A stretch of DNA of 64,000 bases from Acidocella aminolytica 101 = DSM 11237. Lineage in GTDB: Bacteria > Pseudomonadota > Alphaproteobacteria > Acetobacterales > Acetobacteraceae. The notes below the pieces were generated by a model, which was given only the letters and a program-made list of their open reading frames with translations, did not search any database and was not told the DNA's origin. The number at the start of each line of letters is the position of its first letter. Within the stretch, counting starts at the first letter, position 1. This document shows positions 1-64,000 of this stretch, piece by piece. The stretch spans positions 62,001-126,000 of the forward strand of contig NZ_FQVJ01000001.1 in NCBI RefSeq assembly GCF_900129125.1, read 5' to 3'. The translations under genes were made by a program, and so were the position numbers.

Positions 1-269
1 CCAAGATGTACGGGTTGGCACCGCGCAAGGGTACGATTGCGATCGGGTCGGACGCCGACATCGCCATATGGGACCCCGAGCGGAAGGTCATGCTGACGCA
101 TGATCTGTTGCATGACGGGGCCGATTATACGCCTTACCAGGGTATGGAGATTACAGGCTGGCCGCAGCTTACCATGGTGCGTGGTCAAGTTGTGGTACGT
201 GATGGGATTCTCGAAGGGCCGAAAGATCACGGCATGCACGTGGTCAGAGACCGCAGCGCATTCGTTTAA
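1..269 (+). CDS. Dihydropyrimidinase / D-hydantoinase, C-terminal end (5' truncated by window)
   Basis: Only the last 88 or so codons are visible; the reading frame is open to the left edge. The peptide carries the C-terminal signature of cyclic amidohydrolases of the hydantoinase/dihydropyrimidinase family: an APRKGTIAIGSDADIAIWDP segment, where the metal-site beta-sandwich resumes, followed by ADYTPYQGMEITGW. Family members are cytosolic zinc enzymes that hydrolyse hydantoins or 5,6-dihydropyrimidines. The stop is followed by an 81-base AT-rich gap and a porin gene on the same strand, then a permease, so an uptake-and-hydrolysis locus for a nitrogenous ring compound is plausible. Substrate cannot be settled from the C-terminus. 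Confidence 0.85.
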   Translation, partial: KMYGLAPRKGTIAIGSDADIAIWDPERKVMLTHDLLHDGADYTPYQGMEITGWPQLTMVRGQVVVRDGILEGPKDHGMHVVRDRSAFV

Positions 270-350
270 TTACATTTTAATATCGAACATAAATTTCGAC
301 TTTCGTATTTTACAAAAATAACGGGCGTTTCCCAACAACAGGAGTGATGA

Positions 351-1526
351 ATGAAAAAGATGAGACCAGGCTTTGCGCTGGCGGCGGGTGGCTCTCTTCT
401 CGCTATGCACGGCGCGCTGGCGATGACGCCGCCGGCCTCGATTGATATTGACGGCGGCCCGCTGGGGCAGTTGGAATTTTCCGGCGGTGCAGACGGGTAT
501 TTTTATGCTCAGTCAGGCACGTCTGGCCGTGGCGAAGCCGGCAATAGCGCTGTTGGTGATAAGACCACGGGCGCGAACCTTGGCAATGCGCTGTTCAAAT
601 TACAGAAGACGACGGGAACGCTTCAATTTACGTTGGAGATTGGTCCCCAAGGTGGTGCGCCGTTTCTTGGTGTTGTGCCGGCCAAGGGGAGCATTACGGT
701 CTACCGGGCAAGTCCGATTTATCTTGGTTATATAACGATTTCGCCGCCGGGCTCGCCGGTTACGCTTTCTGTCGGCCAGCTTAACTCTCTTGAAGGGTAC
801 GAGAGCGGGGAGGATTGGAACAACCCGAACCTGTTCACCAGCGCGCTGCTTTATGTCGAGAACGGGCAGAATGTCGGCGTTTCGGCGACATATACGCATG
901 GCCCGCTGGCTGCGACGGTTCAATTTGGCGATGGCTGGGACACTCGGGTTTTCAACTTCCTGCAGGCGCTCGTCTCCTACAGCTTCGACAGTAATAATGT
1001 TTTAAGTCTCTATTATGGCGGCGAGCTTGGCCGTACCGGGCTGAACGCGCAGACCTATAATCAAAGCACTGTCGCGGGCTATGGTGCTTACCTCGTCAAC
1101 TCGCAGACATTCGGTGCATATTACATATACACCAACGGCAATCTCAACCTGATTCCCGAAGTGCAGTATGTTTATGCCAAGCCGGACCAGGCGATCGGTA
1201 TCGAGAAATATACAAGCACTTTCGGCGCTGCTGTGTTTGGCGACTATACGTTCGGCTCTTCGCCCTATTCGCTTGGCGGGATGGCTGAATATTTCACCTC
1301 CACCGGCGCGGGCCATTGGTTCATCGCGCCACATGCCGAAGGCTTCGGCCTCTCACTCACGCCGACATGGCAATATAAGGACCTCTTCGTCCGCGCCTCC
1401 GTCGGCTATATGCACCTGCTGAACAAAGGCACCTTCAGCCCGGATGATGGGAATGTCGCCTGGGGAACGGACGGGCGCAGCGCCAATCTGTTCCAAAGCG
1501 GCCTTGAGGCAGGAATTACCTTCTAG
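351..1526 (+). CDS. Outer-membrane beta-barrel porin
   Basis: 391 residues with a signal peptide (MKK start, hydrophobic stretch, likely cleavage after ALA at residue 24) and a C-terminal phenylalanine, as expected for an outer-membrane barrel. The mature part alternates short amphipathic strands rich in Gly, Tyr, Ser and Thr. It is a clear paralogue of the porin at 57570-58739: same length, and matching GPLG..SGG and SLEG.ES..DW.N segments. AGGAG lies six bases before the ATG. It sits between a hydantoinase gene and a permease on the same strand, so it probably helps the same solute cross the outer membrane. The substrate is unknown. Confidence 0.85.
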   Translation: MKKMRPGFALAAGGSLLAMHGALAMTPPASIDIDGGPLGQLEFSGGADGYFYAQSGTSGRGEAGNSAVGDKTTGANLGNALFKLQKTTGTLQFTLEIGPQGGAPFLGVVPAKGSITVYRASPIYLGYITISPPGSPVTLSVGQLNSLEGYESGEDWNNPNLFTSALLYVENGQNVGVSATYTHGPLAATVQFGDGWDTRVFNFLQALVSYSFDSNNVLSLYYGGELGRTGLNAQTYNQSTVAGYGAYLVNSQTFGAYYIYTNGNLNLIPEVQYVYAKPDQAIGIEKYTSTFGAAVFGDYTFGSSPYSLGGMAEYFTSTGAGHWFIAPHAEGFGLSLTPTWQYKDLFVRASVGYMHLLNKGTFSPDDGNVAWGTDGRSANLFQSGLEAGITF

Positions 1527-1600
1527 AATTTAAAACCAATCAAGAAACAAGCATGTCACGCGGCCACCATCTTCTCTCGCCTCAAGAAAAGGAAATTGTC

Positions 1601-3067
1601 ATGTCGGAGTTGAATATGGCGCTCCCTGCGCAGGCGGGAGCCAAGCCTAATGAGCCGGTGAAGGAGTTCGGCCTTTGGTCGGCATTTACACTTGGTTTCT
1701 CAAATATCTCGCCGATTCTTGGTATTTATTCGGTCTTCTCCATCAGCCTCATGTCCGCGGGGCCGGCATTTTTGTGGTCTTTGCCGCTTGTTCTCGTCGG
1801 GCAGCTTCTCGTTGCTTGTGTGTTTGGCGAGTTGGTTTCCCGTTGGCCGTTCCAGGGGAGTGTCTATGCATGGGCGAGCCAGCTTGGCGGCGCGCGATAC
1901 GGGTGGTTTGCGAATTGGGCCTATATATGGGGAATGGTGCTGTCACTCACCTTTTTGGCGCTGGCATCGGCGGGTTATCTGCTGAGTGCAATTGGCGTCA
2001 ATGCCCCGTCCGAGATGTTCAGCATTGGCGTTGCATTGCTCGTTCTCGCGTTCGGTTCGTTTGCCAACATGGTTGCGGGACGTTTCCTTAAAACCCTGCT
2101 GACATTTACGCTGTGCTGCGAGTTGACGGCCTCTGCCGGTATCGGTACCGCGTTGCTTCTGTTCCATCATGTCAACCCATTCTCCATTCTGTTCAGCGGC
2201 GGTGGAACAAACCATGGTTCGACGGGCCATTGGCTGGTGGTCAACTTCACCGAGGTCGTCGCCTTCGCTGGTTATTCGATCTGCGGCTTTGAAATCGCCG
2301 GTTCGATCGCAGAGGAGGTCGTCGAGGCGCGGCGCGCGATTCCGAAGGCGATGATTCTGGCGTTGGCCGCGGTGGGCGGTCTCGTCATCTATGCGTGCAC
2401 GGCCATCATTCTCGCTATTCCCAATTTCACCTCGGTGATGTCGGGCAATATCGCCGATCCTATCTCCTCTACCTTAATCAGCAGCTTTGGCCCGGCTGTC
2501 GGCAGGGCATCGCTCATCGTACTTGCTGTCGGCTTTACCTCCGGTATGATCGCGGTGCAGACTGCGCTAAGCCGTACCGTGTGGGCAACGGCGCGTGACA
2601 ATATCATCCCCGGCGCTACATTTCTTGTGAAGCTTTCCGGGCAGGAGCACTTACCGCGCCGCGTGATTCTGCTGACGGCACTCATTTCCGGCGCTTTGCT
2701 TTTCATCAACACGACGAAGCTTTATTCCCTGCTTATCTCGTTTTCCAATGTTGGGTATTATATCTGCTACTCACTGCCGGTTTTGGGGCTCATTTATGCA
2801 AGGCGGCGGGGGGCCTGGGAGCCGGGGGCGTTCAGCTTGGGCCGGTGGAGCAATCCCGTCGCCTACGCGGCCGCCGCGTGGTTGATTCTTGAAGCCATAA
2901 ACGAGGTCTGGCCGCGCCCCTTGTCGAATGTGTGGTATCTGAATTGGGGCGTGCTGATCATGCTGTGTATCCTTACCGTGGTAGGCCTCATCATTTGTAC
3001 CAAGATGGTGAAGAATGATGCCTCACAACGCGAGCAATCCAAATTTGTAGTGAGTGATAGCATCTAA
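1601..3067 (+). CDS. APC-superfamily amino acid permease
   Basis: 488 residues with about twelve hydrophobic segments. The first helix carries the FTLGFSNISPILGIYSVF glycine-rich segment typical of the amino acid-polyamine-organocation superfamily. Other typical parts are the WPFQGSVYAWASQLGG loop, the FAGYSICGFEIAGSIAEEV segment and the EEVVEARRAIPKAM loop after helix 6. An in-frame ATG exists at 1553, but 1601 is preferred because AAAGGA stands eight bases before it and the family begins here. It lies 74 bases after the porin on the same strand. It probably carries an amino acid or a related nitrogen compound, perhaps the product or substrate of the upstream hydantoinase (inference). Confidence 0.85.
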   Translation: MSELNMALPAQAGAKPNEPVKEFGLWSAFTLGFSNISPILGIYSVFSISLMSAGPAFLWSLPLVLVGQLLVACVFGELVSRWPFQGSVYAWASQLGGARYGWFANWAYIWGMVLSLTFLALASAGYLLSAIGVNAPSEMFSIGVALLVLAFGSFANMVAGRFLKTLLTFTLCCELTASAGIGTALLLFHHVNPFSILFSGGGTNHGSTGHWLVVNFTEVVAFAGYSICGFEIAGSIAEEVVEARRAIPKAMILALAAVGGLVIYACTAIILAIPNFTSVMSGNIADPISSTLISSFGPAVGRASLIVLAVGFTSGMIAVQTALSRTVWATARDNIIPGATFLVKLSGQEHLPRRVILLTALISGALLFINTTKLYSLLISFSNVGYYICYSLPVLGLIYARRRGAWEPGAFSLGRWSNPVAYAAAAWLILEAINEVWPRPLSNVWYLNWGVLIMLCILTVVGLIICTKMVKNDASQREQSKFVVSDSI

Positions 3068-3120
3068 CACACTTGTGTTAAAAACAAAGAAAGAGGTGCC
3101 GACTAGGCACCCCTTCCTTT
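3065..3120 (+). terminator. Tandem hairpins after the permease gene
   Basis: Two inverted repeats follow the permease stop. TAACACA-CT-TGTGTTA (3065-3080) includes the stop codon and is followed by AAAAAC. GGTGCC-gacta-GGCACC (3095-3111) is followed by CCTTCCTTT. Together they look like the end of the porin-permease transcript. The U-tract is weak. Confidence 0.5.
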
Positions 3121-3165
3121 GTGATCTTGCAAGTAATACCTGAGTCACGCAGTCTATCATGCGAT

Positions 3166-3360
3166 TTACTGGAGCGTTTCTTCCCTTGCTTCGGCGCGCC
3201 CCATCGCGGCGGTAAGCCGCTCCTCTGGTGAAATCGGTGCAGATTCAAAGACTGAGACGACTTTGCCCCGCTCCACGGTCAAATTTAATGTTACCATTCG
3301 ATCGGTTGCGATAAGCCTGTTGACTTGGGTCAATATTTCCTTGGCAAGAGATCGTTTCAT
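3166..3360 (-). CDS. Short hypothetical ORF next to dinB scrap
   Basis: 64 codons from ATG, beginning MKRSLAKEIL and ending AEAREETLQ. The same frame continues upstream into the dinB fragment at 3373-3543, so the reading frame is an accidental join of two pieces. I see no convincing Shine-Dalgarno sequence. It may be the tail of a lost gene rather than a real product, and I do not recognise a family. Confidence 0.25.
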   Translation of the reverse strand: MKRSLAKEILTQVNRLIATDRMVTLNLTVERGKVVSVFESAPISPEERLTAAMGRAEAREETLQ

Positions 3361-3372
3361 GGCATGTTGTAC

Positions 3373-3543
3373 GGCAAAGATCGCACGTATCTCTTGTGAC
3401 GCGGCGCGATACACATCGAAACGCGGCGGCACGGAAGATCAACTCCGGACATTTGCGCTGTGCCGTGACGGACGGCATCGCGGAGTAGACGCCGAATTTG
3501 CGCGCTTCATAGCGAGCGGCGGCCACCACGCCACGAGCCTGTC
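3373..3543 (-). pseudogene. dinB: DNA polymerase IV (DinB) fragment
   Basis: On the minus strand the translation reads ARGVVAAARYEARKFGV then SAMPSVTAQRKCPELIF. A shift of frame then gives PPRFDVYRAASQEIRAIFA. These are consecutive segments of the N-terminal finger/palm region of DinB (Y-family polymerase IV). Only about 55 codons remain, with a frameshift in the middle, and both ends run into unrelated sequence. It is a non-functional scrap abutting the IstA remnant. Confidence 0.75.
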
Positions 3544-4000
3544 CATAGCAGCAGATAGGTTCGGACGATGAAGACCCGGCTGTGGGATAGCTTGGTGTGC
3601 GCCACCTGCAGCTTGGTCCGCTCGTCGGCAATGACTGCCCAATCCTCCCTCCAGTCGAACTGGAAGGCTTCGTCAGCCGCAAAGACCAGCGGCACGAAGG
3701 TTCCGCAGCTACTGGTCTGCAACTCGCGCTGCCGTTCTCCCAGCAGCGAACAAACGCCGCCACCCGCCAGTAGGAGCCGTCGTAGCCCAAGACGACTAGG
3801 TCGGCGTGCATCTGCTTTGTCGTGCGCTTCTGCTTGTGCGACTTACCGGCCTTTTGCCGCAGCCATCCCGTCAGCCTCTCGGCAAATGGGTCCAGCTTGT
3901 TTGGCCGTCGGGAAGTTTGAACGGCGGCTCTACCGCATCCGACCGTAAATATTTGCGGATCGTGTTCCGGGACAATCCCGTCCGCCGTTCAATCTTGGCC
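3543..4000 (-). pseudogene. istA: IS21-family transposase IstA remnant
   Basis: Minus-strand frames contain, in order, an AKIERR helix-turn-helix piece, MHADLVVLGYDGSYWRVAAF, then in another frame FVPLVFAADEAFQFDW and EDWAVIADERTKLQVAHTKL and SHSRVFIVRTYLL. These are the N-terminal half and the start of the DDE catalytic core (the D of FDW) of IS21-family IstA. At least two frameshifts break it. The N-terminus is cut near 4000 by the IS3-type element, and the catalytic second half and istB are missing. Confidence 0.75.
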
Positions 4001-4061
4001 TACCTGGGGATTTTTGAACCAGTTGAACTGAGACAAACTGGTTTAGACAGGAGGCATTTGC

Positions 4062-4340
4062 ATGCCGACGAAACGGATGAGCGCGGAGCAGATTGTTGTT
4101 TTGCTCCGGCAGATTGAGTTGCAAACCGGCCTGGGCAAGACGATCCAAGCTGCCTGCCGAGAGGCTGGGATCTCTGACAAGAGCTATTACCGCTACCGGA
4201 AAGAGTACGGTGGGCTGGATATGGACCAGGCGCGGCGTCTGAAGGAATTAGAGAAGGAAAACAATCGCTTAAAACGTCTGGTGGCGGATCTGTCGCTTGA
4301 GAAGCAGATCCTCAAAGACGTCGCGGCGGGAAATTTGTAA
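4062..4340 (+). CDS. IS3-family transposase OrfA
   Basis: 92 residues: an N-terminal helix-turn-helix (MSAEQIVVLLRQIE ... AACREAGISDKSYYRYRKEY) and a C-terminal leucine-zipper-like coiled coil (LKELEKENNRLKRLVADLSLEKQILKD). This is the standard OrfA layout of the IS3 family, IS407-like group. GGAGG-type sequence (AGGAGG) lies just before the ATG. The next frame (-1) continues as OrfB, so a fused transposase would normally arise by programmed -1 frameshifting near the end of this gene. Its partner is broken, so this copy cannot move on its own. Confidence 0.85.
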   Translation: MPTKRMSAEQIVVLLRQIELQTGLGKTIQAACREAGISDKSYYRYRKEYGGLDMDQARRLKELEKENNRLKRLVADLSLEKQILKDVAAGNL

Positions 4341-4816
4341 GCCCTGAACGGCGCCGGCAGGCGGTGACCAATATCCGGGAGAGCTACGATCTCTCGGAGC
4401 GTCACGCCTGCCGCCTGCTGGACCATCCCCGCGGCACACAACGTTACGTGTCCCAGCTTCGCCCTGATGAGGATGAGTTGACACAGGCCATCATCGCCCT
4501 GGCCGGCAACTACGGCCGATACGGCTATAGGCGGATCACAGCGTTGCTACGGGCTGCCGGATGGGAGGTTGGCACGGACCGAGTGCAGCGGATCTGGCGC
4601 CGGGAAGGGCTGAAGGTTCCTCAGAAGCAGAAGCCCCGCGGCCGGCTCTGGCTGAATGACGGCTCCTGTACGCGCCGAAGAGATGCGGGAACGGTTCGGT
4701 CTATAAGGCGGGTTGATGACCAGCAGCGCGACGGCATGATTATGGTCATCATCGTGCTGACGCCGGTAACTCGCACGACCGTTGCCTTCGACCGATGTTT
4801 CTGTCCAAAAATTTAG
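4341..4816 (+). pseudogene. IS3-family transposase OrfB, truncated
   Basis: In the -1 frame relative to OrfA the sequence reads SPERRRQAV, RESYDLSERHACRLLDHPRG, then YGYRRITALLRAAGWEVGTD and RVQRIWRREGLKVPQKQKP. This is the HTH_21 region that precedes the integrase core. Family similarity stops at about 4675 (after LWLNDGSC), before any of the DDE catalytic residues. What follows to 4816 is open but unrelated. The right inverted repeat is gone. The deletion that removed it may also have removed the left attachment site of the neighbouring mobile element. Confidence 0.75.
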
Positions 4817-4930
4817 CGGTTTTCGGAGCGGTCAAGGCTTACGGCCCGAAACGGCCAAAATGCACATGGTCCGTTTTGATAGTGACTCAGGGGACCTATT
4901 GCGTCATTCATAAAATTTAGTGGCCCGAAC

Positions 4931-5974
4931 CTAAAGTTCTAGTGCGGCGGTAACGGACCGCAAATAAGCAGGGTCGAACTTCTTGTAGGTGCGACGCAAT
5001 GTCACAGGGTCTGTTGCCACGAGGTCGGCAGCCTGGTCAATCGGGATACGGTCCATTGCGAGCCATGAAATTACGGAATGCTTGAGATGATGTGGCGTTG
5101 GCCTCCACGTCAAGCCAGCACGCTGACAAAGTCGTGCGAACGACCAGCGTAATCCATTTGGAACCGGCTTGCCATTGAACTCCACGACATAGTCGGACTG
5201 CCGGACCTTGTACGCTTCCTCCAAGACGATCCGCAAACTGTTATTCATCGGGACGACGGCGCGACGCTTAGCCGTCACCCGACGGCCCGGTTCCTGGAAA
5301 TCGATCATCCCGGTGACAAAGTTCACCCGGTCCCATGTCAGCGCCAGGATCGAACCCTTCCTGGCCCCAGTGAATATGGCAAGCGAAAGGAACACTTTGA
5401 CGTGGGGCGTGATACAGGCGGCAATGAGCGCCCGCGCCTCATCCTTCGTCAGGTAACGGTCGCGTGGCGAAGAGTCGCTCGGTGGCGTCAGGTTGGGAGG
5501 CAATGCAAGAAATCCATCCTTCCATGCCAGCCGCATGGCAGCCCTGAGAACATTGAACTCGCGCCTGAGGGTGCCCGTGGAGACCTTGCGCGGTACGTGC
5601 TTCGTTGGGTCAACCTTGCGATGCGGCCGTGTCATGCGCCCGGCCGCATATTTGTCCCACTGGGCTTGGTTGAGCTGGTCAACCCGCAAATGACCAAGAT
5701 CACGACGGATTGCCCGCGCTGCTTCTTTGAGACGACCCACGGCCTCGACTTTATCTTCACGCGCGGTTTCATACCGATCGAGTGCCTGAGTAACCGTCAG
5801 TTGCCGTGGAGCACGATCTTGCTTTGCTTCAAAATCGGCTAGGAATTGTTTAGCACTTTGTTCATCCGCCGTGCCTGTCGCAATCCGGCGACGGGTTCCT
5901 CCGACCCAGAATTGGATGGACCAGCTTCCGCGGCGCCATTCAAGTCTGGGCTTTTCGGTCCGCGGGCGGGGCAT
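4931..5974 (-). CDS. int: Tyrosine recombinase / integrase
   Basis: 347 residues from the ATG at 5974, chosen because GGAG lies eight bases upstream. The open frame extends farther but would run through the excisionase gene. N-terminal arm-binding and SAM-like core-binding parts (about 55-170) precede the catalytic domain. Arg205 is in FTGARKGSILAL, a basic beta-hairpin lies around 234-238, His295 in TPHHLKHS, and nucleophile Tyr330 in LRRTYKKF. The usual second arginine of the HxxR motif is lysine (Lys298), seen in some phage-type integrases. It overlaps the end of the excisionase gene by 136 bases on the same strand and reads towards the left element end. Confidence 0.9.
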   Translation of the reverse strand: MPRPRTEKPRLEWRRGSWSIQFWVGGTRRRIATGTADEQSAKQFLADFEAKQDRAPRQLTVTQALDRYETAREDKVEAVGRLKEAARAIRRDLGHLRVDQLNQAQWDKYAAGRMTRPHRKVDPTKHVPRKVSTGTLRREFNVLRAAMRLAWKDGFLALPPNLTPPSDSSPRDRYLTKDEARALIAACITPHVKVFLSLAIFTGARKGSILALTWDRVNFVTGMIDFQEPGRRVTAKRRAVVPMNNSLRIVLEEAYKVRQSDYVVEFNGKPVPNGLRWSFARLCQRAGLTWRPTPHHLKHSVISWLAMDRIPIDQAADLVATDPVTLRRTYKKFDPAYLRSVTAALEL

Positions 5975-6168
5975 TGTGGAAACTCCATATATTTTAGCAA
6001 TTGGTTGTTTGAGATTCTGATGAGACCACCTGGCCGGTAACACTCCAAGCTCCCGCGCCGGATTGCCCGGTACAACGTTTCCGGATCGCAACTCAGCAGC
6101 TTGGCAGCTTGGTCGACCGTCATAAGAGGCGGGATAGTTGACAATGTGGAGGAGGAATCGCCACTCAT
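5839..6168 (-). CDS. Excisionase-like helix-turn-helix protein
   Basis: 109 residues. An N-terminal winged-helix domain of the MerR/Xis type is visible (MTVDQAAKLLSCDPETLYRA then IRRGSLECYRPGGLIRISNN, residues about 15-57), followed by a Pro/Ser/Gly-rich tail. Such proteins bind attachment-site DNA and steer the integrase towards excision. GGAGA stands seven bases before the ATG. The gene overlaps the integrase gene out of frame by 136 bases, so the two are co-transcribed and probably coupled. A palindromic site lies just upstream at 6195-6212. Confidence 0.8.
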   Translation of the reverse strand: MSGDSSSTLSTIPPLMTVDQAAKLLSCDPETLYRAIRRGSLECYRPGGLIRISNNQLLKYMEFPQCPARGPKSPDLNGAAEAGPSNSGSEEPVAGLRQARRMNKVLNNS

Positions 6169-6194
6169 GGTGATTCTCCAGAACCAATGATGGT

Positions 6195-6212
6195 ATGCAT
6201 TGATCCATGCAT
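6195..6212. promoter_or_regulatory. ATGCAT-N6-ATGCAT repeat upstream of xis-int
   Basis: Two copies of ATGCAT separated by TGATCC lie 27-44 bases before the excisionase start. The symmetry and position suit an operator or an excisionase/integrase arm site. The function is inferred from position only. The rest of the 323-base gap between relaxase and excisionase genes (6169-6491) shows no convincing gene. Confidence 0.35.
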
Positions 6213-6491
6213 CTTACGCGCAAGATGATTTGATGCTTCTGGATCTCGACATTCGCGGAAGCACCGAGGTCCTTCCGTACGCTGCAGGCAACGGGGCGTA
6301 TCATCCAGGTCTAGTTGCGTCGTCATCGTTATCATTTCACCAAGTATTGATCCTTGTTTTTCATTTTGGTGACGCAGTAGTGAAAGAAGCAAATTTTCGG
6401 TGTAAATTTTACGATTAAATACGTAATTAAGTGGCTGTTAGCTGGACATGAATCATCGACGTGCATCTGCAGCAAGGTACAAAATTGCTTG

Positions 6492-9305
6492 TTAGATTTT
6501 TGGCATTTGCATTGAGGACATGCTCCCGGCCGTGCCTCTCGATTTTGGAGAACTATCGTCCATCGGGCTAGACTGGTTTTCTTCAGGGGCCATACTTGTC
6601 GGCGGAACTAGGGTAGCTTTTGTTTCCTCGGCAGGTGTCTTGATTCCGTGCCATGCTGTTCTTGCATTGAGGACGTGCTCGCGGAACGCACGTACGCTGA
6701 TACTCATCGAATTCAACCGCTTACGCCAGAGTCGCCGCAGCCCCACGAAAACCGCAGCGCCCAGGCCAGTAACCTGCGCTAAGCTCCGTCCTGCTGCTGC
6801 ATGCAAACTATGCGGCAAGACGCCTTCATCGTATATTCGGCGGGTGTTCCTGCCCGTGGGTGAGGCGGCAATCCTTCCGCCAAGTTGTTTAACCGCGTCT
6901 AAGCCGCTCTCGGCTCCCTCGAAATCCGATCTCGCCAGATATAGGCGGATATCATGGCGGTGCCGGTCCAGGACATAACGCAATATTGGGCTGTCGAACT
7001 CAGGCGACACGAGCCCGATCACATGGTCGACCGTGGGAATAGGAACTGTTTCAGCTTCAGCAGTGATGGCATAACCAAGATCCAGATTCCGGCACTCGGA
7101 TGGGTCGATCACGACCATACGGGGGGCTTTTATACCGCCGATTTCCAGAACGAAGCTTTTTTTGGGGTGATTCTGGCTTAAACCACGTAAGATTCCGACG
7201 GTCCCCGGTTGTATACCAAGCTCGATGCAGGCCTCACGAAACACGACCTGGTCACCCACCTTAAATTCAATCAGCGGAGGACCTAGCGGCTGGGCGTGAT
7301 TCGAGCCATTTTCCAGCGCGGAACTATTCCACTTTGCTAGGACATTGCCAAGATACCCCTGCTTCGAGGCAAGTTCCGCCTGAATCGCCCGATTCAATTC
7401 TAAAGTAAGGCGCGGCGCAGCGGTAATTGCCACAACCGAACCCACCGTAGACGCGTCGACCCACACCTTTGCCGCCTGCTCAAGTGCTGCGGCCCGGTCC
7501 TCCACACAATAAAGAGCGTTCATATGGCCCAGAAGCCCCAGTGCCGGGCGGTACTGTTCATGTCTCGCGAGCCGCGCCGCGATCCGGTACACCGGGTTTG
7601 AATGGTGGCTTGTTTCGGTCAGATCGGCACCGCTCGGGCCCAACAGGTGGAGCATATGAAACGGCGAGGCGATAGCGGTTGTTCCCGCTTGTCCTTTGCT
7701 GGTCGATAGAAGCATGGTCGCGCCGCTTGGGGCTACGGTCTCAAGCAACTTTGCCGTGTCGCACACCGAAAGCAGGTGCGCCTGATCAACGATCAGCACG
7801 GAGCGATCATCGATGCAGGTTGTACCTTCGACCAACTGCCGCAGGAGCACTGGCATCGAGAATGCTACCCCGCCAATTCGGGCACCCAGCCTCCGCGCCG
7901 CCTGTGTCGTCGAGGAGACAGCAATTGGTCTATATCCTGATGCCAACCACGCACGACCCAACTCGGGCAACAACCGGTTATGTTCATCATTTTCCCTTGT
8001 CCGGATTAGCGTGCACAGGCGCCCGCCGTGGAGGATCTCATCCATCATTCTCTCGGTTTGGTCTGACACAAGCCCATGGTCGGGTGAAACAGTTCTCGCC
8101 GAGCGGCTGAGGCTATCCTCGCCCCATATTTCTATGGCGTATTTGAGGACTGAAAGCTCTGACGCGAGGGCCGTCTCACTTGTATATAATCCACCTTTAA
8201 CCCCGGCCCGTGTCGTCAATGGGATGATGGCTCCGGATTCCTCCAATATACGAATCAGGCCAAAGGTCTCTCCTTTCGTAAGTTTTCCACCTGTCAGAGT
8301 CCGAATTTTTTTCGCGATATCGGCATAGCTGAGTGTCTGGTGGGCCTCCGCATCAAGTGCCGCCAAAATGAGCGATGGATCGCGGAAAAGGCTTTTAATA
8401 CGATCTGCTTGCCATGAATCCCATGCGGTCAAACGCTCAAGTTCGTTGCTTTGCTCAGGGCGGCTATTGCCCCTTGCCGGTTGTAATTCTTCCTGCTCTT
8501 GCCCTTCGGTAGCCCTGCTCGCAGGAACTGTTTCACCGGTGAGCGGGGTTACAGGTAAAGGTGGAACTCGCAAGGTATCCAGACGATGCGAGCCGCGTTT
8601 CCTTGCCTGGCTGCCGCGAGGTCCGATTTTTGGCTGTGGCCGTAACTCATGGAGCCCCAGAGCTGCATAGCTTTTGCTCGATACGCGAGCATCCAACTCG
8701 TGCGCGATCATCGCTTCATTGAGCGCGTCTGCCCATGATTGACGCCAATACTTCAGGAGTTTCCGGTTATTCCAACTCCTGTCCTTGTTTCCCCAGACTT
8801 GGCCCGGTGGACAGTCCGTTCTGAGCTTCCGTGTCGTCAGAATAATATGCACGTGTGGCTGCCTCTCGCCGTCGGCGGCAAGAGAAACATGGATGCTAAA
8901 GTCGGCGACCATGCCAAGTGAAACAAGTTCCTTTTTGGTCCATGACTCGACAAGCTCGATAAGTTCTTCTGGTGACAAGAAGCGCGGAAGGCCGAGTTCA
9001 AGCTCGCGTGCGAACTGTGCGTCATATCTTACTTCCCGCGCTTCGACCGAGTTCCATAATTTCTCGTGGTCAAAAATCCAGCTCGGTGCACCAGCAGGCG
9101 CCATGATTCTTGTGCATATTACTTGCCCTTTCGTTCGGCGAGTCCAGGACACCCCGGTCGAGTAGTCGGACAGTTTCAAACCAGTACAGTAGGCTACCTT
9201 GCCAATGGCGGAGCGCGCCCCTCGTGCCCTCATTTTGCCACCCTTTGCTTTGCCGCGGCCACGTCCCAGGCCAATGACCTTTGCGTGAAAATGATAAAAG
9301 CTCAT
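6492..9305 (-). CDS. MobA/MobL-type (MOBQ) relaxase with degenerate TraA-like helicase domain
   Basis: 937 residues from the ATG at 9305, chosen because GGAGG lies six bases before it and MSFYHFHAKVIGLGRG matches the family start. The N-terminal nicking domain (1 to about 260) has candidate nucleophile Tyr39 (KVAYCTG) and the metal-binding histidines His139, His151 and His153 (SIHVSL ... QPHVHIILTT). Residues about 440-850 resemble the superfamily I helicase part of Ti-plasmid TraA. However, the Walker A motif is unrecognisable and the Walker B reads VLIVDQAHLL, with Gln in place of Glu, so ATPase activity is doubtful. It would nick oriT, which probably lies in the upstream gap at 9381-9470. 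No transfer-channel genes accompany it. Confidence 0.85.
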   Translation of the reverse strand: MSFYHFHAKVIGLGRGRGKAKGGKMRARGARSAIGKVAYCTGLKLSDYSTGVSWTRRTKGQVICTRIMAPAGAPSWIFDHEKLWNSVEAREVRYDAQFARELELGLPRFLSPEELIELVESWTKKELVSLGMVADFSIHVSLAADGERQPHVHIILTTRKLRTDCPPGQVWGNKDRSWNNRKLLKYWRQSWADALNEAMIAHELDARVSSKSYAALGLHELRPQPKIGPRGSQARKRGSHRLDTLRVPPLPVTPLTGETVPASRATEGQEQEELQPARGNSRPEQSNELERLTAWDSWQADRIKSLFRDPSLILAALDAEAHQTLSYADIAKKIRTLTGGKLTKGETFGLIRILEESGAIIPLTTRAGVKGGLYTSETALASELSVLKYAIEIWGEDSLSRSARTVSPDHGLVSDQTERMMDEILHGGRLCTLIRTRENDEHNRLLPELGRAWLASGYRPIAVSSTTQAARRLGARIGGVAFSMPVLLRQLVEGTTCIDDRSVLIVDQAHLLSVCDTAKLLETVAPSGATMLLSTSKGQAGTTAIASPFHMLHLLGPSGADLTETSHHSNPVYRIAARLARHEQYRPALGLLGHMNALYCVEDRAAALEQAAKVWVDASTVGSVVAITAAPRLTLELNRAIQAELASKQGYLGNVLAKWNSSALENGSNHAQPLGPPLIEFKVGDQVVFREACIELGIQPGTVGILRGLSQNHPKKSFVLEIGGIKAPRMVVIDPSECRNLDLGYAITAEAETVPIPTVDHVIGLVSPEFDSPILRYVLDRHRHDIRLYLARSDFEGAESGLDAVKQLGGRIAASPTGRNTRRIYDEGVLPHSLHAAAGRSLAQVTGLGAAVFVGLRRLWRKRLNSMSISVRAFREHVLNARTAWHGIKTPAEETKATLVPPTSMAPEENQSSPMDDSSPKSRGTAGSMSSMQMPKI

Positions 9306-9380
9306 GGCAGGCCTCCATCGCGAGAAGTGCCGGCCAACGGCCCGAGGCCCGCAGGCGCACTGAACGCCCAAATTTCCACC

Positions 9381-9418
9381 GTTGTATAAGCGCGCAACTT
9401 TTTCGTTGCTGATACAAC
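9381..9418. other. Candidate oriT: nested inverted repeat
   Basis: In the gap between the divergent relaxase and accessory genes, GTTGTAT (9381-9387) pairs with ATACAAC (9412-9418). Inside it GCAAC (9394-9398) pairs with GTTGC (9405-9409). The left arm runs into TAAGCGCGC (9387-9395), which resembles the TAARTGCGC nick region known from RSF1010/R1162-type (MOBQ) origins. The location next to the relaxase start is the usual one. Nicking is inferred. Confidence 0.5.
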
Positions 9419-9434
9419 ATATATAGCTCGGCAC

Positions 9435-9470
9435 GCTGTTTGCGTGGCTGTTCGCATGGCCATTTGCGTC
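9435..9470. repeat. Three tandem 12-bp repeats beside the candidate oriT
   Basis: GCTGTTTGCGTG, GCTGTTCGCATG and GCCATTTGCGTC follow each other without spacing, sharing the core TTYGCRT. Tandem short repeats of this kind serve as binding sites for relaxosome accessory proteins or repressors. They lie between the inverted repeat and the start of the accessory gene at 9569. Confidence 0.5.
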
Positions 9471-9568
9471 TTTCACTCGAAATCCAAATGATGAACTCAG
9501 GCGGCGACGTGCCTCCTTCTGCATTTCACTGACTTGCAGAGAAAGAAGCAAACACAGAGGATGAAATT

Positions 9569-9928
9569 ATGAGTAAGAGAACCAAACGAGAACCAGCGAC
9601 CGAGCTTGAACGCGCGGCGCAGGCGCTGCATGAGGCGCAGCAGAATCTTATTCGAAAGACAGGCGAGCTTGCTATCCGTCAACTCGGACAAAACATAAAG
9701 ATGGCAGAGGTTGCTGGCGCCATCAAATACGCGCTGGATCATACGACGAAGGAGGAGAGGGTCGAACTGGGCGAGGAATGGTTTCGTGGTGGGACCTCAA
9801 CCGCTGCGGGCCGCAATACGCGCGGCGACGGCGGCGATGCGGGCACGCAATCGCGCGCTGAAACACCTGAACATTTTACGAATCATAGCGCGGAACCGTG
9901 GGACGATCCGCATGGAAAACTGATCTAA
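9569..9928 (+). CDS. Small mobilization-type accessory protein
   Basis: 119 residues, divergent from the relaxase. AGAGGA stands eight bases before the ATG. The N-terminal half is a charged coiled coil (ELERAAQALHEAQQNLIRKT) followed by a helical segment (LGQNIKMAEVAGAIKYALDH). The last 45 residues are low-complexity and hydrophilic. Size and position match MobC/TraD-like relaxosome proteins encoded opposite MOBQ relaxases, but I cannot identify a specific family from sequence alone. It is a good candidate to bind the repeats at 9381-9470. Confidence 0.6.
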   Translation: MSKRTKREPATELERAAQALHEAQQNLIRKTGELAIRQLGQNIKMAEVAGAIKYALDHTTKEERVELGEEWFRGGTSTAAGRNTRGDGGDAGTQSRAETPEHFTNHSAEPWDDPHGKLI

Positions 9929-10299
9929 ATTCGGCTAAACACAAGGACTGTACCTACCGAGGCTTGCTCGGCCCAGCCTGGGTCTATCTAGACTTCGTTA
10001 ACTTATGGGTCGCTGCACTTCAAAGTACAGTACCCCATAAGGCAGCCATATCGATTTCATAGTTGGTGACCCACCGTTTCAAATATTCAGCCTCGAGGCT
10101 AGGAGCTGGAATTTGTCTGCATTGTAGCTATACCTCGGCCAACCATGCTCAACATGGGATGGTAGCGGCGATCTTCGGACTTCACCTGGCCATCGTCGCC
10201 GTCAACGCTGTCTGCCCGATCGTAATCCCCATCGGCCTCTTGCCGACTGGCTGACGGATCATATTGCGTCGGTTCGTCACTCCTCCAATGCCAGCTATT
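9929..10299. other. Non-coding gap with inverted repeat
   Basis: No convincing gene is present. The only structure noted is CTTATGGG (10002-10009) paired with CCCATAAG (10034-10041) around a 24-base spacer that holds GTACAGTAC. It lies about 75 bases after the mobilization gene stop. It could be a weak terminator or a protein-binding site. Confidence 0.35.
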
Positions 10300-10665
10300 C
10301 TATCCATGGATGATATATATGATGAGTTCCAGGACGCCATACCCGATAGCCCCGAGACATACGAGCAAGAACCAGACAGTTATCCCGCGGATGACGATGA
10401 AGATCGTGACGATGGCCCCAACGATCTGGGCAATCCGCTCCATGGCGTCCGGTGACGCCCAGGGATCGGTCCAGATCCGGATTTGATCCGCCAGGAAGTA
10501 CGAGCACAGAACCGGCGTGACGAAGAAAAATAGGAGAAACAAATACCCGACACCCCGGTTTTCGGTGGCAAGGTCGGGGATATGCGGTGCAGGGAAAAAC
10601 CGGTGGACCAGGACCGCGATGCCGATCAGCACGGCAATATAGGTAAGCATGGCAAGGTCGGACAT
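10300..10665 (-). CDS. Four-helix membrane protein, unknown function
   Basis: 121 residues with four predicted membrane segments (about 4-22, 40-58, 75-95 and 96-118) and few charged residues outside a central loop (DQIRIWTDPWASPDAMERI). AGGAGC lies five bases before the ATG. I do not recognise the family. It lies 179 bases downstream of the AAA+ ATPase gene on the same strand. The two may form a cytosolic ATPase plus inner-membrane partner, but only position supports this. Confidence 0.65.
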   Translation of the reverse strand: MSDLAMLTYIAVLIGIAVLVHRFFPAPHIPDLATENRGVGYLFLLFFFVTPVLCSYFLADQIRIWTDPWASPDAMERIAQIVGAIVTIFIVIRGITVWFLLVCLGAIGYGVLELIIYIIHG

Positions 10666-10844
10666 GTGGTGCTCCTATGTGATTTGGGGTGAACGCAGGG
10701 GATGGAGCCGAGCCACTTGGGCTCGGCGGCCCAGGACACGGGGCGATCAAAGCGGTTTGCTTCGCCGGACTGGCCTAGGTGGAATGACGGGTGGGAGGAG
10801 GACGGCTCACTGCCATCCGGCGAGTTGGGCAGTGCCGCTATGGC

Positions 10845-13088
10845 TCAGTGTAGCGTCTCGCCCAGGTGCTCATTGTCGTACCGAGCCAGAATACCGAGGG
10901 CTTTCTCCAGCGTGATCCGGACTCTGCGGAGATCCCGCCGCTGGACGTAGGCGGCTTTGAGTTCTGCCAAGAAGAGCTCCGGCAAGGCAGGTATCTGGTC
11001 AGGTGCTATGCTCCGGCTCTTGGCGATGTCATCCAAGATGGCCCGGACGATGACATTGAACGCCGCTGGCTCGGGTGGGGCAATCTGAAACAGTTCGAGC
11101 CGAGAGAGGAGCGGCTCTGACAGCCCGTGCCGCGAGTTGGCCAAAAAGATCCAGGAGATGGCGCTTACATCAATCGGCCCGCCCAAAAACGGGTCGGTAA
11201 ATTGCCTAGCGGACTCGGGTTCCAGCAGGCCGAGGATCGTATCCGTCAGCGTCCCGTTGGATTTGCTACCCCCGGCTTTTTCGATCTCATCGACGATCAG
11301 GACCGGATTGGCCCACCCAAGCCGCACCATCCGCTCGACCGGCCAGGACGGATGGGCAGTGGAGAAGCCATGGGCGGTCCCGGCAAAACGCCGGTTATCG
11401 GCATCACCAGCGACGGAGATGTATGAAGACTCCGCCCCCAGAGCTTTGGTCAGTTCCCGGGCAAAGCGTGTCTTGCCAATAGCGGGCGGACCGACGAGCA
11501 ACATGGGCCGCAGGCGCAGAACCGCAGGCCCCTCGCTCCTGAGGGCGAAGGCAAAATCTCCCTGCAGCGCGTCGAGGATGGCGCCAAAATTCGGCATCGC
11601 CTCGCGGAGGCTGCCCAGGTCTCGGACCAACTCCTTGTACTGCGGCAGCTCGGTCAGTGGCATGGGGTGTTCCAGCGCGCGGAACTGTTCCGCGTACTTA
11701 CGCTTGGCCTCATCGGCATGAGGCGACAGGTCGAGGAACCGCATCGGCTGCAGGGAGGGGGACTGCCGGAGGACGCCTCTCTGGCCATAAATCTCGTCCT
11801 GAAGCGCCTTCAGACCGGGATTTATGGTGTCATCGGCGGTATTCTGGCTCCGAGCGGCATCGGACGTCCCTGTGATCGCACCGGTTCCACGTCCAAAAAC
11901 GTCTTCCAGGCTCGAAGCCTCCTCGGCCTTGCCAGCATTTCCGGCTTTTTCCGTGCCGGAAGGCTCCTCCTTTCCTGGAGAACCTTCCTCTTCCTGGCCG
12001 GAATGCCGTTCCTGCTTGCTGGAACTGTTTTCGCCGAGAGCACCAGGGGGAGAGCCTGACCCATTCCCACGGGGCCGTGAGTTCTCTGCCTCATCCTGGA
12101 GCTGCCCACTTGCCTCCCCTCTTTTCCCGTCCCTGCGCTTCTCGCCGTACCGGCCTGTCCTCATGCCACCGCCATGGCGCCGTCTCGTAGCGGCCGAGAG
12201 TTCCTCACCCGATGGCGGGGCGAGTTCAGAGAATAGCTTCTGGGCGGCCAGGACGAACTCGTCCCCGGGCAAAAACCCGGAATTGCGAGCGTGGACGATT
12301 TCCTCAAGCCAGGTCACCGAGGCGTTCATCCAGAAGGGAGGAGCGCTGGCGAAATCGATCTGGTTCTCCTCGGACCAGTTGCACAACGGAGGACCGGCAA
12401 GCCGCCGCAACCGGGTTGAGGTCGCCTCGAATAGATTGTGAACGCGGCGATCATAATGGTGAAGCAGTTCCTGATCGGCTTGAATCTCGACCAGCAGGGC
12501 GATCATTTCGACGCACGCCGCGATCGCGACCGTGCTGGCGTGGGACGTGATGGCGAGGCGCAGCGCCCCCAGGCGGATGAGCCGGGCATCGATGAGGACC
12601 GTGCTGTCTTGGGTGCTCTCCTGTCCCGCTCGTCCTGCTCGGCTCAGCCTCATCTCTGGGGTGTGAGAGGGGAGATTGGCGAGGGTTCGGGCAAACAGCC
12701 AGCAGGTTTCTCCCCGGCGGTGATACGAATTGAGCCCGTCAATGAGCTTGACCCAGTCATCGTGGCCAACCGGGTTCAGAAAAATCTCCTCGTGAACCAC
12801 TCGGGGCTCGCCGGGGGCGCTTCCTTCGCCACCGCCTGTGCCGAAGATCGTGACCGGCAGCGCGATCGACTCCGCGTAATAGCGGCAGCACTGGTTCAGC
12901 GCCGACAGAAGCCTGTCGACACCTGCCTGGGTCAGCTTGTGCCGGAACCCAAGCGCGAGGGCTGGCAGCACGTCATGCGAAACAATTGGGTATGAGCTGC
13001 GGGCATTGGTACGATGGTCGTCGGCGCCAACAAATTTAAGGTCTTGTAGGATTGTATCATCAACCGAGGGCTCTTCGTCCGAGAACAT
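10845..13088 (-). CDS. Large AAA+ ATPase, Lon-like ATPase module without protease domain
   Basis: 747 residues from the ATG at 13088, preferred because GGAG lies six bases before it. An ATG four codons upstream has no such signal. Residues 1 to about 290 form a helical domain of unknown function. Residues about 300-430 are hydrophilic and low-complexity (rich in Gly, Ser, Glu, Lys). The AAA+ module follows: Walker A GPPAIGKT (533-540), Walker B VLIVDEIEKA (from 596), sensor-1 Asn651 in FLANS and arginine finger Arg663 in LLSRLE. These resemble the Lon ATPase, but the protein ends after the lid with no Ser-Lys protease domain. It may be a chaperone-type remodeller and is element cargo of unknown role. 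Confidence 0.75.
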   Translation of the reverse strand: MFSDEEPSVDDTILQDLKFVGADDHRTNARSSYPIVSHDVLPALALGFRHKLTQAGVDRLLSALNQCCRYYAESIALPVTIFGTGGGEGSAPGEPRVVHEEIFLNPVGHDDWVKLIDGLNSYHRRGETCWLFARTLANLPSHTPEMRLSRAGRAGQESTQDSTVLIDARLIRLGALRLAITSHASTVAIAACVEMIALLVEIQADQELLHHYDRRVHNLFEATSTRLRRLAGPPLCNWSEENQIDFASAPPFWMNASVTWLEEIVHARNSGFLPGDEFVLAAQKLFSELAPPSGEELSAATRRRHGGGMRTGRYGEKRRDGKRGEASGQLQDEAENSRPRGNGSGSPPGALGENSSSKQERHSGQEEEGSPGKEEPSGTEKAGNAGKAEEASSLEDVFGRGTGAITGTSDAARSQNTADDTINPGLKALQDEIYGQRGVLRQSPSLQPMRFLDLSPHADEAKRKYAEQFRALEHPMPLTELPQYKELVRDLGSLREAMPNFGAILDALQGDFAFALRSEGPAVLRLRPMLLVGPPAIGKTRFARELTKALGAESSYISVAGDADNRRFAGTAHGFSTAHPSWPVERMVRLGWANPVLIVDEIEKAGGSKSNGTLTDTILGLLEPESARQFTDPFLGGPIDVSAISWIFLANSRHGLSEPLLSRLELFQIAPPEPAAFNVIVRAILDDIAKSRSIAPDQIPALPELFLAELKAAYVQRRDLRRVRITLEKALGILARYDNEHLGETLH

Positions 13089-13299
13089 GTCTGTCTCCAT
13101 CTGTGATCGAGACAGGTCGCCATGGCGGGGACGGTACGGGCAAAGTTCGAGAGGAAACCCCCAAGGCGCCGGGCTTCGATCAGCATCTTGGCCTCCTGCA
13201 AGCAGTAGAAGCTTTTGCCATTGAAGCTGGTGTGAAAAGACCGAACGGCGGCTGGAAGCCCCATCCACTTGTGGCGTACCGGTGAAGTTCGATAGATTA

Positions 13300-13313
13300 T
13301 CCCTAATAAGGGA
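13300..13313. promoter_or_regulatory. TCCCT-AATA-AGGGA palindrome over the SD of the antitoxin gene
   Basis: A perfect inverted repeat with a four-base centre overlaps the GGGAGG ribosome-binding site (13310-13315) of the antitoxin gene. It could be the operator for antitoxin autoregulation, or an RNA hairpin that hides the ribosome-binding site. The position suggests the role; nothing else does. Confidence 0.4.
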
Positions 13314-13322
13314 GGAATTGTG

Positions 13323-13700
13323 ATGCCCGCCAATTTTACCGCCTGCGAAGTCGCCGCCCTCGCCGCAGTCTCAGTGCGCGTCGTGGATAAGGCCATCGAG
13401 GAGAAGGCGCTCTCGGGCATCCGCAGGCCAGGTGTCCGCGGCCGGCGGATGCTTCCGCTCTACGCCATACCTTACGCCGCGATCGTGGCGAGGCTGCCGG
13501 TTACACTTTTGCTCACGGCCAAACGCAACCTTGCCCGGACGCTGGGCGAACTCCCGGTTGGACGGATGACAGCGGAGCGGCTGGAGATCGCACCGGCCGT
13601 GACGGTCGATGTTCCCGCGCTCGTCGGGCGTGATCTTGCCGAACGCGCGGAACGCTACGGGCAGTCAAGAGACGATCATATCGACGTAAACCCGGAATAA
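13323..13700 (+). pseudogene. DUF433-type antitoxin, N-terminal part (split gene)
   Basis: 125 residues from an ATG with GGAGG seven bases upstream; a GTG lies directly before it. The N-terminus is a helix-turn-helix-like region (FTACEVAALAAVSVRVVDKA). The protein ends HIDVNPE and then stops. In DUF433 antitoxins the segment NPE is normally followed by I-MGGTPVLRGTRI in one chain. Here the rest is encoded in the +1-shifted gene that starts inside the stop (TAATG). A single-base loss would explain the break. It is annotated as a split gene that may still make two coupled polypeptides. Confidence 0.65.
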
Positions 13701-13903
13701 TGGGAGGAACGCCGGTCCTACGAGGGACACGGATAACCGTTTACGCAGTGCGGGGCCGGCTCGATGGTGGCGACGGCGTCGAAGATATTCTCGCTGATTA
13801 TCCAAACTTGGCGCGGGAGGTAGTGGAGACGGTGGCGCTCTATGCTCGTACCCACCCGTTCGTCGGCCGGCCGGGCGGGCGCGCCTGGGCAAAGGCCACT
13901 TGA
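13700..13903 (+). pseudogene. DUF433-type antitoxin, C-terminal part (split gene)
   Basis: 67 residues beginning MGGTPVLRGTRITVYAVRGR and continuing DGVEDILADYPNLAREVVET. This is the DUF433 core, which forms a winged helix in VapB-like antitoxins. Its ATG overlaps the stop of the upstream part by one base (TAATG), a layout that permits re-initiation. The stop overlaps the TTG start of the toxin gene (TTGA), so translation of the three reading frames is probably chained. Confidence 0.65.
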
Positions 13904-14199
13904 AGCTGTTTATCGACGAATGTCTCTCATCCCAGCTCGCCCAGCATCTCAACGCTACGGGAATCCACGACGCGACACATCCACGAGATATTGGTCGCTT
14001 GGGCGATCCGGACCATGTTGTCCTCGTGCGCCGCATCGCCGAGGACCGGGTGATCGTGACCGAGAACGCAGTCGATTTTCGCAAGCTGGTTGCCCGGCAG
14101 GATATCCACCCTGGACTGATTGTTCTGCCTAGCGTTGGCAGGGCGTTATCTCTACAATTGTTCGCTGATGCTCTCACTTGGCTGGCCCCGCATAGCTAG
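13900..14199 (+). CDS. DUF5615 PIN-like toxin
   Basis: 99 residues from a TTG start overlapping the antitoxin stop. Features of the DUF5615 (Mut7-C-like PIN) family are present: acidic KLFIDECLSSQL at the N-terminus, HVVLVRRIAEDRVIVTENAV with an acidic pair, and DFRKLV before a C-terminal helix. Such proteins are putative ribonuclease toxins paired with DUF433 antitoxins. The cassette lies close to the right end of the mobile element, where it could stabilise the element in the host. The toxin gene looks intact while its antitoxin is split, which is noteworthy. Confidence 0.75.
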   Translation: MKLFIDECLSSQLAQHLNATGIHDATHPRDIGRLGDPDHVVLVRRIAEDRVIVTENAVDFRKLVARQDIHPGLIVLPSVGRALSLQLFADALTWLAPHS

Positions 14200-14206
14200 G
14201 ATAGTG

Positions 14207-14225
14207 ACGTGATCGTGAATCACGT
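14207..14225 (+). terminator. Hairpin after the toxin gene
   Basis: ACGTGAT-CGTGA-ATCACGT, a seven-base-pair perfect stem with a five-base loop, begins eight bases after the toxin stop. No T-run follows, so it may be an RNA 3'-end stabiliser rather than an intrinsic terminator. From here to 14549 I see no convincing gene. Confidence 0.45.
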
Positions 14226-14549
14226 TCTCGAAGTAGCTGAGGCCGGCGACTTTAGCCTATTTCCCTTGCCTGCATGATTTCAGGCATTACCGTCTAGTTC
14301 GCGAAGGTAGAGCAGCCCATATAATGATAGATGATTGGTTCCCTGTTGCGGGAGAACCGGCTGGCGTCATAGGCATCAGCGATGTCCTGCGTCACGCGGC
14401 ACTTTGCCGCGACCTGGGCTTCTTGGTTACGTGACGCTATAGCCATTATCGGCATACACTGGAACCCGAGGATATCGTCATCATGGCAGACCCCGCCGCG
14501 TATTAAAAGGACCATGGGGCGACTAGGCCATCAGCCATATCAAGCGCTT

Positions 14550-14593
14550 TTCGTAGTGGGCCATTTGTACCACTACGAAGTTGCACTTCGTGG
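14550..14593. repeat. Three-armed alternative hairpin near the element end
   Basis: TTCGTAGTGG (14550-14559) is perfectly complementary to CCACTACGAA (14570-14579). The second arm can instead pair in part with a third arm: ACGAAGT (14575-14581) with ACTTCGT (14585-14591). The block is about 75 bases inside the attachment core. It may hold integrase/excisionase arm sites, or in RNA form mutually exclusive hairpins. Confidence 0.5.
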
Positions 14594-14667
14594 TATCCTG
14601 CGGATTTCCAAGTAATCCATTGTTGTCCGAAGTCGCCCTAAATCATTCATGTTGTTTATTAGACTAG

Positions 14668-14714
14668 GCCCTCTCACGGCGGCAACGGGGGTTCGAATCC
14701 CCCTGGGGACGCCA
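14668..14714 (+). other. tRNA-Glu(CUC) 3' half: attachment site (attR)
   Basis: From 14668 the sequence matches tRNA-Glu from the anticodon stem to the CCA end. It has anticodon loop CTCTCAC (anticodon CTC at 14673-14675), anticodon-stem GGCGG, T-arm GGGGG-TTCGAAT-CCCCC and acceptor TGGGGAC-G-CCA. The base pairing of the anticodon stem fails two bases upstream of 14668, and no D-arm or 5' acceptor strand precedes it. It is the 3' part of a tRNA gene left at an integration junction, not a functional tRNA gene. Confidence 0.85.
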
Positions 14715-14857
14715 TTGATTTTCCTGTATATTTTCAGGTTATCTATAGGTGTTTATCCTTCCACACAGCATCTCTACATTTTACACGGTGAGAGACATGC
14801 CTGGATTACGTATAATCCTTCCTAAGATAATATAGTTGTTGATTTGCGCTGAGATTT

Positions 14858-15100
14858 GATGGGGTTGTTCACAGGCCCGCTGGCAACCGAGGGCGTGAGC
14901 GCTGCTTCCACCGCCACGGCTATTGGGTTCGCATCCGGCTCAGGTGAGATTTTGGCGGCGGAGCGGCATCCGCCCCCGGTGGTTGGATCGCCCAAACCTA
15001 CGGCCTCCCGCATATTCTGGATCTGGCGATGGGAGGGTTAGTTTTTGGCTTCATCATTGCTCTATTCCTGACAGAGACCGCGTCGCGCTTCGCGAAATAG
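14858..15100 (+). pseudogene. MFS transporter, C-terminal remnant
   Basis: One frame reads FTGPLATEGVSAASTATAIG and FASGSGEI. After a frameshift another reads GGWIAQTYGLPHILDLAMGG and LVFGFIIALFLTETASRFAK, then stops at 15100. These are the last two membrane helices of a major facilitator superfamily transporter. The N-terminal ten helices are missing and the frame is broken. It lies directly outside the mobile-element end, so the transporter gene was lost on the chromosome side. Confidence 0.65.
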
Positions 15101-15107
15101 CCGACTC

Positions 15108-15126
15108 AGCCGGATGCTCTCCGGCT
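15108..15126. terminator. Hairpin between MFS remnant and acyl-CoA ligase gene
   Basis: AGCCGGA-TGCTC-TCCGGCT, a seven-base-pair perfect stem, lies 45 bases past the stop of the acyl-CoA ligase gene (minus strand) and just after the MFS remnant. There is no clear T-run in either direction. Confidence 0.4.
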
Positions 15127-15170
15127 GTTAGTCCATGCCGCGATGAGCTGAACATCAGTTCAACCCCAGT

Positions 15171-16784
15171 CTACCCCACCAATTTCTTACGCAATATGTG
15201 TTTTTGAATTTTACCGGTTGAGGTCTTCGGCAGTTCATCAAAACTATAGCGCTTGGGAATTTTGAATCCAGCCAGATGCTCTCGGCAGAAGGTGGTCAAC
15301 TCTTCTTCTGTCACACTCGCCCCATCCTTCACGGCAATCACCGCCATTGGCACCTCCCCCCATTTTGCATCTGGCATGGCGATTACGGCGGCCTCGCGTA
15401 CAGAAGGGTGACGGTAGAGAACTTCCTCTACCTCCAACGAGGAGATATTCTCACCGCCGGAAATGATGATGTCCTTCGAACGGTCCTTGATCTCTACATA
15501 GCCATCCGGATGCATTACCCCCAAATCCCCGGTCAGGAACCAGCCATTCCGGAAAGCCTCGCGCGTGGCCTTTGGATTTTTAAGATACCCCTTCATCACC
15601 ACATTCCCCTTGAAGGCCAGTTCACCGATGGTCTTGCCATCGGCCGGTACGGGGACGCCTTGCGTGTCCAGCACAGTTAGGTCCTCCTGGGTGATGCCAG
15701 GCACTCCTTGGCGCGCCATCAACCGTGCGCGGGTGGTTATGTCCAGTGTCTGCCAGTCCGCTTGAACTTCACAAATCGCCGATGGGCCATACACCTCCGT
15801 GAGGCCGTAAACATGCTGCACCTTGAAGCCGAGCCGCTCCGTGCCTTCAATAATCGCGCTTGGAGGTGCCGCGCCCGCGATGGCAACCGTTACAGGCTGA
15901 TCCAATACACGCTTCACCCCTTCCGGTGCGTTAATCAGCATACCCAGCACAATGGGAGCACCGCACATATGGGTTACTTTGTGGCGCGCGATTTTCTCGA
16001 AGATCATCGCCGGGTCCACTTTGCGCATGCACACATGGGTGGCGCCCAGCGCCGTCACGGCCCAGCTATAGGTCCAGCCTGAGCAATGAAACATCGGCAG
16101 TGTCCAAAGATAGGCAGAATCCTGCGTCAGATTCACCATGAATGCCACAGCCAGCGCGCCGAGATACGCACCGCGATGATGATACACCACGCCCTTCGGG
16201 TTTCCCGTGGTGCCGGAGGTGTAATTCACCGCAATCGCCTCCCACTCATCAGCGGGCAGGCGCCAAGGGGCGGGCGCATGCGGGGCAATCCAGTCCTCAT
16301 ATTCCGGTGCGCCGAGCGTCAGGCTGGGCGGTGCCGCCTCGTCTGCGATTTCCACCAGAATCGGCTTGACCTTCAGCTCTGCAAGCGCGGCCTTGGCCTT
16401 CGGCGCCCATTCCCGGTCCACCAGAAATAATTTGGCCTCGGCATGTTCCAGAATAAACGCAATGGCGGCGGGGTCCAGCAGCGTATTGATCATGGAGATG
16501 ACACAGCCCGCCAGTGGCACGGCGTAATGCGCCTCAAGCGGCACTGGTCCGTTAGGGGACAGCACCGCCACGGCCTCGCCGGGTTTTACTCCCGCTGCGG
16601 TAATAGCGCTGGCGAAACGGCGGATACGGTCCGTGAAGTGGGCGTAGCTATAGGTTCGGTCATGATGCGTCACCGCGATCTTGTCCGGGAAGATACGCTC
16701 CGCCCGGCGCAGGAAGCTGAGTGGAGAAAGCGGCACATAATTCGCCGGGTCGTGTCCCAGATCCATCTCGAAAATGCGGCTCAT
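15171..16784 (-). CDS. Acyl-CoA synthetase (AMP-forming fatty acid-CoA ligase)
   Basis: 537 residues of the ANL superfamily. The P-loop-like motif YTSGTTGNPKG is at 188-198. The A5/A7/A8 motifs HVYGLTEVYGPS, NGWFLTGDLGVMHPDGYVEI and DRSKDIIISGGENIS follow, and the catalytic A10 lysine is in STGKIQKH near the C-terminus. It activates a carboxylic acid to its CoA thioester; medium-chain or branched substrates are possible. GAAGGAGA lies six bases before the ATG. It is 43 bases downstream of the acyl-CoA dehydrogenase gene on the same strand, so the two probably form a fatty-acid oxidation operon controlled by the divergent TetR gene. Confidence 0.9.
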   Translation of the reverse strand: MSRIFEMDLGHDPANYVPLSPLSFLRRAERIFPDKIAVTHHDRTYSYAHFTDRIRRFASAITAAGVKPGEAVAVLSPNGPVPLEAHYAVPLAGCVISMINTLLDPAAIAFILEHAEAKLFLVDREWAPKAKAALAELKVKPILVEIADEAAPPSLTLGAPEYEDWIAPHAPAPWRLPADEWEAIAVNYTSGTTGNPKGVVYHHRGAYLGALAVAFMVNLTQDSAYLWTLPMFHCSGWTYSWAVTALGATHVCMRKVDPAMIFEKIARHKVTHMCGAPIVLGMLINAPEGVKRVLDQPVTVAIAGAAPPSAIIEGTERLGFKVQHVYGLTEVYGPSAICEVQADWQTLDITTRARLMARQGVPGITQEDLTVLDTQGVPVPADGKTIGELAFKGNVVMKGYLKNPKATREAFRNGWFLTGDLGVMHPDGYVEIKDRSKDIIISGGENISSLEVEEVLYRHPSVREAAVIAMPDAKWGEVPMAVIAVKDGASVTEEELTTFCREHLAGFKIPKRYSFDELPKTSTGKIQKHILRKKLVG

Positions 16785-16827
16785 GCCATTTCTCCTTCAT
16801 TATAGCTTGGTATTTTTTGGCGAATGG

Positions 16828-18561
16828 TTAGAACAAAGACGAAGGTAGGGCGGCCAGAGGCCCGGCTCCGGCTTTAACAGAAGCCGCCAATGCCCCTGCC
16901 TGCGGCAGCATGCGCGTTACAAAGAAGCGCGCAAGAACGGGTTTAGCCTCGCGTATCCCGGCATCTTCAGAGCCCGGCGCGGCCTTGGCTATGCCAACCC
17001 ACATCCATCCAAAGCAGACTAGCGCGAACACCCGCAGATACTCGACCGATGCCGCGCCGATTTCCGCGCCATCGGCAGATACCGCCAAGAGATGTTCAGT
17101 CAACTCTCGTAGCAGCGCCAAAGCCTCCCGTACTGGCGTCACGATATCTTCCAGTCCCTCAACCTTACAAAGATCGGCCTCGATCCGGTGGAAAAAGCCG
17201 CGTACCACCGCGCCGCCATCCATCCCCAGCTTACGGCCTGCCAGGTCTAGGGCTTGCACGCCATTTGTGCCTTCATAAATCTGCGCGATACGCGCATCGC
17301 GCACAAACTGCTCCATGCCCCATTCACGCACATAGCCATGGCCGCCAAAGACCTGCTGCGCCATCACGGCTGATTCAAAGCCAAAATCGGTAAAGGCCGC
17401 CTTCACTACGGGGGTGAGTAAAGAAACCAGCTTGTCCGCCGCGTCCCGTGCTGCGGTGTCCTCATGATGGCGGGAGATATCAATTTGCATTGCCACCCAG
17501 ATGGCCAGTGCACGGCCAGCCTCCACAAAGGCGCGGACGGAAAGCAGCATCCGTCGTACATCGGCATGTTCTATAATTGGTGCCGGATTCATGCCGCCAG
17601 ACGGCGTCCGGCCTTGCAGCCTCTCTTTGGCATACGCGGCCGCCTTGCAATAAGCGGCATGGGCGATGCCAAGCCCCTGTAGCCCCACAAACAGCCGCTC
17701 GGTATTCATCATGGTGAACATCGCATTCAAGCCGCGATTCGGCACGCCCACCAGCCAACCGGTCGCGCCATCGTAATTCATCACGCAGGTAGGCTGGGCA
17801 TGAATGCCCATTTTATGCTCCAGCGCCCCGACGGACAGGCTGTTGGGCGTCCCGTCCGGAAGAAATTTCGGCACCAGAAACAGCGAGATGCCTTTCACCC
17901 CCGCCGGCGCGTCCGGCAGCCGGGCCAGTACCAGATGAATGATGTTCCCGCCGAAATCATGGTCGCCGGAAGATATAAAGATTTTCGTGCCGGTGATGGC
18001 AAAAGCGCCTTCTGCCAGCGGCTCCGCCTTGGTGCGCAGGAGGCCGAGATCCGTCCCGGCGGCGGCTTCTGTCAGTGCCATCACGCCGGACCATTCACCG
18101 GAGACCATGCGCGGAAGATACGCTTGTTTCAGCGCCTCGCTGCCATGGGCGGTAAGCGCCTCCGCAGCGCCGCGTGTCAGACCGGGGAACAGCCCAAAAG
18201 ACAGGTTGGCGCCGGAGACCATTTCATCCACCAGCACCTGCATTGTGTGCGGCAGGCCCTGGCCGCCAAATTCCGGCGTGGCCGAAAGGGCGCACCAGCC
18301 ATTTTCCGCATAACGTCGGTACGCATTCGCAAAACCAGGTGCGGTGATAACTTTACCGTTTTCCATCCTACACCCCGCCGTATCTCCAGGTAGATTCAAC
18401 GGCGCCAGCGTTTCCGCACTGAAGCGGCCGGCTTCTTCCAGCAGCGCCAGCGCCAAGCCGGAATCAAAACCTTGTTCCCTAAACAGCTTGGGCAGGTCCT
18501 CGAGGTCAAACATCGAGGTCAGCAAGAAACGCAGATCGTCAATCGGCGGGACGTAGCTCAT
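16828..18561 (-). CDS. Acyl-CoA dehydrogenase (FadE-like, long form)
   Basis: 577 residues, the length of the long bacterial acyl-CoA dehydrogenases that have an added C-terminal domain. The FAD/substrate segments are MALTEAAAGTDLGLLRTKAE and FISSGDHDFG, then VFGGHGYVREWGMEQF and ARIAQIYEGTNGVQALDLAG, where YEG supplies the catalytic glutamate region. It catalyses the first beta-oxidation step and passes electrons to ETF. An ATG ten codons upstream (18591) exists. I chose 18561 because MSYVPPIDDLRFLL is the common family start; its SD (AAGAGCGAG) is weak. It is transcribed away from the TetR gene across a clear palindrome at 18639-18658. Confidence 0.85.
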   Translation of the reverse strand: MSYVPPIDDLRFLLTSMFDLEDLPKLFREQGFDSGLALALLEEAGRFSAETLAPLNLPGDTAGCRMENGKVITAPGFANAYRRYAENGWCALSATPEFGGQGLPHTMQVLVDEMVSGANLSFGLFPGLTRGAAEALTAHGSEALKQAYLPRMVSGEWSGVMALTEAAAGTDLGLLRTKAEPLAEGAFAITGTKIFISSGDHDFGGNIIHLVLARLPDAPAGVKGISLFLVPKFLPDGTPNSLSVGALEHKMGIHAQPTCVMNYDGATGWLVGVPNRGLNAMFTMMNTERLFVGLQGLGIAHAAYCKAAAYAKERLQGRTPSGGMNPAPIIEHADVRRMLLSVRAFVEAGRALAIWVAMQIDISRHHEDTAARDAADKLVSLLTPVVKAAFTDFGFESAVMAQQVFGGHGYVREWGMEQFVRDARIAQIYEGTNGVQALDLAGRKLGMDGGAVVRGFFHRIEADLCKVEGLEDIVTPVREALALLRELTEHLLAVSADGAEIGAASVEYLRVFALVCFGWMWVGIAKAAPGSEDAGIREAKPVLARFFVTRMLPQAGALAASVKAGAGPLAALPSSLF

Positions 18562-18638
18562 CAGACTCGCTCTTTTTTCTTGGTGCGACATATGCGGCCG
18601 GGCTGGGCATTGGGGCTTTGCCCGTACGGCTCGTGTAT

Positions 18639-18658
18639 TGTATCAAACAGTTGATACA
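18639..18658. promoter_or_regulatory. Operator palindrome between acyl-CoA dehydrogenase and TetR genes
   Basis: TGTATCAA-ACAG-TTGATACA is a perfect eight-base inverted repeat, 20 bases overall. It lies 78 bases before the dehydrogenase start and 84 bases before the TetR start, the normal place for a TetR-family operator that controls both divergent transcripts. Confidence 0.6.
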
Positions 18659-18741
18659 GTCAATCTTAAATCTCATCTTGGCATGGTTTGCGCGGCGCGG
18701 GCCATCCGGGTTTTAATGGCGGCGGTGTATTAAGGAGGATC

Positions 18742-19359
18742 ATGGCGGCGAAACTCAAACAGGCGGCACAACCCATACCCAGCACAGCGCCGGGGGAATT
18801 GAGCGCCCGCCACCTGGATGTGCTGGACGCCGCCGCTGCCTTATTCGCGGCGCGGGGCTATCATGCAACTTCCGTGCGCGATATCGGGGAGCGCGTGGGG
18901 CTGCTGGGCGGTTCGCTGTACCATTATATCAAGTCCAAGGAGAACCTGTTCGCCACGGTGCATGACCGGGCCTTAGCCAAGGCGGCGGCACGGATCAATG
19001 CGGCCGTCGCTCCGCTGACTGACCCGTGGGAGCGTTTGCGCGTCGCCAGCATCACGCTGGCGGAAATTCAGCTCGATCAGTTCTCCGCGACAACGCCACT
19101 AATGAATGATTTCCGTTTGTTGCCCCCCGGCCTGCAAGAGCGGCTGATCGAAACGCGAGACAGGTTCGAGGCGCTCTTTGATGGGCTGGTGCAAGACGTT
19201 CCCTTACCACCGGACGTTAACCGGAAGATTTATCGGTTGGCCTTGTTGACGCTGCTGAATAACCTTTCCAGTTGGTATAGACCCGGAAAAATGACTCCGG
19301 CGCAAATTGGTGACGAGGTGATGAAGATTTTCGCGTCCTGTCGCCTGCTCGAGGCATAA
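18742..19359 (+). CDS. TetR-family regulator of fatty-acid degradation
   Basis: 205 residues. The N-terminal helix-turn-helix is typical: LDVLDAAAALFAARGYHATS followed by VRDIGERVGLLGGSLYHYIK and SKENLF. The C-terminal ligand domain resembles the TetR_C groups that sense acyl-CoA. The ATG at 18742 follows AAGGAGG closely (three bases). A longer upstream frame lacks a ribosome-binding site. It is divergent from an acyl-CoA dehydrogenase/ligase pair and probably represses it until an acyl-CoA binds. The palindrome at 18639-18658 is the likely site. Confidence 0.85.
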   Translation: MAAKLKQAAQPIPSTAPGELSARHLDVLDAAAALFAARGYHATSVRDIGERVGLLGGSLYHYIKSKENLFATVHDRALAKAAARINAAVAPLTDPWERLRVASITLAEIQLDQFSATTPLMNDFRLLPPGLQERLIETRDRFEALFDGLVQDVPLPPDVNRKIYRLALLTLLNNLSSWYRPGKMTPAQIGDEVMKIFASCRLLEA

Positions 19360-19547
19360 AAGAAGCCGCGCCATTTTATCTTGTCCCGGAATTATTTGTG
19401 GCGCGAGAGGCGTGGGCTCTGCTGTAAGTCGAGTAGCGGATAATACCTTCGCACTTGACGAACCCAGATAGGTAGCATGCTACTTATCGGCCTTCTAAAT
19501 CAGTCTGCGGCGCCTCACCGTAGCCGCGAAGAAAGTTGGGAGACATC

Positions 19548-20160
19548 ATGTAATTCCATATGAATGGTGTTCGGACCGGGAAGCCTGCTGCCTATCTAGC
19601 GCTGTCCGCACAGTAGGAAACGGATGCTGTTCGCGTTTTGATTATCGACTGCAGTTCCGCTGGGCAGACGTTCGCGGCACAGATGGCGGCCTTTCTCGTC
19701 TTCCGCACCGCATTGTTGAGCCAAGGACGGGCTTTCAGAATTTCCGCTTGTTATTTTGAACCCGCTGCGTGTGCATGATTTTTATCGTGAGTGGATCCGC
19801 CACGCGCCCGGCCGGATTGTGTCCAATTATGGTTTTCGTCTGGTTGATCTGACGCATCCCATGGGATGCGTTAGACTTCGTCACCGCCAAGCTGCAACCC
19901 GTGGATGCCCATCGCGATGACCGCGTGGAATTGATCAAGGCACGTCATGTGGTGGAGTGCGATGGCGCGCGCAGCCAAATACGTAGGACGACGGCCAGTG
20001 AATTGAGCGGCGAGTTAGCCAACCAAGTTTGGGGCGTCATCGATGTGCTTGCCTATACGGATTTCCCCGATATCAGGCCGACAGGCACGGTCCACTCGGC
20101 CAATGACGGCAATGTCCTAATCAAAGCGTACGGGCACCGGCGCGCACCAACATCTCACCC
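19548..20160 (+). pseudogene. Phenol 2-monooxygenase (FAD aromatic hydroxylase) remnant
   Basis: A GGGAGA-preceded ATG at 19548 is followed at once by a TAA. The same frame then reads FHMNGVRTGKPAAYLALSAQ, stop, and VLIIDCSSAGQTFAAQMAAF, a decayed copy of the GxGxxG FAD fold. Later frames read PLRVHDFYREWIRHAPGRIV and SNYGFRLVDLTHP, then KARHVVECDGARSQIRR and NQVWGVIDVLAYTDFPDIRP with SANDGN. These are segments of PheA/TfdB-like phenol hydroxylases in the right order. Several stops, frameshifts and a large internal deletion make it non-functional. Confidence 0.7.
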
Positions 20161-20230
20161 CTGGCTTTACAATAAGGATGCGGTTCTATTCTGCGCCGGT
20201 GATCCGGCTAGCGGATGCCAAGCCCATGCA

Positions 20231-20361
20231 ATGCCTTGGGTCGAACGTGTGCAGGATGATTTTACCTCCTTTCTTTCCAGCGAGGAACGCGAGTTTGTTT
20301 TGAACATGCTCAAAAAATCACAGAGGCCGCCAATGAGCTGAGACGTGTACTGCAACTCTAA
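20231..20361 (+). pseudogene. MarR-family regulator, C-terminal remnant
   Basis: In frame with the preceding remnant the sequence reads MPWVERVQDDFTSFLSSEER and EFVLNMLKK. A shift of one base gives ITEAANELRRVLQL before a stop at 20361. This resembles the last two helices of MarR-type regulators (SSEER ... LLKKL). No DNA-binding domain is left. The fusion to the hydroxylase remnant points to a deletion that joined two neighbouring genes. The family assignment is tentative. Confidence 0.4.
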
Positions 20362-20362
20362 G

Positions 20363-20397
20363 AAAAGGGAAGGTGAATTTTAACCGCCTTCCCCTTT
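20363..20397. terminator. Bidirectional terminator
   Basis: GGGAAGG (20367-20373) pairs with CCTTCCC (20387-20393), flanked by AAAA on the left and CTTTCATTT on the right. Inside, GGT and ACC extend the stem. It separates the MarR remnant from the convergent dioxygenase gene and fits an intrinsic terminator in both directions. Confidence 0.65.
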
Positions 20398-20400
20398 CAT

Positions 20401-21198
20401 TTAGTTGGCCAGTGGGGGCTGCATGGGCCCAAAATTGTAAGCATCCATTCTCAAAATTGAATGCTCGATTGAGCTGTGCAGCCTTTGCGCCGGACCATCG
20501 CTTGCGCCCAGAGCGGTGAAGAGCGGCAGCAAATGCTCTTCGGTCGGGTGCTCGTCAGGAGCATAAGGGGCGAGCTTGCGGTAATTTAGCAAGGCCGCAA
20601 TGTCGTTGTTGACGATGGCGGCATCCATCCAGTTGCTGAACGCGGTGACGTCGGCGCTCTCAGGGGCATTGACCGGCTGTCCTCGGAAGCGCCTGAGGTC
20701 GTGCGTGAAACTGCCGGAGCCGAGAATGAGCACCTCTTCATCGCGTAGCGGTGCTAGGGCTTGGCCAACTTGGTAAGCGTGGCCGGGGCCCTGGCTGGTC
20801 TGCACGGAGAGCTGAAGCGTGGGGATGTTTGCGTCTGGCCAAGCCAGCAGCAACGGAACCCAGGCGCCGTGGTCAAGACCGCGCGTTGTCTCCAGACCCG
20901 TGGCAAAACCGGCCTGCCCGAGCAGGGCGGCAATGCGTTCCGCCAGCACGGCATGGCCGGGCGCGGGGTAATGAAGCTCATAGAGCGCGCGCGGAAAGCC
21001 GAAAAAATCATGGATCGTTTGGTTCCGGGCGACTTTATTCACCATCGGCGCTGTTGTTTCCCAATGCGCGGAAACCACAAGGATGGCGCGTGGCCTGGGC
21101 AGGAGGGTGGACAAGCCGGTGAGGAACCTCCTCGCCGGCGTGTCCGTGAGGGCCAGCATGGGGGAACCATGGCTGACGAACAGGCTAGGAAGCTTCAT
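20401..21198 (-). CDS. Class III extradiol ring-cleavage dioxygenase (DODA/YgiD-like)
   Basis: 265 residues of the LigB/DODA superfamily. Metal-binding and catalytic segments are visible: LFVSHGSPML (N-terminal His), VVSAHWET (second His), LDHGAWVPLLLAWP and LGSGSFTHDLRRF. Members are non-haem Fe or Zn enzymes that open catecholic rings or act on related substrates. AGGA lies seven bases before the ATG. The ATG overlaps the stop of the DoxX gene by four bases (ATGA), so the two are translationally coupled. This pairing of DODA-like enzyme with DoxX is common. Confidence 0.85.
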   Translation of the reverse strand: MKLPSLFVSHGSPMLALTDTPARRFLTGLSTLLPRPRAILVVSAHWETTAPMVNKVARNQTIHDFFGFPRALYELHYPAPGHAVLAERIAALLGQAGFATGLETTRGLDHGAWVPLLLAWPDANIPTLQLSVQTSQGPGHAYQVGQALAPLRDEEVLILGSGSFTHDLRRFRGQPVNAPESADVTAFSNWMDAAIVNNDIAALLNYRKLAPYAPDEHPTEEHLLPLFTALGASDGPAQRLHSSIEHSILRMDAYNFGPMQPPLAN

Positions 21199-21617
21199 GT
21201 GGCTTTCCTGCCTGGGGTCGGCAGCAAGGTGCAGGGGCCGTCGCCAATCAGCGCGAGTGCGATCAGCGCAATCGTCCAGAACGCCGGATATTCCCATCCA
21301 CCGCCCTTCGCCGTGAAGAAGAAGCCGTTATGGATATGCACCATCACAATTGCGCCGATCAGATCCGGGGCGATCAGCAGCGCGGCCAAGCGAGGCCAGA
21401 TGCCAAAGATCAGGGCGATAGCGGCGGCAAGCTCCCAGAGCATGACGAAAATCCCAAACCAGCCCGGCAGACCAAGACTGGCGAAGAAATGCTCTGTGCC
21501 AGTTGGGGTGAATACAAAGAATTTCAGCCCGTCATGGGCCAGGAACAAAATACCCAGCGAGAGGCGGAGCAGCAGGGCGCCGTATCCAGCGGTTTTTGTA
21601 TCGATGTTTGATGTCAT
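21195..21617 (-). CDS. DoxX-family membrane protein
   Basis: 140 residues with four membrane helices. The DoxX signature is present: LLLRLSLGILFLAHDGLKFF in helix 1, then GLPGWFGIFVMLWELAAAI and FGIWPRLAALLIAPDLIGAI. GGAGA lies seven bases before the ATG, while the longer upstream frame would run through the divergent LysR gene. It overlaps the dioxygenase start by four bases. DoxX-like proteins are linked to redox or thiol stress and aromatic metabolism. The exact role is unknown. The divergent LysR gene starts 97 bases away and probably regulates it. Confidence 0.85.
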   Translation of the reverse strand: MTSNIDTKTAGYGALLLRLSLGILFLAHDGLKFFVFTPTGTEHFFASLGLPGWFGIFVMLWELAAAIALIFGIWPRLAALLIAPDLIGAIVMVHIHNGFFFTAKGGGWEYPAFWTIALIALALIGDGPCTLLPTPGRKAT

Positions 21618-21714
21618 AAGTGGATCTCCTTTAGCGTCCAGATAGCCATGCAAAGAGGCTTGGTTAATTCCTGAAATTTGACTTATGGTTATGCGTTTTC
21701 GCATGGGGGTTGGG

Positions 21715-22605
21715 GTGGATTGGGATGATTTACGAAGTTTTCTGGCCATTGCACGTGAAGGCACGCTTTCAGCGGCTGCGCGGCGGCTGGGGGTACAGCA
21801 ATCTACTATGGGGCGACGACTGGCGGCGCTCGAGGCTAAGGCGGGGGTGCGCCTGCTGGAGCGTACGCCGCATGGTTTTCGGTTAACGTCCGCAGGGGAG
21901 GCTGCCCGCACCGAGGTGGAGCGGATGGAAGATGCGGCCCAAGCGGCGGAGCGCGCCGTGAGCGGGCGGGATGCGCGCCTTGAAGGCATTGTACGGCTGA
22001 CGACGGTGAGCGATTTCGCGTCGGGGATTTTGATGCAGGCCCTTGCGGATCTTGCCCAGCGGTATCCGGGTATCCTGGTTGAGCTGATTACCGATGACCG
22101 CACTTTATCTTTGGCAGCGCGGGAGGCGGATTTGGCTATCCGTTTAGCGCGGCCGAAGGGGCAATTACTGCTCGGGCGGCGGATTGGGGAGGTGTCCTTC
22201 GGGATTTATGCAAGTGCGGCGTATCTTGCCGAGCGGGATGCACAGGCTTTGCCGGGGGGCGATGGGGTGGGGCACCGGCTGATTCTCACCCGTGACGAAA
22301 ATGGTTCTTACCCTGAAATAGATGCGCTGGCCGCCATGGCACCCAGGGCAGAGGTGGCATTGCGTACCGATAGCCGAGCCAGCCAACTTGCCGCGGCGCT
22401 GGCTGGGCTGGGCGTGGTGGTGTTAGGGCATCATGTCGCGGTGGATACGGATCTTGTGCGGCTGGATGCGCCGCCCTTACCGGCCCGCGAAATCTGGCTG
22501 GTGCAGCACGAGGATACGCGGAACGTGCCGCGCATCCGCGCCGTGGCAGAAGCGCTGGCCAACCGTATGCGCGCCGCCGCGCCGCTATTTTTAGGGCAGG
22601 AGTGA
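21715..22605 (+). CDS. LysR-family transcriptional regulator
   Basis: 296 residues from a GTG at 21715. The N-terminal winged helix reads VDWDDLRSFLAIAREGTLSA and ARRLGVQQSTMGRRLAALE, and the substrate-binding domain follows (about 90-290). ATG codons at 21685, 21691 and 21703 are in frame but have no SD. The GTG is preceded by GGGGGTTGGG, and DWDDLR is the usual family start. It is divergent from the DoxX/dioxygenase pair, the classic layout for a LysR activator of that operon. The inducer is unknown. Confidence 0.8.
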   Translation: MDWDDLRSFLAIAREGTLSAAARRLGVQQSTMGRRLAALEAKAGVRLLERTPHGFRLTSAGEAARTEVERMEDAAQAAERAVSGRDARLEGIVRLTTVSDFASGILMQALADLAQRYPGILVELITDDRTLSLAAREADLAIRLARPKGQLLLGRRIGEVSFGIYASAAYLAERDAQALPGGDGVGHRLILTRDENGSYPEIDALAAMAPRAEVALRTDSRASQLAAALAGLGVVVLGHHVAVDTDLVRLDAPPLPAREIWLVQHEDTRNVPRIRAVAEALANRMRAAAPLFLGQE

Positions 22606-24078
22606 GGGGCCTGTTTTCTTTTTAGTCGCTTAAGACGGCTTTCAGAGTTGACCCCAGAGTTCCCAACCGGGACAAGACTAAAAATAAGACGCTACGGGGC
22701 CACCATGTGAGGCCAGGGTCAACATTTTGGGGAAGCTCATATATCGAGGATTTGAAAACAGATCGTGTGACATAAGAATTTTGAATTTTTCGAAAAATTC
22801 TTTATCATATGGCGTACTGCTCAAAGTTGAGCATTAAAATGCGTCGTGATCAAAGCATATTCAAGCTTTACATCAGACCAGCCCGCAACGTGCTGCTCAA
22901 TCCAATCAAAGATAGAAAAATGCACAAACAGCTTGGCATCACGCGCGGCAAGGTCCTGCTCAGGATGTTCCAGTCGATAGTTGGAAGGGCAAGCTGAAAG
23001 GATAGACATACGCTTGGTATGAACCAAGGCCCCAAACTGAAATGGCAAATCACCAAATCGTCGAATATGCTCTAGGAAGATTGTTCCATTTTCAGTTAAA
23101 AACGAAAGATTTGTCAAGTCAGCGTCATATTATTGGCTTTAAATTTAAAGGTTCGTGGAGGCTGCGAGTCAGTCCAAGATTTTCATTGGGTGGCGCACCT
23201 CAAGATTTAGGAACATCAGCTTTTATACTGTGGCTTCATAAATCTTTGTATACCCGAACTGCGATTTTTCCGCCGCTTCCAGCGTGGCTGAACGATGCAG
23301 TTCCTTAAACATGGGAGTTTTAACCCACTTATCACCATTAACAAATCTAATATCGTCGCCACGCGCGGCTATAAGCTGGTATTACGAGCAGAGGCACAGT
23401 AGTCATTTAACTTGCGAATCGCGCGAATGCGGCCAGGAAAGCGCTGTTTATTTGTCGAGCCCTTCCCTGTGGCGTCTACTGCCCCCCCCTCGTCAACCGC
23501 GATAATTTTAAGCGATTTGATGCTTTGGCTCACGAGCGTATTCAGGCACCGATCAACTCAGGGAAAAATTTTGAAGCAGGGTAGCAAATCTGAAGCTTCA
23601 GTCTTAGATGTAGGTCTCCGGTCGCTTAGCGACGTGTTGTGCCCAACCAAACGTAAAAAACGATCTTCATAATCTCGGCAAAATCGAATGACTTCGATCG
23701 GCTTAATGTCTTGCAGATTAAGCTTCCCCGCAATATTCAGAGTTTTGTGCGGTGTCATGAGTTTTTTTGTGCTCCCCCCAGTCAAAAGAGCTAATGTCAA
23801 CGTGAAGATATCCAATCGTATCAAATAGGCGTTTAGCTTCGTGTAGGGTGCTGACTAGGTGGACCCGGCCGTTTGCCTGTATGTTGCGGCACGAGGTTAG
23901 ATCAGCCTGGAGTAGTGGGATGGCTTTCACCACGACAATACGTACAAGCGGCCTGCCGGTGAGCAAGCCGTGAATTCCCACTATCATTTAGTGGCGGAAA
24001 ATTCTTGTTTGGTAGGCTGGTGGTGACGAATCTTGCCTGGCGCGGGCCGCGAGCCAATCGCTCACCCCTAGCGATCTC
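22606..24078. other. Low-GC region of eroded sequence
   Basis: No intact gene is supported in these 1.47 kb. The base composition is clearly lower in GC than both flanks. Minus-strand reading frames at 22821-23117, 23558-23824 and 23718-23987 look partly protein-like (for example FLEHIRRFGDLPFQFGALVH and QDIKPIEVIRFCRDYEDRFL) but lack SD signals and match no family I know. They may be pieces of one frameshifted, acquired gene. A 77-base block bounded by GTTGACCC (22647-22654) and GGGTCAAC (22716-22723) could be an IS end remnant. Confidence 0.45.
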
Positions 24079-24546
24079 TCATTTTTCCTTAACCGTCTCC
24101 ATCACCACGCTGGTGGAGGTACTTGCCACGAAGGGCAAGGCAGAGATTTTCTCTCCCAGCACATCGCGGTAACGGCGAATATCCGGCGTACGGATTTTCA
24201 GCAGATAATCGAACCGCCCCGCGATCATGTGGCATTCCTCCACCTCCTTTACCTTTTTCACGGCCGCGTTAAAGCTTTCTAGGGCGTCTTCCTGCGTGCT
24301 GGTCAGCTTCACTTCGGCAAAGGCAACATGGTCCAGGCCCAGCTTAGCGGGGTTCACAATGGCCCTGAACCCTTCAATAAACCCGGACTCCATCAGCCGT
24401 TTCAGCCTCGTCTGGCAGGGGGTTTTGGAAAGCCCAACGCGGCTGGCGAGGTCTGTAATCGACAAACGGCCTTCTTTTTCGAGCACATCTAGGATTTTTC
24501 GGTCGAAGCCGTCTAACTCACTATAGATTTCGTTTTTTTTGGTCAT
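24079..24546 (-). CDS. Lrp/AsnC-family regulator of proline catabolism (PutR-like)
   Basis: 155 residues. The N-terminal helix-turn-helix reads LDGFDRKILDVLEKEGRLSI and TDLASRVGLSKTPCQTRLKR. The C-terminal RAM domain carries VEECHMIAGRFDYLLKIRTP. AGGA lies four bases before the ATG at 24546; the upstream in-frame extension has no such signal. It is divergent from putA with a 121-base AT-rich gap, the arrangement of Lrp-type PutR activators in alphaproteobacteria. It probably activates putA in response to proline (inference). Confidence 0.85.
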   Translation of the reverse strand: MTKKNEIYSELDGFDRKILDVLEKEGRLSITDLASRVGLSKTPCQTRLKRLMESGFIEGFRAIVNPAKLGLDHVAFAEVKLTSTQEDALESFNAAVKKVKEVEECHMIAGRFDYLLKIRTPDIRRYRDVLGEKISALPFVASTSTSVVMETVKEK

Positions 24547-24667
24547 TTTTCCTAAAAAACACGTTATAAAAGGGGAAAATATATGATTTTTGCTTAATTT
24601 CAAGCGGGTTTGTGTGTGCTTGAACTGCTATGCTCAGGGCTGACGCGTATTTAGAGAGTTGTCTGCA

Positions 24668-27600
24668 ATGGCTGTACCTCCTTTTGCTCATTTTGCCGTG
24701 CCTGTGCGCTCACAAAGCCCGTTGCGCCAGGCGATCACGCGGGCCTGCCGCTCTCCGGAGCCAGATTGCGTGCCGGCTCTACTGGATGCCGCGTATCTAA
24801 CAGATGAGCAGCACGCCGCCATGGAGGCGACGGCCCGGCGGCTCGTGCAGGCTTTGCGGGGTAAATATAAAGGCACCGGCGTGGAAGGGTTGGTCCAGGA
24901 ATACGCCCTTTCCAGCCAGGAGGGTGTAGCGCTGATGTGTCTAGCCGAGGCGCTGTTGCGGATTCCCGATGCCGATACGCGGGACGCGCTGATCCGCGAT
25001 AAAATCTCGGAAGGTGACTGGAAGGCCCATCTCGGCGGTAAGCGCTCCTTGTTTGTCAACGCTGCTACCTGGGGACTGGTGGTCACTGGCAAACTCACCA
25101 GCACGGTGAATGACCGCAGCTTGAGCGCCGCCCTGACGCGTTTAATTGCCCGTTGCGGCGAGCCGGTTATCCGCCACGGCGTTGACCTGGCGATGCGGAT
25201 GATGGGCGAGCAATTCGTGATGGGCCAGACGATCGAGGCAGCCCTGAGCCGTGCCCGTAAGCTGGAGGCACGGGGGTTCCGTTATTCTTACGACATGCTG
25301 GGCGAAGCCGCAGCCACGGCTGCGGATGCGGCGCGTTATTTCGCGGATTATGAGCGCGCCATCCACGCCATTGGCAAAGCGGCGGCCGGGCGAGGCGTTT
25401 ATGAAGGACCCGGCATTTCCATCAAGCTGTCCGCTTTGCACCCACGCTATTGTCGCGCCCAGGCGGAGCGCGTGATGGCTGAGTTGCTGCCCCATGTGCG
25501 CAGCCTCGCCCAACTCGCCAAATCCTACGATATGGGCCTGAATATCGATGCCGAGGAAGCAGACCGGCTGGAACTGTCCCTGGATATTCTGGAGGAGCTG
25601 AGCTTCGACCCCGCGCTGAGTGGTTGGAACGGGTTGGGCTTCGTCGTGCAAGCCTATGGCAAACGCTGCCCTTTCGTCATCGACTATCTGATCGACCTTG
25701 CCCAGCGCGCCGGGCGGCGGTTGATGGTGCGGTTGGTAAAGGGCGCCTATTGGGACGCTGAAATCAAACGCGCCCAGCTCGACGGGTTGCCGGATTTCCC
25801 AGTATATACTCGCAAAATCTATACGGATGTCTCTTACATCGCCTGCGCGCGCAAGCTACTGGCCGCGCCGGAGGTCGTTTTCCCGCAATTCGCCACCCAT
25901 AACGCGCAAACGTTGGCCAGCCTCTACCATCTCGCCGGGCCGGATTTCCGTCCTGGGCAATATGAGTTCCAATGCCTGCACGGTATGGGCGAGCCGCTTT
26001 ATGATGAGGTCGTGGGACAGGAGACATTGGCCCGTCCCTGCCGGATTTACGCGCCGGTGGGCACGCATGAAACGCTGCTGGCCTATCTGGTCCGTCGCCT
26101 GCTGGAGAATGGCGCTAACTCCTCCTTCGTTAACCGCATTGCGGACCCCGCTGTGCCGGTGGACGCGCTGATCGCTGACCCAGCTAAAACCGTGGCGGCC
26201 ATGGCGGTTATTGGCGAACCACACGGCAAAATCGCGCTGCCCAGGGCGCTTTATGGTGCCGTGCGTCCAAATTCAGAGGGCCTGGACCTTACTAGCGAGG
26301 CTACGCTCGCCCATCTGTCGGAGAATCTTGTCGCCACGGCCAAAACCAGTTGGCAAGCCACGCCGTTGCTAGCCGAAGGAGAAGCCACCGGGCCGGTCCA
26401 GCCAGTGCGCAACCCCGGTGATCATCGTGACAAGGTCGGCGGGGTCATGGAGCTGGATGCCAGCGAAGCCCCACGTGCTGCGCAACTGGCTGCTTCCTAC
26501 GCCCCTATCTGGGCCGACACGCCCCCCGCGGAACGCGCCGCCAAGCTGGAAGCCGCAGCAGAGCTGATGCAGGCGCGGATGGAAATGCTGATGGGCCTCG
26601 CCATCCGCGAAGCAGGTAAAACCGCCGCGAACGCGGTGGGGGAGGTACGGGAGGCTATCGATTTTCTGCGCTATTATGCGGCCCAGGCCCGCCAGACATT
26701 AACTCCGGCGCAGACGCCGCTGGGGCTGGTTCTTTGCATCAGTCCTTGGAATTTCCCTCTCGCCATTTTCACCGGCCAGATCACGGCGGCTCTGGCGGCA
26801 GGGAATGTCGTCCTCGCCAAACCGGCTGAAACAACGCCGCTCATCGCCTATGAAGCCGTGAAGATTCTGCATGAGGCCGGTATTCCGCGCGGCGCGCTGC
26901 AATTCACCCCAGGTGGCGCGGCGTTGGGTGCCGCGCTGGTTGATGCGCCGGACGTCGCGGGTGTTATGTTCACCGGCTCAACTGAGGTCGCACGGCTTAT
27001 CCAGGCCCAGCTTGCCAAGCGGCTGTCTCCGGATGGTCGGCCGATCCCACTGATCGCTGAGACCGGCGGGCAGAATGCGATGATTGTTGATTCCTCAGCT
27101 TTGGCGGAGCAGGTGGTAGCGGACGTTTTGGCCTCGGCGTTCGACAGTGCCGGGCAGCGCTGCTCCGCGCTGCGTGTGCTATGTTTGCAGGAGGATGTGG
27201 CCGAGCGCACCCTCACCATGCTGCGAGGCGCTTGCCGGGAATTGCGGATTGGCCGGACCGATCGCTTGTCAACGGATATCGGGCCGGTAATCACCGCTGC
27301 CGCCCAGGCCCAAATCACCGATCATATCGAGACTATGCGCGCAAAGGGCTGCAGGATCGATCAGATACCACTTCCGGAAGAGTGCGTGCACGGCACCTAT
27401 GTTCCGCCCACGATCATCGAAATCGCTTCACTCTCCATGCTGGGGCGCGAGGTATTCGGCCCCGTTCTGCATGTTCTGCGCTATAAGCGGGACCAGATCG
27501 ACGCGCTGATCGCCCAGATCAATGCCACCGGATATGGGCTGACATTCGGCCTGCATACGAGATTGGATGAAACTATCACCTATGTCACCAACCGGGTGAA

Positions 27601-28306
27601 GGCAGGTAATCTCTACATCAACCGTAATATCATCGGTGCGGTGGTGGGCGTGCAGCCTTTCGGTGGTCGCGGCTTGTCCGGCACCGGGCCAAAGGCGGGT
27701 GGGCCGCTTTATGTCAGACGGCTCACGAAAAACCCGCCTGGCTTAGATGGTCTGATCGGGACAGGGGAGACGCACATTCTGCGGGACTTTACCCTCTGGC
27801 TGGAAGAGCAGGGCGAACGTGGCGCGGCCGATTTCGCACGTACCTGCGGGCAGCGCTCGTTGCTCGGCCTGCGCCGTGAGCTGGATGGGCCGGTGGGCGA
27901 GCGCAATATTTATGAGGTCCATCCTCGCGGTCGGATCCTGCTGGCGCCGGAGACAAAGACAGGGCTGTACCGCCAACTCGCGGCTTCTCTGGCGGCGGGG
28001 AACATGGCGGTTATTGATGATACCCCGCAATGGCGGACGGCGCTGTCCAGCCTGCCTGCATCGGTCTCCGCCGCCGTTGTCTGGAGCCAGGACTGGGCGC
28101 AATCCCCCCCCCTCGCTGGCGCGCTGGTTGAGGGCGGCCCGACCCGGGTAGAGGCGCTAAACCAACGCCTTGCCGCGTTATCGGGGCCTTTGGTTCCGGT
28201 GCAAACTGGCCCGGATTATTGCCCGAACGGGCTGATCGAAGAGGTTTCCATTTCGGTTAATACAACTGCGGCAGGGGGCAATGCCAGCCTCATGGCGATC
28301 GGCTAA
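24668..28306 (+). CDS. putA: Bifunctional proline dehydrogenase / P5C dehydrogenase PutA
   Basis: 1212 residues. The FAD-dependent proline dehydrogenase barrel includes KLSALHPRY (from 253) and MVRLVKGAYWDAEIKRAQ. The aldehyde dehydrogenase half includes ISPWNFPLAIF (about 691-701), general-base Glu798 in AETGGQNA and catalytic Cys832 in SAGQRCSALRV. A C-terminal region of about 170 residues closes the protein, as in long PutAs. It converts proline to glutamate at the membrane, feeding electrons to quinone. There is no N-terminal ribbon-helix-helix domain, so unlike E. coli PutA it cannot repress its own gene; the divergent Lrp protein fills that role. A TTG three codons upstream is an alternative start. 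Confidence 0.95.
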   Translation: MAVPPFAHFAVPVRSQSPLRQAITRACRSPEPDCVPALLDAAYLTDEQHAAMEATARRLVQALRGKYKGTGVEGLVQEYALSSQEGVALMCLAEALLRIPDADTRDALIRDKISEGDWKAHLGGKRSLFVNAATWGLVVTGKLTSTVNDRSLSAALTRLIARCGEPVIRHGVDLAMRMMGEQFVMGQTIEAALSRARKLEARGFRYSYDMLGEAAATAADAARYFADYERAIHAIGKAAAGRGVYEGPGISIKLSALHPRYCRAQAERVMAELLPHVRSLAQLAKSYDMGLNIDAEEADRLELSLDILEELSFDPALSGWNGLGFVVQAYGKRCPFVIDYLIDLAQRAGRRLMVRLVKGAYWDAEIKRAQLDGLPDFPVYTRKIYTDVSYIACARKLLAAPEVVFPQFATHNAQTLASLYHLAGPDFRPGQYEFQCLHGMGEPLYDEVVGQETLARPCRIYAPVGTHETLLAYLVRRLLENGANSSFVNRIADPAVPVDALIADPAKTVAAMAVIGEPHGKIALPRALYGAVRPNSEGLDLTSEATLAHLSENLVATAKTSWQATPLLAEGEATGPVQPVRNPGDHRDKVGGVMELDASEAPRAAQLAASYAPIWADTPPAERAAKLEAAAELMQARMEMLMGLAIREAGKTAANAVGEVREAIDFLRYYAAQARQTLTPAQTPLGLVLCISPWNFPLAIFTGQITAALAAGNVVLAKPAETTPLIAYEAVKILHEAGIPRGALQFTPGGAALGAALVDAPDVAGVMFTGSTEVARLIQAQLAKRLSPDGRPIPLIAETGGQNAMIVDSSALAEQVVADVLASAFDSAGQRCSALRVLCLQEDVAERTLTMLRGACRELRIGRTDRLSTDIGPVITAAAQAQITDHIETMRAKGCRIDQIPLPEECVHGTYVPPTIIEIASLSMLGREVFGPVLHVLRYKRDQIDALIAQINATGYGLTFGLHTRLDETITYVTNRVKAGNLYINRNIIGAVVGVQPFGGRGLSGTGPKAGGPLYVRRLTKNPPGLDGLIGTGETHILRDFTLWLEEQGERGAADFARTCGQRSLLGLRRELDGPVGERNIYEVHPRGRILLAPETKTGLYRQLAASLAAGNMAVIDDTPQWRTALSSLPASVSAAVVWSQDWAQSPPLAGALVEGGPTRVEALNQRLAALSGPLVPVQTGPDYCPNGLIEEVSISVNTTAAGGNASLMAIG

Positions 28307-28531
28307 GCGGCTTGGTATGGAAAAGTGGTTCTTGGAATGAAAACGCTTTAGTTTATCTCTGGGTTTTTAAAGAATATAAGGGTTGGATTCAAAACACGGC
28401 ATCCTGTTCATGTGATGCTTCTAAAGTAAGAGATGCATCTCCAAGCATGACAAATCGTGGCAAAGCGTGGATAAGTTACCGTGTGCGTTATTTGAGTCAC
28501 GTATCCTCGATTGAGCAAACGGGAGGTTTGA

Positions 28532-29671
28532 ATGTTGCGTAAGATTGGAACGAGCGTAGCGGCGTTGCTGGCTTTGGCGGTGCCGGGGGCAGCAGCTATG
28601 GCTGCGCCAAGCCCGATTAAGATTGGCGTGCAGGCGCCCATTACCGGTGCCTATGCCGTGGAAGGGCAGGGTATCGAAAAGGCCGTGAAGCTGCTTGCAG
28701 AGGAGCAAAACAGCAAGGGTGGTCTGCTCGGGCGCCAGATTGAAGTGAAGGTCTGTGATGATCAGGGCCAAGCTGCGCAGGCAGCCATCTGTGCCCGTCA
28801 GTTGGTGAATGATGGCGTGGTCGCCGTGATCGGCTCTTACACCAGTGGAGCGGCCCTGGCCGCCGAGCCGATTTACGCGCGCGCGAATGTTATCCAGACC
28901 TCGGACGGCACCAGCAACAAGCTGCTCGCCCGTGGTTACAAAACCTGGTTCGGCAACGCCGCGCCCAACAGCGCTGAAGCCAGATTCACCGCTGATTACA
29001 TGGTGAATGTGCGCAAGTTCAAGCGTATTGCCGTGGTCACGGACCATTCCAGCTTCGCAACTGGACTTGCCGATGCGGTTGAAGCCAACATCAAGTCTGA
29101 CCATGGCAACGTGATCGACAAAGCCTACATCAATGCTGGGTCGCAGAATTTTACCCCCGTGCTCACGCAGCTTAAATCGCTGAACCCGGATGCTGTTTAC
29201 TTCTCCGGCTATTATAGTGATGGCGCGCTGATCAAGGCGCAGATGGCGCAGCTTGGCGTCAAGGCTGTGTTTGTCGGCGGTGATGCCAACCAGAATGTCG
29301 ATTTCGGTAAAATCGCGGGCACTGCCGCAGCTGGTGCTATTATCATCAACGTGCCCGGCCCGGAACAGCTGCCTTATCCAGCGGCCAAGGCGTTTGTTGC
29401 AGCCTATCAGGCCAAATATAACCAGGCTCCGCCTTCAGTTTTCACTCTGACGAATGCTGACGGCATGCGCGCAGTATTGCAGGCCATTGAAAAAACCAAC
29501 AGTGTAAACCCCGGTAAGCTGGAACATTATCTGCATAATATGAAGCAGTTTGACGGCCTCACCGGCTCCTTCGTCTGGAACGCGAAGGGCGAGCGCGTGG
29601 GCAGCCCGTTCACGGCGTTCGAGGTGCAGGCTGATGGCAGCTACAAGATTGTTTATCCGGCTGCTGGCTGA
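28532..29671 (+). CDS. Branched-chain amino acid ABC transporter, substrate-binding protein
   Basis: 379 residues with a signal peptide ending near residue 25 (AAAMA) and the type I periplasmic-binding fold of LivJ/LivK (IKIGVQAPITGAYAVEGQGI at the N-terminus, VVAVIGSYTSGAALAAEPIY, FVGGDANQN). GGGAGG lies five bases before the ATG. It heads a same-strand run of permease and ATPase genes (livHMGF). It binds a hydrophobic or branched amino acid in the periplasm, but ligand specificity cannot be read directly; the putA gene upstream leaves proline-like ligands possible. Confidence 0.9.
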   Translation: MLRKIGTSVAALLALAVPGAAAMAAPSPIKIGVQAPITGAYAVEGQGIEKAVKLLAEEQNSKGGLLGRQIEVKVCDDQGQAAQAAICARQLVNDGVVAVIGSYTSGAALAAEPIYARANVIQTSDGTSNKLLARGYKTWFGNAAPNSAEARFTADYMVNVRKFKRIAVVTDHSSFATGLADAVEANIKSDHGNVIDKAYINAGSQNFTPVLTQLKSLNPDAVYFSGYYSDGALIKAQMAQLGVKAVFVGGDANQNVDFGKIAGTAAAGAIIINVPGPEQLPYPAAKAFVAAYQAKYNQAPPSVFTLTNADGMRAVLQAIEKTNSVNPGKLEHYLHNMKQFDGLTGSFVWNAKGERVGSPFTAFEVQADGSYKIVYPAAG

Positions 29672-29706
29672 GTTTTGATTTGACGCGCTGAGGGGAGACA
29701 GGCGCC

Positions 29707-30609
29707 ATGGGGACTTTTATTCAACAGATGTTCAACGGCCTCACGGTTGGCGGCATCTATGCGCTGATCGCGCTGGGCTATACGATGGTCTATGGCGTGA
29801 TGCGGCTGATCAATTTCGCACATGGCGATTTGTGCATTCTCGGCGCGTTTGTTGGTTTAACCTTCATCACCTCTTTTGGCGGGGGCGGGCATCTTGGTGC
29901 CGCCATGGTGATCTTCGCTTTCGTCGCGGCGGTGCTGGTGGTGGCAGCGGCAGGTGTGTTGCTGGAACTTGCCGCCTACCGCCCCCTACGTAAAGCGGAC
30001 AGGCTGGCGGCGGTGGTGTCTGCACTGGGCGCCTCCATGCTGATTGAAAATGGCATCATGCTGGTCTGGAGCCCCCAGGTCAGCGTGTTTCCTTCTGGCT
30101 TGCTGCCGACCACTACATATCATATCGCGGGCGCTTCCATCAGCTTCGTGCAGGTCATGATCATTGCCGTGTCCTTTGTTCTCATGGCGGCGCTGTATCT
30201 CTTCGTGAATCACACACGCTTTGGCACCGCCATCCGCGCCGCCGCCATCGACCAGGACGCTGCGCGGCTCATGGGCATCAACGTTAACCGCGTGATTGCG
30301 AGTGTGTTCGTCATCGGCCCGGCGCTGGGCGCGGTGGGTGGCTTGTTTGTCGGTATTTATTACCGTGAAGTCTATTTCACTATGGGCTGGACCTATGGGC
30401 TCTACGCCTTCATCGCGGCGATTCTTGGTGGTATCGGTAATATTCCGGGTGCTATGATTGGCGGTATTCTACTTGGCCTGTTCAACGCCTTCGCCGCTGG
30501 CTATTTGTCCAGCTCCTGGCAGGACGCCATCACCTTCGCCTTGCTGATCGGGATTCTTCTTGTCCGTCCGACGGGGATTCTGGGCGAGCGAGTGGCGGAG
30601 AAAGTGTAA
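29707..30609 (+). CDS. livH: Branched-chain amino acid ABC transporter permease LivH
   Basis: 300 residues with about eight membrane helices and the LivH start QQMFNGLTVGGIYALIALGY followed by TMVYGVMRLINFAHGD, the strongly conserved family signature. It carries the GIGNIPGAMIGGILLGL coupling region near the C-terminus. GAGGGGAGA lies ahead of the ATG. Its stop overlaps the livM start by one base (TAATG), so the two membrane subunits are co-translated. Confidence 0.95.
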   Translation: MGTFIQQMFNGLTVGGIYALIALGYTMVYGVMRLINFAHGDLCILGAFVGLTFITSFGGGGHLGAAMVIFAFVAAVLVVAAAGVLLELAAYRPLRKADRLAAVVSALGASMLIENGIMLVWSPQVSVFPSGLLPTTTYHIAGASISFVQVMIIAVSFVLMAALYLFVNHTRFGTAIRAAAIDQDAARLMGINVNRVIASVFVIGPALGAVGGLFVGIYYREVYFTMGWTYGLYAFIAAILGGIGNIPGAMIGGILLGLFNAFAAGYLSSSWQDAITFALLIGILLVRPTGILGERVAEKV

Positions 30610-31535
30610 TGCAAAATCTCGCAACAAAATATGGCGGCGCGCTGCTCTGGATTGTGGGTCTCGGCCTGCCGCTGGCGCTGAACGATGCCTGGGTGGCGAT
30701 TGCCGCCATGTTCGCCATTTACAGCGTTGTCGCCTTGTCTGAAGACATCATCCTTGGCCGTGGCGGCATGTTCGATATGGGGCATGCGGTTTATTTCGGT
30801 ATCGGCGCTTACGTCACCGGCATTTTGAATGTGAATTACGGCTGGCCGATTTTCGCCACCATGCCTGTGGCGATGCTGCTGGCGGCGGCGGTGGGCGCCT
30901 TGCTGGCCGGGCCGCTGATCCGCTTGCGTGGGGATTATCTGCTGGTCGCCAGCATTGGCTTCAATGCCATCTTTGTTCTGGCGATGCAGAATAACCTACT
31001 TGGCCTCACCGGCGGGTCGGATGGTGTCGCGGGCCTTGATATTCCTCGTCTGTTTGGGTTTCAGTTGGCGAGCCAGAATAGCATGTTCTGGCTGGATTGG
31101 GTCGTGCTCGGCCTCGTGATTCTGCTGATGAATAATCTCGACCGTTCCGAGTTCGGCCGCACCTTGCGCTACCTGAAACAGGATGAGCTAGCTGCGACCA
31201 TGATCGGTGTTGATCCCCGCAAGGCCAAAACACTGGCCTTTGCGCTGGGGGCCGCCGTTGCCGGGCTGGCGGGCACCTTGTTTGCGGTGCAGCTTTCAAC
31301 GGTCAGCCCGTCCTCTTTTGTTTTCACCGAATCCGTCACGCTGTTTGCCATCGTCATCGTTGGCGGGCAGGGCTCCGTGCCGGGTGTGCTTCTGGGCACG
31401 GCGCTTATGTTTGTGCTGCCGGAAGTGTTTCGCGGGCTCGCGCAATACCGTTATCTTGTGTTCGGCTTCGCGATGATTCTGGTAATGGTTCTGCGGCCGC
31501 AAGGGCTTTGGCCTCGTCGGAGGGCCCGCGCATGA
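30609..31535 (+). CDS. livM: Branched-chain amino acid ABC transporter permease LivM
   Basis: 308 residues, eight to ten membrane helices. Conserved LivM segments include LSEDIILGRGGMFDMGHAVY, FGIGAYV, LLVASIGFNAIFVLAMQNN, LGLTGGSDGVAGLDIP and VIVGGQGSVPGVLLGTALMF. It forms the second half of the channel with LivH. It starts one base into the livH stop and ends in an ATGA overlap with livG, giving a tightly coupled operon. Confidence 0.95.
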   Translation: MQNLATKYGGALLWIVGLGLPLALNDAWVAIAAMFAIYSVVALSEDIILGRGGMFDMGHAVYFGIGAYVTGILNVNYGWPIFATMPVAMLLAAAVGALLAGPLIRLRGDYLLVASIGFNAIFVLAMQNNLLGLTGGSDGVAGLDIPRLFGFQLASQNSMFWLDWVVLGLVILLMNNLDRSEFGRTLRYLKQDELAATMIGVDPRKAKTLAFALGAAVAGLAGTLFAVQLSTVSPSSFVFTESVTLFAIVIVGGQGSVPGVLLGTALMFVLPEVFRGLAQYRYLVFGFAMILVMVLRPQGLWPRRRARA

Positions 31536-32311
31536 CCGCTTTATTGGAATTGCGCAATCTTGGCATCCGTTTCGGTGGCCTGCGCGCGGTAAATGATCTT
31601 TCCTTCACCATCGAACCCGGGCAGATTGTGGCCCTCATCGGCCCCAACGGCGCCGGCAAAACAACCGCCTTCAACATGATCACCGGCGTTTATAAACCCA
31701 CAGAAGGGCAGGTTCTGTTTGCAGGCCGGGACATGACCGGCAACCCGCCTTATCGCATCGCCGGCGCGGGCATCATGCGCACTTTCCAGACCATCCGGCT
31801 GTTCTCAGATATGTCGGTGCTGGAAAATGTGCGTGCCGGATGCCATTTGCGGGTGCGCCAAAGCTGGTGGCAAGGTCTGCTCGGCCTGCCCGTGCAGCGG
31901 CGTGAGGAAAAGGCGTTGACCGAGCGCGCGCATGAAATCCTGCACCGGCTCAACCTCGACCAGTTCGCGCATGAGCTTGCAGTCGCCTTGCCGTACGGCG
32001 TGCAAAGGCGCGTTGAACTCGCACGCACTTTGGCTGCGGACCCGAAGTTGATTATTCTTGACGAACCCGCCGCTGGTTTGAACGACAATGAATCAGCCGC
32101 GCTAAGCCAGTCGATCTTCAGCATCCGCGACAAAGGCATCACGATCCTGCTGGTTGAACACGACATGAACGTGGTGATGAACGTGGCCGACAAAATCGTG
32201 GTGATCAATTTCGGCGAAAAAATAGCCGAGGGCCTGCCGGATGAGATCCGCAACGACCCCCGCGTGATCGAAGCCTATCTGGGCCGTGACGATGAGGAGG
32301 AGATATCGTGA
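31532..32311 (+). CDS. livG: Branched-chain amino acid ABC transporter ATPase LivG
   Basis: 259 residues starting at the ATG that overlaps the livM stop (ATGA). An upstream in-frame start at 31508 lies inside livM and is less likely. Walker A is GPNGAGKT, Q-loop FQTIRLF, the signature region reads LPYGVQRRVELARTLA (typical of LivG instead of LSGG), Walker B LIILDEPAAGLND, and the switch His is in LLVEHDM. It is a cytosolic ATPase working with LivF. Confidence 0.95.
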   Translation: MTALLELRNLGIRFGGLRAVNDLSFTIEPGQIVALIGPNGAGKTTAFNMITGVYKPTEGQVLFAGRDMTGNPPYRIAGAGIMRTFQTIRLFSDMSVLENVRAGCHLRVRQSWWQGLLGLPVQRREEKALTERAHEILHRLNLDQFAHELAVALPYGVQRRVELARTLAADPKLIILDEPAAGLNDNESAALSQSIFSIRDKGITILLVEHDMNVVMNVADKIVVINFGEKIAEGLPDEIRNDPRVIEAYLGRDDEEEIS

Positions 32312-33033
32312 GTTTGCTCCAGGTTACTGATCTCCGCGTCAATTACGGCCAGATCGAAGCATTGAAAGGCGTTTCCCTGCACGTCAAAATTGGAGAAATC
32401 GTCGCCATTCTGGGGGCCAATGGCGCTGGCAAAACCACGCTTATGCGCACCTTGTCCGGTCTCCTCACCCCGCGTTCGGGCACCATTATGTTCGAGGGTA
32501 CGGACATTACCCGGCTCGGCGCGGACAAGATCGTGCGCCATGGCATCGCCCAGTCGCCGGAGGGGCGGCGGGTGTTCGGCACGCTCACGGTCATGGAAAA
32601 CCTGCGCCTTGGCGCGTTCACCCGTCCAGCGAATGAAATCCAGGAATCGCTCGACTTCGTCCTGGATATGTTTCCCCGCCTGCGTGACCGTCGCTCCCAA
32701 CTGGCGGGCACCATGTCCGGCGGGGAGCAGCAGATGCTCGCCATTGGCCGCGCCTTGATGGCCAAACCCCGGCTCCTGCTGCTGGATGAACCAAGCCTGG
32801 GGCTGGCGCCGATCATCTTCCAGGGGATTTTCCGTACATTGCGTGAAATCGCCGATAGCGGCGTGACCATCCTGATCGTCGAGCAGAATGCCCGCAGCGT
32901 GCTCAAGTTGGCGGATCGCGGCTATGTGCTGGAAGTCGGCCGTTTTGTGCTGGAGGATACCGCGAAAGCCCTGCTGACCTCGCCAGAGGTTCAGGCCGCT
33001 TATCTCGGCGGGGCGGAGAAAAAGCCGCACTGA
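32308..33033 (+). CDS. livF: Branched-chain amino acid ABC transporter ATPase LivF
   Basis: 241 residues from a GTG that overlaps the livG stop (GTGA), with GAGGAGGAG upstream. Walker A GANGAGKTT, Q-loop QSPEGRRVFG, signature MSGGEQQMLAIGRAL, Walker B LLLLDEPSLGLAP and switch segment LIVEQNARS are all present. It is the last gene of the livHMGF run. A small hairpin GCCGC-TTATG-GCGGC (33041-33055) follows the stop and may end the transcript. Confidence 0.95.
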   Translation: MSLLQVTDLRVNYGQIEALKGVSLHVKIGEIVAILGANGAGKTTLMRTLSGLLTPRSGTIMFEGTDITRLGADKIVRHGIAQSPEGRRVFGTLTVMENLRLGAFTRPANEIQESLDFVLDMFPRLRDRRSQLAGTMSGGEQQMLAIGRALMAKPRLLLLDEPSLGLAPIIFQGIFRTLREIADSGVTILIVEQNARSVLKLADRGYVLEVGRFVLEDTAKALLTSPEVQAAYLGGAEKKPH

Positions 33034-33112
33034 CAGCGTCGCCGCTTATGGCGGCTTGACAGCCTGTCTCTGGGACGTGTCATGACCGTGACATGTTTCC
33101 AGGGGGCTAGCA

Positions 33113-34618
33113 ATGAATGGACAGGCGTTGCCGGAAGCGGCGGCGGGTATAAATGTGCCGTCAGGCGCGGATTATGACGAACTAATTGGCCGCGTGGCGG
33201 ACTCGCCACTTTATAACGAGGATCTGCGGCCCATCCGCCGGGAAGAACGCAGCTGGCACGGGCGGAATATTCTGGCCCTCTGGGTCAGCATTTCCATCGT
33301 GTTGACAACCTACACGCTGGCTTCGGGGCTAATCGAGGAAGGCATGACATGGCAGGAGGCGATTTTCACCATCGGCCTCGGCAATGTGATCGTGCTGATC
33401 CCGATGGTGCTGAACGCTTATGCGGGTGTAAAATACGGCATCCCTTTTCCTGTGTTCGTGCGCTCCTCTTTTGGCACGTCCGGCGCCAAGGTGGCGGCCA
33501 TGGCGCGTGGGCTGGTGGCGTGTGGCTGGTTTGGCATCCAAACCTGGCTGGGGGCGCTCGCGCTCTCTCAAATTCTGGGTCGCCTTTTGCCCGCCTGGAG
33601 CAGCCTGCACGGCCATAATTTCATCGCGTTCGGAGTCTTTTGGGGCTTTGAAATGCTCATCATGGCGGGCGGCATCGAGGCCATCCGCGCTTTGCAGCGC
33701 TGGGCGGCACCGCTGCTCACGCTGGTGCTGCTGGCCTTGTTCGGCTGGGCGGTACATGCGGGGGGCGGGCTTTCGGCCCCGCTGGCCGCGTCCGAACAGT
33801 TGGCCCATGGAGGGCACAGCTTCGCTGAGCTGTTCTGGCCCAGCTTGGCCGCGAATATCGGCTATTGGGCAACGCTCAGCCTGAACATCCCCGATTTCAC
33901 CCGCTATGCCACCAGCCAGAAGGCGCAGCTCTTCGGCCAGGGTGTCGGCCTGCCGATTGGCATGATGGCCACCAGCTTTGTCGGCATCTTTGTAACCGCC
34001 ACCGCGTTCATGGTGTTTCACAAGGTTATCTGGAACCCCATCGACCTCGTGCCTTACATCACCAGCAGCAATGCCGTGCTGATTATCGCCATGCTGGCGG
34101 TCATGGTCGCGCAGCTCAGCATCAACATGGCCGCGAATGTGGTGTCCCCGGCCAATGATATCTCCAATCTCGCCCCGCACCTCATCAGCTTTCGCGGGGG
34201 CGTGGTGATTACCGGGTTGATCGGTATTCTGATGCAGCCTTGGTATCTCATCGGCAATGCAGCGGCTTATGTGTTCACCTGGCTCTCCGGCTACGGCTCC
34301 TTGCTGGGGGCTGTCGGGGCGGTGATGATTATTGATTACTGGCTGTTGCGCGGCCGGCGGCTTGAGCTTGAGGCGCTTTACGTTGAAGACGGCCTCTACC
34401 CGAAATGGAAGATCAACGCCTTTATCGCGGTACTGGTTGCCGTGGGGCCGATGCTGCCGGGCTTCCTCATCGCCGCCACCACACCGGGCGGCATCCCGGC
34501 GCACCCCAGTCTGCTTATAGCAATCTACAGCTTTGGCTGGATCTGGTCTTTCCCGGTCGCGGGCGGGCTGTATTACGTGCTGGAGCGCATGGCGGCGCGC
34601 CGCCTCGCCGTGGCGTAA
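33113..34618 (+). CDS. NCS1-family nucleobase/hydantoin:cation symporter
   Basis: 501 residues with about twelve membrane helices. The NCS1 features are the N-terminal [40 protein letters not shown] in helix 1-2, [40 protein letters not shown] and [11 protein letters not shown]. Members take up cytosine, uracil, allantoin, hydantoins or thiamine precursors with a cation. Helix details cannot separate these. The hydantoinase at the left end of the window makes a hydantoin or pyrimidine conceivable. GGGGGC lies five bases before the ATG. Confidence 0.9.
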
Positions 34619-34628
34619 AAGCTCAAGC

Positions 34629-34656
34629 GCCGCCCTGTGGAGCCATCCGGGGCGGC
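34629..34656 (+). terminator. Hairpin after the NCS1 permease gene
   Basis: GCCGCCC (34629-34635) pairs with GGGCGGC (34650-34656) around a 14-base loop, eleven bases after the permease stop. A following AACTATTC gives only a poor U-tract. Confidence 0.45.
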
Positions 34657-34754
34657 AACTATTCAAACACCCACTTTATCAAAAAGCGCCGACAATCAGC
34701 CCCCTTAGATAACGCCCCGCCCCAAACACCGCACGGCCGCATAGCTGGACTGGC

Positions 34755-35107
34755 GGTATCAGCGGGCGCGATCGTCAATGTCGAATTTTCCGTGAATATC
34801 GCTTACGGTTACGATATTCGTGGCGAAGTCAGCTGCGTGACAGGCGCGGCGGCGCCGCCCACTCGCCCGTCGCCCGCAATTTCGGATCAGCCCGGCGTCC
34901 GGCAGGTCATCCCCGCTGATTGGAGTGAACGTATTATCGAGGCATATGATCAGGAATTCCGCGAATGGGCGCGGGCGCCCAACAGGGAACCGCCAACGAT
35001 GGGATGGCTACGCCTCCACCTTGGTTGCTGATGTGGCCTCGCGCGCGGTTGAAAGCGGTGCCCGCGAGATCATTCTGATGCGCGACAAGCCGACCCTTTA
35101 TGCCTGA
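34755..35107 (+). pseudogene. Gfo/Idh/MocA (inositol 2-dehydrogenase-like) C-terminal remnant
   Basis: The frame reads [20 protein letters not shown] and EVSCVTGAA, then [20 protein letters not shown]. After a frameshift it reads [20 protein letters not shown] and [16 protein letters not shown] before a stop at 35107. This is the order found in the C-terminal domain of IolG-like NAD-dependent oxidoreductases (…GYDVR…, WDGYA…, ESG…). The N-terminal Rossmann domain is missing and the frame is broken. Confidence 0.6.
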
Positions 35108-35202
35108 CAAAAAACATCAGTAACTTTCCAATTTGGCGGTGTCTGATGCTGCCCGGCAAGTGCCCAGGAAGGCTGCTCCGTCCCGGTAATAGGTCTGCAG
35201 GC

Positions 35203-36585
35203 TTAAAAAATATCGGCTGCCACGGCGGGGCTGCTGCTCAGGGCGTGCGCCATGGAGGTCAAAGCGGATTTCAGCTCCGCGCGCGTCGTCGGTCCGCCCA
35301 GGCAGATACGCGCGGCTTCTGGTGGCGTCGTGCCGCGGGTGGTGAAGGCATCTGACGTCATGATGCCGATCCCAGCCGCCCGCATCTGCCCGGCAAAAGC
35401 CGCGCGGGTCCAGCCGTTGGGCAGAGTCATCCAAAGATTGAAGCTCAGCGGGTCCGCGCGGAACAGCCCGGCCGGCAGAATCTCCGCCGCTAGCTTTTGC
35501 CGCGCGGCAGACTCGGCGCGGATGAAGCGCAAAATGGAATCGCCGGTACCATCCGTAATCCAGCGCGTCGCCAGCGCGGCCGTCAAAGGTGAGGCCGTGA
35601 CCGTCATGGCTCTTAGAATGGAGGCAAAATCCCACCCCGCCCGTACATCCGGCGCGATGACATAAGCAATCCGCAGCCCCGCCCCGAAGCATTTGGCCAG
35701 CCCGGCCACATGCCAAGTGAGCTCAGGGGCCAGCACCGCGAAGGGCGGTGGCGCGTGGGGTGGAATAAAGCCGTACGCGTCATCTTCAATAATCGCCAAG
35801 CGGTGCCGCCGGGCGATATCGGTCAATGCCTCCCGCCGTGCGGCGGGAATGGTCAGCGTTGTTGGGTTTTGCAAGGTCGGGTTCAAATAAAGGGCTTTTG
35901 CCGTTCCTCGCGCGCATATTTCAGCCAGAGCCTCGGGCAGAATACCGTGCTCATCCATCGGCAGCCCGTAAAACTGCACGCACTGTTGCGCGGCAATGGC
36001 ACGGGCGCCAGGGTAAGTGATGGCCTCACACAAAATTGTCTCGCCAGGCTTGGCCAGCAGGCTGAAAATTGCGGTCAGAGAGGGGTGTGCGCCCGGTGTT
36101 ACAAATAACCGCTCCTGAGACGCCGCCAACCCGCGCCGCCCCAACCAGCTTGACGCGGCATCCTTAGCCTCCGGCGATCCGCCAAAACTTTGATAATGCA
36201 GCAGCGGCGCCAAATTATGTGAGACTTCGATCAACCCTTCCTGCATCCGTTCGATCAGTGCTGGATCATCCGGGTCGGGCGGCAGGTTCATGGTAAGGTC
36301 AACCGGCGCTGCGCGCGGCGAAGGTTTGTCGGGCATCTTGCCGCGTCCCCTTACAAAAGAGCCGCGCCCCACGGTGGATTCAATCAAGCCTCGGCGTGCC
36401 GCCTCCGCGTAGCCTCGCGCGGCGGTGGTAAAATCCACCCCCAACGTCGCCGCCAGCCGCCGCTGGGTTGGCAACTTGTCGCCAGCCGCCAGCGTGCCAT
36501 TGGCAATGGCCGCTGCGATCGCGTCCGCGATGGCGAGGTAGCGCGGCTTGCTGCTCTCAGAAATGCTGCTGGTCCAGTCAATCAT
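35203..36585 (-). CDS. MocR-type regulator (GntR wHTH fused to aminotransferase fold)
   Basis: 460 residues. A GntR winged helix (10-80; PTQRRLAATLGVDFTTAARG and SFVRGRG) is joined to a fold-type I aminotransferase domain. PLP-pocket residues include NPTLQNPT (from 235), Asp268 and Tyr271 in IIEDDAYGF, and the Schiff-base lysine Lys298 in AGLAKCFGAGLRIAY. MocR proteins act as PLP- or amino-acid-sensing regulators rather than enzymes. Two CCAGTCAAT direct repeats 21 bases apart lie over and just before the start codon, the kind of site such dimers use. The gene reads away from the storage/stress cluster. Confidence 0.85.
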   Translation of the reverse strand: MIDWTSSISESSKPRYLAIADAIAAAIANGTLAAGDKLPTQRRLAATLGVDFTTAARGYAEAARRGLIESTVGRGSFVRGRGKMPDKPSPRAAPVDLTMNLPPDPDDPALIERMQEGLIEVSHNLAPLLHYQSFGGSPEAKDAASSWLGRRGLAASQERLFVTPGAHPSLTAIFSLLAKPGETILCEAITYPGARAIAAQQCVQFYGLPMDEHGILPEALAEICARGTAKALYLNPTLQNPTTLTIPAARREALTDIARRHRLAIIEDDAYGFIPPHAPPPFAVLAPELTWHVAGLAKCFGAGLRIAYVIAPDVRAGWDFASILRAMTVTASPLTAALATRWITDGTGDSILRFIRAESAARQKLAAEILPAGLFRADPLSFNLWMTLPNGWTRAAFAGQMRAAGIGIMTSDAFTTRGTTPPEAARICLGGPTTRAELKSALTSMAHALSSSPAVAADIF

Positions 36586-36603
36586 GCAAAGTAGCCAGTC
36601 AAT
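36574..36603. promoter_or_regulatory. CCAGTCAAT direct repeats at the mocR start
   Basis: Identical nine-base copies at 36574-36582 and 36595-36603 are 21 bases apart, two helical turns. The first abuts the start codon. MocR regulators such as PdxR and GabR bind direct repeats, so autoregulation is likely. A third identical copy stands at 37345-37353 in front of the phosphoribosyltransferase gene. Confidence 0.5.
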
Positions 36604-36649
36604 TCAGTAAAGCATCATGGGGCGTTCTATTGGCGCGAGCCTGTTCCAG

Positions 36650-37204
36650 CTAAAGAGATTTCGCGGCAGCCATCCCATAACCTGCCTGTGCAGGGGCCTG
36701 GGGCGCTTGAGGCGCCGGGAGGTCTGCGTCGCTTTGCTGACAAAAACGCGCCAGGGCGGCGTCCATGTCGTGCGCCAGCGTGTCGTCCGCGCAGGGCAGG
36801 CGCCAAATTGTTTCCGCGTCATCCCGCAGCGTAATTTTCAACACAACTTCCTGAAACCCGTTATCAACCAGGAAGTCCGGGCTGTGGCTGCCAATCATCT
36901 GGACCGGGTAAATCGCAGATTTCATGGTCCCGCCATTCGGTCTGGCCAGAAAAATGAGTCCTCTTTCCTGGTCGAACGCCAACCCACCACCGCGTGCGAA
37001 AAAGCTCTCATCCGGCGTGAACGGGCGCGGCGCGGCCGCTAGCGCGGTCTCGAACTGAAGATTTTTTCTTCTGGTAAGCTGTGTTTTGAGCCAAGCGGTG
37101 AGGGACATCCAGGCCCGGGTGGGCATGGCGGCAATGACGCAGAGAACCAAAGTCACCGTGATGAAAATCCAGTGAAAGGCAATGGCGGCCCAATAAAAAC
37201 TCAT
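36650..37204 (-). CDS. Membrane-anchored hypothetical protein
   Basis: 184 residues. One N-terminal membrane helix (about 5-27, YWAAIAFHWIFITVTLVLCV) is followed by a basic linker (TQLTRRKNLQF) and a soluble domain of about 110 residues (FFARGGGLAFDQERGLIFLA ... SPDFLVDNGFQEVVLKITLR), then a Pro/Ala-rich tail. GGGGG lies five bases before the ATG. I do not recognise the soluble domain. Its promoter region holds a perfect TTGA-N6-TCAA site at 37232-37245, tying it to the neighbouring low-oxygen-type cluster. Confidence 0.7.
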   Translation of the reverse strand: MSFYWAAIAFHWIFITVTLVLCVIAAMPTRAWMSLTAWLKTQLTRRKNLQFETALAAAPRPFTPDESFFARGGGLAFDQERGLIFLARPNGGTMKSAIYPVQMIGSHSPDFLVDNGFQEVVLKITLRDDAETIWRLPCADDTLAHDMDAALARFCQQSDADLPAPQAPQAPAQAGYGMAAAKSL

Positions 37205-37231
37205 GATAACCCCCGTAAATTGACTGCATTT

Positions 37232-37245
37232 TTGATAGCTGTCAA
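37232..37245. promoter_or_regulatory. FNR/FixK-type box (1)
   Basis: TTGATAGCTGTCAA lies 28-41 bases before the start of the membrane-anchored protein gene (minus strand). It matches TTGA-N6-TCAA fully and is close to the FNR consensus TTGAT-N4-ATCAA. Confidence 0.6.
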
Positions 37246-37328
37246 TTCCACAAAAATATTGGATTTTTTCTTAAGCGAATTGTTGCTGAAAAAGCAAATC
37301 AATCCTCCTAGGCAAAAAACAGATGGAA

Positions 37329-37342
37329 TTGATTGCATTCAA
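37329..37342. promoter_or_regulatory. FNR/FixK-type box (2)
   Basis: TTGATTGCATTCAA sits inside a longer perfect palindrome, GGAATTGA-TTGCAT-TCAATTCC (37325-37346), 116 bases before the phosphoribosyltransferase ATG. The CCAGTCAAT motif of the MocR gene follows at 37345-37353, overlapping the palindrome by two bases. Confidence 0.6.
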
Positions 37343-37457
37343 TTCCAGTCAATCGAGGTGTCTTGCAACTCATTCTGAAATCAGATTGAATGCTGGCCTA
37401 TTCAGTGCAATGATGTGTCGGTCTCCCTACATTATTTGTCGGATCCCGAGGCTAGTC

Positions 37458-38108
37458 ATGATTTACAAGAGCAGGCGGCAAGCTGGCGAAGATGTTGCCC
37501 GTCATTTGACCGCACTGCGCGGCCAATCCCCCGTGATACTCGCTTTGCCAAGGGGCGGCGTGCCAGTGGGGGTGGAAATCGCCAAGGCGTTGAACGCACC
37601 GCTTGGCTTGGTGCTGGTGCGCAAAATTGGCGTGCCGGGGAATGAAGAATTTGCCCTGGGGGCGATTGCTGAAGCTGATCCGCCGGAGCTGGTGCTGAAT
37701 GATGAGCTATTGGCAGCCTTCCGGGTGCCGCGAAGCTATATTGAGGCAGAAAAGGCAAAAGCGCTAAAGGAAATTCAACGCCGTCATGCCCTTTATCTAG
37801 GGAGCCGCCCGCCTTTGGCGCTTGAGGGGCGCCTTGTTGTTCTCACGGATGATGGCATCGCGACCGGCGCAACCGTTCTGGCGGCCTTGCGTGCCGTCCG
37901 GCGGCAGCACCCGGCCCGGCTTATACTCGCGGTGCCGCTTGCATCGCGTGAAGCCTTGAACCGGCTGGCGCATGAGGCGGATGAGGTGATCTGTCTGCAC
38001 AAACCCGAGCCGCTTGGCTCCGTGGGAGCGTATTATCTGCAATTTCCTCAGCTTCAGGACCAAGAGGTCATCGCCTTGCTTGAAACGCCAAACGAACAAC
38101 CTCCATAA
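37458..38108 (+). CDS. Phosphoribosyltransferase-family protein
   Basis: 216 residues. The PRPP-binding signature VVLTDDGIATGATVLAAL (acidic pair and GIATGAT loop) is at about 133-150. The N-terminal part (ILALPRGGVPVGVEIAKALN and LVLVRKIGVPGNEEFALGAI) matches a stand-alone PRTase family found in stress clusters of proteobacteria. GAGG stands seven bases before the ATG at 37458; the frame is open upstream but has no ribosome-binding site there. The substrate is unknown. Neighbouring phaC, phaB and CBS genes, all with FNR-type boxes, suggest a role under low oxygen or energy limitation. Confidence 0.8.
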   Translation: MIYKSRRQAGEDVARHLTALRGQSPVILALPRGGVPVGVEIAKALNAPLGLVLVRKIGVPGNEEFALGAIAEADPPELVLNDELLAAFRVPRSYIEAEKAKALKEIQRRHALYLGSRPPLALEGRLVVLTDDGIATGATVLAALRAVRRQHPARLILAVPLASREALNRLAHEADEVICLHKPEPLGSVGAYYLQFPQLQDQEVIALLETPNEQPP

Positions 38109-38126
38109 CCATCTTGCCCGGTGCCG

Positions 38127-38140
38127 TTGACGCATCTCAA
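38127..38140. promoter_or_regulatory. FNR/FixK-type box (3)
   Basis: TTGACGCATCTCAA lies 54 bases before the phaC ATG. It overlaps a wider inverted repeat CGCATCT (38131-38137) / AGATGCG (38165-38171). Confidence 0.55.
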
Positions 38141-38194
38141 TGTACAGTGTGATCTCGGAAGCTAAGATGCGCCTTCATGATCGGGGGAGTGGCT

Positions 38195-39904
38195 ATGAGC
38201 AATGGCTCCGCTTTTAGAACGTTTGATCGCGAACTTCATGCCGCGGAAGCGCATTTGACAGCGGGTTTGTCACCAGAGACGCTATTCGGAGCTTATATGG
38301 ATTGGGCTGGGCATCTCATAAACCAGCCGGGCCGAAGAACCGCACTGCTGCTGGATTTTTTGCAGGATATGGCCATTCTCACCCAGCAAGCCATGGGGGT
38401 AACAACGGCCAACGCGCTGCAGCCGAACCCAGGTGACCGCCGGTTTAATCATCCTGGCTGGGCAAGCTATCCTTTTTCGCTTTTCGAGCAGGCTTTTTTG
38501 CGGGCCGAGCGTTGGTGGAGCGTGGCGACCACAGGCATACAAGGCGTCTCGCGTAGCCATGAGCGCATGGTGAGCTTCACCGCCAGACAGCTATTAGACA
38601 TGATGGCGCCCTCCAATATCCCTTTTTTGAATCCTGAAGTGCTAGAAGCGACTTGGCAAAGCGAGGGGCGGAATTTGCTCCAGGGGTTCAGCAAATTCGT
38701 TGAGGACATGACCAAGCAGACCCGGGAGCTTCAGGCCAAGCTGCCCTTGCGGCCTGGGCGGGATGTTGCCGTTACGCCCGGTCAGGTGGTTCTGCGCAAT
38801 GGCTTGATCGAGCTGATTCAGTACAGCCCGCTAACAGACAAGGTGTACCCCGAGCCTGTACTCATTGTGCCTGCTTGGATCATGAAATATTATATTCTTG
38901 ATTTACAACCGCATGATTCACTGATCCGTTTTCTGGTGGAGCAGGGCTATACGGTTTTTTGCATTTCCTGGCTGAATCCCAGCCGCAAACAGCGGGAAGT
39001 GCATCTTGATGATTACCGAAAGCAAGGTGTCATGACCGCGATAGATGCCATTGCGGCGATTACAAAAGCCAGGAAAATTCACGCGGTGGGCTATTGCCTG
39101 GGCGGCACGTTGCTTTCAATCACTGCTGCAGCCATGGCCCGTGAACATGACGAACGCCTGGCCAGCCTGACGCTTCTGGCGGCCCAAACTGATTTTACGG
39201 AAGCCGGCGAATTGCAGCTTTTCATCAATGAGGCTCAACTCGCTTTTCTTGATGATCTAATGTGGAAAAGCGGATATCTCGACGCGTCTCAGATGGCGGG
39301 CGCGTTCCAGATGCTGCGTTCGGCCGATCTTATCTGGTCACGCATGGTCCGGCGCTATTATCTGGGGGTAGAGGACGAGCCAAATGACCTTACCTCCTGG
39401 AACATGGATGCAACCCGTATGCCTTATCGCATGCATTCCGAATATCTGTGGCATATGTTCCAGAATAATAATTTGGCGATGGGCCGCTTTCCGGCCGATG
39501 GCAAGCCGGTCTCGCTGAGTGATATCGATCTGCCACTATTCGTGGTAGGAACTGAAAGAGACCATATTGCACCGTGGCGCTCTGTTTATAAACTGCATCT
39601 TCTGAACCCTGGCAGTCTGACATTTGCTCTGGCATCTGGCGGGCACAATTCCGGCATTGTCAGCGAACCAGGTCGTGCAAACCGCAGTTATAAGATCCTG
39701 GAGCGCAAGAAGGGGGCGAAATATAGAGGCCCGGATGAATGGCTGCGGGTAGCCAAGCCCAGGGAGGGATCTTGGTGGCCGGAATGGACACGCTGGCTTG
39801 GGGCATGCTCCTCCGCGCCAAAATCCCCGCCACACATTGGCGATGAAGAAGCCGGTTATCCCCCGCTTTGCGCCGCGCCGGGAACCTATGTGATGCGGCG
39901 CTGA
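38195..39904 (+). CDS. phaC: Poly(3-hydroxyalkanoate) synthase, class I
   Basis: 569 residues from the ATG at 38195, chosen for GGGGGAG five bases upstream; an ATG six codons earlier lacks one. The N-terminal domain (1-190) is typical of PhaC. The alpha/beta-hydrolase core has the lipase-like box G-Y-C-L-G with catalytic Cys301, an aspartate in VGTERDHIAPW and the final His in ASGGHNSGIV. It polymerises (R)-3-hydroxybutyryl-CoA on granules. It is followed after 75 bases by phaB. No phaA thiolase, phasin or PhaR is in the window. Confidence 0.95.
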   Translation: MSNGSAFRTFDRELHAAEAHLTAGLSPETLFGAYMDWAGHLINQPGRRTALLLDFLQDMAILTQQAMGVTTANALQPNPGDRRFNHPGWASYPFSLFEQAFLRAERWWSVATTGIQGVSRSHERMVSFTARQLLDMMAPSNIPFLNPEVLEATWQSEGRNLLQGFSKFVEDMTKQTRELQAKLPLRPGRDVAVTPGQVVLRNGLIELIQYSPLTDKVYPEPVLIVPAWIMKYYILDLQPHDSLIRFLVEQGYTVFCISWLNPSRKQREVHLDDYRKQGVMTAIDAIAAITKARKIHAVGYCLGGTLLSITAAAMAREHDERLASLTLLAAQTDFTEAGELQLFINEAQLAFLDDLMWKSGYLDASQMAGAFQMLRSADLIWSRMVRRYYLGVEDEPNDLTSWNMDATRMPYRMHSEYLWHMFQNNNLAMGRFPADGKPVSLSDIDLPLFVVGTERDHIAPWRSVYKLHLLNPGSLTFALASGGHNSGIVSEPGRANRSYKILERKKGAKYRGPDEWLRVAKPREGSWWPEWTRWLGACSSAPKSPPHIGDEEAGYPPLCAAPGTYVMRR

Positions 39905-39911
39905 AATATTA

Positions 39912-39925
39912 TTGATAACAGTCAA
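39912..39925. promoter_or_regulatory. FNR/FixK-type box (4)
   Basis: TTGATAACAGTCAA lies in the phaC-phaB gap, 54 bases before the phaB ATG. phaB may therefore have its own promoter in addition to read-through from phaC. Confidence 0.6.
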
Positions 39926-39979
39926 AGCGACTCCACCCTGTGGCAGATAAACTCAGTTTATCCACGGAAAGGAAGTTTT

Positions 39980-40702
39980 ATGGCTCGCATTGCATTAATT
40001 ACCGGGGGCGTTAGCGGCATTGGCGCGGCTACGGCAAAGCTCTTGAAAAATTCAGGCTATAGCGTTGTGGCGAACTATTTTGGAAACGATGCTGATGCAG
40101 CTTCTTTTCATAAGGAAACCGGTATCCCAGTTCATGCTTGGAATGTCGGAGATTTTGGGGGCACCCAGACCGCCATTGAGGCGGTGGAGAAAGAGCATGG
40201 CGCTATTGACATTCTTATCAATAATGCTGGGATCACGCATGATTCCAGCTTGCATAAAATGACTTACGAGCAATGGCGTACTGTTATCGATGTAGATTTA
40301 GGCGGGTGTTTTAACACATGCCGTGCGGTTATTGGCGGTATGCGGACGCGGGGCTTTGGCCGGATTGTAAATATCAGCTCAGTTAATGCTTTGTCCGGTC
40401 AGTTTGGGCAGACCAATTATTGCGCGGCCAAGGCCGGGATTATCGGTTTTACCAAGGCGTTGGCGCTGGAGGGCGCATCCCACGGTATCACTGCCAACGC
40501 GATTGCTCCCGGCTATACCGACACAGGAATGGTTGGTGCGGTGCCGGAGAAAATTCTGCAGGATATTGTGGCGCATGTGCCAGTCGGGCGCTTGGCAAAG
40601 CCGGAGGAAATCGCACGTGGGATTTTGTTCCTGGTTGATGATAAGGCTGAGTTTGTAACGGGCGTGACTCTTTCCATCAATGGTGGGAAATATATGCCCT
40701 GA
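39980..40702 (+). CDS. phaB: Acetoacetyl-CoA reductase
   Basis: 240 residues of the short-chain dehydrogenase family. Cofactor motif TGGVSGIG (8-15), NNAG (81-84), catalytic Ser in NISS (133-134), Tyr147 and Lys151 (YCAAKAG). The length and the ANAIAPGYTDTGMV segment fit PhaB, which reduces acetoacetyl-CoA to (R)-3-hydroxybutyryl-CoA with NADPH. AAGGAAG lies four bases before the ATG. Gene order phaC-phaB supports the role. Confidence 0.93.
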   Translation: MARIALITGGVSGIGAATAKLLKNSGYSVVANYFGNDADAASFHKETGIPVHAWNVGDFGGTQTAIEAVEKEHGAIDILINNAGITHDSSLHKMTYEQWRTVIDVDLGGCFNTCRAVIGGMRTRGFGRIVNISSVNALSGQFGQTNYCAAKAGIIGFTKALALEGASHGITANAIAPGYTDTGMVGAVPEKILQDIVAHVPVGRLAKPEEIARGILFLVDDKAEFVTGVTLSINGGKYMP

Positions 40703-40710
40703 CCCTGCTG

Positions 40711-40743
40711 ACGTAGCGGATCCCAAAGCAGGATCCGCTACGT
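40711..40743. terminator. Strong bidirectional terminator between phaB and CBS gene
   Basis: ACGTAGCGGATCC and GGATCCGCTACGT form a perfect 13-base-pair stem with loop CAAAGCA. It lies between the convergent phaB and CBS-domain genes, nine bases before the end of the latter. Confidence 0.75.
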
Positions 40744-40752
40744 TCCAATGCT

Positions 40753-41217
40753 TTATCCTTTGCTGTTGCTCGCTAGGTTTCGGATAATATTGGCGCGGCT
40801 GACGATACCAACCACGCGCCGCCCCTCCATAATGGGAACACGCTTGACATGGTGCTTATCTAGCAGCCCAGCCAATTCTTCCATTGTGGCGGTTGTGGGG
40901 GCGGTAATAACCTCGTGCGTCATAAGGTCTGTGGCGGTACGTTTGTTTTGGCTGATATAGTCGATAAATTCAGGCGCCAAACTCTCGCCTTCGGCCAGCA
41001 TTTCCAACCACCATTCACGCCTTTTCTGCATCTCAGCGGTCACGGGCCGCACCAAATCTCCCTCGCTGACCATACCGAGCAGGTGGCCCTGCGCGTCGAT
41101 CACCGGGACGGCACTGATTGCGTGTTTCACCAACAAAGCCGCAATTTGCGGGACGGGCGTGCTTGGCCCAACAGAGATCACATCACGGGTCATAATCTGG
41201 GCGGCGGTGGAGGGCAT
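40753..41217 (-). CDS. Tandem CBS-domain protein
   Basis: 154 residues made of two CBS motifs (IMTRDVISVGPSTPVPQIAA with VIDAQGHLLGMVSEGDLVRP; LMTHEVITAPTTATMEELAG with VGIVSRANI) around a short linker (EMQKRREWWLEMLAEG). CBS pairs bind adenosine nucleotides and sense energy charge. AGGA lies nine bases before the ATG. A perfect TTGA-N6-TCAA site is 61 bases upstream. It is convergent with phaB. Confidence 0.85.
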   Translation of the reverse strand: MPSTAAQIMTRDVISVGPSTPVPQIAALLVKHAISAVPVIDAQGHLLGMVSEGDLVRPVTAEMQKRREWWLEMLAEGESLAPEFIDYISQNKRTATDLMTHEVITAPTTATMEELAGLLDKHHVKRVPIMEGRRVVGIVSRANIIRNLASNSKG

Positions 41218-41277
41218 GACAGTTGTTCCTATAGCCTGATTTTATAGCTTTTCTATTATGCTATGGTCGAAAGAACC

Positions 41278-41291
41278 TTGATTTTGGTCAA
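41278..41291. promoter_or_regulatory. FNR/FixK-type box (5)
   Basis: TTGATTTTGGTCAA is in the gap between the divergent CBS gene (61 bases away) and the host-attachment-type gene (126 bases away). It best suits the CBS promoter. Confidence 0.6.
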
Positions 41292-41342
41292 ACTATTATA
41301 GTCGGCGGCCAGATGGATCAAAACCCTAAATTCCGGTAATGT

Positions 41343-41356
41343 TTGACGAAAGTCAT
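41343..41356. promoter_or_regulatory. FNR/FixK-type box (6), one mismatch
   Basis: TTGACGAAAGTCAT differs by one base from TTGA-N6-TCAA and lies 61 bases before the ATG of the host-attachment-type gene, the same distance seen for the CBS gene and box 5. Confidence 0.4.
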
Positions 41357-41416
41357 CGCTCTTTGGGGTCGAATTACAATATATTCATTGCAGATTCAGG
41401 TTAGGTAGCTTTCAAA

Positions 41417-41899
41417 ATGATTCCACATCATAAGTTGCTAATTATCTTGTATGACGGCGAACATGCCCGCTTTATCCGCCCCAACGAGGCGAATGTTCTG
41501 CACACCGCCCGCACAATTGACTCTAAGGACGCGCATCATCGCTCAGCCGATTTGCGGAGCGACCGGCCCGGCGCGACTTTCCATAGCGATTCCACGGCCC
41601 ACCACGCCCTCACCCCGCGTCATGACCCGCATGATATGGAGAAGGAAAGTTTTGTCCGTTTTATTGCGGAGGAATTGAAAGCGGTTCCCGGTGATTCATT
41701 TGACCGTCTGATTCTGGCGGCGCCTGCTTATGCTTTGAATATTATCAAGAGCGAACTTTCAGCCGACATTCTGGATAAGATGACGGGCATCATCTCTAAG
41801 GATCTGCTCAAGGTGCCTGATGATGAGTTGTGGGAGCATCTCAAGCCGTTTGTTCCTGCCGCCAACCCTGCACGATGGACGGGCAATAAGTCGCCGTGA
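41417..41899 (+). CDS. Host-attachment-type protein (AtsA family)
   Basis: 160 residues resembling the bacterial host-attachment protein family (Pfam PF10116), first named for a plant-attachment factor. Visible features: LLIILYDGEHARFIRPNEAN at the N-terminus, a His/Asp-rich middle (HHALTPRHDPHDMEKESFVR), and FDRLILAAPAYALNIIKSEL in the second half, a peptide-release-factor-eRF1-like fold. The biochemical role is unknown; such genes often sit in low-oxygen stress clusters. The SD is weak (TTAGG). Confidence 0.75.
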   Translation: MIPHHKLLIILYDGEHARFIRPNEANVLHTARTIDSKDAHHRSADLRSDRPGATFHSDSTAHHALTPRHDPHDMEKESFVRFIAEELKAVPGDSFDRLILAAPAYALNIIKSELSADILDKMTGIISKDLLKVPDDELWEHLKPFVPAANPARWTGNKSP

Positions 41900-42231
41900 T
41901 GTTTGCCGTTATCGGCTGACGCATAATGTTTGGGCCGTAATAGCAGGCGCGATGCTTATCAAGCTTCCGAATGACCGGGGCTGGGGTCAAGCGTTGTTTC
42001 CCATTTCCATGCGGCCGGTAGCTCAGGATCGGACTGAGAAGAAGTAAAAGCATAGTCTAGAAAGCACTGGAACGAAAAGGCTGGTCCAACTAGTGGCTGA
42101 GAAAGATGCCCTCCAGATAGGGACCTCGGGCGTGTAAATTTTCTGGTTCCATGGCGACATTTTTTTGAAAATTTCAGGAGCAATGGGGCTGACGCGAATC
42201 AAATCGCGCTTAGAGCGCGGTGGAGCTTTAA
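41900..42231. other. Non-coding stretch before the IS element
   Basis: I see no credible gene in these 332 bases. Reading frames on both strands are short and lack ribosome-binding sites. The last four bases (TTAA) are the target duplication of the IS5-family element. Confidence 0.5.
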
Positions 42232-43397
42232 GGCATCTCTGAATAAATCGCCTCGAATGGCAACGACGGCATTTCCTAAACTCTGTTTTTTGCGGGGGTG
42301 TTTGCATGCGTCAGTCGAGCTTTGCCGGAGTTGGCTTTGAGCGTTACGGCAAGACGACGCGGCGCGCGGTATTTTTGGCGGAGATGGGGCAGGTCATCCC
42401 CTGGGGCGATCTCCACGCGTTGATTGAGCCTGTGTACCCGAAGGCCGGGAGGGGCCGCCGGCCTGTTGGGCTTGAGCGTATGTTGCGCATTCACTTTCTC
42501 CAGCACTGGTTCAACCTGTCTGACCCCGCGGTTGAGGAAGCGCTTTACGAATCGGACTCGATGCACCGTTTTGTTGGCATTGACCTGGGTCAGGAGCCGG
42601 TCCCTGACGAGACGACGGTCTGCAAATTCCGTCACTTGCTTGAGGCGCACGATTTCGGGCGGGTGCTGTTTGAGCAGGTTCATGCGCACCTTGAAGCTCG
42701 CGGGATCAAGATATCCACGGGCACGATCATGGACGCGACGATTATCGCGGCACCATCTTCGACCAAGAATGCGTCTGGCCGGCGCGATCCGGAGATGCAC
42801 CAGACCCGCAAAGGGCAGCAATGGTATTTCGGCATGAAGGCGCATGTGGGCGTGGACAGCAAAACCAAGATCATTCACGCGGTGGTGGCGACGGCGGCGA
42901 ATGTGCATGACAGCGCAGTTCTGGGCGATCTGCTGCATGGAAAGGAAACCCGCGTCTGGGGCGACCAGGCTTATCGCGGCCAGCTCGATGTCGTTCGCGA
43001 ACATGCGCCGCGCGCCAAGGACTTCACCAACCGGTGCTACCAGCATCGCGGCATGGTGGACGAGGCACAAAAGGCGCGAAACCGCACCAAGTCTCGGCTG
43101 CGGGCCAAGGTCGAGCGCTGTTTCGCGGTGATCAAGGGCGTGTTCGGGTTCACAAAGCTGCGTTATCGAGGGCTGGAGAAGAACGCCCAGCGCTTGTTTG
43201 TGGCCTGTTCGTTGGCCAACTTGTTCATGATCCGAAGACGGTTGATGCCCGCCTGATTGGCCAAGCCGCAAAAATGCGGCGGTTCAATGCCCTTAGAAGG
43301 AAACATAAAAAAGGCCGTCAGCCAAAGCGTCGCCAATGACGTCCCGCTAAACGAAGAAATTTCCCAGACCCAAAATCAAACCTTATTCAGAGATGCC
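42232..43397 (+). mobile_element. Complete IS5-family insertion sequence
   Basis: 1166 bases bounded by perfect 15-base inverted repeats, GGCATCTCTGAATAA at 42232-42246 and TTATTCAGAGATGCC at 43383-43397. It is flanked by a TTAA direct duplication (42228-42231 and 43398-43401), which fits the YTAR target of the IS5 subgroup. The single transposase gene is intact, so the element may be active. Confidence 0.92.
42306..43256 (+). CDS. IS5-family transposase
   Basis: 316 residues. The N-terminal DUF772-type region (VGLERMLRIHFLQHWFNLSD) precedes the DDE domain. Catalytic segments are TIMDATIIAAPSSTKN (first Asp), HDSAVLGDLLHGKETRVWGD with QAYRG (second Asp) and the C-terminal RAKVERCFAVIKGVFGFTKL (Glu of the Y(2)R(3)E(6)K-like motif). 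The full reading frame and intact ends indicate a functional copy. A long frame on the opposite strand is a shadow. Confidence 0.92.
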   Translation: MRQSSFAGVGFERYGKTTRRAVFLAEMGQVIPWGDLHALIEPVYPKAGRGRRPVGLERMLRIHFLQHWFNLSDPAVEEALYESDSMHRFVGIDLGQEPVPDETTVCKFRHLLEAHDFGRVLFEQVHAHLEARGIKISTGTIMDATIIAAPSSTKNASGRRDPEMHQTRKGQQWYFGMKAHVGVDSKTKIIHAVVATAANVHDSAVLGDLLHGKETRVWGDQAYRGQLDVVREHAPRAKDFTNRCYQHRGMVDEAQKARNRTKSRLRAKVERCFAVIKGVFGFTKLRYRGLEKNAQRLFVACSLANLFMIRRRLMPA

Positions 43398-43672
43398 TTA
43401 ATTCTTCTGTAACGTACGAATTTGAAAAAATTTGTAACCGGGTTGCGGGGTGTTTTTGCAGATAAATTGGGGCTTGTTTGCAGCTTCCGGAAAAGGCGGC
43501 CGCGTTACGCGTATTATTTTTAACAAAAAGTTTCGGCGAGGTAAATCTGGCTGGATGGGCACGTTTGCCTCTGTTGTGCTTGCCATTTAGAAGGTGCTGC
43601 GTGCGCGTGGGATAGTGGTCAGGTTAGGGGTTTTGTCGTGATGACAGCAGAGGGCTGTGCGGCCGAGCAGCC

Positions 43673-45481
43673 ATGAAGCGAAAGTTCTTAAAAGATCGCC
43701 TTTTTACAAGGCGTGTTTCTATTATCGGCGGAACGCAGGCGTTGGTTTTTGCCGCGATCACCGGACGGCTTTATGATCTGCAAGTGTGGCAATATCCACG
43801 CTACAGAAAAATGGCGCGGGATAATGCAACTCTGGAGCGTTTGGTGCCACCGGAACGCGGGTTGATTACCGACCATGCGGGCGTTGTGCTGGCTGGGAAC
43901 GTCCAGCGTTGGCGGGCTATGCTGCTTTTATCCGATTGGACGGATGCGCCTGCTATATTGGCACGGTTTGAGAAAATTATCAGCCTGTCCGCCGCCGACC
44001 GGACCCGTTTGGCCAAGATATTCCGGGGGCGCCGTCGGTATTTGCCGATTTTGTTGAAGAATGATCTAAGCTGGAACGAGATGGCACAGCTTGAGGTCAA
44101 CCGACCGTGGTTGCCCGGTGTCATTATTAATCATGGGTTTGAGCGCAGATATCCGCTGGGTAAGGATACGGCGCATACTGTCGGGTATGTGGTGCCACCA
44201 CACGCCGCCGCCGCAAAGGCTGACCCGGTTTTGGATTTGCCGGGAGTGCGCGTGGGTGGTGCGGGGGTTGAGCAGGCGCATAATCAGACCTTGTTCGGCA
44301 CGCCGGGGGTGACTGAACTGGAGGTGAATGATCGCGGCGCGGTGGTGCGTGTGTTGGGGCGCAGGGCGGAAATGTCTGGCAAAACCATCGCCTTGACGCT
44401 GGATGCGGGTTTGCAGCGCGAGGCGATGCGGATTTTGGATGGGCGGCCTGGGGCCTTAGTGATGATGGATGCCCGCAATGGAGCGGTGCGCGCGATGGTG
44501 AGTGCGCCGTCATTTGATCAGAGTTACTTTGATAATGGCGTGCCTGATCATGTCTGGACACGCTGGATGAAAGATCCGCAACATCCGCTAGTGGATCGGA
44601 CGACGCAGGGGCTTTATGCGCCGGGTTCAACCTTTAAGCCGACCGTGGCTTTGGCGGCGTTGCGGTGCGAGGCGATTACGGCCAAGACGAAATTCTTTTG
44701 TTCTGGGCATCTGAAGATTGGTAACAGGATGTTCTTTTGCTGGCTGCGTAGCGGGCATGGGTGGATGGACGCGGCCTCCGCCTTGCAGCAGAGTTGCGAT
44801 GTGTTTTTCTATCATGTCGCGATGCGTGTTGGCATTGATAAGATGGCGGCAATGGGAAACGAGCTGGGGCTTGTTGGCGCGCCCGCAATGGATTTTCCTA
44901 GTCTGGCCGGTGGTTTTTTGCCGACGTGCCATTGGGCGCATAAGCGGGGGCTGGAATGGACCGAGGGACGAACCGCGATTCAGGGGATTGGGCAAGGTTA
45001 TTCGGTGCTCACACCGCTTAATCTGGCCATTATGGTGACGCGTGTTGCCACGGGACGAAAAATTGTACCGCATCTTGTCGGCGCGATTGATAATGAGCCG
45101 GTGAAGCTGAGGGCAGGCGAGGAATTGAACCTAGCCGAGAAGCATCTAGCGGTTGTGCGGCAAGGAATGAATGAGGTGGTGAATACGCCGCTTGGCACAT
45201 CCTGGGGCGGGCGTTTGGATGTGCATGGGGCGCGCATGGCCGGCAAGACAGGCACGGCCCAGGTGATAAGTGAAAGTGCTGCGATGGAAGCGGCGAATTA
45301 TGACGATTCCAAACTACCGTGGAAATACCGGCCGAATGCATTGTTTGTTGGCTATGCTCCGTTAGAGAAGCCAGCCTTCGCGGTGTCTGTGGTGATTGAG
45401 CATGGCGGGTTGCTGGACCCCGTGAAGGCCGCGCGGGATATGTTCGCTCGTGCCCTGACCAGTGATAAATTGCAGGCATAG
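43673..45481 (+). CDS. mrdA: Penicillin-binding protein 2
   Basis: 602 residues. One N-terminal membrane anchor (about 15-35), a dimerisation domain, then the transpeptidase domain with the acyl-enzyme serine Ser319 in PGSTFKP, the SxN-type motif SCD in QQSCDVFFYHVA and Lys525 in the KTGT motif (MAGKTGTAQVI). It cross-links peptidoglycan during elongation. Usual neighbours mreBCD and rodA are absent. The SD is weak. A 55-codon membrane-peptide ORF follows nine bases after the stop. Confidence 0.93.
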   Translation: MKRKFLKDRLFTRRVSIIGGTQALVFAAITGRLYDLQVWQYPRYRKMARDNATLERLVPPERGLITDHAGVVLAGNVQRWRAMLLLSDWTDAPAILARFEKIISLSAADRTRLAKIFRGRRRYLPILLKNDLSWNEMAQLEVNRPWLPGVIINHGFERRYPLGKDTAHTVGYVVPPHAAAAKADPVLDLPGVRVGGAGVEQAHNQTLFGTPGVTELEVNDRGAVVRVLGRRAEMSGKTIALTLDAGLQREAMRILDGRPGALVMMDARNGAVRAMVSAPSFDQSYFDNGVPDHVWTRWMKDPQHPLVDRTTQGLYAPGSTFKPTVALAALRCEAITAKTKFFCSGHLKIGNRMFFCWLRSGHGWMDAASALQQSCDVFFYHVAMRVGIDKMAAMGNELGLVGAPAMDFPSLAGGFLPTCHWAHKRGLEWTEGRTAIQGIGQGYSVLTPLNLAIMVTRVATGRKIVPHLVGAIDNEPVKLRAGEELNLAEKHLAVVRQGMNEVVNTPLGTSWGGRLDVHGARMAGKTGTAQVISESAAMEAANYDDSKLPWKYRPNALFVGYAPLEKPAFAVSVVIEHGGLLDPVKAARDMFARALTSDKLQA

Positions 45482-45489
45482 AGGAAAAG

Positions 45490-45657
45490 ATGGCAAAAGC
45501 TTTAGCGGTGATTGGGTTTACCGCCATTTTGGCGCTTCTGGCTTTCGCGTTTGTAAAGGCGCCCGACCGGTTCTCCGATAATGAAAACAGCGTGGAGAGT
45601 GGGACGGTTGTAGACCAGCCCGCGATCCAGAAGGATGAGGCACCGCCTGGGGCATAG
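45490..45657 (+). CDS. Small single-pass membrane protein downstream of PBP2
   Basis: 55 residues, MAKALAVIGFTAILALLAFA at the start, giving one membrane helix (about 4-22), then a short acidic periplasmic tail (SDNENSVESGTVVDQP). AGGAAAAG lies directly before the ATG and only eight bases separate it from the mrdA stop, so it is translated with PBP2 if expressed. It ends four bases before the convergent RND gene stop. No family is recognised. Size and position suggest a small partner or regulator of PBP2 (inference). Confidence 0.6.
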   Translation: MAKALAVIGFTAILALLAFAFVKAPDRFSDNENSVESGTVVDQPAIQKDEAPPGA

Positions 45658-45661
45658 TGCG

Positions 45662-48600
45662 TTATGTTGAGGGGGGGCGCCTGTCGTCACGCAGCACCAC
45701 GTAAATTGCCGGAATAACCAGAACAGTCAGCAATGTCGAAGAGGCTAGCCCAAAGAACAAAGCTGTGGCAAGGCCTTGGAAGATGGGGTCCGACAGGATG
45801 GTGGCGGCGGAGATCATGGCGGCAATGGCGGTGAGCATGATTGGCTTGATGCGGATGGCGCCCGCTTCCAGCAGCACATCCCGCAAGGCGCGACCGCTGC
45901 CTTGGCGGTGACGGATGAAATCCACCAGCAGGATTGAATTCCGTACAATGATGCCCGCGAGTGCGATGAAGCCGATCATTGAGGTGGCTGTGAAATCGGC
46001 GTTCAGAAGCCAATGCCCCAGCATGATGCCGATGAGCGTAAGGGGGATGGGCACCAGGACCACCAAGGGCAGTTTGAAGGACCCAAACTGCGCTACAACC
46101 AGCACATAAATGCCGAGAATGGCGACGCCGAAGGCAATGCCCATATCCCGGAAAGTGACGTAGGTGATCTGCCATTCACCATCCCAGAGCAGAGAGGGTT
46201 TGGCTTCATCGCGCGGTTGGCTGAAGAAGCGAATTTCAGGTTTTGGCAGGTTTCCCCAGTTGGCATGGGCAATGGCTTTATCCACCGCAAGCATCCCATA
46301 GATGGGGGATTCGAATTTTCCGGTCATTTCGCCCATTACCATGTCGGCGAAATGACCGTCGCGGCGGTAGATTGTGCGGGAACCTTGAACAATTTTTGGC
46401 GTGACCAACTGGCCGAGTTCCACGATTTTACGCTCGCCGGGAAGGACGTTGGCAGGAACGGGTGTGGAGGCGACGGCGTTGTTCCAGGTCAGGCCGGTTT
46501 TGGGCAGGCCGATGGTGATTTCCAGCGGTAAGCGGCTCTCGCCGCGATAGGAATAGCCGATGCCCTGGGCGAGAAAGAGGTCTTTTATGGTGTCGTTCAC
46601 GTCTGATTGCTGAACGCCGAAATATTCCAGCGCATCCTGGTTGGTGTGGAGCTGTAATTGCGGTGGCGGCTGGCCGAAGCTGTCATCGACATCAGTTATG
46701 AAAGGGATGGATTTGAAGATGGCTTTGACGTGTTCCGCTTCCTCACGGCGAATTTTGGCGTCGGGGCCGTAGATTTCAGCCAGCAGCGAAGCGATGACCG
46801 GCGGGCCGGGAGGGACTTCGACGACTTTGATCACGCCGTCTGGCGGCAGTTTGATGCCTTGGTTCAACTGGCGGCGCAGTTCGGCCGCGATGGCGTGGCT
46901 CTGGCGGGAACGGTCGTCCTTGTTGGTCAGGACGATGTGCAGTTCACCAAGTTCCGGGGCGGAGCGTGCGTAATAATGGCGAACGAGGCCGTTGAAGTCG
47001 AACGGTGCGGCGGTGCCCGCATAAAGCTGCATGGAGACGACGTCCTTGTTCCGCCCGGCAATGCGGGCGGCGGCCAGCAAGGTGCGTTCGGTATCTTCCA
47101 GTGAATTGCCAGGAGGAAGATTCAGTACGACGTCAAGCTCGGATTTGTTGTCGAATGGAAGGAGTTTTACCTTAACAATATCGAAATAAAAAAGCGAACA
47201 GGCGGTGATGGTGGCGATGCCGGTGGCCAACAAAAACAATAATGCCCGCTTGCGGGTGCGCAGCAAGGGGGAGGCAATGCGGACATAAAACCGCCCCATC
47301 GGGCCAAGGCCGGACGGGTGCTGGGGGGCTGCCTTGCCGCCGGAGACTTTCATCATTGTCCAGGGGGCGATGATCATGGCGACGAAGAAGGAGAACGCCA
47401 TGGCGGCGGAGGCCACGGCCGGGATGGGCGACATGTAAGGCCCCATCAGGCCGCTGACGAACAGCATGGGCAGCAAGGCGGTGATGACGGTGAGGGTGGC
47501 GACGATGGTGGGGTTGCCGACCTCGGCCACGGCCTCAATGGCGGCCTGCATACGGGGGCGCCCGTCATTCATTGCCCAATGGCGGGTGATGTTCTCAATA
47601 ACGACGATGGCGTCATCAACTAGAATACCAATGGCGAAGATCAGCGCGAAGAGCGAAACGCGGTTGATGGTGTAGCCCATCATTTCGGCGGAGAAGAGGG
47701 TCAGCAGGATGGTGGTGGGGATCACCACCGCCGTGACCGCGGCCTCACGCCAGCCAAGCGTGAAGCCGATCAGCAGCACGATGGAAATGGTGGCGAGAGC
47801 GAGATGGAATAGCAGCTCATTGGCCTTTTGGGTCGCGGTTTGGCCGTAATTGCGGGTGACCTGCACGCTGATATCGCCGGGGATAAGCTGGCCTTGCAGC
47901 ATCTTCACCTGGGCCAGAACCGCATCGGCGACATTGACCGCATTTGAGCCTGAGATTTTGGCTATGGCCAGGGTGACGGCGGGGGTATGAATCCAGCCTT
48001 TCGCGCTTTTATTGAAGGCCCAGACGCGTTCCTCCTTGGGAGCGGGGGCAAAGACCACCTTGGCCACGTCGCGGACATAAACCGGGCGATTATCGCGCGT
48101 GGTGACCAGCAACAGGCCGATATCAGGGATGCCGGAAAGGTTGCCGCCAGCCTGCACGGTTTGCATCTGCTCGTTATTACGGACCATGGCGGCGGAGAAG
48201 CTCTGATTGGCCTCTTTTATCCGCGCCACGAGCTGTTGCAGCGTGACGCCGTACAGCATGAGCTTTTCAGGATCCGGCTCAACGCGGATTTGCTCGGGGT
48301 TTTCGCCGGAGATGTAGGTCAGACCAACATCGGGAACTTTAATGAGTTCTCCTTGAAGTTTCTGGGCAAGATCGGTCAGGGCCCCGGCGTTCCAGTAAGA
48401 GGCCGCGTTCTGCTTGGGGGTCAGGGTCAAGGTGAGGATGGCGACGTCGTCAATGCCGCGCCCGACGATGAGAGGCGGAGGGATGCCGATGGGGATGCGG
48501 TTTAGATTGTCGCGGATTTTGTCGTTGACCAGCAGCACCGCCTTGTCCTCGTTGGTGCCGACAACGAAGCGCGCCGTGACCAGGACGTGATTATCCTGTG

Positions 48601-48865
48601 TGGAGGAATAAATATGCTCGATTCCGGGAATGGAGCGCAGTACGACTTCTAGCGGTTTGGTTACCAACTCCGTGGCGTCCGAGGCTTTCAGGCCATCTGT
48701 GTTGACGATGATATCCACCATCGGCACATGGATTTGCGGGTCTTCCTCGCGTGGGATGGTGGCGAGCGCGATAAGCCCGGCCATGAGTGCCGCGATAAGA
48801 AAAAGCGGGGTAAGCGGCGAATTGATGAAGCGCTTGGTGAGAGCGCCGGAAATGCCGAGTTTCAT
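45662..48865 (-). CDS. RND-family efflux transporter (inner-membrane pump)
   Basis: 1067 residues with the twelve-helix RND layout, two large periplasmic loops and the proton-relay segment GILVDDAIVVIENITRH in TM4. The N-terminus (MKLGISGALTKRFINSPLTP) and IPREEDPQIHVPMVDI place it in the HAE-1-like branch of large exporters. It starts inside the adaptor gene stop (ATGA overlap). It would form a tripartite pump with the adaptor and an outer-membrane factor. No such factor is encoded here. The substrate is unknown. Confidence 0.92.
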   Translation of the reverse strand: MKLGISGALTKRFINSPLTPLFLIAALMAGLIALATIPREEDPQIHVPMVDIIVNTDGLKASDATELVTKPLEVVLRSIPGIEHIYSSTQDNHVLVTARFVVGTNEDKAVLLVNDKIRDNLNRIPIGIPPPLIVGRGIDDVAILTLTLTPKQNAASYWNAGALTDLAQKLQGELIKVPDVGLTYISGENPEQIRVEPDPEKLMLYGVTLQQLVARIKEANQSFSAAMVRNNEQMQTVQAGGNLSGIPDIGLLLVTTRDNRPVYVRDVAKVVFAPAPKEERVWAFNKSAKGWIHTPAVTLAIAKISGSNAVNVADAVLAQVKMLQGQLIPGDISVQVTRNYGQTATQKANELLFHLALATISIVLLIGFTLGWREAAVTAVVIPTTILLTLFSAEMMGYTINRVSLFALIFAIGILVDDAIVVIENITRHWAMNDGRPRMQAAIEAVAEVGNPTIVATLTVITALLPMLFVSGLMGPYMSPIPAVASAAMAFSFFVAMIIAPWTMMKVSGGKAAPQHPSGLGPMGRFYVRIASPLLRTRKRALLFLLATGIATITACSLFYFDIVKVKLLPFDNKSELDVVLNLPPGNSLEDTERTLLAAARIAGRNKDVVSMQLYAGTAAPFDFNGLVRHYYARSAPELGELHIVLTNKDDRSRQSHAIAAELRRQLNQGIKLPPDGVIKVVEVPPGPPVIASLLAEIYGPDAKIRREEAEHVKAIFKSIPFITDVDDSFGQPPPQLQLHTNQDALEYFGVQQSDVNDTIKDLFLAQGIGYSYRGESRLPLEITIGLPKTGLTWNNAVASTPVPANVLPGERKIVELGQLVTPKIVQGSRTIYRRDGHFADMVMGEMTGKFESPIYGMLAVDKAIAHANWGNLPKPEIRFFSQPRDEAKPSLLWDGEWQITYVTFRDMGIAFGVAILGIYVLVVAQFGSFKLPLVVLVPIPLTLIGIMLGHWLLNADFTATSMIGFIALAGIIVRNSILLVDFIRHRQGSGRALRDVLLEAGAIRIKPIMLTAIAAMISAATILSDPIFQGLATALFFGLASSTLLTVLVIPAIYVVLRDDRRPPST

Positions 48866-49845
48866 GGCGCGCTTCCCGGCGGCAGCAGTACATCGCCAGG
48901 GGTGAGACCGGAGAGAATTTCAACGCCATTCGGCAAAGAGGGGGTGGGTTGCGGGGCGCCGCGTTGAATGGGGATGGCGATGGCGCCGGTCTTGGTTTTC
49001 AGGTCCGCGTAATCCAGGCCGAAGCGTGTATCTATGAAGGTCTCGGGGATGACGATACCCGGCCGCGACCCGGCATAAATCCAAACCTGCACGCGCGCGC
49101 CGACAAAATAACTGCCCGTGTCTGGGGCTGAGGCGTCCGCGATGACCCGGCCATTGGTGATTTGCGGATAGATCAGCGTGATTTTGCCAAAGGCGGCGTG
49201 CCCGTTTTCATCGATGCGGACCGGGTCACCGACATGTAGGAAGGTTGCGTGATATTCAGGAACATCCAGCCTAAGAACGTAGTTTTTCTCCGCAATGGTG
49301 GCCACGCTATCGCCTGGGAGAACTACGCTACCCTCGGTGACCGGTGTGGTGAGAACGCGGCCGGAGATGGGGGCCAGCACGGCGCCTTCATTGATGTGCT
49401 GGGTGAGCGTGTCCCGGGCGGCGATTTTGGCTTTCAGCGTGCTTTGCGCGACGGACAGTTCCGTCTGCGCCTGATCATAGATCGAGCGGGAAATCGCGCC
49501 GCTATGAACCAAGGTCTGCGCGCGGACGAAATCGATATTTGCTTGAGCCAGCCTGGCCTGGGCGGCGGAGATGTCAGCCTCAAGCGCTTTGAGCTGTTGT
49601 GCCAGTACGGGGTTGGTCACCATGGCGATCTGCTGTCCGGCGGTGACTTCATCGCCATCCTGCACCAAAAAACTGATGAGCGTGCCGCCGATGCGGGTAC
49701 GGGCGGAAACGACATTCGCGGCTTCAACGGTCGCGAAAACTGCCTTTTGGTCAGCGATGGTGGTTTTGGTGACGGTGAAGCTGGACTGCGCTTGGGCTGA
49801 GACAGAGACAAACAGGAAAATCAGCACCCAACGAAAGACAGGCAT
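48862..49845 (-). CDS. Efflux RND periplasmic adaptor (membrane fusion protein)
   Basis: 327 residues from the ATG at 49845 (GGAG eight bases upstream); the frame extends further but without a ribosome-binding site. Signal peptide ends near SAQA (residue 19). Lipoyl-like and coiled-coil segments follow (GTLISFLVQDGDEVTAGQQI ... LKALEADISAAQARLAQANI), then a beta-barrel (LRLDVPEYHATFLHVGDPVR). It bridges the RND pump to an outer-membrane channel. Its stop overlaps the pump start by four bases. Confidence 0.88.
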   Translation of the reverse strand: MPVFRWVLIFLFVSVSAQAQSSFTVTKTTIADQKAVFATVEAANVVSARTRIGGTLISFLVQDGDEVTAGQQIAMVTNPVLAQQLKALEADISAAQARLAQANIDFVRAQTLVHSGAISRSIYDQAQTELSVAQSTLKAKIAARDTLTQHINEGAVLAPISGRVLTTPVTEGSVVLPGDSVATIAEKNYVLRLDVPEYHATFLHVGDPVRIDENGHAAFGKITLIYPQITNGRVIADASAPDTGSYFVGARVQVWIYAGSRPGIVIPETFIDTRFGLDYADLKTKTGAIAIPIQRGAPQPTPSLPNGVEILSGLTPGDVLLPPGSAP

Positions 49846-50070
49846 GGCGGCGACTCCATGTATTAAGAGGGCTTGATGCGATTGCGGTATGCCCATCGGG
49901 TTTGAAAAATGGCTATTATATCAAATGGATACATGACGCGCTTCCTGAAGGTTTAAGCAGACGGGGAGGTGAGGCCCGCTTTGTGGAACGGGAATGGATG
50001 GCATGAATATCCATGAAAATCTGTGATTTTCTCGCTTGACAGGGTGAGTTGACCCAGGGCTTTCTAGTTT

Positions 50071-50096
50071 ATTTCGTGATTGCGAATATACGAAAT
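50071..50096. promoter_or_regulatory. Operator-like palindrome upstream of sqr
   Basis: ATTTCGT (50071-50077) and ACGAAAT (50090-50096) form a perfect seven-base inverted repeat with a 12-base centre (GATTGCGAATAT, itself nearly symmetric), 40 bases before the sqr start. Sulfide-sensing repressors of the BigR/SqrR type (ArsR family) bind AT-rich inverted repeats at such positions. Which protein binds here is unknown. Confidence 0.5.
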
Positions 50097-50135
50097 AACG
50101 GATATAAAACAAGATAAAAGTCCTGAGGAATTAAA

Positions 50136-51413
50136 ATGTCTGAGGTCGTGATTTTGGGGGCTGGGCTTGGTGGAACGCTGATGGCGTATGAGATGCGCGC
50201 CAAGGCGCGTCAGGAAGACCGCATAACGCTCATAAGCGCCTCAGCGGTTTACCAGTTTTACCCGTCGAACCCTTGGGTTGCGGTGGGCTGGCGGCGGCGC
50301 CGTGAGATTGAAGTTGATTTGACGAGCGTGATGGAACGTAAAAAAATCCGGTTCGTCACGGAATCAGCGAGGCGGGTGCATCCGGCCGAAAATCAGGTTG
50401 AATTGCAAAGCGGTGAACGGGTTGGGTATGATTATCTGATTATCGCCACGGGGCCAGAATTGGCTTTTGATGAAATTCCAGGGCTTGGACCAGCGGGCTA
50501 TACGCAGTCAATTTGCGAAACGGGCGATGCTGAGTTGGCTTATGGCGCGTTTGAGCGGTTTTGTGACAATCCTGGTCCTGTTGTGATTGGCGCGGCGCAG
50601 GGAGCGTCTTGTTTTGGCCCGGCCTATGAGTTGGCTTTTATTCTCGATTCAGAACTGAAGAAGAGGAAGTTGCGGCATAAGGTGCCGATGGTTTTTGTAA
50701 CGCCGGAACCATATGTGGGGCATTTGGGGCTGGATGGCGTGGGGGATACGAAAGGGCTTTTGGAAGCGGAGTTGCGCGACCGGTATATCAAATGGATTAC
50801 CAACGTGCGGGTGAAGGAGGTGTCTGACGGGCGTATGGTGGTGGAGGAATTGAATGAGGATGCCAGTCTGAAGGCCGCCCATGATCTGCCTTTTGCTTTC
50901 TCCATGATCATGCCGCCCTTCCGGGGGGTGAAGGCCGTGTTTGGCATTGAAGGCCTGACGAACACGCGCGGGTTTATTCTGGCTGACGAATATCAGCGCA
51001 ATCCGACTTATCAGAATATTTTTTCGATTGGTGTATGCGTGGCAATTCCGCCGGTTGGTCAAACGCCGGTGCCGGTGGGGGTACCGAAAACTGGCTTTAT
51101 GATTGAGTCGATGGTGACGGCAACAGCGCATAATCTGGGCGCACTGTTGCGTGGGGGAGAGGTTAGCCAGAGACCGACATGGAATGCCGTCTGCCTGGCC
51201 GATTTTGGCGACGGAGGTGTGGCTTTTGTAGCACAGCCGGAGCTACCGCCCCGCGACATGAACTGGGCGATGCAAGGTAAATGGGTGCATTATGCGAAAA
51301 TTGGATTTGAAAAATATTTTTTGCGCAAGATTAAAGCGGGTGAGAGTGAGTCACCCTATGAACATTATCTCCTGAAAGCGCTGGGTATTCATAAGCTCAA
51401 AGGCGAGGAGTAG
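50136..51413 (+). CDS. sqr: Sulfide:quinone oxidoreductase
   Basis: 425 residues of the FAD/NAD(P)-linked disulfide reductase fold. FAD motif VILGAGLGGTLMAYEM at the N-terminus. The three redox cysteines of SQR are present at Cys127 (QSICET), Cys159 (GASCFGP) and Cys353 (NAVCLAD), matching the spacing 128/160/356 known for Acidithiobacillus SQR. The C-terminal amphipathic helices anchor it to the membrane. It oxidises sulfide and passes electrons to quinone. AGGAATTAAA lies before the ATG. Confidence 0.9.
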   Translation: MSEVVILGAGLGGTLMAYEMRAKARQEDRITLISASAVYQFYPSNPWVAVGWRRRREIEVDLTSVMERKKIRFVTESARRVHPAENQVELQSGERVGYDYLIIATGPELAFDEIPGLGPAGYTQSICETGDAELAYGAFERFCDNPGPVVIGAAQGASCFGPAYELAFILDSELKKRKLRHKVPMVFVTPEPYVGHLGLDGVGDTKGLLEAELRDRYIKWITNVRVKEVSDGRMVVEELNEDASLKAAHDLPFAFSMIMPPFRGVKAVFGIEGLTNTRGFILADEYQRNPTYQNIFSIGVCVAIPPVGQTPVPVGVPKTGFMIESMVTATAHNLGALLRGGEVSQRPTWNAVCLADFGDGGVAFVAQPELPPRDMNWAMQGKWVHYAKIGFEKYFLRKIKAGESESPYEHYLLKALGIHKLKGEE

Positions 51414-51597
51414 TGGACTGTAGAACGCGGGAAATGCCTTTGTTTTCGCTGTGCTGACCCAACTACAGTGCAAAAGCACATCTTTTGGTATAATATCTTA
51501 ATCAAAATACGCATTCGTCTGCTTTTTTTAAAGGCGAATTCCTGTTGACGTTTATTATTTTCAACCCTTACTGTTGATCCGCCAACGTGAGGGGAAC

Positions 51598-52344
51598 ATG
51601 CATAAAACAAAACGGCCCGTAATTGGGCTGATGACCGACATGCGGGAACTGGGCAGCATGCCCTTTCAGGTTGTTGGGGATAAGTACGCTCAGGCGGTGG
51701 CGGCGTTCGCGGATGGCGTGCCTTTGGCGATTCTGAGTTCAAGCACAGGGAATGATATCGCCGGGCTGATTGAGACGTTCGATGGCTTTATGTTCACGGG
51801 CAGCCCGTCCAACTTGCGCCCGCATCTCTATGGCGCTGCTGGTGAGGGGGTGGGGCCATTTGATGATGCACGTGACGCGCTGGCTTTGCCGCTGATCCAG
51901 GCCGCGCTGGCTGAGCAGGTTCCGTGCCTCTTTATTTGCCGTGGGTTGCAAGAATTGAACGTCGCGCGGGGCGGCACGTTGCATATTGAACTGCCGGAGG
52001 CCGACCGCCATCATTCACCGGAAGATGTGTCTTACGAGGAGCGTTACGCCCCTTTGCATGATGTAGTGCTGCGTGAAGGTTCACGAATGGTCGAGATATT
52101 CGGCGAGGCGCGTTTTGCAGTGAATTCTCTGCATTATCAAGCTCTTGATAAGATTGGCGAAGGGTTGGCCGTTGAAGGCCGTGCGCCGGATGGTGTGCCC
52201 GAGGTGGTCATGGTTCAAGACCATCCTTTCGCGGTTGGGGTACAATGGCATCCTGAATATCGCCCGGACCTACATCCGGCCAACCGCGCCCTGTTTCATA
52301 ATTTCGGCCTGGCTGCGCGTGCCCGCCGGACCAGCAATATCTGA
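51598..52344 (+). CDS. Gamma-glutamyl-GABA hydrolase-like class I glutamine amidotransferase (PuuD-like)
   Basis: 248 residues from ATG 51598 (GAGGGG three bases upstream; an earlier in-frame ATG lacks one). The catalytic triad is visible: nucleophile Cys114 in FICRGLQELN, His218 and Glu220 in GVQWHPEY. Cys114 is also the nucleophile number in E. coli PuuD, which hydrolyses gamma-glutamyl-gamma-aminobutyrate in putrescine breakdown. An aldehyde dehydrogenase gene follows after 18 bases. No PuuA or PuuB gene is in the window, so the substrate remains open. Confidence 0.85.
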   Translation: MHKTKRPVIGLMTDMRELGSMPFQVVGDKYAQAVAAFADGVPLAILSSSTGNDIAGLIETFDGFMFTGSPSNLRPHLYGAAGEGVGPFDDARDALALPLIQAALAEQVPCLFICRGLQELNVARGGTLHIELPEADRHHSPEDVSYEERYAPLHDVVLREGSRMVEIFGEARFAVNSLHYQALDKIGEGLAVEGRAPDGVPEVVMVQDHPFAVGVQWHPEYRPDLHPANRALFHNFGLAARARRTSNI

Positions 52345-52362
52345 TTTAAATTGGAGGAGCGC

Positions 52363-53790
52363 ATGTCTCATAATCTACAATTTTATATTGACGGCGCCTG
52401 GGTTGACCCCATAACCCCGCGCACGCTTGATGTGATCAACCCCGCCACGGAAACGGCTTTTGCGCAGATTTCCATTGGCTCAGCGGCTGATGTTGACCTG
52501 GCTGTCGCGGCTGCGCGCCGTGCTTTTGAAAGCTTCAGCCAGACCAGCCGTGAGGAACGGCTGGCGTTGCTGCGACGGATCCAGGACGTTTACATGAAGC
52601 GCTATGATGACGTTGCCGAGGCTATCCGGCTGGAGCTGGGCGCGCCGGTGACGTTGGCGCGGGAGTCGCAGGCGGCGATCGGGGCCGGGCATATTGGCCA
52701 GATCATCAAGGTGTTGGAAGACTTTGAATTCGACCACATGCAGGGAACCACGCTGATCACCCGTGAGGCGATGGGCGTGGTGGGCATGATTACGCCCTGG
52801 AACTGGCCGATGAACCAAATTACCTGCAAGGTGTGCCCGGCTTTGGCGGCGGGCTGCACCATGGTGCTGAAGCCGTCTGAGATCGCGCCGATGGATGCGA
52901 TTGTGTTTGCCGAGATCATGCATGAGGCGGGCGTGCCTAAAGGCGTATTCAATCTGGTGCAGGGGCTGGGCGCGGAAGTAGGGGCGGCGATTTCATCGCA
53001 TCCTGATATTGATATGATTTCCTTTACCGGCTCCACCCGCGCGGGGGCGCTTATTTCCAAAGCTGCGGCGGATACGGTGAAGAAGGTGCATCTCGAACTG
53101 GGGGGTAAGTCTCCGAACATCATTCTGGATGACGCGGACATCTCCAAATCCGTGGCTTCTGGGATTGTTGATGTCATGCAGAATACCGGACAGTCCTGTA
53201 ATGCGCCGACGCGTATGTTCGTGCCGCGCCAGTTCCGTGATGTGGCATTGAGCACGGCAAAGGAGGCGGCTGAGGCAACCACGGTTGGCGACCCGGCGAG
53301 CCCGGATATTTATATGGGCCCCGTGATCAGCGACCTGCAATTCAACAAGATTCAGGATCTGATCCAGGCAGGGATTGATGAGGGCGCGCTGTTGGTGACC
53401 GGCGGCGTTGGGCGTCCGGCGGGGTTGAATAAGGGGTATTATGTCCGCCCCACGGTGTTTGCTGATGTGACGCCTGAAATGCGCATTGCACGTGAGGAAA
53501 TTTTCGGGCCGGTTCTCTCGATTCTGTTCTACGACAGTGAGGAGGAAGTGGTGCGGTTGGCAAATGACACGGTGTATGGGCTTGCCGCCTATATCCAGTC
53601 CGGTAACCAGGCGCGGGCGCAAAAACTTTCCCGCCGTTTGCGGGCGGGGAATGTATATATCAATAATCCCAAGCTCGACCTGAATGCGCCGTTTGGTGGC
53701 TATAAGCAATCCGGCAATGGCCGTGAATGGGGCGTTTGGGGGCTTGAGGAGTTCCTGGAAATCAAAGGCGTGGTTGGGTTCGAAGCCTGA
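52363..53790 (+). CDS. Aldehyde dehydrogenase
   Basis: 475 residues from ATG 52363 (GGAGGAG upstream; a TTG four codons earlier is less likely). Conserved parts: PWNWPMNQITCKVCPALAAG (145-164), Glu245 in LELGGKSPNII, nucleophile Cys279 in NTGQSCNAPT and the C-terminal PFGGYKQSGNGREWG. It oxidises an aldehyde to the acid with NAD(P)+. It follows the PuuD-like gene closely, so it may act on a gamma-glutamyl or amino-aldehyde intermediate in polyamine breakdown (inference). Confidence 0.88.
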   Translation: MSHNLQFYIDGAWVDPITPRTLDVINPATETAFAQISIGSAADVDLAVAAARRAFESFSQTSREERLALLRRIQDVYMKRYDDVAEAIRLELGAPVTLARESQAAIGAGHIGQIIKVLEDFEFDHMQGTTLITREAMGVVGMITPWNWPMNQITCKVCPALAAGCTMVLKPSEIAPMDAIVFAEIMHEAGVPKGVFNLVQGLGAEVGAAISSHPDIDMISFTGSTRAGALISKAAADTVKKVHLELGGKSPNIILDDADISKSVASGIVDVMQNTGQSCNAPTRMFVPRQFRDVALSTAKEAAEATTVGDPASPDIYMGPVISDLQFNKIQDLIQAGIDEGALLVTGGVGRPAGLNKGYYVRPTVFADVTPEMRIAREEIFGPVLSILFYDSEEEVVRLANDTVYGLAAYIQSGNQARAQKLSRRLRAGNVYINNPKLDLNAPFGGYKQSGNGREWGVWGLEEFLEIKGVVGFEA

Positions 53791-53806
53791 GTTTCCGTAG
53801 CTAATC

Positions 53807-53844
53807 GCGCGGGCTTGTCGTGATACGTCACGATAGGCCCGCGC
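53807..53844. terminator. Strong bidirectional terminator
   Basis: GCGCGGGC (53807-53814) pairs with GCCCGCGC (53837-53844), and inside them TCGTGA-TACG-TCACGA (53818-53833) continues the helix. It separates the convergent aldehyde dehydrogenase and MYG1 genes. Confidence 0.75.
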
Positions 53845-53860
53845 TGCGTTTGGGCGCTTC

Positions 53861-54811
53861 TTAAGCCGTTTGCGCGAGGGTTTTTTGCGCCAGGGCGATG
53901 GCGCCTTCGCGGGTTTTGGCGCCGCCGACGAAGCGGCGCACATGTACGAACACCGCATCTTCCACCCCGCTGGCGGCGGCGAGCTCGGTGCCTTGCAGCC
54001 CGGCCCAGCCTTCCGGCAATGGCAAGCGCTGGGCGAAGGAGCCGGGTTCCGGCGGCACGGTATCGACCATCCAGTTGCCGTTGGAGGCCGGGGAGATGGC
54101 GAGTAGTACCGGTAAGTCATGGCTGAACACCACGTTTTTCCAAGGCATGCCATTTTCCAGCACCAGCAGGCGTTTATCCTCGGCTGCCTCATGCGCGGCC
54201 AGAACCAATGCTTCCGCCTGGAGCTTGGAGCGTTGGATTTCTACTTGGCGGGCGAGCACACCGGAGACCATGGCAGTGGCATGCTCGAAGGCGGCGTCTC
54301 CGGCGGTAGGGCCAACGGCTTCCGGGCTGTCCCAGGGTGGGTTGAAGTCCCCCACCAGTCCGGCGAGGTCCAGAGAATTACGCATCACGGGGCCAGTGGC
54401 GGACACGCCGTTATCAATCTCATCGATGCGCTTCACCAGCTTGCCGTCCAGCACGGCGGCGATGGCAGGGGCGAATTCCACGGCTTCTGGCGAGAGCAGG
54501 GCGGCAACGGCGCGCGCGCCATAGACCTGCCAGACGAGTCCGGCAGAGGAGAAAGGCGTGCCGTCCTCCCGCGTGGGGGCGCCGATCTGGTGATGGTCAA
54601 AGCGGTTGTTCGCGGCATCTGACACTAGGCCGACATCGAAAACGATATCACCGGTTTCGATCAGGTCCGGCTTGCGGGTGCGCAGCAGGATATGGTCCTC
54701 GCCGGTTTTGGAGACGCCGAGGGCCAGGCGCAGTACGGCGTAGGCGAACACCTCGTCGCAATGGAACTTGCCGCTATGGGTGACGAGCAGCGGGATTTTC
54801 TTGTCGGTCAT
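53861..54811 (-). CDS. MYG1-family putative metal-dependent hydrolase/exonuclease
   Basis: 316 residues with the MYG1 (UPF0160) signature: LVTHSGKFHCDEVFAYAVLR at the N-terminus and DAANNRFDHHQIGAPTREDG with the DHH motif. MYG1 proteins carry DHH-type metal sites; the eukaryotic member is an RNA exonuclease. The bacterial role is unknown. It lies eight bases downstream of the ABC-F gene on the same strand, implying co-transcription. Confidence 0.85.
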   Translation of the reverse strand: MTDKKIPLLVTHSGKFHCDEVFAYAVLRLALGVSKTGEDHILLRTRKPDLIETGDIVFDVGLVSDAANNRFDHHQIGAPTREDGTPFSSAGLVWQVYGARAVAALLSPEAVEFAPAIAAVLDGKLVKRIDEIDNGVSATGPVMRNSLDLAGLVGDFNPPWDSPEAVGPTAGDAAFEHATAMVSGVLARQVEIQRSKLQAEALVLAAHEAAEDKRLLVLENGMPWKNVVFSHDLPVLLAISPASNGNWMVDTVPPEPGSFAQRLPLPEGWAGLQGTELAAASGVEDAVFVHVRRFVGGAKTREGAIALAQKTLAQTA

Positions 54812-54819
54812 GGGTGTCC

Positions 54820-56442
54820 TTAGCTATGCAGGCCGGGCGCTTCCTGGCCCGTGCGTGCGACATATTCGGTATAGCCGCCATCATATTGATGGATGCCCTC
54901 GGGGGTGAGTTCCAGCACGCGGTTGGAGAGGGCAGCGAGGAAATGCCGGTCATGCGAGACGAACAGCATGGTGCCGTCGTAATTTGAAAGCGCTTTGATG
55001 AGCATTTCCTTTGTGGCGAGGTCGAGATGGTTGGTGGGTTCGTCCAGCACCAGGAAGTTTGGTGGGTCAAATAGCATCAAGGCCATCACCAACCTGGCCT
55101 TTTCGCCGCCGGAAAGCACGCGTACGCGCTTTTCCACCTCGTCGCTCGAGAAACCGAACGCGCCCGCGAGGTTGCGCAGCACGCCCTGGCCAGCGTGGGG
55201 GAAGGCGTTGTCCAGCGTTTCGAACACCGTGGCCTCGCCATCCAGCAGATCCATGGCGTGCTGGGCGAAATAGCCCAATTTCACGCTGCCGCCGAGTGTA
55301 ACGGTACCAGAATCCGGCACGGCGGTACCGGTGACGAGCTTCAGCAATGTGGACTTGCCGGCTCCGTTGATGCCGAGCACACAGGCCCGCTCCTTACGGC
55401 GGATGAGAAGGTCCAGTTCGTCATAGATGGTTTTGCTGCCATAGGTTTTAGAAACGCCACGCAGATTTGCTACGTCATCACCCGAGCGTGGGGCGGGCTT
55501 GAAGTCGAATTCGATGGTCTGGCGTCGCTTGGGCGGTTCCAGGCGCTCGATCTTGTCCAGCTTTTTTACCCGGCTTTGCACTTGGGCGGCGTGGGAGGCG
55601 CGCGCTTTGAAGCGCTCGATAAAGGCGATTTCCTTGGCCAGCATGGCCTGCTGGCGCTCGAACTGAGCTTGTTGCTGCTTCTCGTTCAGAGCTGCCTGGC
55701 AGGCATAGAATTCGTAGTCGCCAGAATAGCTGTTGAGATTGCCTGCATCGATCTCAATCACTTTATTGATGATGCGGTTCATGAATTCACGGTCGTGCGA
55801 GGTCATCAATAGCGCACCATCGTACCCGGCCAGGAATTGCTCCAGCCAGATCAGGCTTTCGAGGTCGAGATGGTTGGAAGGTTCGTCCAGCAGCATTACA
55901 TCCGGGCGCATAAGTAGGATGCGGGCCAGGGCAACACGCATTTTCCACCCCCCGGAGAGGCGCCCGACGTCGCTTTCCATCATTTCCTGGGAGAAGCCGA
56001 GCCCATGCAAAACCTCGCGGGCCTTGGCATCCAGCGCGTAGCCTCCCAGCTCCTCAAATCGGGCTTGGACTTCGCCGAAGCGTTCCAGGATGTCTTCCAT
56101 CTGGTCGAATTTGTCGGGGTCGGCGAGGGCGGTTTCCAGCTGGGTCAGTTCGGCGGCGGTCTCGCTCACCGGCCCGGCGCCGTTCATGACCTCGGCTACG
56201 GCGTTATGGCCGGACATTTCACCCACATCCTGGCTAAACAGGCCAATGGTAATGCCTTTGTCGGTCAGGATCTGGCCTTCATCAGGTTCCTCCTGCCCGG
56301 TGATTAGGCGGAAAAGCGTGGATTTACCCGCGCCGTTAGGGCCGACCAAGCCGATTTTCTCGCCCTTCTGCAAGGCGGCCGATGCCTCGATGAAAATAAG
56401 GCGGGGACCGTTTTGCTTGCTGATATTGTCTAGGCGGATCAC
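54820..56442 (-). CDS. ABC-F family ATPase (ribosome-associated)
   Basis: 540 residues with two ATP-binding cassettes and no membrane helices. First cassette: Walker A GPNGAGKST, signature RLSGGWKMRVALARIL, Walker B VMLLDEPSNHLD. Linker of charged helices (ALNEKQQQAQFERQQAMLAK) about 240-300. Second cassette: Walker A GINGAGKST, signature VLSGGEKARLVMALML, Walker B FLVLDEPTNHLDL. ABC-F proteins act on stalled ribosomes or confer ribosome protection. Without a fuller comparison I cannot say which subgroup (YbiT- or Uup-like). Confidence 0.92.
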   Translation of the reverse strand: MIRLDNISKQNGPRLIFIEASAALQKGEKIGLVGPNGAGKSTLFRLITGQEEPDEGQILTDKGITIGLFSQDVGEMSGHNAVAEVMNGAGPVSETAAELTQLETALADPDKFDQMEDILERFGEVQARFEELGGYALDAKAREVLHGLGFSQEMMESDVGRLSGGWKMRVALARILLMRPDVMLLDEPSNHLDLESLIWLEQFLAGYDGALLMTSHDREFMNRIINKVIEIDAGNLNSYSGDYEFYACQAALNEKQQQAQFERQQAMLAKEIAFIERFKARASHAAQVQSRVKKLDKIERLEPPKRRQTIEFDFKPAPRSGDDVANLRGVSKTYGSKTIYDELDLLIRRKERACVLGINGAGKSTLLKLVTGTAVPDSGTVTLGGSVKLGYFAQHAMDLLDGEATVFETLDNAFPHAGQGVLRNLAGAFGFSSDEVEKRVRVLSGGEKARLVMALMLFDPPNFLVLDEPTNHLDLATKEMLIKALSNYDGTMLFVSHDRHFLAALSNRVLELTPEGIHQYDGGYTEYVARTGQEAPGLHS

Positions 56443-56859
56443 TTAAAAACCTCGGCGGTGGGAAACTGCGAGGGTCTTAGAGCAAGTTACGCGGTGCGTG
56501 AACCGGTGGAGCGCGCGGTTGAGTAGACATACGGCCTTCCATGGGGCAGGCTTCAGATTCCGGCGCCATTCAGCATAAAAAATGTGGCGCGGCTGCAGTT
56601 TTGGGGGAGTCCCCAGGTTGAGGGGAAAGGGCTGAGATTGTTACGATCGTTGCCGTGTTTGGAGGCCCTGGAAATATAATTTAATTGAGATCAAGGCGAT
56701 TTTGCGGTCAAAAGTGGGGTTTGCTTCGCATCAGAACACCGTTCCTCTCATAGTCGATATGCAGATCGAAAATTCTAGTGAGGAGGCGATTGGCACCAGC
56801 GGTGTTGACCCTCAAGGCCAGCCTTGCCTTCATATCCTCCCAGATCTGGCGGATTGACC

Positions 56860-57521
56860 GGCTGGCACCCGGGGTTTTTGCTGCATATTAACGACCGTTC
56901 GGCGGATTTTAATGGCGGTATGCTAGCCGCGTTGAACGAGGCGCTGTGGGGCGCGAGATACGGTTCCCTCTTTCCGTGGCATGAGAGGGGGTGGCGGCTG
57001 CGAGTTTTGAGGTTGAGTGCCTGCCGCGGCTGCTGGAGGCGTTTTATATGCGAAATTGCCCAGCGATTGACCGGATTCTCAAGACTGCCTCGGAGATATT
57101 ACGCACGGCGGGCAAGGTTTGTGAAATTAGCGGCTATAATCGTTCTCCTCAGGATGTCTGGGTGCTGGTCTCCGCCATTTGGGCCGCGATCTGTTGGTTG
57201 AATCTCAGCTATGCGCTTCCGCCGGCGAGTTTCGAGGTAGAGGGACAAAAAATCCATGCGTCGGAAGCAATTTGGGGGACCGGGGTAACGAACTGCTTGG
57301 ATACATCCTTGCTATTCGTGACCTGTTTGGAGCAGGCGCAGTTGCATCCGGTTATTGCGCTGACGGAAAATCACGCGTTTTGTGGTATATGGCTGTGTAA
57401 GGTCACGCTGTCGGCTTTAATAGCCGAGGAAGCGGAACTGCTCCGTAAGCATGCGGTATTGAGTGATTTATGGGCTTCGCGCAAGACATGCGACGGCAAA
57501 AATAAAGAGACGGCGGATTAA
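56860..57521 (+). pseudogene. DUF4011-type helicase/transglutaminase-like protein remnant
   Basis: An early frame reads HPGFLLHINDRSADFNGGML and AALNEALWG. After a shift near 56985 another reads RILKTASEILRTAGKVCEIS, GYNRSPQDVWVLVSAIWAAI, LSYALPPASFEVEGQKIHAS, TNCLDTSLLFVTCLEQAQLH and PVIALTENHAFCGIWL. The CLDTSLLF...NHAF pair is the transglutaminase-like Cys and His region of very large DUF4011 helicase proteins. The helicase and nuclease parts are absent and the gene ends abruptly at a terminator. The original was probably far longer and possibly a defence-type protein. Confidence 0.6.
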
Positions 57522-57535
57522 GCCGCCATCTCTTT
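57504..57535. terminator. Terminator between DUF4011 remnant and porin gene
   Basis: AAAGAGACGGCGG (57504-57516) pairs with CCGCCATCTCTTT (57523-57535), with one mismatch, a six-base loop and T-rich ends on both strands. It serves the convergent genes on both sides. Confidence 0.75.
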
Positions 57536-57569
57536 ATAGGACTTCCTGAAAGGTTGGAATTATCGGGAA

Positions 57570-58739
57570 TTAGAAAACCACACCGGCGGAGAGAATGCCC
57601 ATGACCTGATTGCGGTCGGTACCGCTTGTACCGAAACCACCGCCAGTGGATGGTGTGCCAAGATCAGTCATATGCAGCATACCGACTTCACCGCGGGCAA
57701 AGATGTTTCCAACCATCCAGGACGGCGTTACGCCGAAGCCAACGCCTCCGGAGTTGGCGTTCAGATACCAAGCCTGGGGACCGATATTTTTGTAGTAGAA
57801 CACCATACTACCCACGGACCAAGGCGAATTACCAAACTGATAATTGCCGATCAGTTCAGCGCCGAAATTGCTAGTAAACTTATCCAGCCCCATCGCATGG
57901 TTTGGCTTGGAGTAAACGTACTGGACTTCAGGAACGAGATTCAGGTTGCCATTTATGTAGTCGTAATAGGCGCCATACATATCGGAATTGACGTAAGCTG
58001 CGTAGTAGCTGGGATAGCCCGAGCCCGTGGTGCCGCCGCCATAAGCAAAGGTGTTGGGGCCAGTATGGCCAAGATTTTGTGTACCATAGACTGAAAGCGT
58101 GTTGTTCTTGTTGAAGCTGTAAGACACTAGCTCCTGCGTTACATTGAAGACGCCAGAGTCAAAACCATCGCCAAAGCTGACAGTTGCGGAGAAGTTTCCC
58201 TTTGAATAGGAGGCAGAAACGCTTCGGCTGGAGGAGTTCTGCACATAGTAAAGCGGCGAGTCGATGAGGTTGGCGTTTTTCCAATCGTCAGACGATTCCC
58301 AGCCTTCCAGTGAGTAGATCTGGCCTGCGGAAATGCTGAAATTCTTGGATGGGGCCAAGGTTATAAAAGCGGCATAAATTGGACCAAGTGTGAACTCGTT
58401 GGTGCTCATCTTGGAGGGTTGAACGCCGAAATAAACTGAGTCATAAGTTTTGAGTTCCAGCGTATATTGCAGCAGGCCAGTTGGTTTTTGAACCTTCAAA
58501 TCAACAATGCGGACCTGGGAGCCGGCGGATTTATTGTCGCCCAATACGCTTTTCGTGCCGTTTCCGGATAGGGCGTACAGATATCCTTCAAAGCCACCAC
58601 TTAAGGAAAGCTCGCCCAACGGTCCTGCATTGATCTTCTGAGATGAAGGCAGGTTCATTGCCGTTGCAGGTGTAATTCCAACCGCCAGGGCCAAGAAACT
58701 CAGCCCGAGGGCTCTCTTGGGGCGGGTGTTTTGTTTCAT
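57570..58739 (-). CDS. Outer-membrane beta-barrel porin, paralogue
   Basis: 389 residues from ATG 58739; a TTG two codons upstream (58745) has the better-spaced AGGAG and may be the true start. Signal peptide ends near ATA (about residue 25). The mature protein is a barrel with C-terminal Phe. It matches the porin at 351-1526 in length and in its GPLGELSLSGG, SLEGWESSDDWKNANL and ILSAGVVF segments. It neighbours a glycine-betaine/proline importer but on its own transcript (318-base gap). Substrate unknown. Confidence 0.85.
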   Translation of the reverse strand: MKQNTRPKRALGLSFLALAVGITPATAMNLPSSQKINAGPLGELSLSGGFEGYLYALSGNGTKSVLGDNKSAGSQVRIVDLKVQKPTGLLQYTLELKTYDSVYFGVQPSKMSTNEFTLGPIYAAFITLAPSKNFSISAGQIYSLEGWESSDDWKNANLIDSPLYYVQNSSSRSVSASYSKGNFSATVSFGDGFDSGVFNVTQELVSYSFNKNNTLSVYGTQNLGHTGPNTFAYGGGTTGSGYPSYYAAYVNSDMYGAYYDYINGNLNLVPEVQYVYSKPNHAMGLDKFTSNFGAELIGNYQFGNSPWSVGSMVFYYKNIGPQAWYLNANSGGVGFGVTPSWMVGNIFARGEVGMLHMTDLGTPSTGGGFGTSGTDRNQVMGILSAGVVF

Positions 58740-59057
58740 AAACAAAGAATTCTCCTGTTGACTTTTATGAATCTTGAAGTTCTCGGATTTTGTCAGAAAA
58801 CTGTTTTCTCTAGTGCATCAAATCACGCGCATTTTGCATGATGACTTTTGCAATGTGCCAAGGCACGCAAAGGCAAAAGAGAGACAATCAGTTTTTTTGA
58901 AAGCTGAAGCTTGGCGAGATCAGAAGCAACCAAACACCAACATCCCGCTATTAAGCGGGATGCGACTTATGCGTGTCAAACTAAAAGGCGCTTAAAATAG
59001 CTTGCTTCTGTCAGCCCAAATGGCCGACCGAGAAAGTCTTGGCGTTTTGTAGAGCTT
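58740..59057. other. Intergenic region between porin and proX
   Basis: Nothing coding is supported. It contains the hairpin at 58941-58962 and the promoter side of the porin gene, with AGGAGAATTC as its ribosome-binding region. Confidence 0.5.
58941..58962 (-). terminator. Hairpin after the proVWX operon
   Basis: CATCCCGC-TATTAA-GCGGGATG, an eight-base perfect stem, lies 96 bases past the proX stop in the minus direction. A G/T-rich stretch (GTTGGTGTTTGG) follows on that strand, a weak U-tract. Confidence 0.5.
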
Positions 59058-59906
59058 TTAGGCCGTCCATGCCGCAACTTCGGCCGAATGAGCTTTGATC
59101 CAGCCAGCGGTTACCTGGCTTAGTGCTTCCCCATTATTCAGCTTTACCATCATGGCTTCGATATCTTCCAGTGGCAGCTTGAAGTCGCGCAGGAAGGAAA
59201 CAACCTTGGGCGCACGCTTTTGTAGCGACGGGTTTATAATTGTATCGATATGACCAGCCTTGCCATAGATATCCTTGGGATCTTCGAGAGTCTTCAGCTT
59301 GAAGCGTGACCATATGCCCAGGGGCTTCCACGCCGTGACGACAATCCACTCCTTGCGTTCCACAGCGCGCGTCAGCTGAGCTTGCATGGCGGCGGTTGAG
59401 CTAGTTAGAAGATGCATGTCATGCATATCGTAGGCTTTAATGGCCTTGCCCGTATTGAGCATGATGCCGGCCCCAGCTTCAATGCCGGTAATCTTGTTGT
59501 GAAACTTTGCGTGATTCGCTTCGATCTGGGTCAGCGAGTCGATGGTTACATAATCAGGCACCGCCAAGCCCAGCCATGTACCGGAGGTGACTTGGCCAAG
59601 GTCAATGACTTTTTGTTTGTAACGCTGCCAATAAATCTGATGGGTGTAGGGCAACCAAGCAGTCAGCAGGGCATCTGCGTGACCTTCCGCAACAGCAGCC
59701 CACATCGGCCCAGCCGAAGTGCTGATCAGTTCAACAGGCATATTCAGGCGGGTTTTAATAATCTCAGCAGCAATGTGCGTCGTCAGATTGCTGCTTGGCC
59801 AGGCTTGAACATAGGTAAGGCGCAGAGGTGTTGTTTCCGCCAAGGCGGGCATGGCAAGTGAGGAGGTTGCCAAAGCCGTACCCGCAATAAAGTGGCGTCT
59901 TTGCAT
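59058..59906 (-). CDS. proX: Glycine betaine/proline ABC transporter substrate-binding protein
   Basis: 282 residues with a signal peptide cleaved after ALA at residue 23. OpuAC/ProX fold features: LRLTYVQAWPSSNLTTHIAA at the N-terminus, TAWLPYTHQIYWQRY, and an aromatic-rich ligand cage (several Trp and Tyr). AAGGAGAAACGATA precedes the ATG. The ATG overlaps the permease stop by one base (TAATG). It binds quaternary amines such as glycine betaine in the periplasm; the exact ligand is inferred from the family. Confidence 0.88.
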   Translation of the reverse strand: MQRRHFIAGTALATSSLAMPALAETTPLRLTYVQAWPSSNLTTHIAAEIIKTRLNMPVELISTSAGPMWAAVAEGHADALLTAWLPYTHQIYWQRYKQKVIDLGQVTSGTWLGLAVPDYVTIDSLTQIEANHAKFHNKITGIEAGAGIMLNTGKAIKAYDMHDMHLLTSSTAAMQAQLTRAVERKEWIVVTAWKPLGIWSRFKLKTLEDPKDIYGKAGHIDTIINPSLQKRAPKVVSFLRDFKLPLEDIEAMMVKLNNGEALSQVTAGWIKAHSAEVAAWTA

Positions 59907-60766
59907 TATCGTTTCTCCTTAATAGTTGGCCCCAGGGCTTGGGTCATGCGGTCCAACAGAACCGCTAGAATTACCACGCACAAACCGCCAACAAAGCCTT
60001 TGCCGACATCAAGTTGCGTGATTCCTTGTAACACGACATTTCCTAGACCGCCCGCACCGATCATCGCGGAGATAACAACCATCGAAAGGCCAAGCATGAT
60101 CGATTGGTTGATGCCAGCCATAATCGATGGCAGAGCGCTGGGAAGCTGAACTTTTACCAGGAGCTGCCAAGATGTGGCACCAAATGAGTGCGTTGCTTCA
60201 ACCAACTCTCCCGGCACTTGCCGGATGCCAAGAGCAGTCAGACGAATGAGCGGCGGCAGCGCGAAAATGGTGGTTGAGATAACACCAGGAACAAGCCCCA
60301 AGCCAAAGAAGATCACGGCCGGGACAAGATATACGAAGGCGGGCATGGTCTGCATGACGTCCAGAACAGGACGCAGCATCCGTTCGAACATCCGCGAGTT
60401 TGCGCTAGCGATGCCAAGCGGGATACCAATAATCAGCACCAGAAATTCAGCGGCAAGAACCAGCGCCAGCGTCTCAATCAGCGCATGCCAATAGCTGAGA
60501 TTCCAGACCAGGGCCAAACCGATAATGGCGAATAGCGCCATCCCCCATCCCGATGCTTTACGCGGACTAAAGGCAAGCAAAGCCAGAAGAGCGACAATTA
60601 CAATGAAAATGGCTGGTGGAATCCAAAGCAACCCAGATTGCAGCGCACCGATCAACTGCTGGATGGTATTGGAAATAGAGTCGAAAACACCGCCATAGCT
60701 CTGGGTCAGTGCGTTTACGCCGTTACTAACCCAATGCCCGATTGGTAATGGCTTGTCGAATTGCAT
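59906..60766 (-). CDS. proW: Glycine betaine/proline ABC transporter permease
   Basis: 286 residues from ATG 60766, preferred over the ATG three codons upstream because AAGGA then stands eight bases away. About six membrane helices; the inner-membrane permease domain carries the coupling motif region VPGELVEATHSFGATSWQLL with LVKVQLPSALPSIMAGINQS. It forms the translocation pore. It is separated by about 165 bases from the upstream proV gene, and its stop overlaps the proX start. Confidence 0.9.
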   Translation of the reverse strand: MQFDKPLPIGHWVSNGVNALTQSYGGVFDSISNTIQQLIGALQSGLLWIPPAIFIVIVALLALLAFSPRKASGWGMALFAIIGLALVWNLSYWHALIETLALVLAAEFLVLIIGIPLGIASANSRMFERMLRPVLDVMQTMPAFVYLVPAVIFFGLGLVPGVISTTIFALPPLIRLTALGIRQVPGELVEATHSFGATSWQLLVKVQLPSALPSIMAGINQSIMLGLSMVVISAMIGAGGLGNVVLQGITQLDVGKGFVGGLCVVILAVLLDRMTQALGPTIKEKR

Positions 60767-60931
60767 CGCAGTCATCCTTTCGGCAGGCGCCTACCGCCTA
60801 TAGAAAATATTTACCTCCACCGAAGCCGCATTATAGGGCTGAACGGTTGATCTACCTAATTATAATAGACACCTAATTGAATTTGCTTGAGATCTGCGAG
60901 GTAAAGCAAATGTGGCCAGATTGTTTTCGGC

Positions 60932-62194
60932 TTACCCAGGAGATGGTTCGCTGGATGAAAGATCGCTTGCTAATGCTGGTTCTGAATCAGCAATTTGCGC
61001 TTCACCCTGGGCCAGAACGGCGAGAACAGTGCTTTTATCAACCACGCCAGTGACGCGCTGTCGAGAATCGAGAATAACCAGCGGCGAGCCTTCTGCGTTG
61101 ATACGTTGGATAACATCAGCCAAAGTCATATCTGGCGTGCCGGTTGGCAAAGGAATGAAGCTATTCGGATCAAGCTGATTATTATCGCGCTGCACGCTAA
61201 TGTCAGCGAGGCGGACATAGCCGGACAAATGCCTGGCATTATCAACGACTAGCAGCCCACCAAAGCCGCTGCGTTCCATTTTACGCAGCACGGCGCGGGC
61301 GGAGTCCTTTGGATTTGCGGCGACACGCAAAGGCTGCATGATCTGTGCGGCCGTTAACACGCGGGTACGGTCAGCCCCTTCAACAAACGCGGAAACGTAG
61401 TCATCAGCCGGGTTTGCGAGAATTTCCTGAGGTGTACCGACCTGAACAAGGCGGCCGTCACGCAAAATAGCAATCCGCGTGCCAATTTTGATGGCTTCAT
61501 CAAGGTCATGAGAGACAAAGACAATGGTTTTACCTAGCTTGTCTTGAATCTCAAGCAAATCATCCTGAAGCTGACTACGAATCAGCGGATCAAGCGCGCT
61601 GAATGCTTCGTCCATCAGCAGAATTTCCGGGTCTGCTGCCAATGCACGCGCCAAGCCGACGCGCTGCTGCATACCGCCTGACAACTCGAAAGCATGTTTT
61701 TGCTCGTAGCCAGATAAGCCAACCGTTTCAATGACTTGCATCGCACGGGCTTCTCGTTCCGATTTAGATACGCCTTGGATTTCAAGCCCGAATGCCACAT
61801 TCCCAAGAACGGTGCGGTGGGGCAAGAGAGCGAAGCTTTGGAAAACCATACCGAACTTACGCCGCCGCAAGGAACGGAGCTGTCCCGCGCCCATTGCGGT
61901 AACATCTTCACCGTCGATAAAGACACGGCCGGAATTAGGTTCAAGCAAGCGATTAATCAGGCGCAGCAACGTGGACTTGCCGCTGCCTGACAGCCCCATA
62001 ATGACAAAAATCTCACCAGCATGAATATCAAGCGACACGTCATGAACGCCGACGACAACGCCGGTGTCCTGCTGCACTTGTTGTTTGCCGATTCCGGCTT
62101 CAAGCTGCCTTAAAGCCTTGGTCGAATTTTTTCCAAAAATACGACTGACTTTTTCAAGGCGGATTCTGGGTGAGTTTTCGTTACTGCGATGCAT
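60932..62194 (-). CDS. proV: Glycine betaine/proline ABC transporter ATPase with CBS domains
   Basis: 420 residues. Walker A GLSGSGKSTLLRLINRL, Q-loop FQSFALLPHRTV, signature ELSGGMQQRVGLARAL, Walker B ILLMDEAFSALDP and switch His in VFVSHDLDEA. The C-terminal 140 residues hold a CBS pair, which in OpuA-type importers senses ionic strength and gates transport. AAGG is directly next to the ATG. It heads the proVWX operon. Confidence 0.92.
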   Translation of the reverse strand: MHRSNENSPRIRLEKVSRIFGKNSTKALRQLEAGIGKQQVQQDTGVVVGVHDVSLDIHAGEIFVIMGLSGSGKSTLLRLINRLLEPNSGRVFIDGEDVTAMGAGQLRSLRRRKFGMVFQSFALLPHRTVLGNVAFGLEIQGVSKSEREARAMQVIETVGLSGYEQKHAFELSGGMQQRVGLARALAADPEILLMDEAFSALDPLIRSQLQDDLLEIQDKLGKTIVFVSHDLDEAIKIGTRIAILRDGRLVQVGTPQEILANPADDYVSAFVEGADRTRVLTAAQIMQPLRVAANPKDSARAVLRKMERSGFGGLLVVDNARHLSGYVRLADISVQRDNNQLDPNSFIPLPTGTPDMTLADVIQRINAEGSPLVILDSRQRVTGVVDKSTVLAVLAQGEAQIADSEPALASDLSSSEPSPG

Positions 62195-63178
62195 CCTTGC
62201 TACTGCTAAAATTAAAAATTTTTTTATAATTATGATTTGTGATGCGACTTGTCAACCGCTGTTTAAAATTTTCTAAAAAAATTAAACGCTTTCTTTTGTT
62301 TTGTAGTATTTTTTGATTACTATTATGCACAGATCAAAAACGAACAACAATGATTTTATGGTAGGAAATTTCGATGTGAATATATAATGTATATTTTCGT
62401 CTGCTGGGCGCGCCAAATGTTGTTGCGTTGTGTTGTGTTAATGAAATGGCGAAAATTCTGGATAGCGAATTGTATGTTGTTTAAGTATGTCATGACAATT
62501 TCACATGGTGTTTGACTTCAGATTCGTGGAGCCATGATGAATCCAGGAGGGCCTGTTGGCATTTGTACTCGTGCTAGGATACTTTTGACTCTGTCTGGAT
62601 AGTTGGAAGGTAAGCTATTGACGCGGAACTCGATCATACGAGAGTGTCGGTGACCTCTTTCATCGTTCAAGTGATTATCCTTAGGTCCGCCTTTTTTTCT
62701 TCCGGTGCATCCGCTTCTTGCAGTGTTTCATGCGATGGTACGCAAAATGGTCGCGCCTCTGCTAGCTACGATAAGGGGTATATTCGGGAGAATGTCGGTG
62801 AAGAACTTCGATAAATCGGTTTTACCGAGTCAAATTTCATAATTTACGGTGGTTTCCGGATCGGTTAGGAGACCGTCTCGCAAGTTTGGTTTTATCGCCA
62901 TGACAGAAACCAAAACGCTCCAATCAAAAGAATAGTGGAATGTCTTTACTACGGTGTTGGCGTTTTCCAGCGTGCGAGAAGCTTTTTGGCGGAAGCAAGG
63001 CTTCCCGGATATTTGGAAGATTCCCGAGTTCAAAGAGGATATCGAGAGGTGATCGGCATTCCATGACAGCAGGAAAAATTGGAATTCTTGCCCCGTTTTT
63101 CGCTTGTTACGCCATATAGCGTGTCGTGTAGCTGGACACAGGACGAAGCCTGCCGACATTATAAGATAAGGCTCGCTT
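62195..63178. other. AT-rich, gene-poor stretch
   Basis: No gene is supported over nearly 1 kb. The sequence is clearly richer in AT than the window average. A 109-codon minus-strand frame at 62830-63159 (start GFVLCPATRHAIWRNKRKTG) has no convincing SD or family and looks accidental or eroded. The first 150 bases are the upstream region of proV. Confidence 0.4.
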
Positions 63179-63412
63179 CTAGGTCGGGTTTTTAATCAGA
63201 GGTGCATTCTTGCCAACATAAGCGCCTTTTGAATCTCGGACGGCATCTGGATTAAGCCGAGGATCGTGGTGTACGATAACGATGCCACCAGCTGTGATGG
63301 CGATGTCAAATTCAACGCTTGTCAGACCAAGGTATTGCATGAAGGTAAAGGCTGGCAGCGTGCTCTCAGGCCGTCTTCCACGCGCGCCACGGTGTTCAAA
63401 GGCTGCGATCAT
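63179..63412 (-). pseudogene. Glycerophosphodiester phosphodiesterase N-terminal fragment
   Basis: 77 residues: AAFEHRGARGRRPESTLPAF with the catalytic H-R-G, then GLTSVEFDIAITAGGIVIVH and HDPRLNPDAV (E-x-D and HD metal site). These are the first catalytic motifs of the GDPD family. The chain ends at APLIKNPT, about a quarter of normal length, and no continuation is seen downstream. It is a truncated remnant, though AGGA precedes the ATG. Confidence 0.7.
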
Positions 63413-63435
63413 AAAATATATTCCTGGATCTGCCT

Positions 63436-63452
63436 CTGATATAATATATCAG
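63436..63452. promoter_or_regulatory. Perfect 17-base palindrome
   Basis: CTGATATA-A-TATATCAG is perfectly symmetric about 63444. It lies between the end of the LysR gene and the start of the truncated phosphodiesterase gene. It may be an operator left over from the phosphodiesterase gene or serve the LysR mRNA end. Confidence 0.45.
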
Positions 63453-63482
63453 TGCCACAAGAAAACGGATATTCTATGGTTT

Positions 63483-64000
63483 CTATCTCGGTTTTGTAAG
63501 ATAGTGTTCACCAAGAAAAACTGTCTTGGCGAGAGCGGCTTCCTTTCGGATAAAATTAAGTGCAAGCCGAACATTTCTGCTGGCGGCAATATCCGTATGC
63601 ACGGCTGTCCAGTAGGTACGCCGCAGGGACAGGCTATGCGGCAAAATAGGCACAAGTTCTTTTCTATGACAGGCGATAAAAGCCGGGAGAATACATAATC
63701 CGTATCCGGCGCAAGCGGCTTCCATTTGTGCATGCAGGCTGGAACATTGCAGGCGGGCGCGCAGGTTTGGCTCCACTTCATTCAAATAGTCCAGCCCGCG
63801 CGTGAAAACGAGTTCGTCGATATAGCCGGTGAAATCGTGCTTCTTCAGGTCCTGAGCGGAATTTATAAGCGGCTTCGAGCGGAGATATGTTTCGGTACCG
63901 AACACGAAGAGTCGGTAGTCCGTTAGTTTTTCCAGCACGAGTTTCCGGGTGTCTGGTGGGGATAATGTAATGATGATGTCAGTGTCCCGTCGGGACATTG
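63483..64000 (-). CDS. LysR-type regulator, effector domain (cut by window edge)
   Basis: About 172 residues are visible; the frame is open to the right edge. The sequence fits a LysR substrate-binding domain: DTDIIITLSPPDTRKLVLEK, LTDYRLFVFGTETYLRSKPL, LHAQMEAACAGYGLCILPAF and the final RNVRLALNFIRKE helix. The N-terminal DNA-binding domain would lie beyond 64000. The target genes are not visible. Confidence 0.8.
   Translation of the reverse strand, partial: MSRRDTDIIITLSPPDTRKLVLEKLTDYRLFVFGTETYLRSKPLINSAQDLKKHDFTGYIDELVFTRGLDYLNEVEPNLRARLQCSSLHAQMEAACAGYGLCILPAFIACHRKELVPILPHSLSLRRTYWTAVHTDIAASRNVRLALNFIRKEAALAKTVFLGEHYLTKPR

Follow-up and report, generated by a model that had tools for sequence, protein, structure and literature searches.

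A predicted low-oxygen regulon of an FNR/FixK-type activator at a storage and stress gene cluster of Acidocella aminolytica

Introduction

In Acidocella aminolytica 101 = DSM 11237, a short run of genes that includes phaC, phaB and genes for a CBS-domain and a host-attachment protein carries repeated TTGA-N6-TCAA boxes. Are these genes switched together when oxygen falls, by one CRP/FNR-type regulator, as an earlier note on this DNA had proposed, and which genes of the run belong to the response? We examined the boxes and genes in a 64,000-nucleotide stretch (hereafter the window), the regulators and boxes in the remainder of the genome, the promoters of related genes, and 38 genomes of the genus.

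Results

A pattern scan of the window found perfect TTGA-N6-TCAA sites at 37232, 37329, 38127, 39912 and 41278, the five positions given in the earlier note, and the near-match that it had placed at 41343 indeed differs by one mismatch (8.7 bits). A sixth perfect site at 41735, which the earlier note had overlooked, lies within the host-attachment reading frame; it was set aside as a functional box and is probably a chance occurrence. In total the window holds eight sites, compared with 0.94 expected from dinucleotide shuffles, and none of 100 shuffles reached eight. When the 84 sites of the whole genome (~1.4 per 64 kb) were scattered uniformly, five sites fell within 4,060 bp in only 4 of 20,000 simulations. 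The reversed control pattern gave 16 sites genome-wide, while the expectation for the bare dyad, scaled from the window shuffles, was ~58. Under the stricter form TTGAY-N4-RTCAA, three of the five perfect sites (37232, 39912 and 41278) fit in full, while 37329 (half-site TTCAA) and 38127 (CTCAA) are imperfect and the near-match at 41343 also deviates in one half. Judged by their letters, the window sites fit the alphaproteobacterial FNR/FixK box class.

The gene identities in the earlier note agree with Pfam (Table 1). For two genes the start was placed inside the longest frame: the phosphoribosyltransferase-fold protein (PRTase) probably begins at 37458, from whose first residue three of six relatives align, and phaC probably begins at 38195, where GGGGGAG precedes the ATG. 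The single-sequence structure model of the unnamed membrane protein (pLDDT 58) was too poor for a fold search.

Table 1. Genes and predicted boxes of the cluster, in window coordinates
Feature	Position	Strand	Remarks
Unnamed 184-aa protein with N-terminal hydrophobic helix (membrane protein)	36650..37204	-	no Pfam or NCBIfam family
Predicted FNR-type box TTGATAGCTGTCAA	37232..37245		full consensus; 34.5 bp to membrane protein ATG, 219.5 bp to PRTase ATG
Predicted FNR-type box, imperfect TTGATTGCATTCAA	37329..37342		centre 122.5 bp 5' of PRTase ATG
PRTase	37458..38108	+	PF00156
Predicted phaC box TTGACGCATCTCAA	38127..38140	+	centre 61.5 bp 5' of ATG at 38195; -10 hexamer TAAGAT (4/6)
phaC, PHA synthase	38195..39904	+	nearest class I (TIGR01838), under its cut-off
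Predicted phaB box TTGATAACAGTCAA	39912..39925	+	centre 61.5 bp 5' of ATG; -10 hexamer TAAACT (4/6)
phaB, acetoacetyl-CoA reductase	39980..40702	+	TIGR01829, over its cut-off
Two-CBS-domain protein	40753..41217	-	Pfam
Predicted CBS box TTGATTTTGGTCAA	41278..41291		full consensus; centre 67.5 bp 5' of ATG; -10 hexamer TAGAAA (4/6)
Predicted host-attachment box, near-match TTGACGAAAGTCAT	41343..41356	+	centre 67.5 bp 5' of ATG; -10 hexamer TATATT (5/6)
Host-attachment / baeRF family 12 protein	41417..41899	+	PF18856 and PF10116
Perfect dyad in host-attachment reading frame	41735..41748		pattern scan

The distance from box centre to -10 hexamer is 29 bp for phaC, phaB and the CBS gene and 30 bp for the host-attachment gene. 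With the boxes 61.5-67.5 bp ahead of the four start codons, this is a predicted class II geometry. Averaged over 41 different segments downstream of boxes, the match to the -10 consensus also peaks 29 bp from the box centre, where a match of at least 4/6 is reached in only 22% of segments. For the PRTase box at 37329, the best hexamer at class II spacing reaches only 3/6, and activating spacing is not convincing. The membrane protein gene has no room for an activating -10 element, as a class II hexamer placed from 37232 would overlap its present ATG.

Recurrence of boxes ahead of orthologues, which the earlier note had proposed as a check, was observed for the CBS and host-attachment genes, for PRTase genes or their operons and for phaC within 1.5 kb, and not for the membrane protein, directly ahead of phaC or at the two closest phaB relatives. 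Among close CBS loci a box lies upstream in 15 of 19, the other four lacking a perfect one; among distant loci the count is 6 of 9, leaving out L106, which has 13 bases upstream only. In both sets TTGA-N6-TCAA came top among the 4,352 dyads compared. Of 29 further CBS loci from other members of the class, 14 had a box upstream and none had one downstream; the other 15 had no upstream box of at least 15 bits. Host-attachment loci carry an upstream box in 20 of 26 (7/13 for the 13 closest alone), with the dyad again first of 4,352, and the remaining six come after a box-bearing CBS gene. This set includes paralogues, one of them (L185) from the same genome, while L186-L188 were dropped as second pieces of genes already counted.

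No perfect box was found directly upstream of phaC in any of 29 relatives, and the dyad ranked 411 of 4,352. This result first resembled a refutation. The search was widened to 1.5 kb, a distance picked after the direct result was known, and with a downstream control it showed that the boxes lie further upstream: a perfect box was present in 18/25 upstream regions and 1/25 downstream regions. The widened count covers the 25 closer loci of the 29, with only 483 bases available upstream of L149 and 867 downstream of L131. The boxes found by widening mostly stand at the heads of likely operons. The two nearest phaC relatives (L130 and L131) have near-matches only, and the promoter alignment of the window phaC with six relatives was poor. 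The plasmid phaC relatives of Paracoccus and Agrobacterium have no annotated CBS or host-attachment gene within 10 kb, in a plasmid gene table that is itself incomplete.

Neither of the two nearest phaB relatives carries a box directly ahead of the gene, and of 29 phaB loci read, two have a perfect one within 300 bp. Five of six PRTase relatives sit behind a box, four of these through a likely operon; a direct upstream box was found in one of the six, and the dyad ranked 19. None of 18 membrane protein relatives has a perfect box.

Across the 38 genomes of the genus, the strict motif gave 776 matches compared with 59 for the reversed control. When 27 strict sites of the host's own genome were read, seven were found to precede narG, cydA, hemN, an alcohol dehydrogenase gene, a phaC paralogue, a baeRF12 paralogue and a CBS gene by fnr, while no target was named for the other 20.

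The search for an fnr or fixK gene that the earlier note had suggested found both kinds in the genome. A four-cysteine FNR is encoded on contig C42, and its type is present in 30/38 genus genomes. Cys 27, 30, 38 and 126 are invariant in 31/31 aligned rows (30 genomes, the query entered twice), as are E218, S221 and R222 of the E-xx-SR recognition helix. Its best NCBIfam matches, FnrL (161 bits, cut-off 300) and Fnr (98 bits, cut-off 228), are both under threshold, and the protein looks like an FNR but not a curated FnrL equivalog. The fnr promoter itself has boxes or near-boxes, including a near-match centred 34.5 bp from the fnr start, and a box-bearing CBS gene lies behind fnr. Two further proteins, on contigs C26 and C91, have FixK as their best NCBIfam match, under its cut-off. 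A receiver-only protein adjoins the C26 gene, and fixL is absent from the surrounding 3.2 kb. Median box density was 8.6 sites per Mb in genomes with FNR and 3.75 in those without (one-sided p = 0.003). Some of the eight genomes without a C42-type FNR, several of which are incomplete assemblies, keep boxes (G029 and G026 each have one ahead of a CBS gene), and in G028 a FixK-like gene, a LuxR-type response regulator gene and a PAS histidine kinase gene lie beside CBS and phaC genes.

Discussion

The cluster is very probably part of a low-oxygen regulon of an FNR/FixK-type activator. We favour this kind of regulator because the motif, its distances from start codons and -10 hexamers, the recurrence at orthologues and the conserved four-cysteine FNR agree. 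This part of the earlier proposal of one CRP/FNR-type regulator is supported, and the part that named the membrane protein as a candidate member is not. In the mechanism that we infer, FNR (C42) would retain its [4Fe-4S] cluster and dimerise as oxygen falls, and the dimer would bind boxes centred near -41.5 and activate transcription. PHB would then be made as an electron sink, with the CBS and baeRF-type stress proteins produced alongside, and the FixK-like C26 protein may share the boxes. We counted against this explanation the imperfect window boxes of phaC and PRTase and the mismatch in the box that stands at class II distance ahead of the host-attachment gene. The missing direct phaC boxes, the boxless closest phaB pair and the boxes kept in some FNR-less genomes were counted in the same way.

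That the dyads are chance occurrences, or parts of sigma-70 -35 elements (TTGACA) to which no CRP/FNR protein binds, is highly improbable. TTGAC half-sites can coincide with -35 elements, and the bare dyad is only modestly over its genome expectation, but the tight clustering of the sites, the first rank of the dyad at CBS and host-attachment loci and the preferred spacing of the boxes to start codons and -10 hexamers all argue against such a reading. It is less easily dismissed, though still unlikely, that the boxes are read chiefly by a FixK-like protein, itself controlled by a FixLJ-type or another system, rather than by the iron-sulphur FNR, with a similar oxygen logic and a different sensor. 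The FixK-type matches of the C26 and C91 proteins, the receiver-only neighbour and the gene arrangement in G028 are consistent with this, and the two classes recognise very similar boxes in the available part of PMC4999443. Set against it are the wide presence of FNR in the genus, with boxes in its own promoter and a box-bearing CBS gene behind it, a box density that tracks FNR presence, and the lack of fixL within the 3.2 kb around the C26 gene. In addition, PMC4999443 reports FnrN alone, without FixK, in the Rhodospirillales that it covers, which may not be the host's order.

Membership differs between the two genes flanking the first boxes. PRTase, which the earlier note had put forward as a candidate, is probably a member of the FNR/FixK-type regulon because a box precedes most of its relatives, either immediately or at the level of a likely operon; this support is indirect. 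The membrane protein was rejected as an activated member, since its relatives lack the box and 37232 is too close to its ATG, and it probably lies outside the regulon or is repressed. Repression is conceivable because the distance from 37232 to the membrane protein start equals that from the near-match box to the fnr start; FNR would then silence the membrane protein gene at low oxygen. The full consensus of 37232 and the overlap of a class II hexamer with the ATG point the same way, but with no perfect box in 18 relatives, and with 37232 able to serve the PRTase promoter instead or to be neutral, we consider a repressor site improbable.

A wider arrangement is suggested tentatively, at slightly less than an even chance: the FNR regulon of the genus may include a low-oxygen module that recurs and is centred on PHB synthesis. 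Its first operon would comprise a box, a small unnamed protein, an enoyl-ACP reductase and a PHA synthase, and its second an alpha/beta-hydrolase-like protein, PRTase and, in some cases, a protein that we take to be PRPP-synthetase-like, with an F-type ATP synthase operon and a PHB depolymerase added in some species. If so, oxygen would jointly switch storage, ATP synthesis and the metabolism of ribose phosphate. The PRTase operon and the small unnamed protein ahead of fabI-phaC offer concrete test cases for the response to oxygen run-out, and the candidate list is corrected in that the membrane protein is unlikely as an activated member.

An FNR-box arrangement at storage and stress genes has already been shown in Bradyrhizobium, a soybean-nodule bacterium, and the present cluster has good sequence support and is not a new kind of system; our work takes a low-oxygen storage regulon tested there into a further genus, where its footprint can be measured over 38 genomes. 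In the available sections of PMC9104804, the FixK2 regulon of B. diazoefficiens includes phaC2 (bll6073), a CBS protein (blr6074) and a host-attachment protein (bll4645), and expression drops strongly in a fixK2 mutant. A microoxia table in PMC6515984 lists phaC2, blr6074 and host-attachment proteins as well. Gene kinds and box class are alike in the two systems. The phaC2 box (TTGATGCAGCTCAA) has the TTGAY-N4-CTCAA form of the window phaC box, with the CTCAA half in common, and the bll4645 box lies at -69 (PMC9104804). The activator differs, being FixK2 under FixLJ in B. diazoefficiens, whereas the four-cysteine FNR is the likelier reader here. A box on each of phaC and phaB is a feature of the window, unlike B. 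diazoefficiens.

Herbaspirillum seropedicae is a betaproteobacterium. It has three Fnr orthologues, and both the expression of its three PHA synthase genes and full PHB levels under falling oxygen depend on its Fnr proteins, as described in the accessible text of PMC5862806. In Burkholderia cenocepacia H111, BCAL1863, a PHA synthase, and BCAM1926, a CBS protein, appear in the micro-oxia table of PMC3759415, and an FNR-type regulator was proposed there as a controller; by their locus numbers these two genes lie apart, unlike the clustered window genes. The alphaproteobacterial FnrL/FNR and FixK regulons, as covered in the main text of PMC2908626, where the words phaC and polyhydroxy- are absent, resemble the present one in their consensus, TTGAT-N4-ATCAA, with FnrL ChIP sites such as TTGACgcggATCAA, and in their CBS and alcohol dehydrogenase targets, as a zinc alcohol dehydrogenase is listed there together with a CBS protein just ahead of the FNR part, presumably in the part on FixK.

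Distribution of the boxes

The earlier note had placed five perfect TTGA-N6-TCAA dyads, a box of the FNR/FixK type, and one near-match across this cluster, and a motif search returned each of them at its position (see table). Eight such sites were observed in the window against 0.94 expected from shuffles, while the organism's own genome (3.96 Mb searched, in 109 contigs) holds 84, compared with 16 of the reversed control pattern. Of 20,000 simulations with 84 sites placed uniformly in this genome, 4 put five of them inside 4,060 bp. For the strict form, TTGAY-N4-RTCAA, there were 31 sites versus 2 for the reversed pattern. We examined the 27 strict sites outside the window: seven precede narG, cydA, hemN, a zinc alcohol dehydrogenase gene, a phaC paralogue, a baeRF12 paralogue and the CBS gene adjoining fnr, and the other 20 lie in reading frames or have no target named here. 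The narG box lies between that gene and a divergent FtrB-like CRP/FNR gene, suggesting that nitrate respiration may be subject to the same proposed switch. Gene identities in the window were assigned from Pfam and NCBIfam matches.

Features of the window cluster and of related loci (distance, box centre to start codon; hexamer, candidate -10 with its start past the box centre and its matches to TATAAT)
Feature	Position	Basis or remark	Distance (bp)	Hexamer
Perfect boxes	37232, 37329, 38127, 39912, 41278	motif search
Near-match box	41343	TTGACGAAAGTCAT
Sixth perfect dyad	41735	within host-attachment reading frame
Membrane protein, 184 aa	36650	no Pfam or NCBIfam family matched	34.5
Phosphoribosyltransferase (PRTase)		PF00156 (Pfam)	122.5
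PHA synthase (phaC)		Pfam/NCBIfam	61.5	TAAGAT, 29 bp, 4 of 6
Acetoacetyl-CoA reductase (phaB)		exceeds TIGR01829 cut-off	61.5	TAAACT, 29 bp, 4 of 6
CBS protein		two CBS domains (Pfam/NCBIfam)	67.5	TAGAAA, 29 bp, 4 of 6
Host-attachment protein		baeRF family 12 / Host_attach	67.5 (box 41343)	TATATT, 30 bp, 5 of 6
DDE transposase gene	42306-43256	Pfam; immediately right of cluster
Box between narG and FtrB-like gene	L001:1501-1514	own genome, C8:9300
ATP synthase locus, genome G009	L113:8773-16469	two full boxes
FixK-like gene region, genome G028	L119:3040-12654	FNR not found in genome
phaB-like loci with near-match	L253, L254, L256, L257, L261, L265, L266, L269	TTGAY-N4-RTCAT

Conservation at CBS and host-attachment genes

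Comparison of promoters across the genus agreed with the proposed boxes for the CBS and host-attachment genes. Of 19 close CBS loci, 15 have a perfect box upstream: eight at 62-70 bp from the aligned start, one at 117 and six at 142-276, the relatives in this last group having a longer frame or an uncertain start. Four close loci have no perfect box (L086, L094, L095 and L096), L095 carrying a near-match only (14.5 bits). Distant CBS loci have a perfect box in 6/9 cases, 37-57 bp upstream, and host-attachment loci in 20/26, 60-75 bp upstream. The six host-attachment loci without a box (L166-L171) are each directly downstream of a same-strand CBS gene, and these CBS genes (L078-L083) have a box upstream. 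TTGA-N6-TCAA ranked first of 4,352 palindromic dyads (256 words by 17 spacings) in each of the close CBS, distant CBS and host-attachment sets. In a class-wide draw, CBS matches were found in 27 of 241 genomes, the own genome among them; at the 29 loci outside the own genome, a box was present upstream of 14 and downstream of none.

A scan for TATAAT over 41 distinct segments from the CBS and host-attachment loci gave the highest mean match, 2.71 of 6, with the hexamer starting 29 bp past the box centre, versus 0.56-2.07 at every other offset from 7 to 43. At least four positions matched at offset 29 in 22% of the segments. This peak is the spacing expected if the box is centred at -41.5, the class II activator position.

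phaC and phaB loci

No perfect box was found within 350 bp upstream of the 29 phaC relatives, and the dyad was not prominent upstream of the 25 close ones (rank 411 of 4,352). The two nearest relatives carry TTGAT-N4-GTCAT, at -64 in L130 and at -68 in L131. Within 1.5 kb upstream, 18/25 close relatives show a box scoring 15 bits or more, versus 1/25 downstream. Reading of the sequence gave the gene order at these 18 loci: in 11, the box lies ~60-82 bp ahead of a small gene, followed by a same-strand fabI-like gene and phaC, which likely form one operon. L146 has a similar order with the middle gene unassigned, and a small gene leads to phaC in two others and a lipoprotein-like gene does so in four. 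The fabI-like gene of L148, the single locus scanned, exceeds the NF005717 cut-off. The small protein, of roughly 83-108 aa, recurs at the head of the fabI-phaC run (L137, L145, L148 and similar loci); no Pfam or NCBIfam family was matched in the three scanned. Separately, in G009 and G032 (locus L112), two full boxes precede the beta gene of an F-type ATP synthase operon, with a lipoprotein-like gene and phaC on their far side (L134, L135). Its beta and alpha subunits score above the general NCBIfam cut-offs and below the 'alternate F1F0' ones, and in G009 a PHB depolymerase gene (PF06850) follows the operon.

For phaB, a perfect box lies within 300 bp at 2 of the 29 loci read; the two closest relatives, at 74-76% identity, both lack a direct one. 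In G003, phaB lies on the same strand downstream of phaC, behind an 11.8-bit near-match. We also observed, at 8 of the 29 loci (54-57% identity), a near-match ~125-140 bp upstream whose TCAT half is the same as that of window box 41343.

PRTase and membrane protein

The earlier note had named both genes as candidate regulon members. The PRTase is present in 7/38 genus genomes, own genome included, and its candidacy holds in part: five of six relatives sit behind a box, but L195, near a contig end, has none. In L194 the box directly precedes the PRTase, 64 bp from its start; in L190, L191 and L192 it is 60.5-63.5 bp ahead of an alpha/beta-hydrolase-like gene (family match under cut-off in the two scanned), then the same-strand PRTase, which in L193 is the third same-strand frame after the box. 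The membrane protein fared worse, with a box at 0/18 relatives. Class II activation of its frame is impossible as annotated, because the -10 hexamer would overlap the ATG. Residues 1-26 form a helix in the predicted model.

Candidate regulators

A PF13545 profile search of the own genome gave five matches above cut-off, of which the weakest, on C84, was set aside as resembling a GntR-type protein by sequence reading. The remaining four are CRP/FNR proteins and include the fnr/fixK-type genes that the earlier note had proposed looking for. The C42 protein, an FNR, has an N-terminal Cys-x2-Cys-x7-Cys, a fourth central Cys and a recognition helix with ETVSR; its best NCBIfam match is FnrL, under the curated cut-off. 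The best matches of C26 and C91 are FixK and that of C8 is FtrB, each likewise under cut-off. Matches to the C42 FNR of at least 56% identity occur in 30 of 38 genus genomes, own genome included, and E-xx-SR and the four cysteines are invariant in the alignment (31 rows, the query present twice). Boxes or near-boxes precede both fnr and the CBS gene behind it, in this genome as in many of its relatives.

Across the 38 genomes, 776 copies of the strict motif were counted, versus 59 of the reversed pattern. Median density is 8.6 sites per Mb in the 30 genomes with FNR versus 3.75 in the eight without (one-sided Mann-Whitney p = 0.003, uncorrected for completeness or kinship). Among the latter, G026 and G036 have 2 strict sites each, not above the reversed control, and G028 has 20. 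In G028, genes for a FixK-like protein, a LuxR-type response regulator and a PAS histidine kinase adjoin fabI-like, phaC and CBS genes; a FixLJK-like system possibly replaces FNR there.

Comparison with known systems

Our literature search returned no report of such a regulon in this genus, which does not establish its absence. In B. diazoefficiens, expression falls when FixK2 is lost: 27.9-fold for phaC2, whose box TTGATGCAGCTCAA is at -81, 90.9-fold for a CBS gene with its box at -143, and 10.6-fold for a host-attachment gene preceded by TTGATCGGGATCAA at -69; in vitro transcription validated FixK2 targets, phaC2 included (PMC9104804). Rhodobacter FnrL sites have the same form as the window boxes, and predicted alphaproteobacterial target lists include a CBS protein (PMC2908626). 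PHA synthase expression in Herbaspirillum requires Fnr (PMC5862806). Given these FixK2, FnrL and Fnr cases, the putative regulon in the window belongs to a known kind of system.
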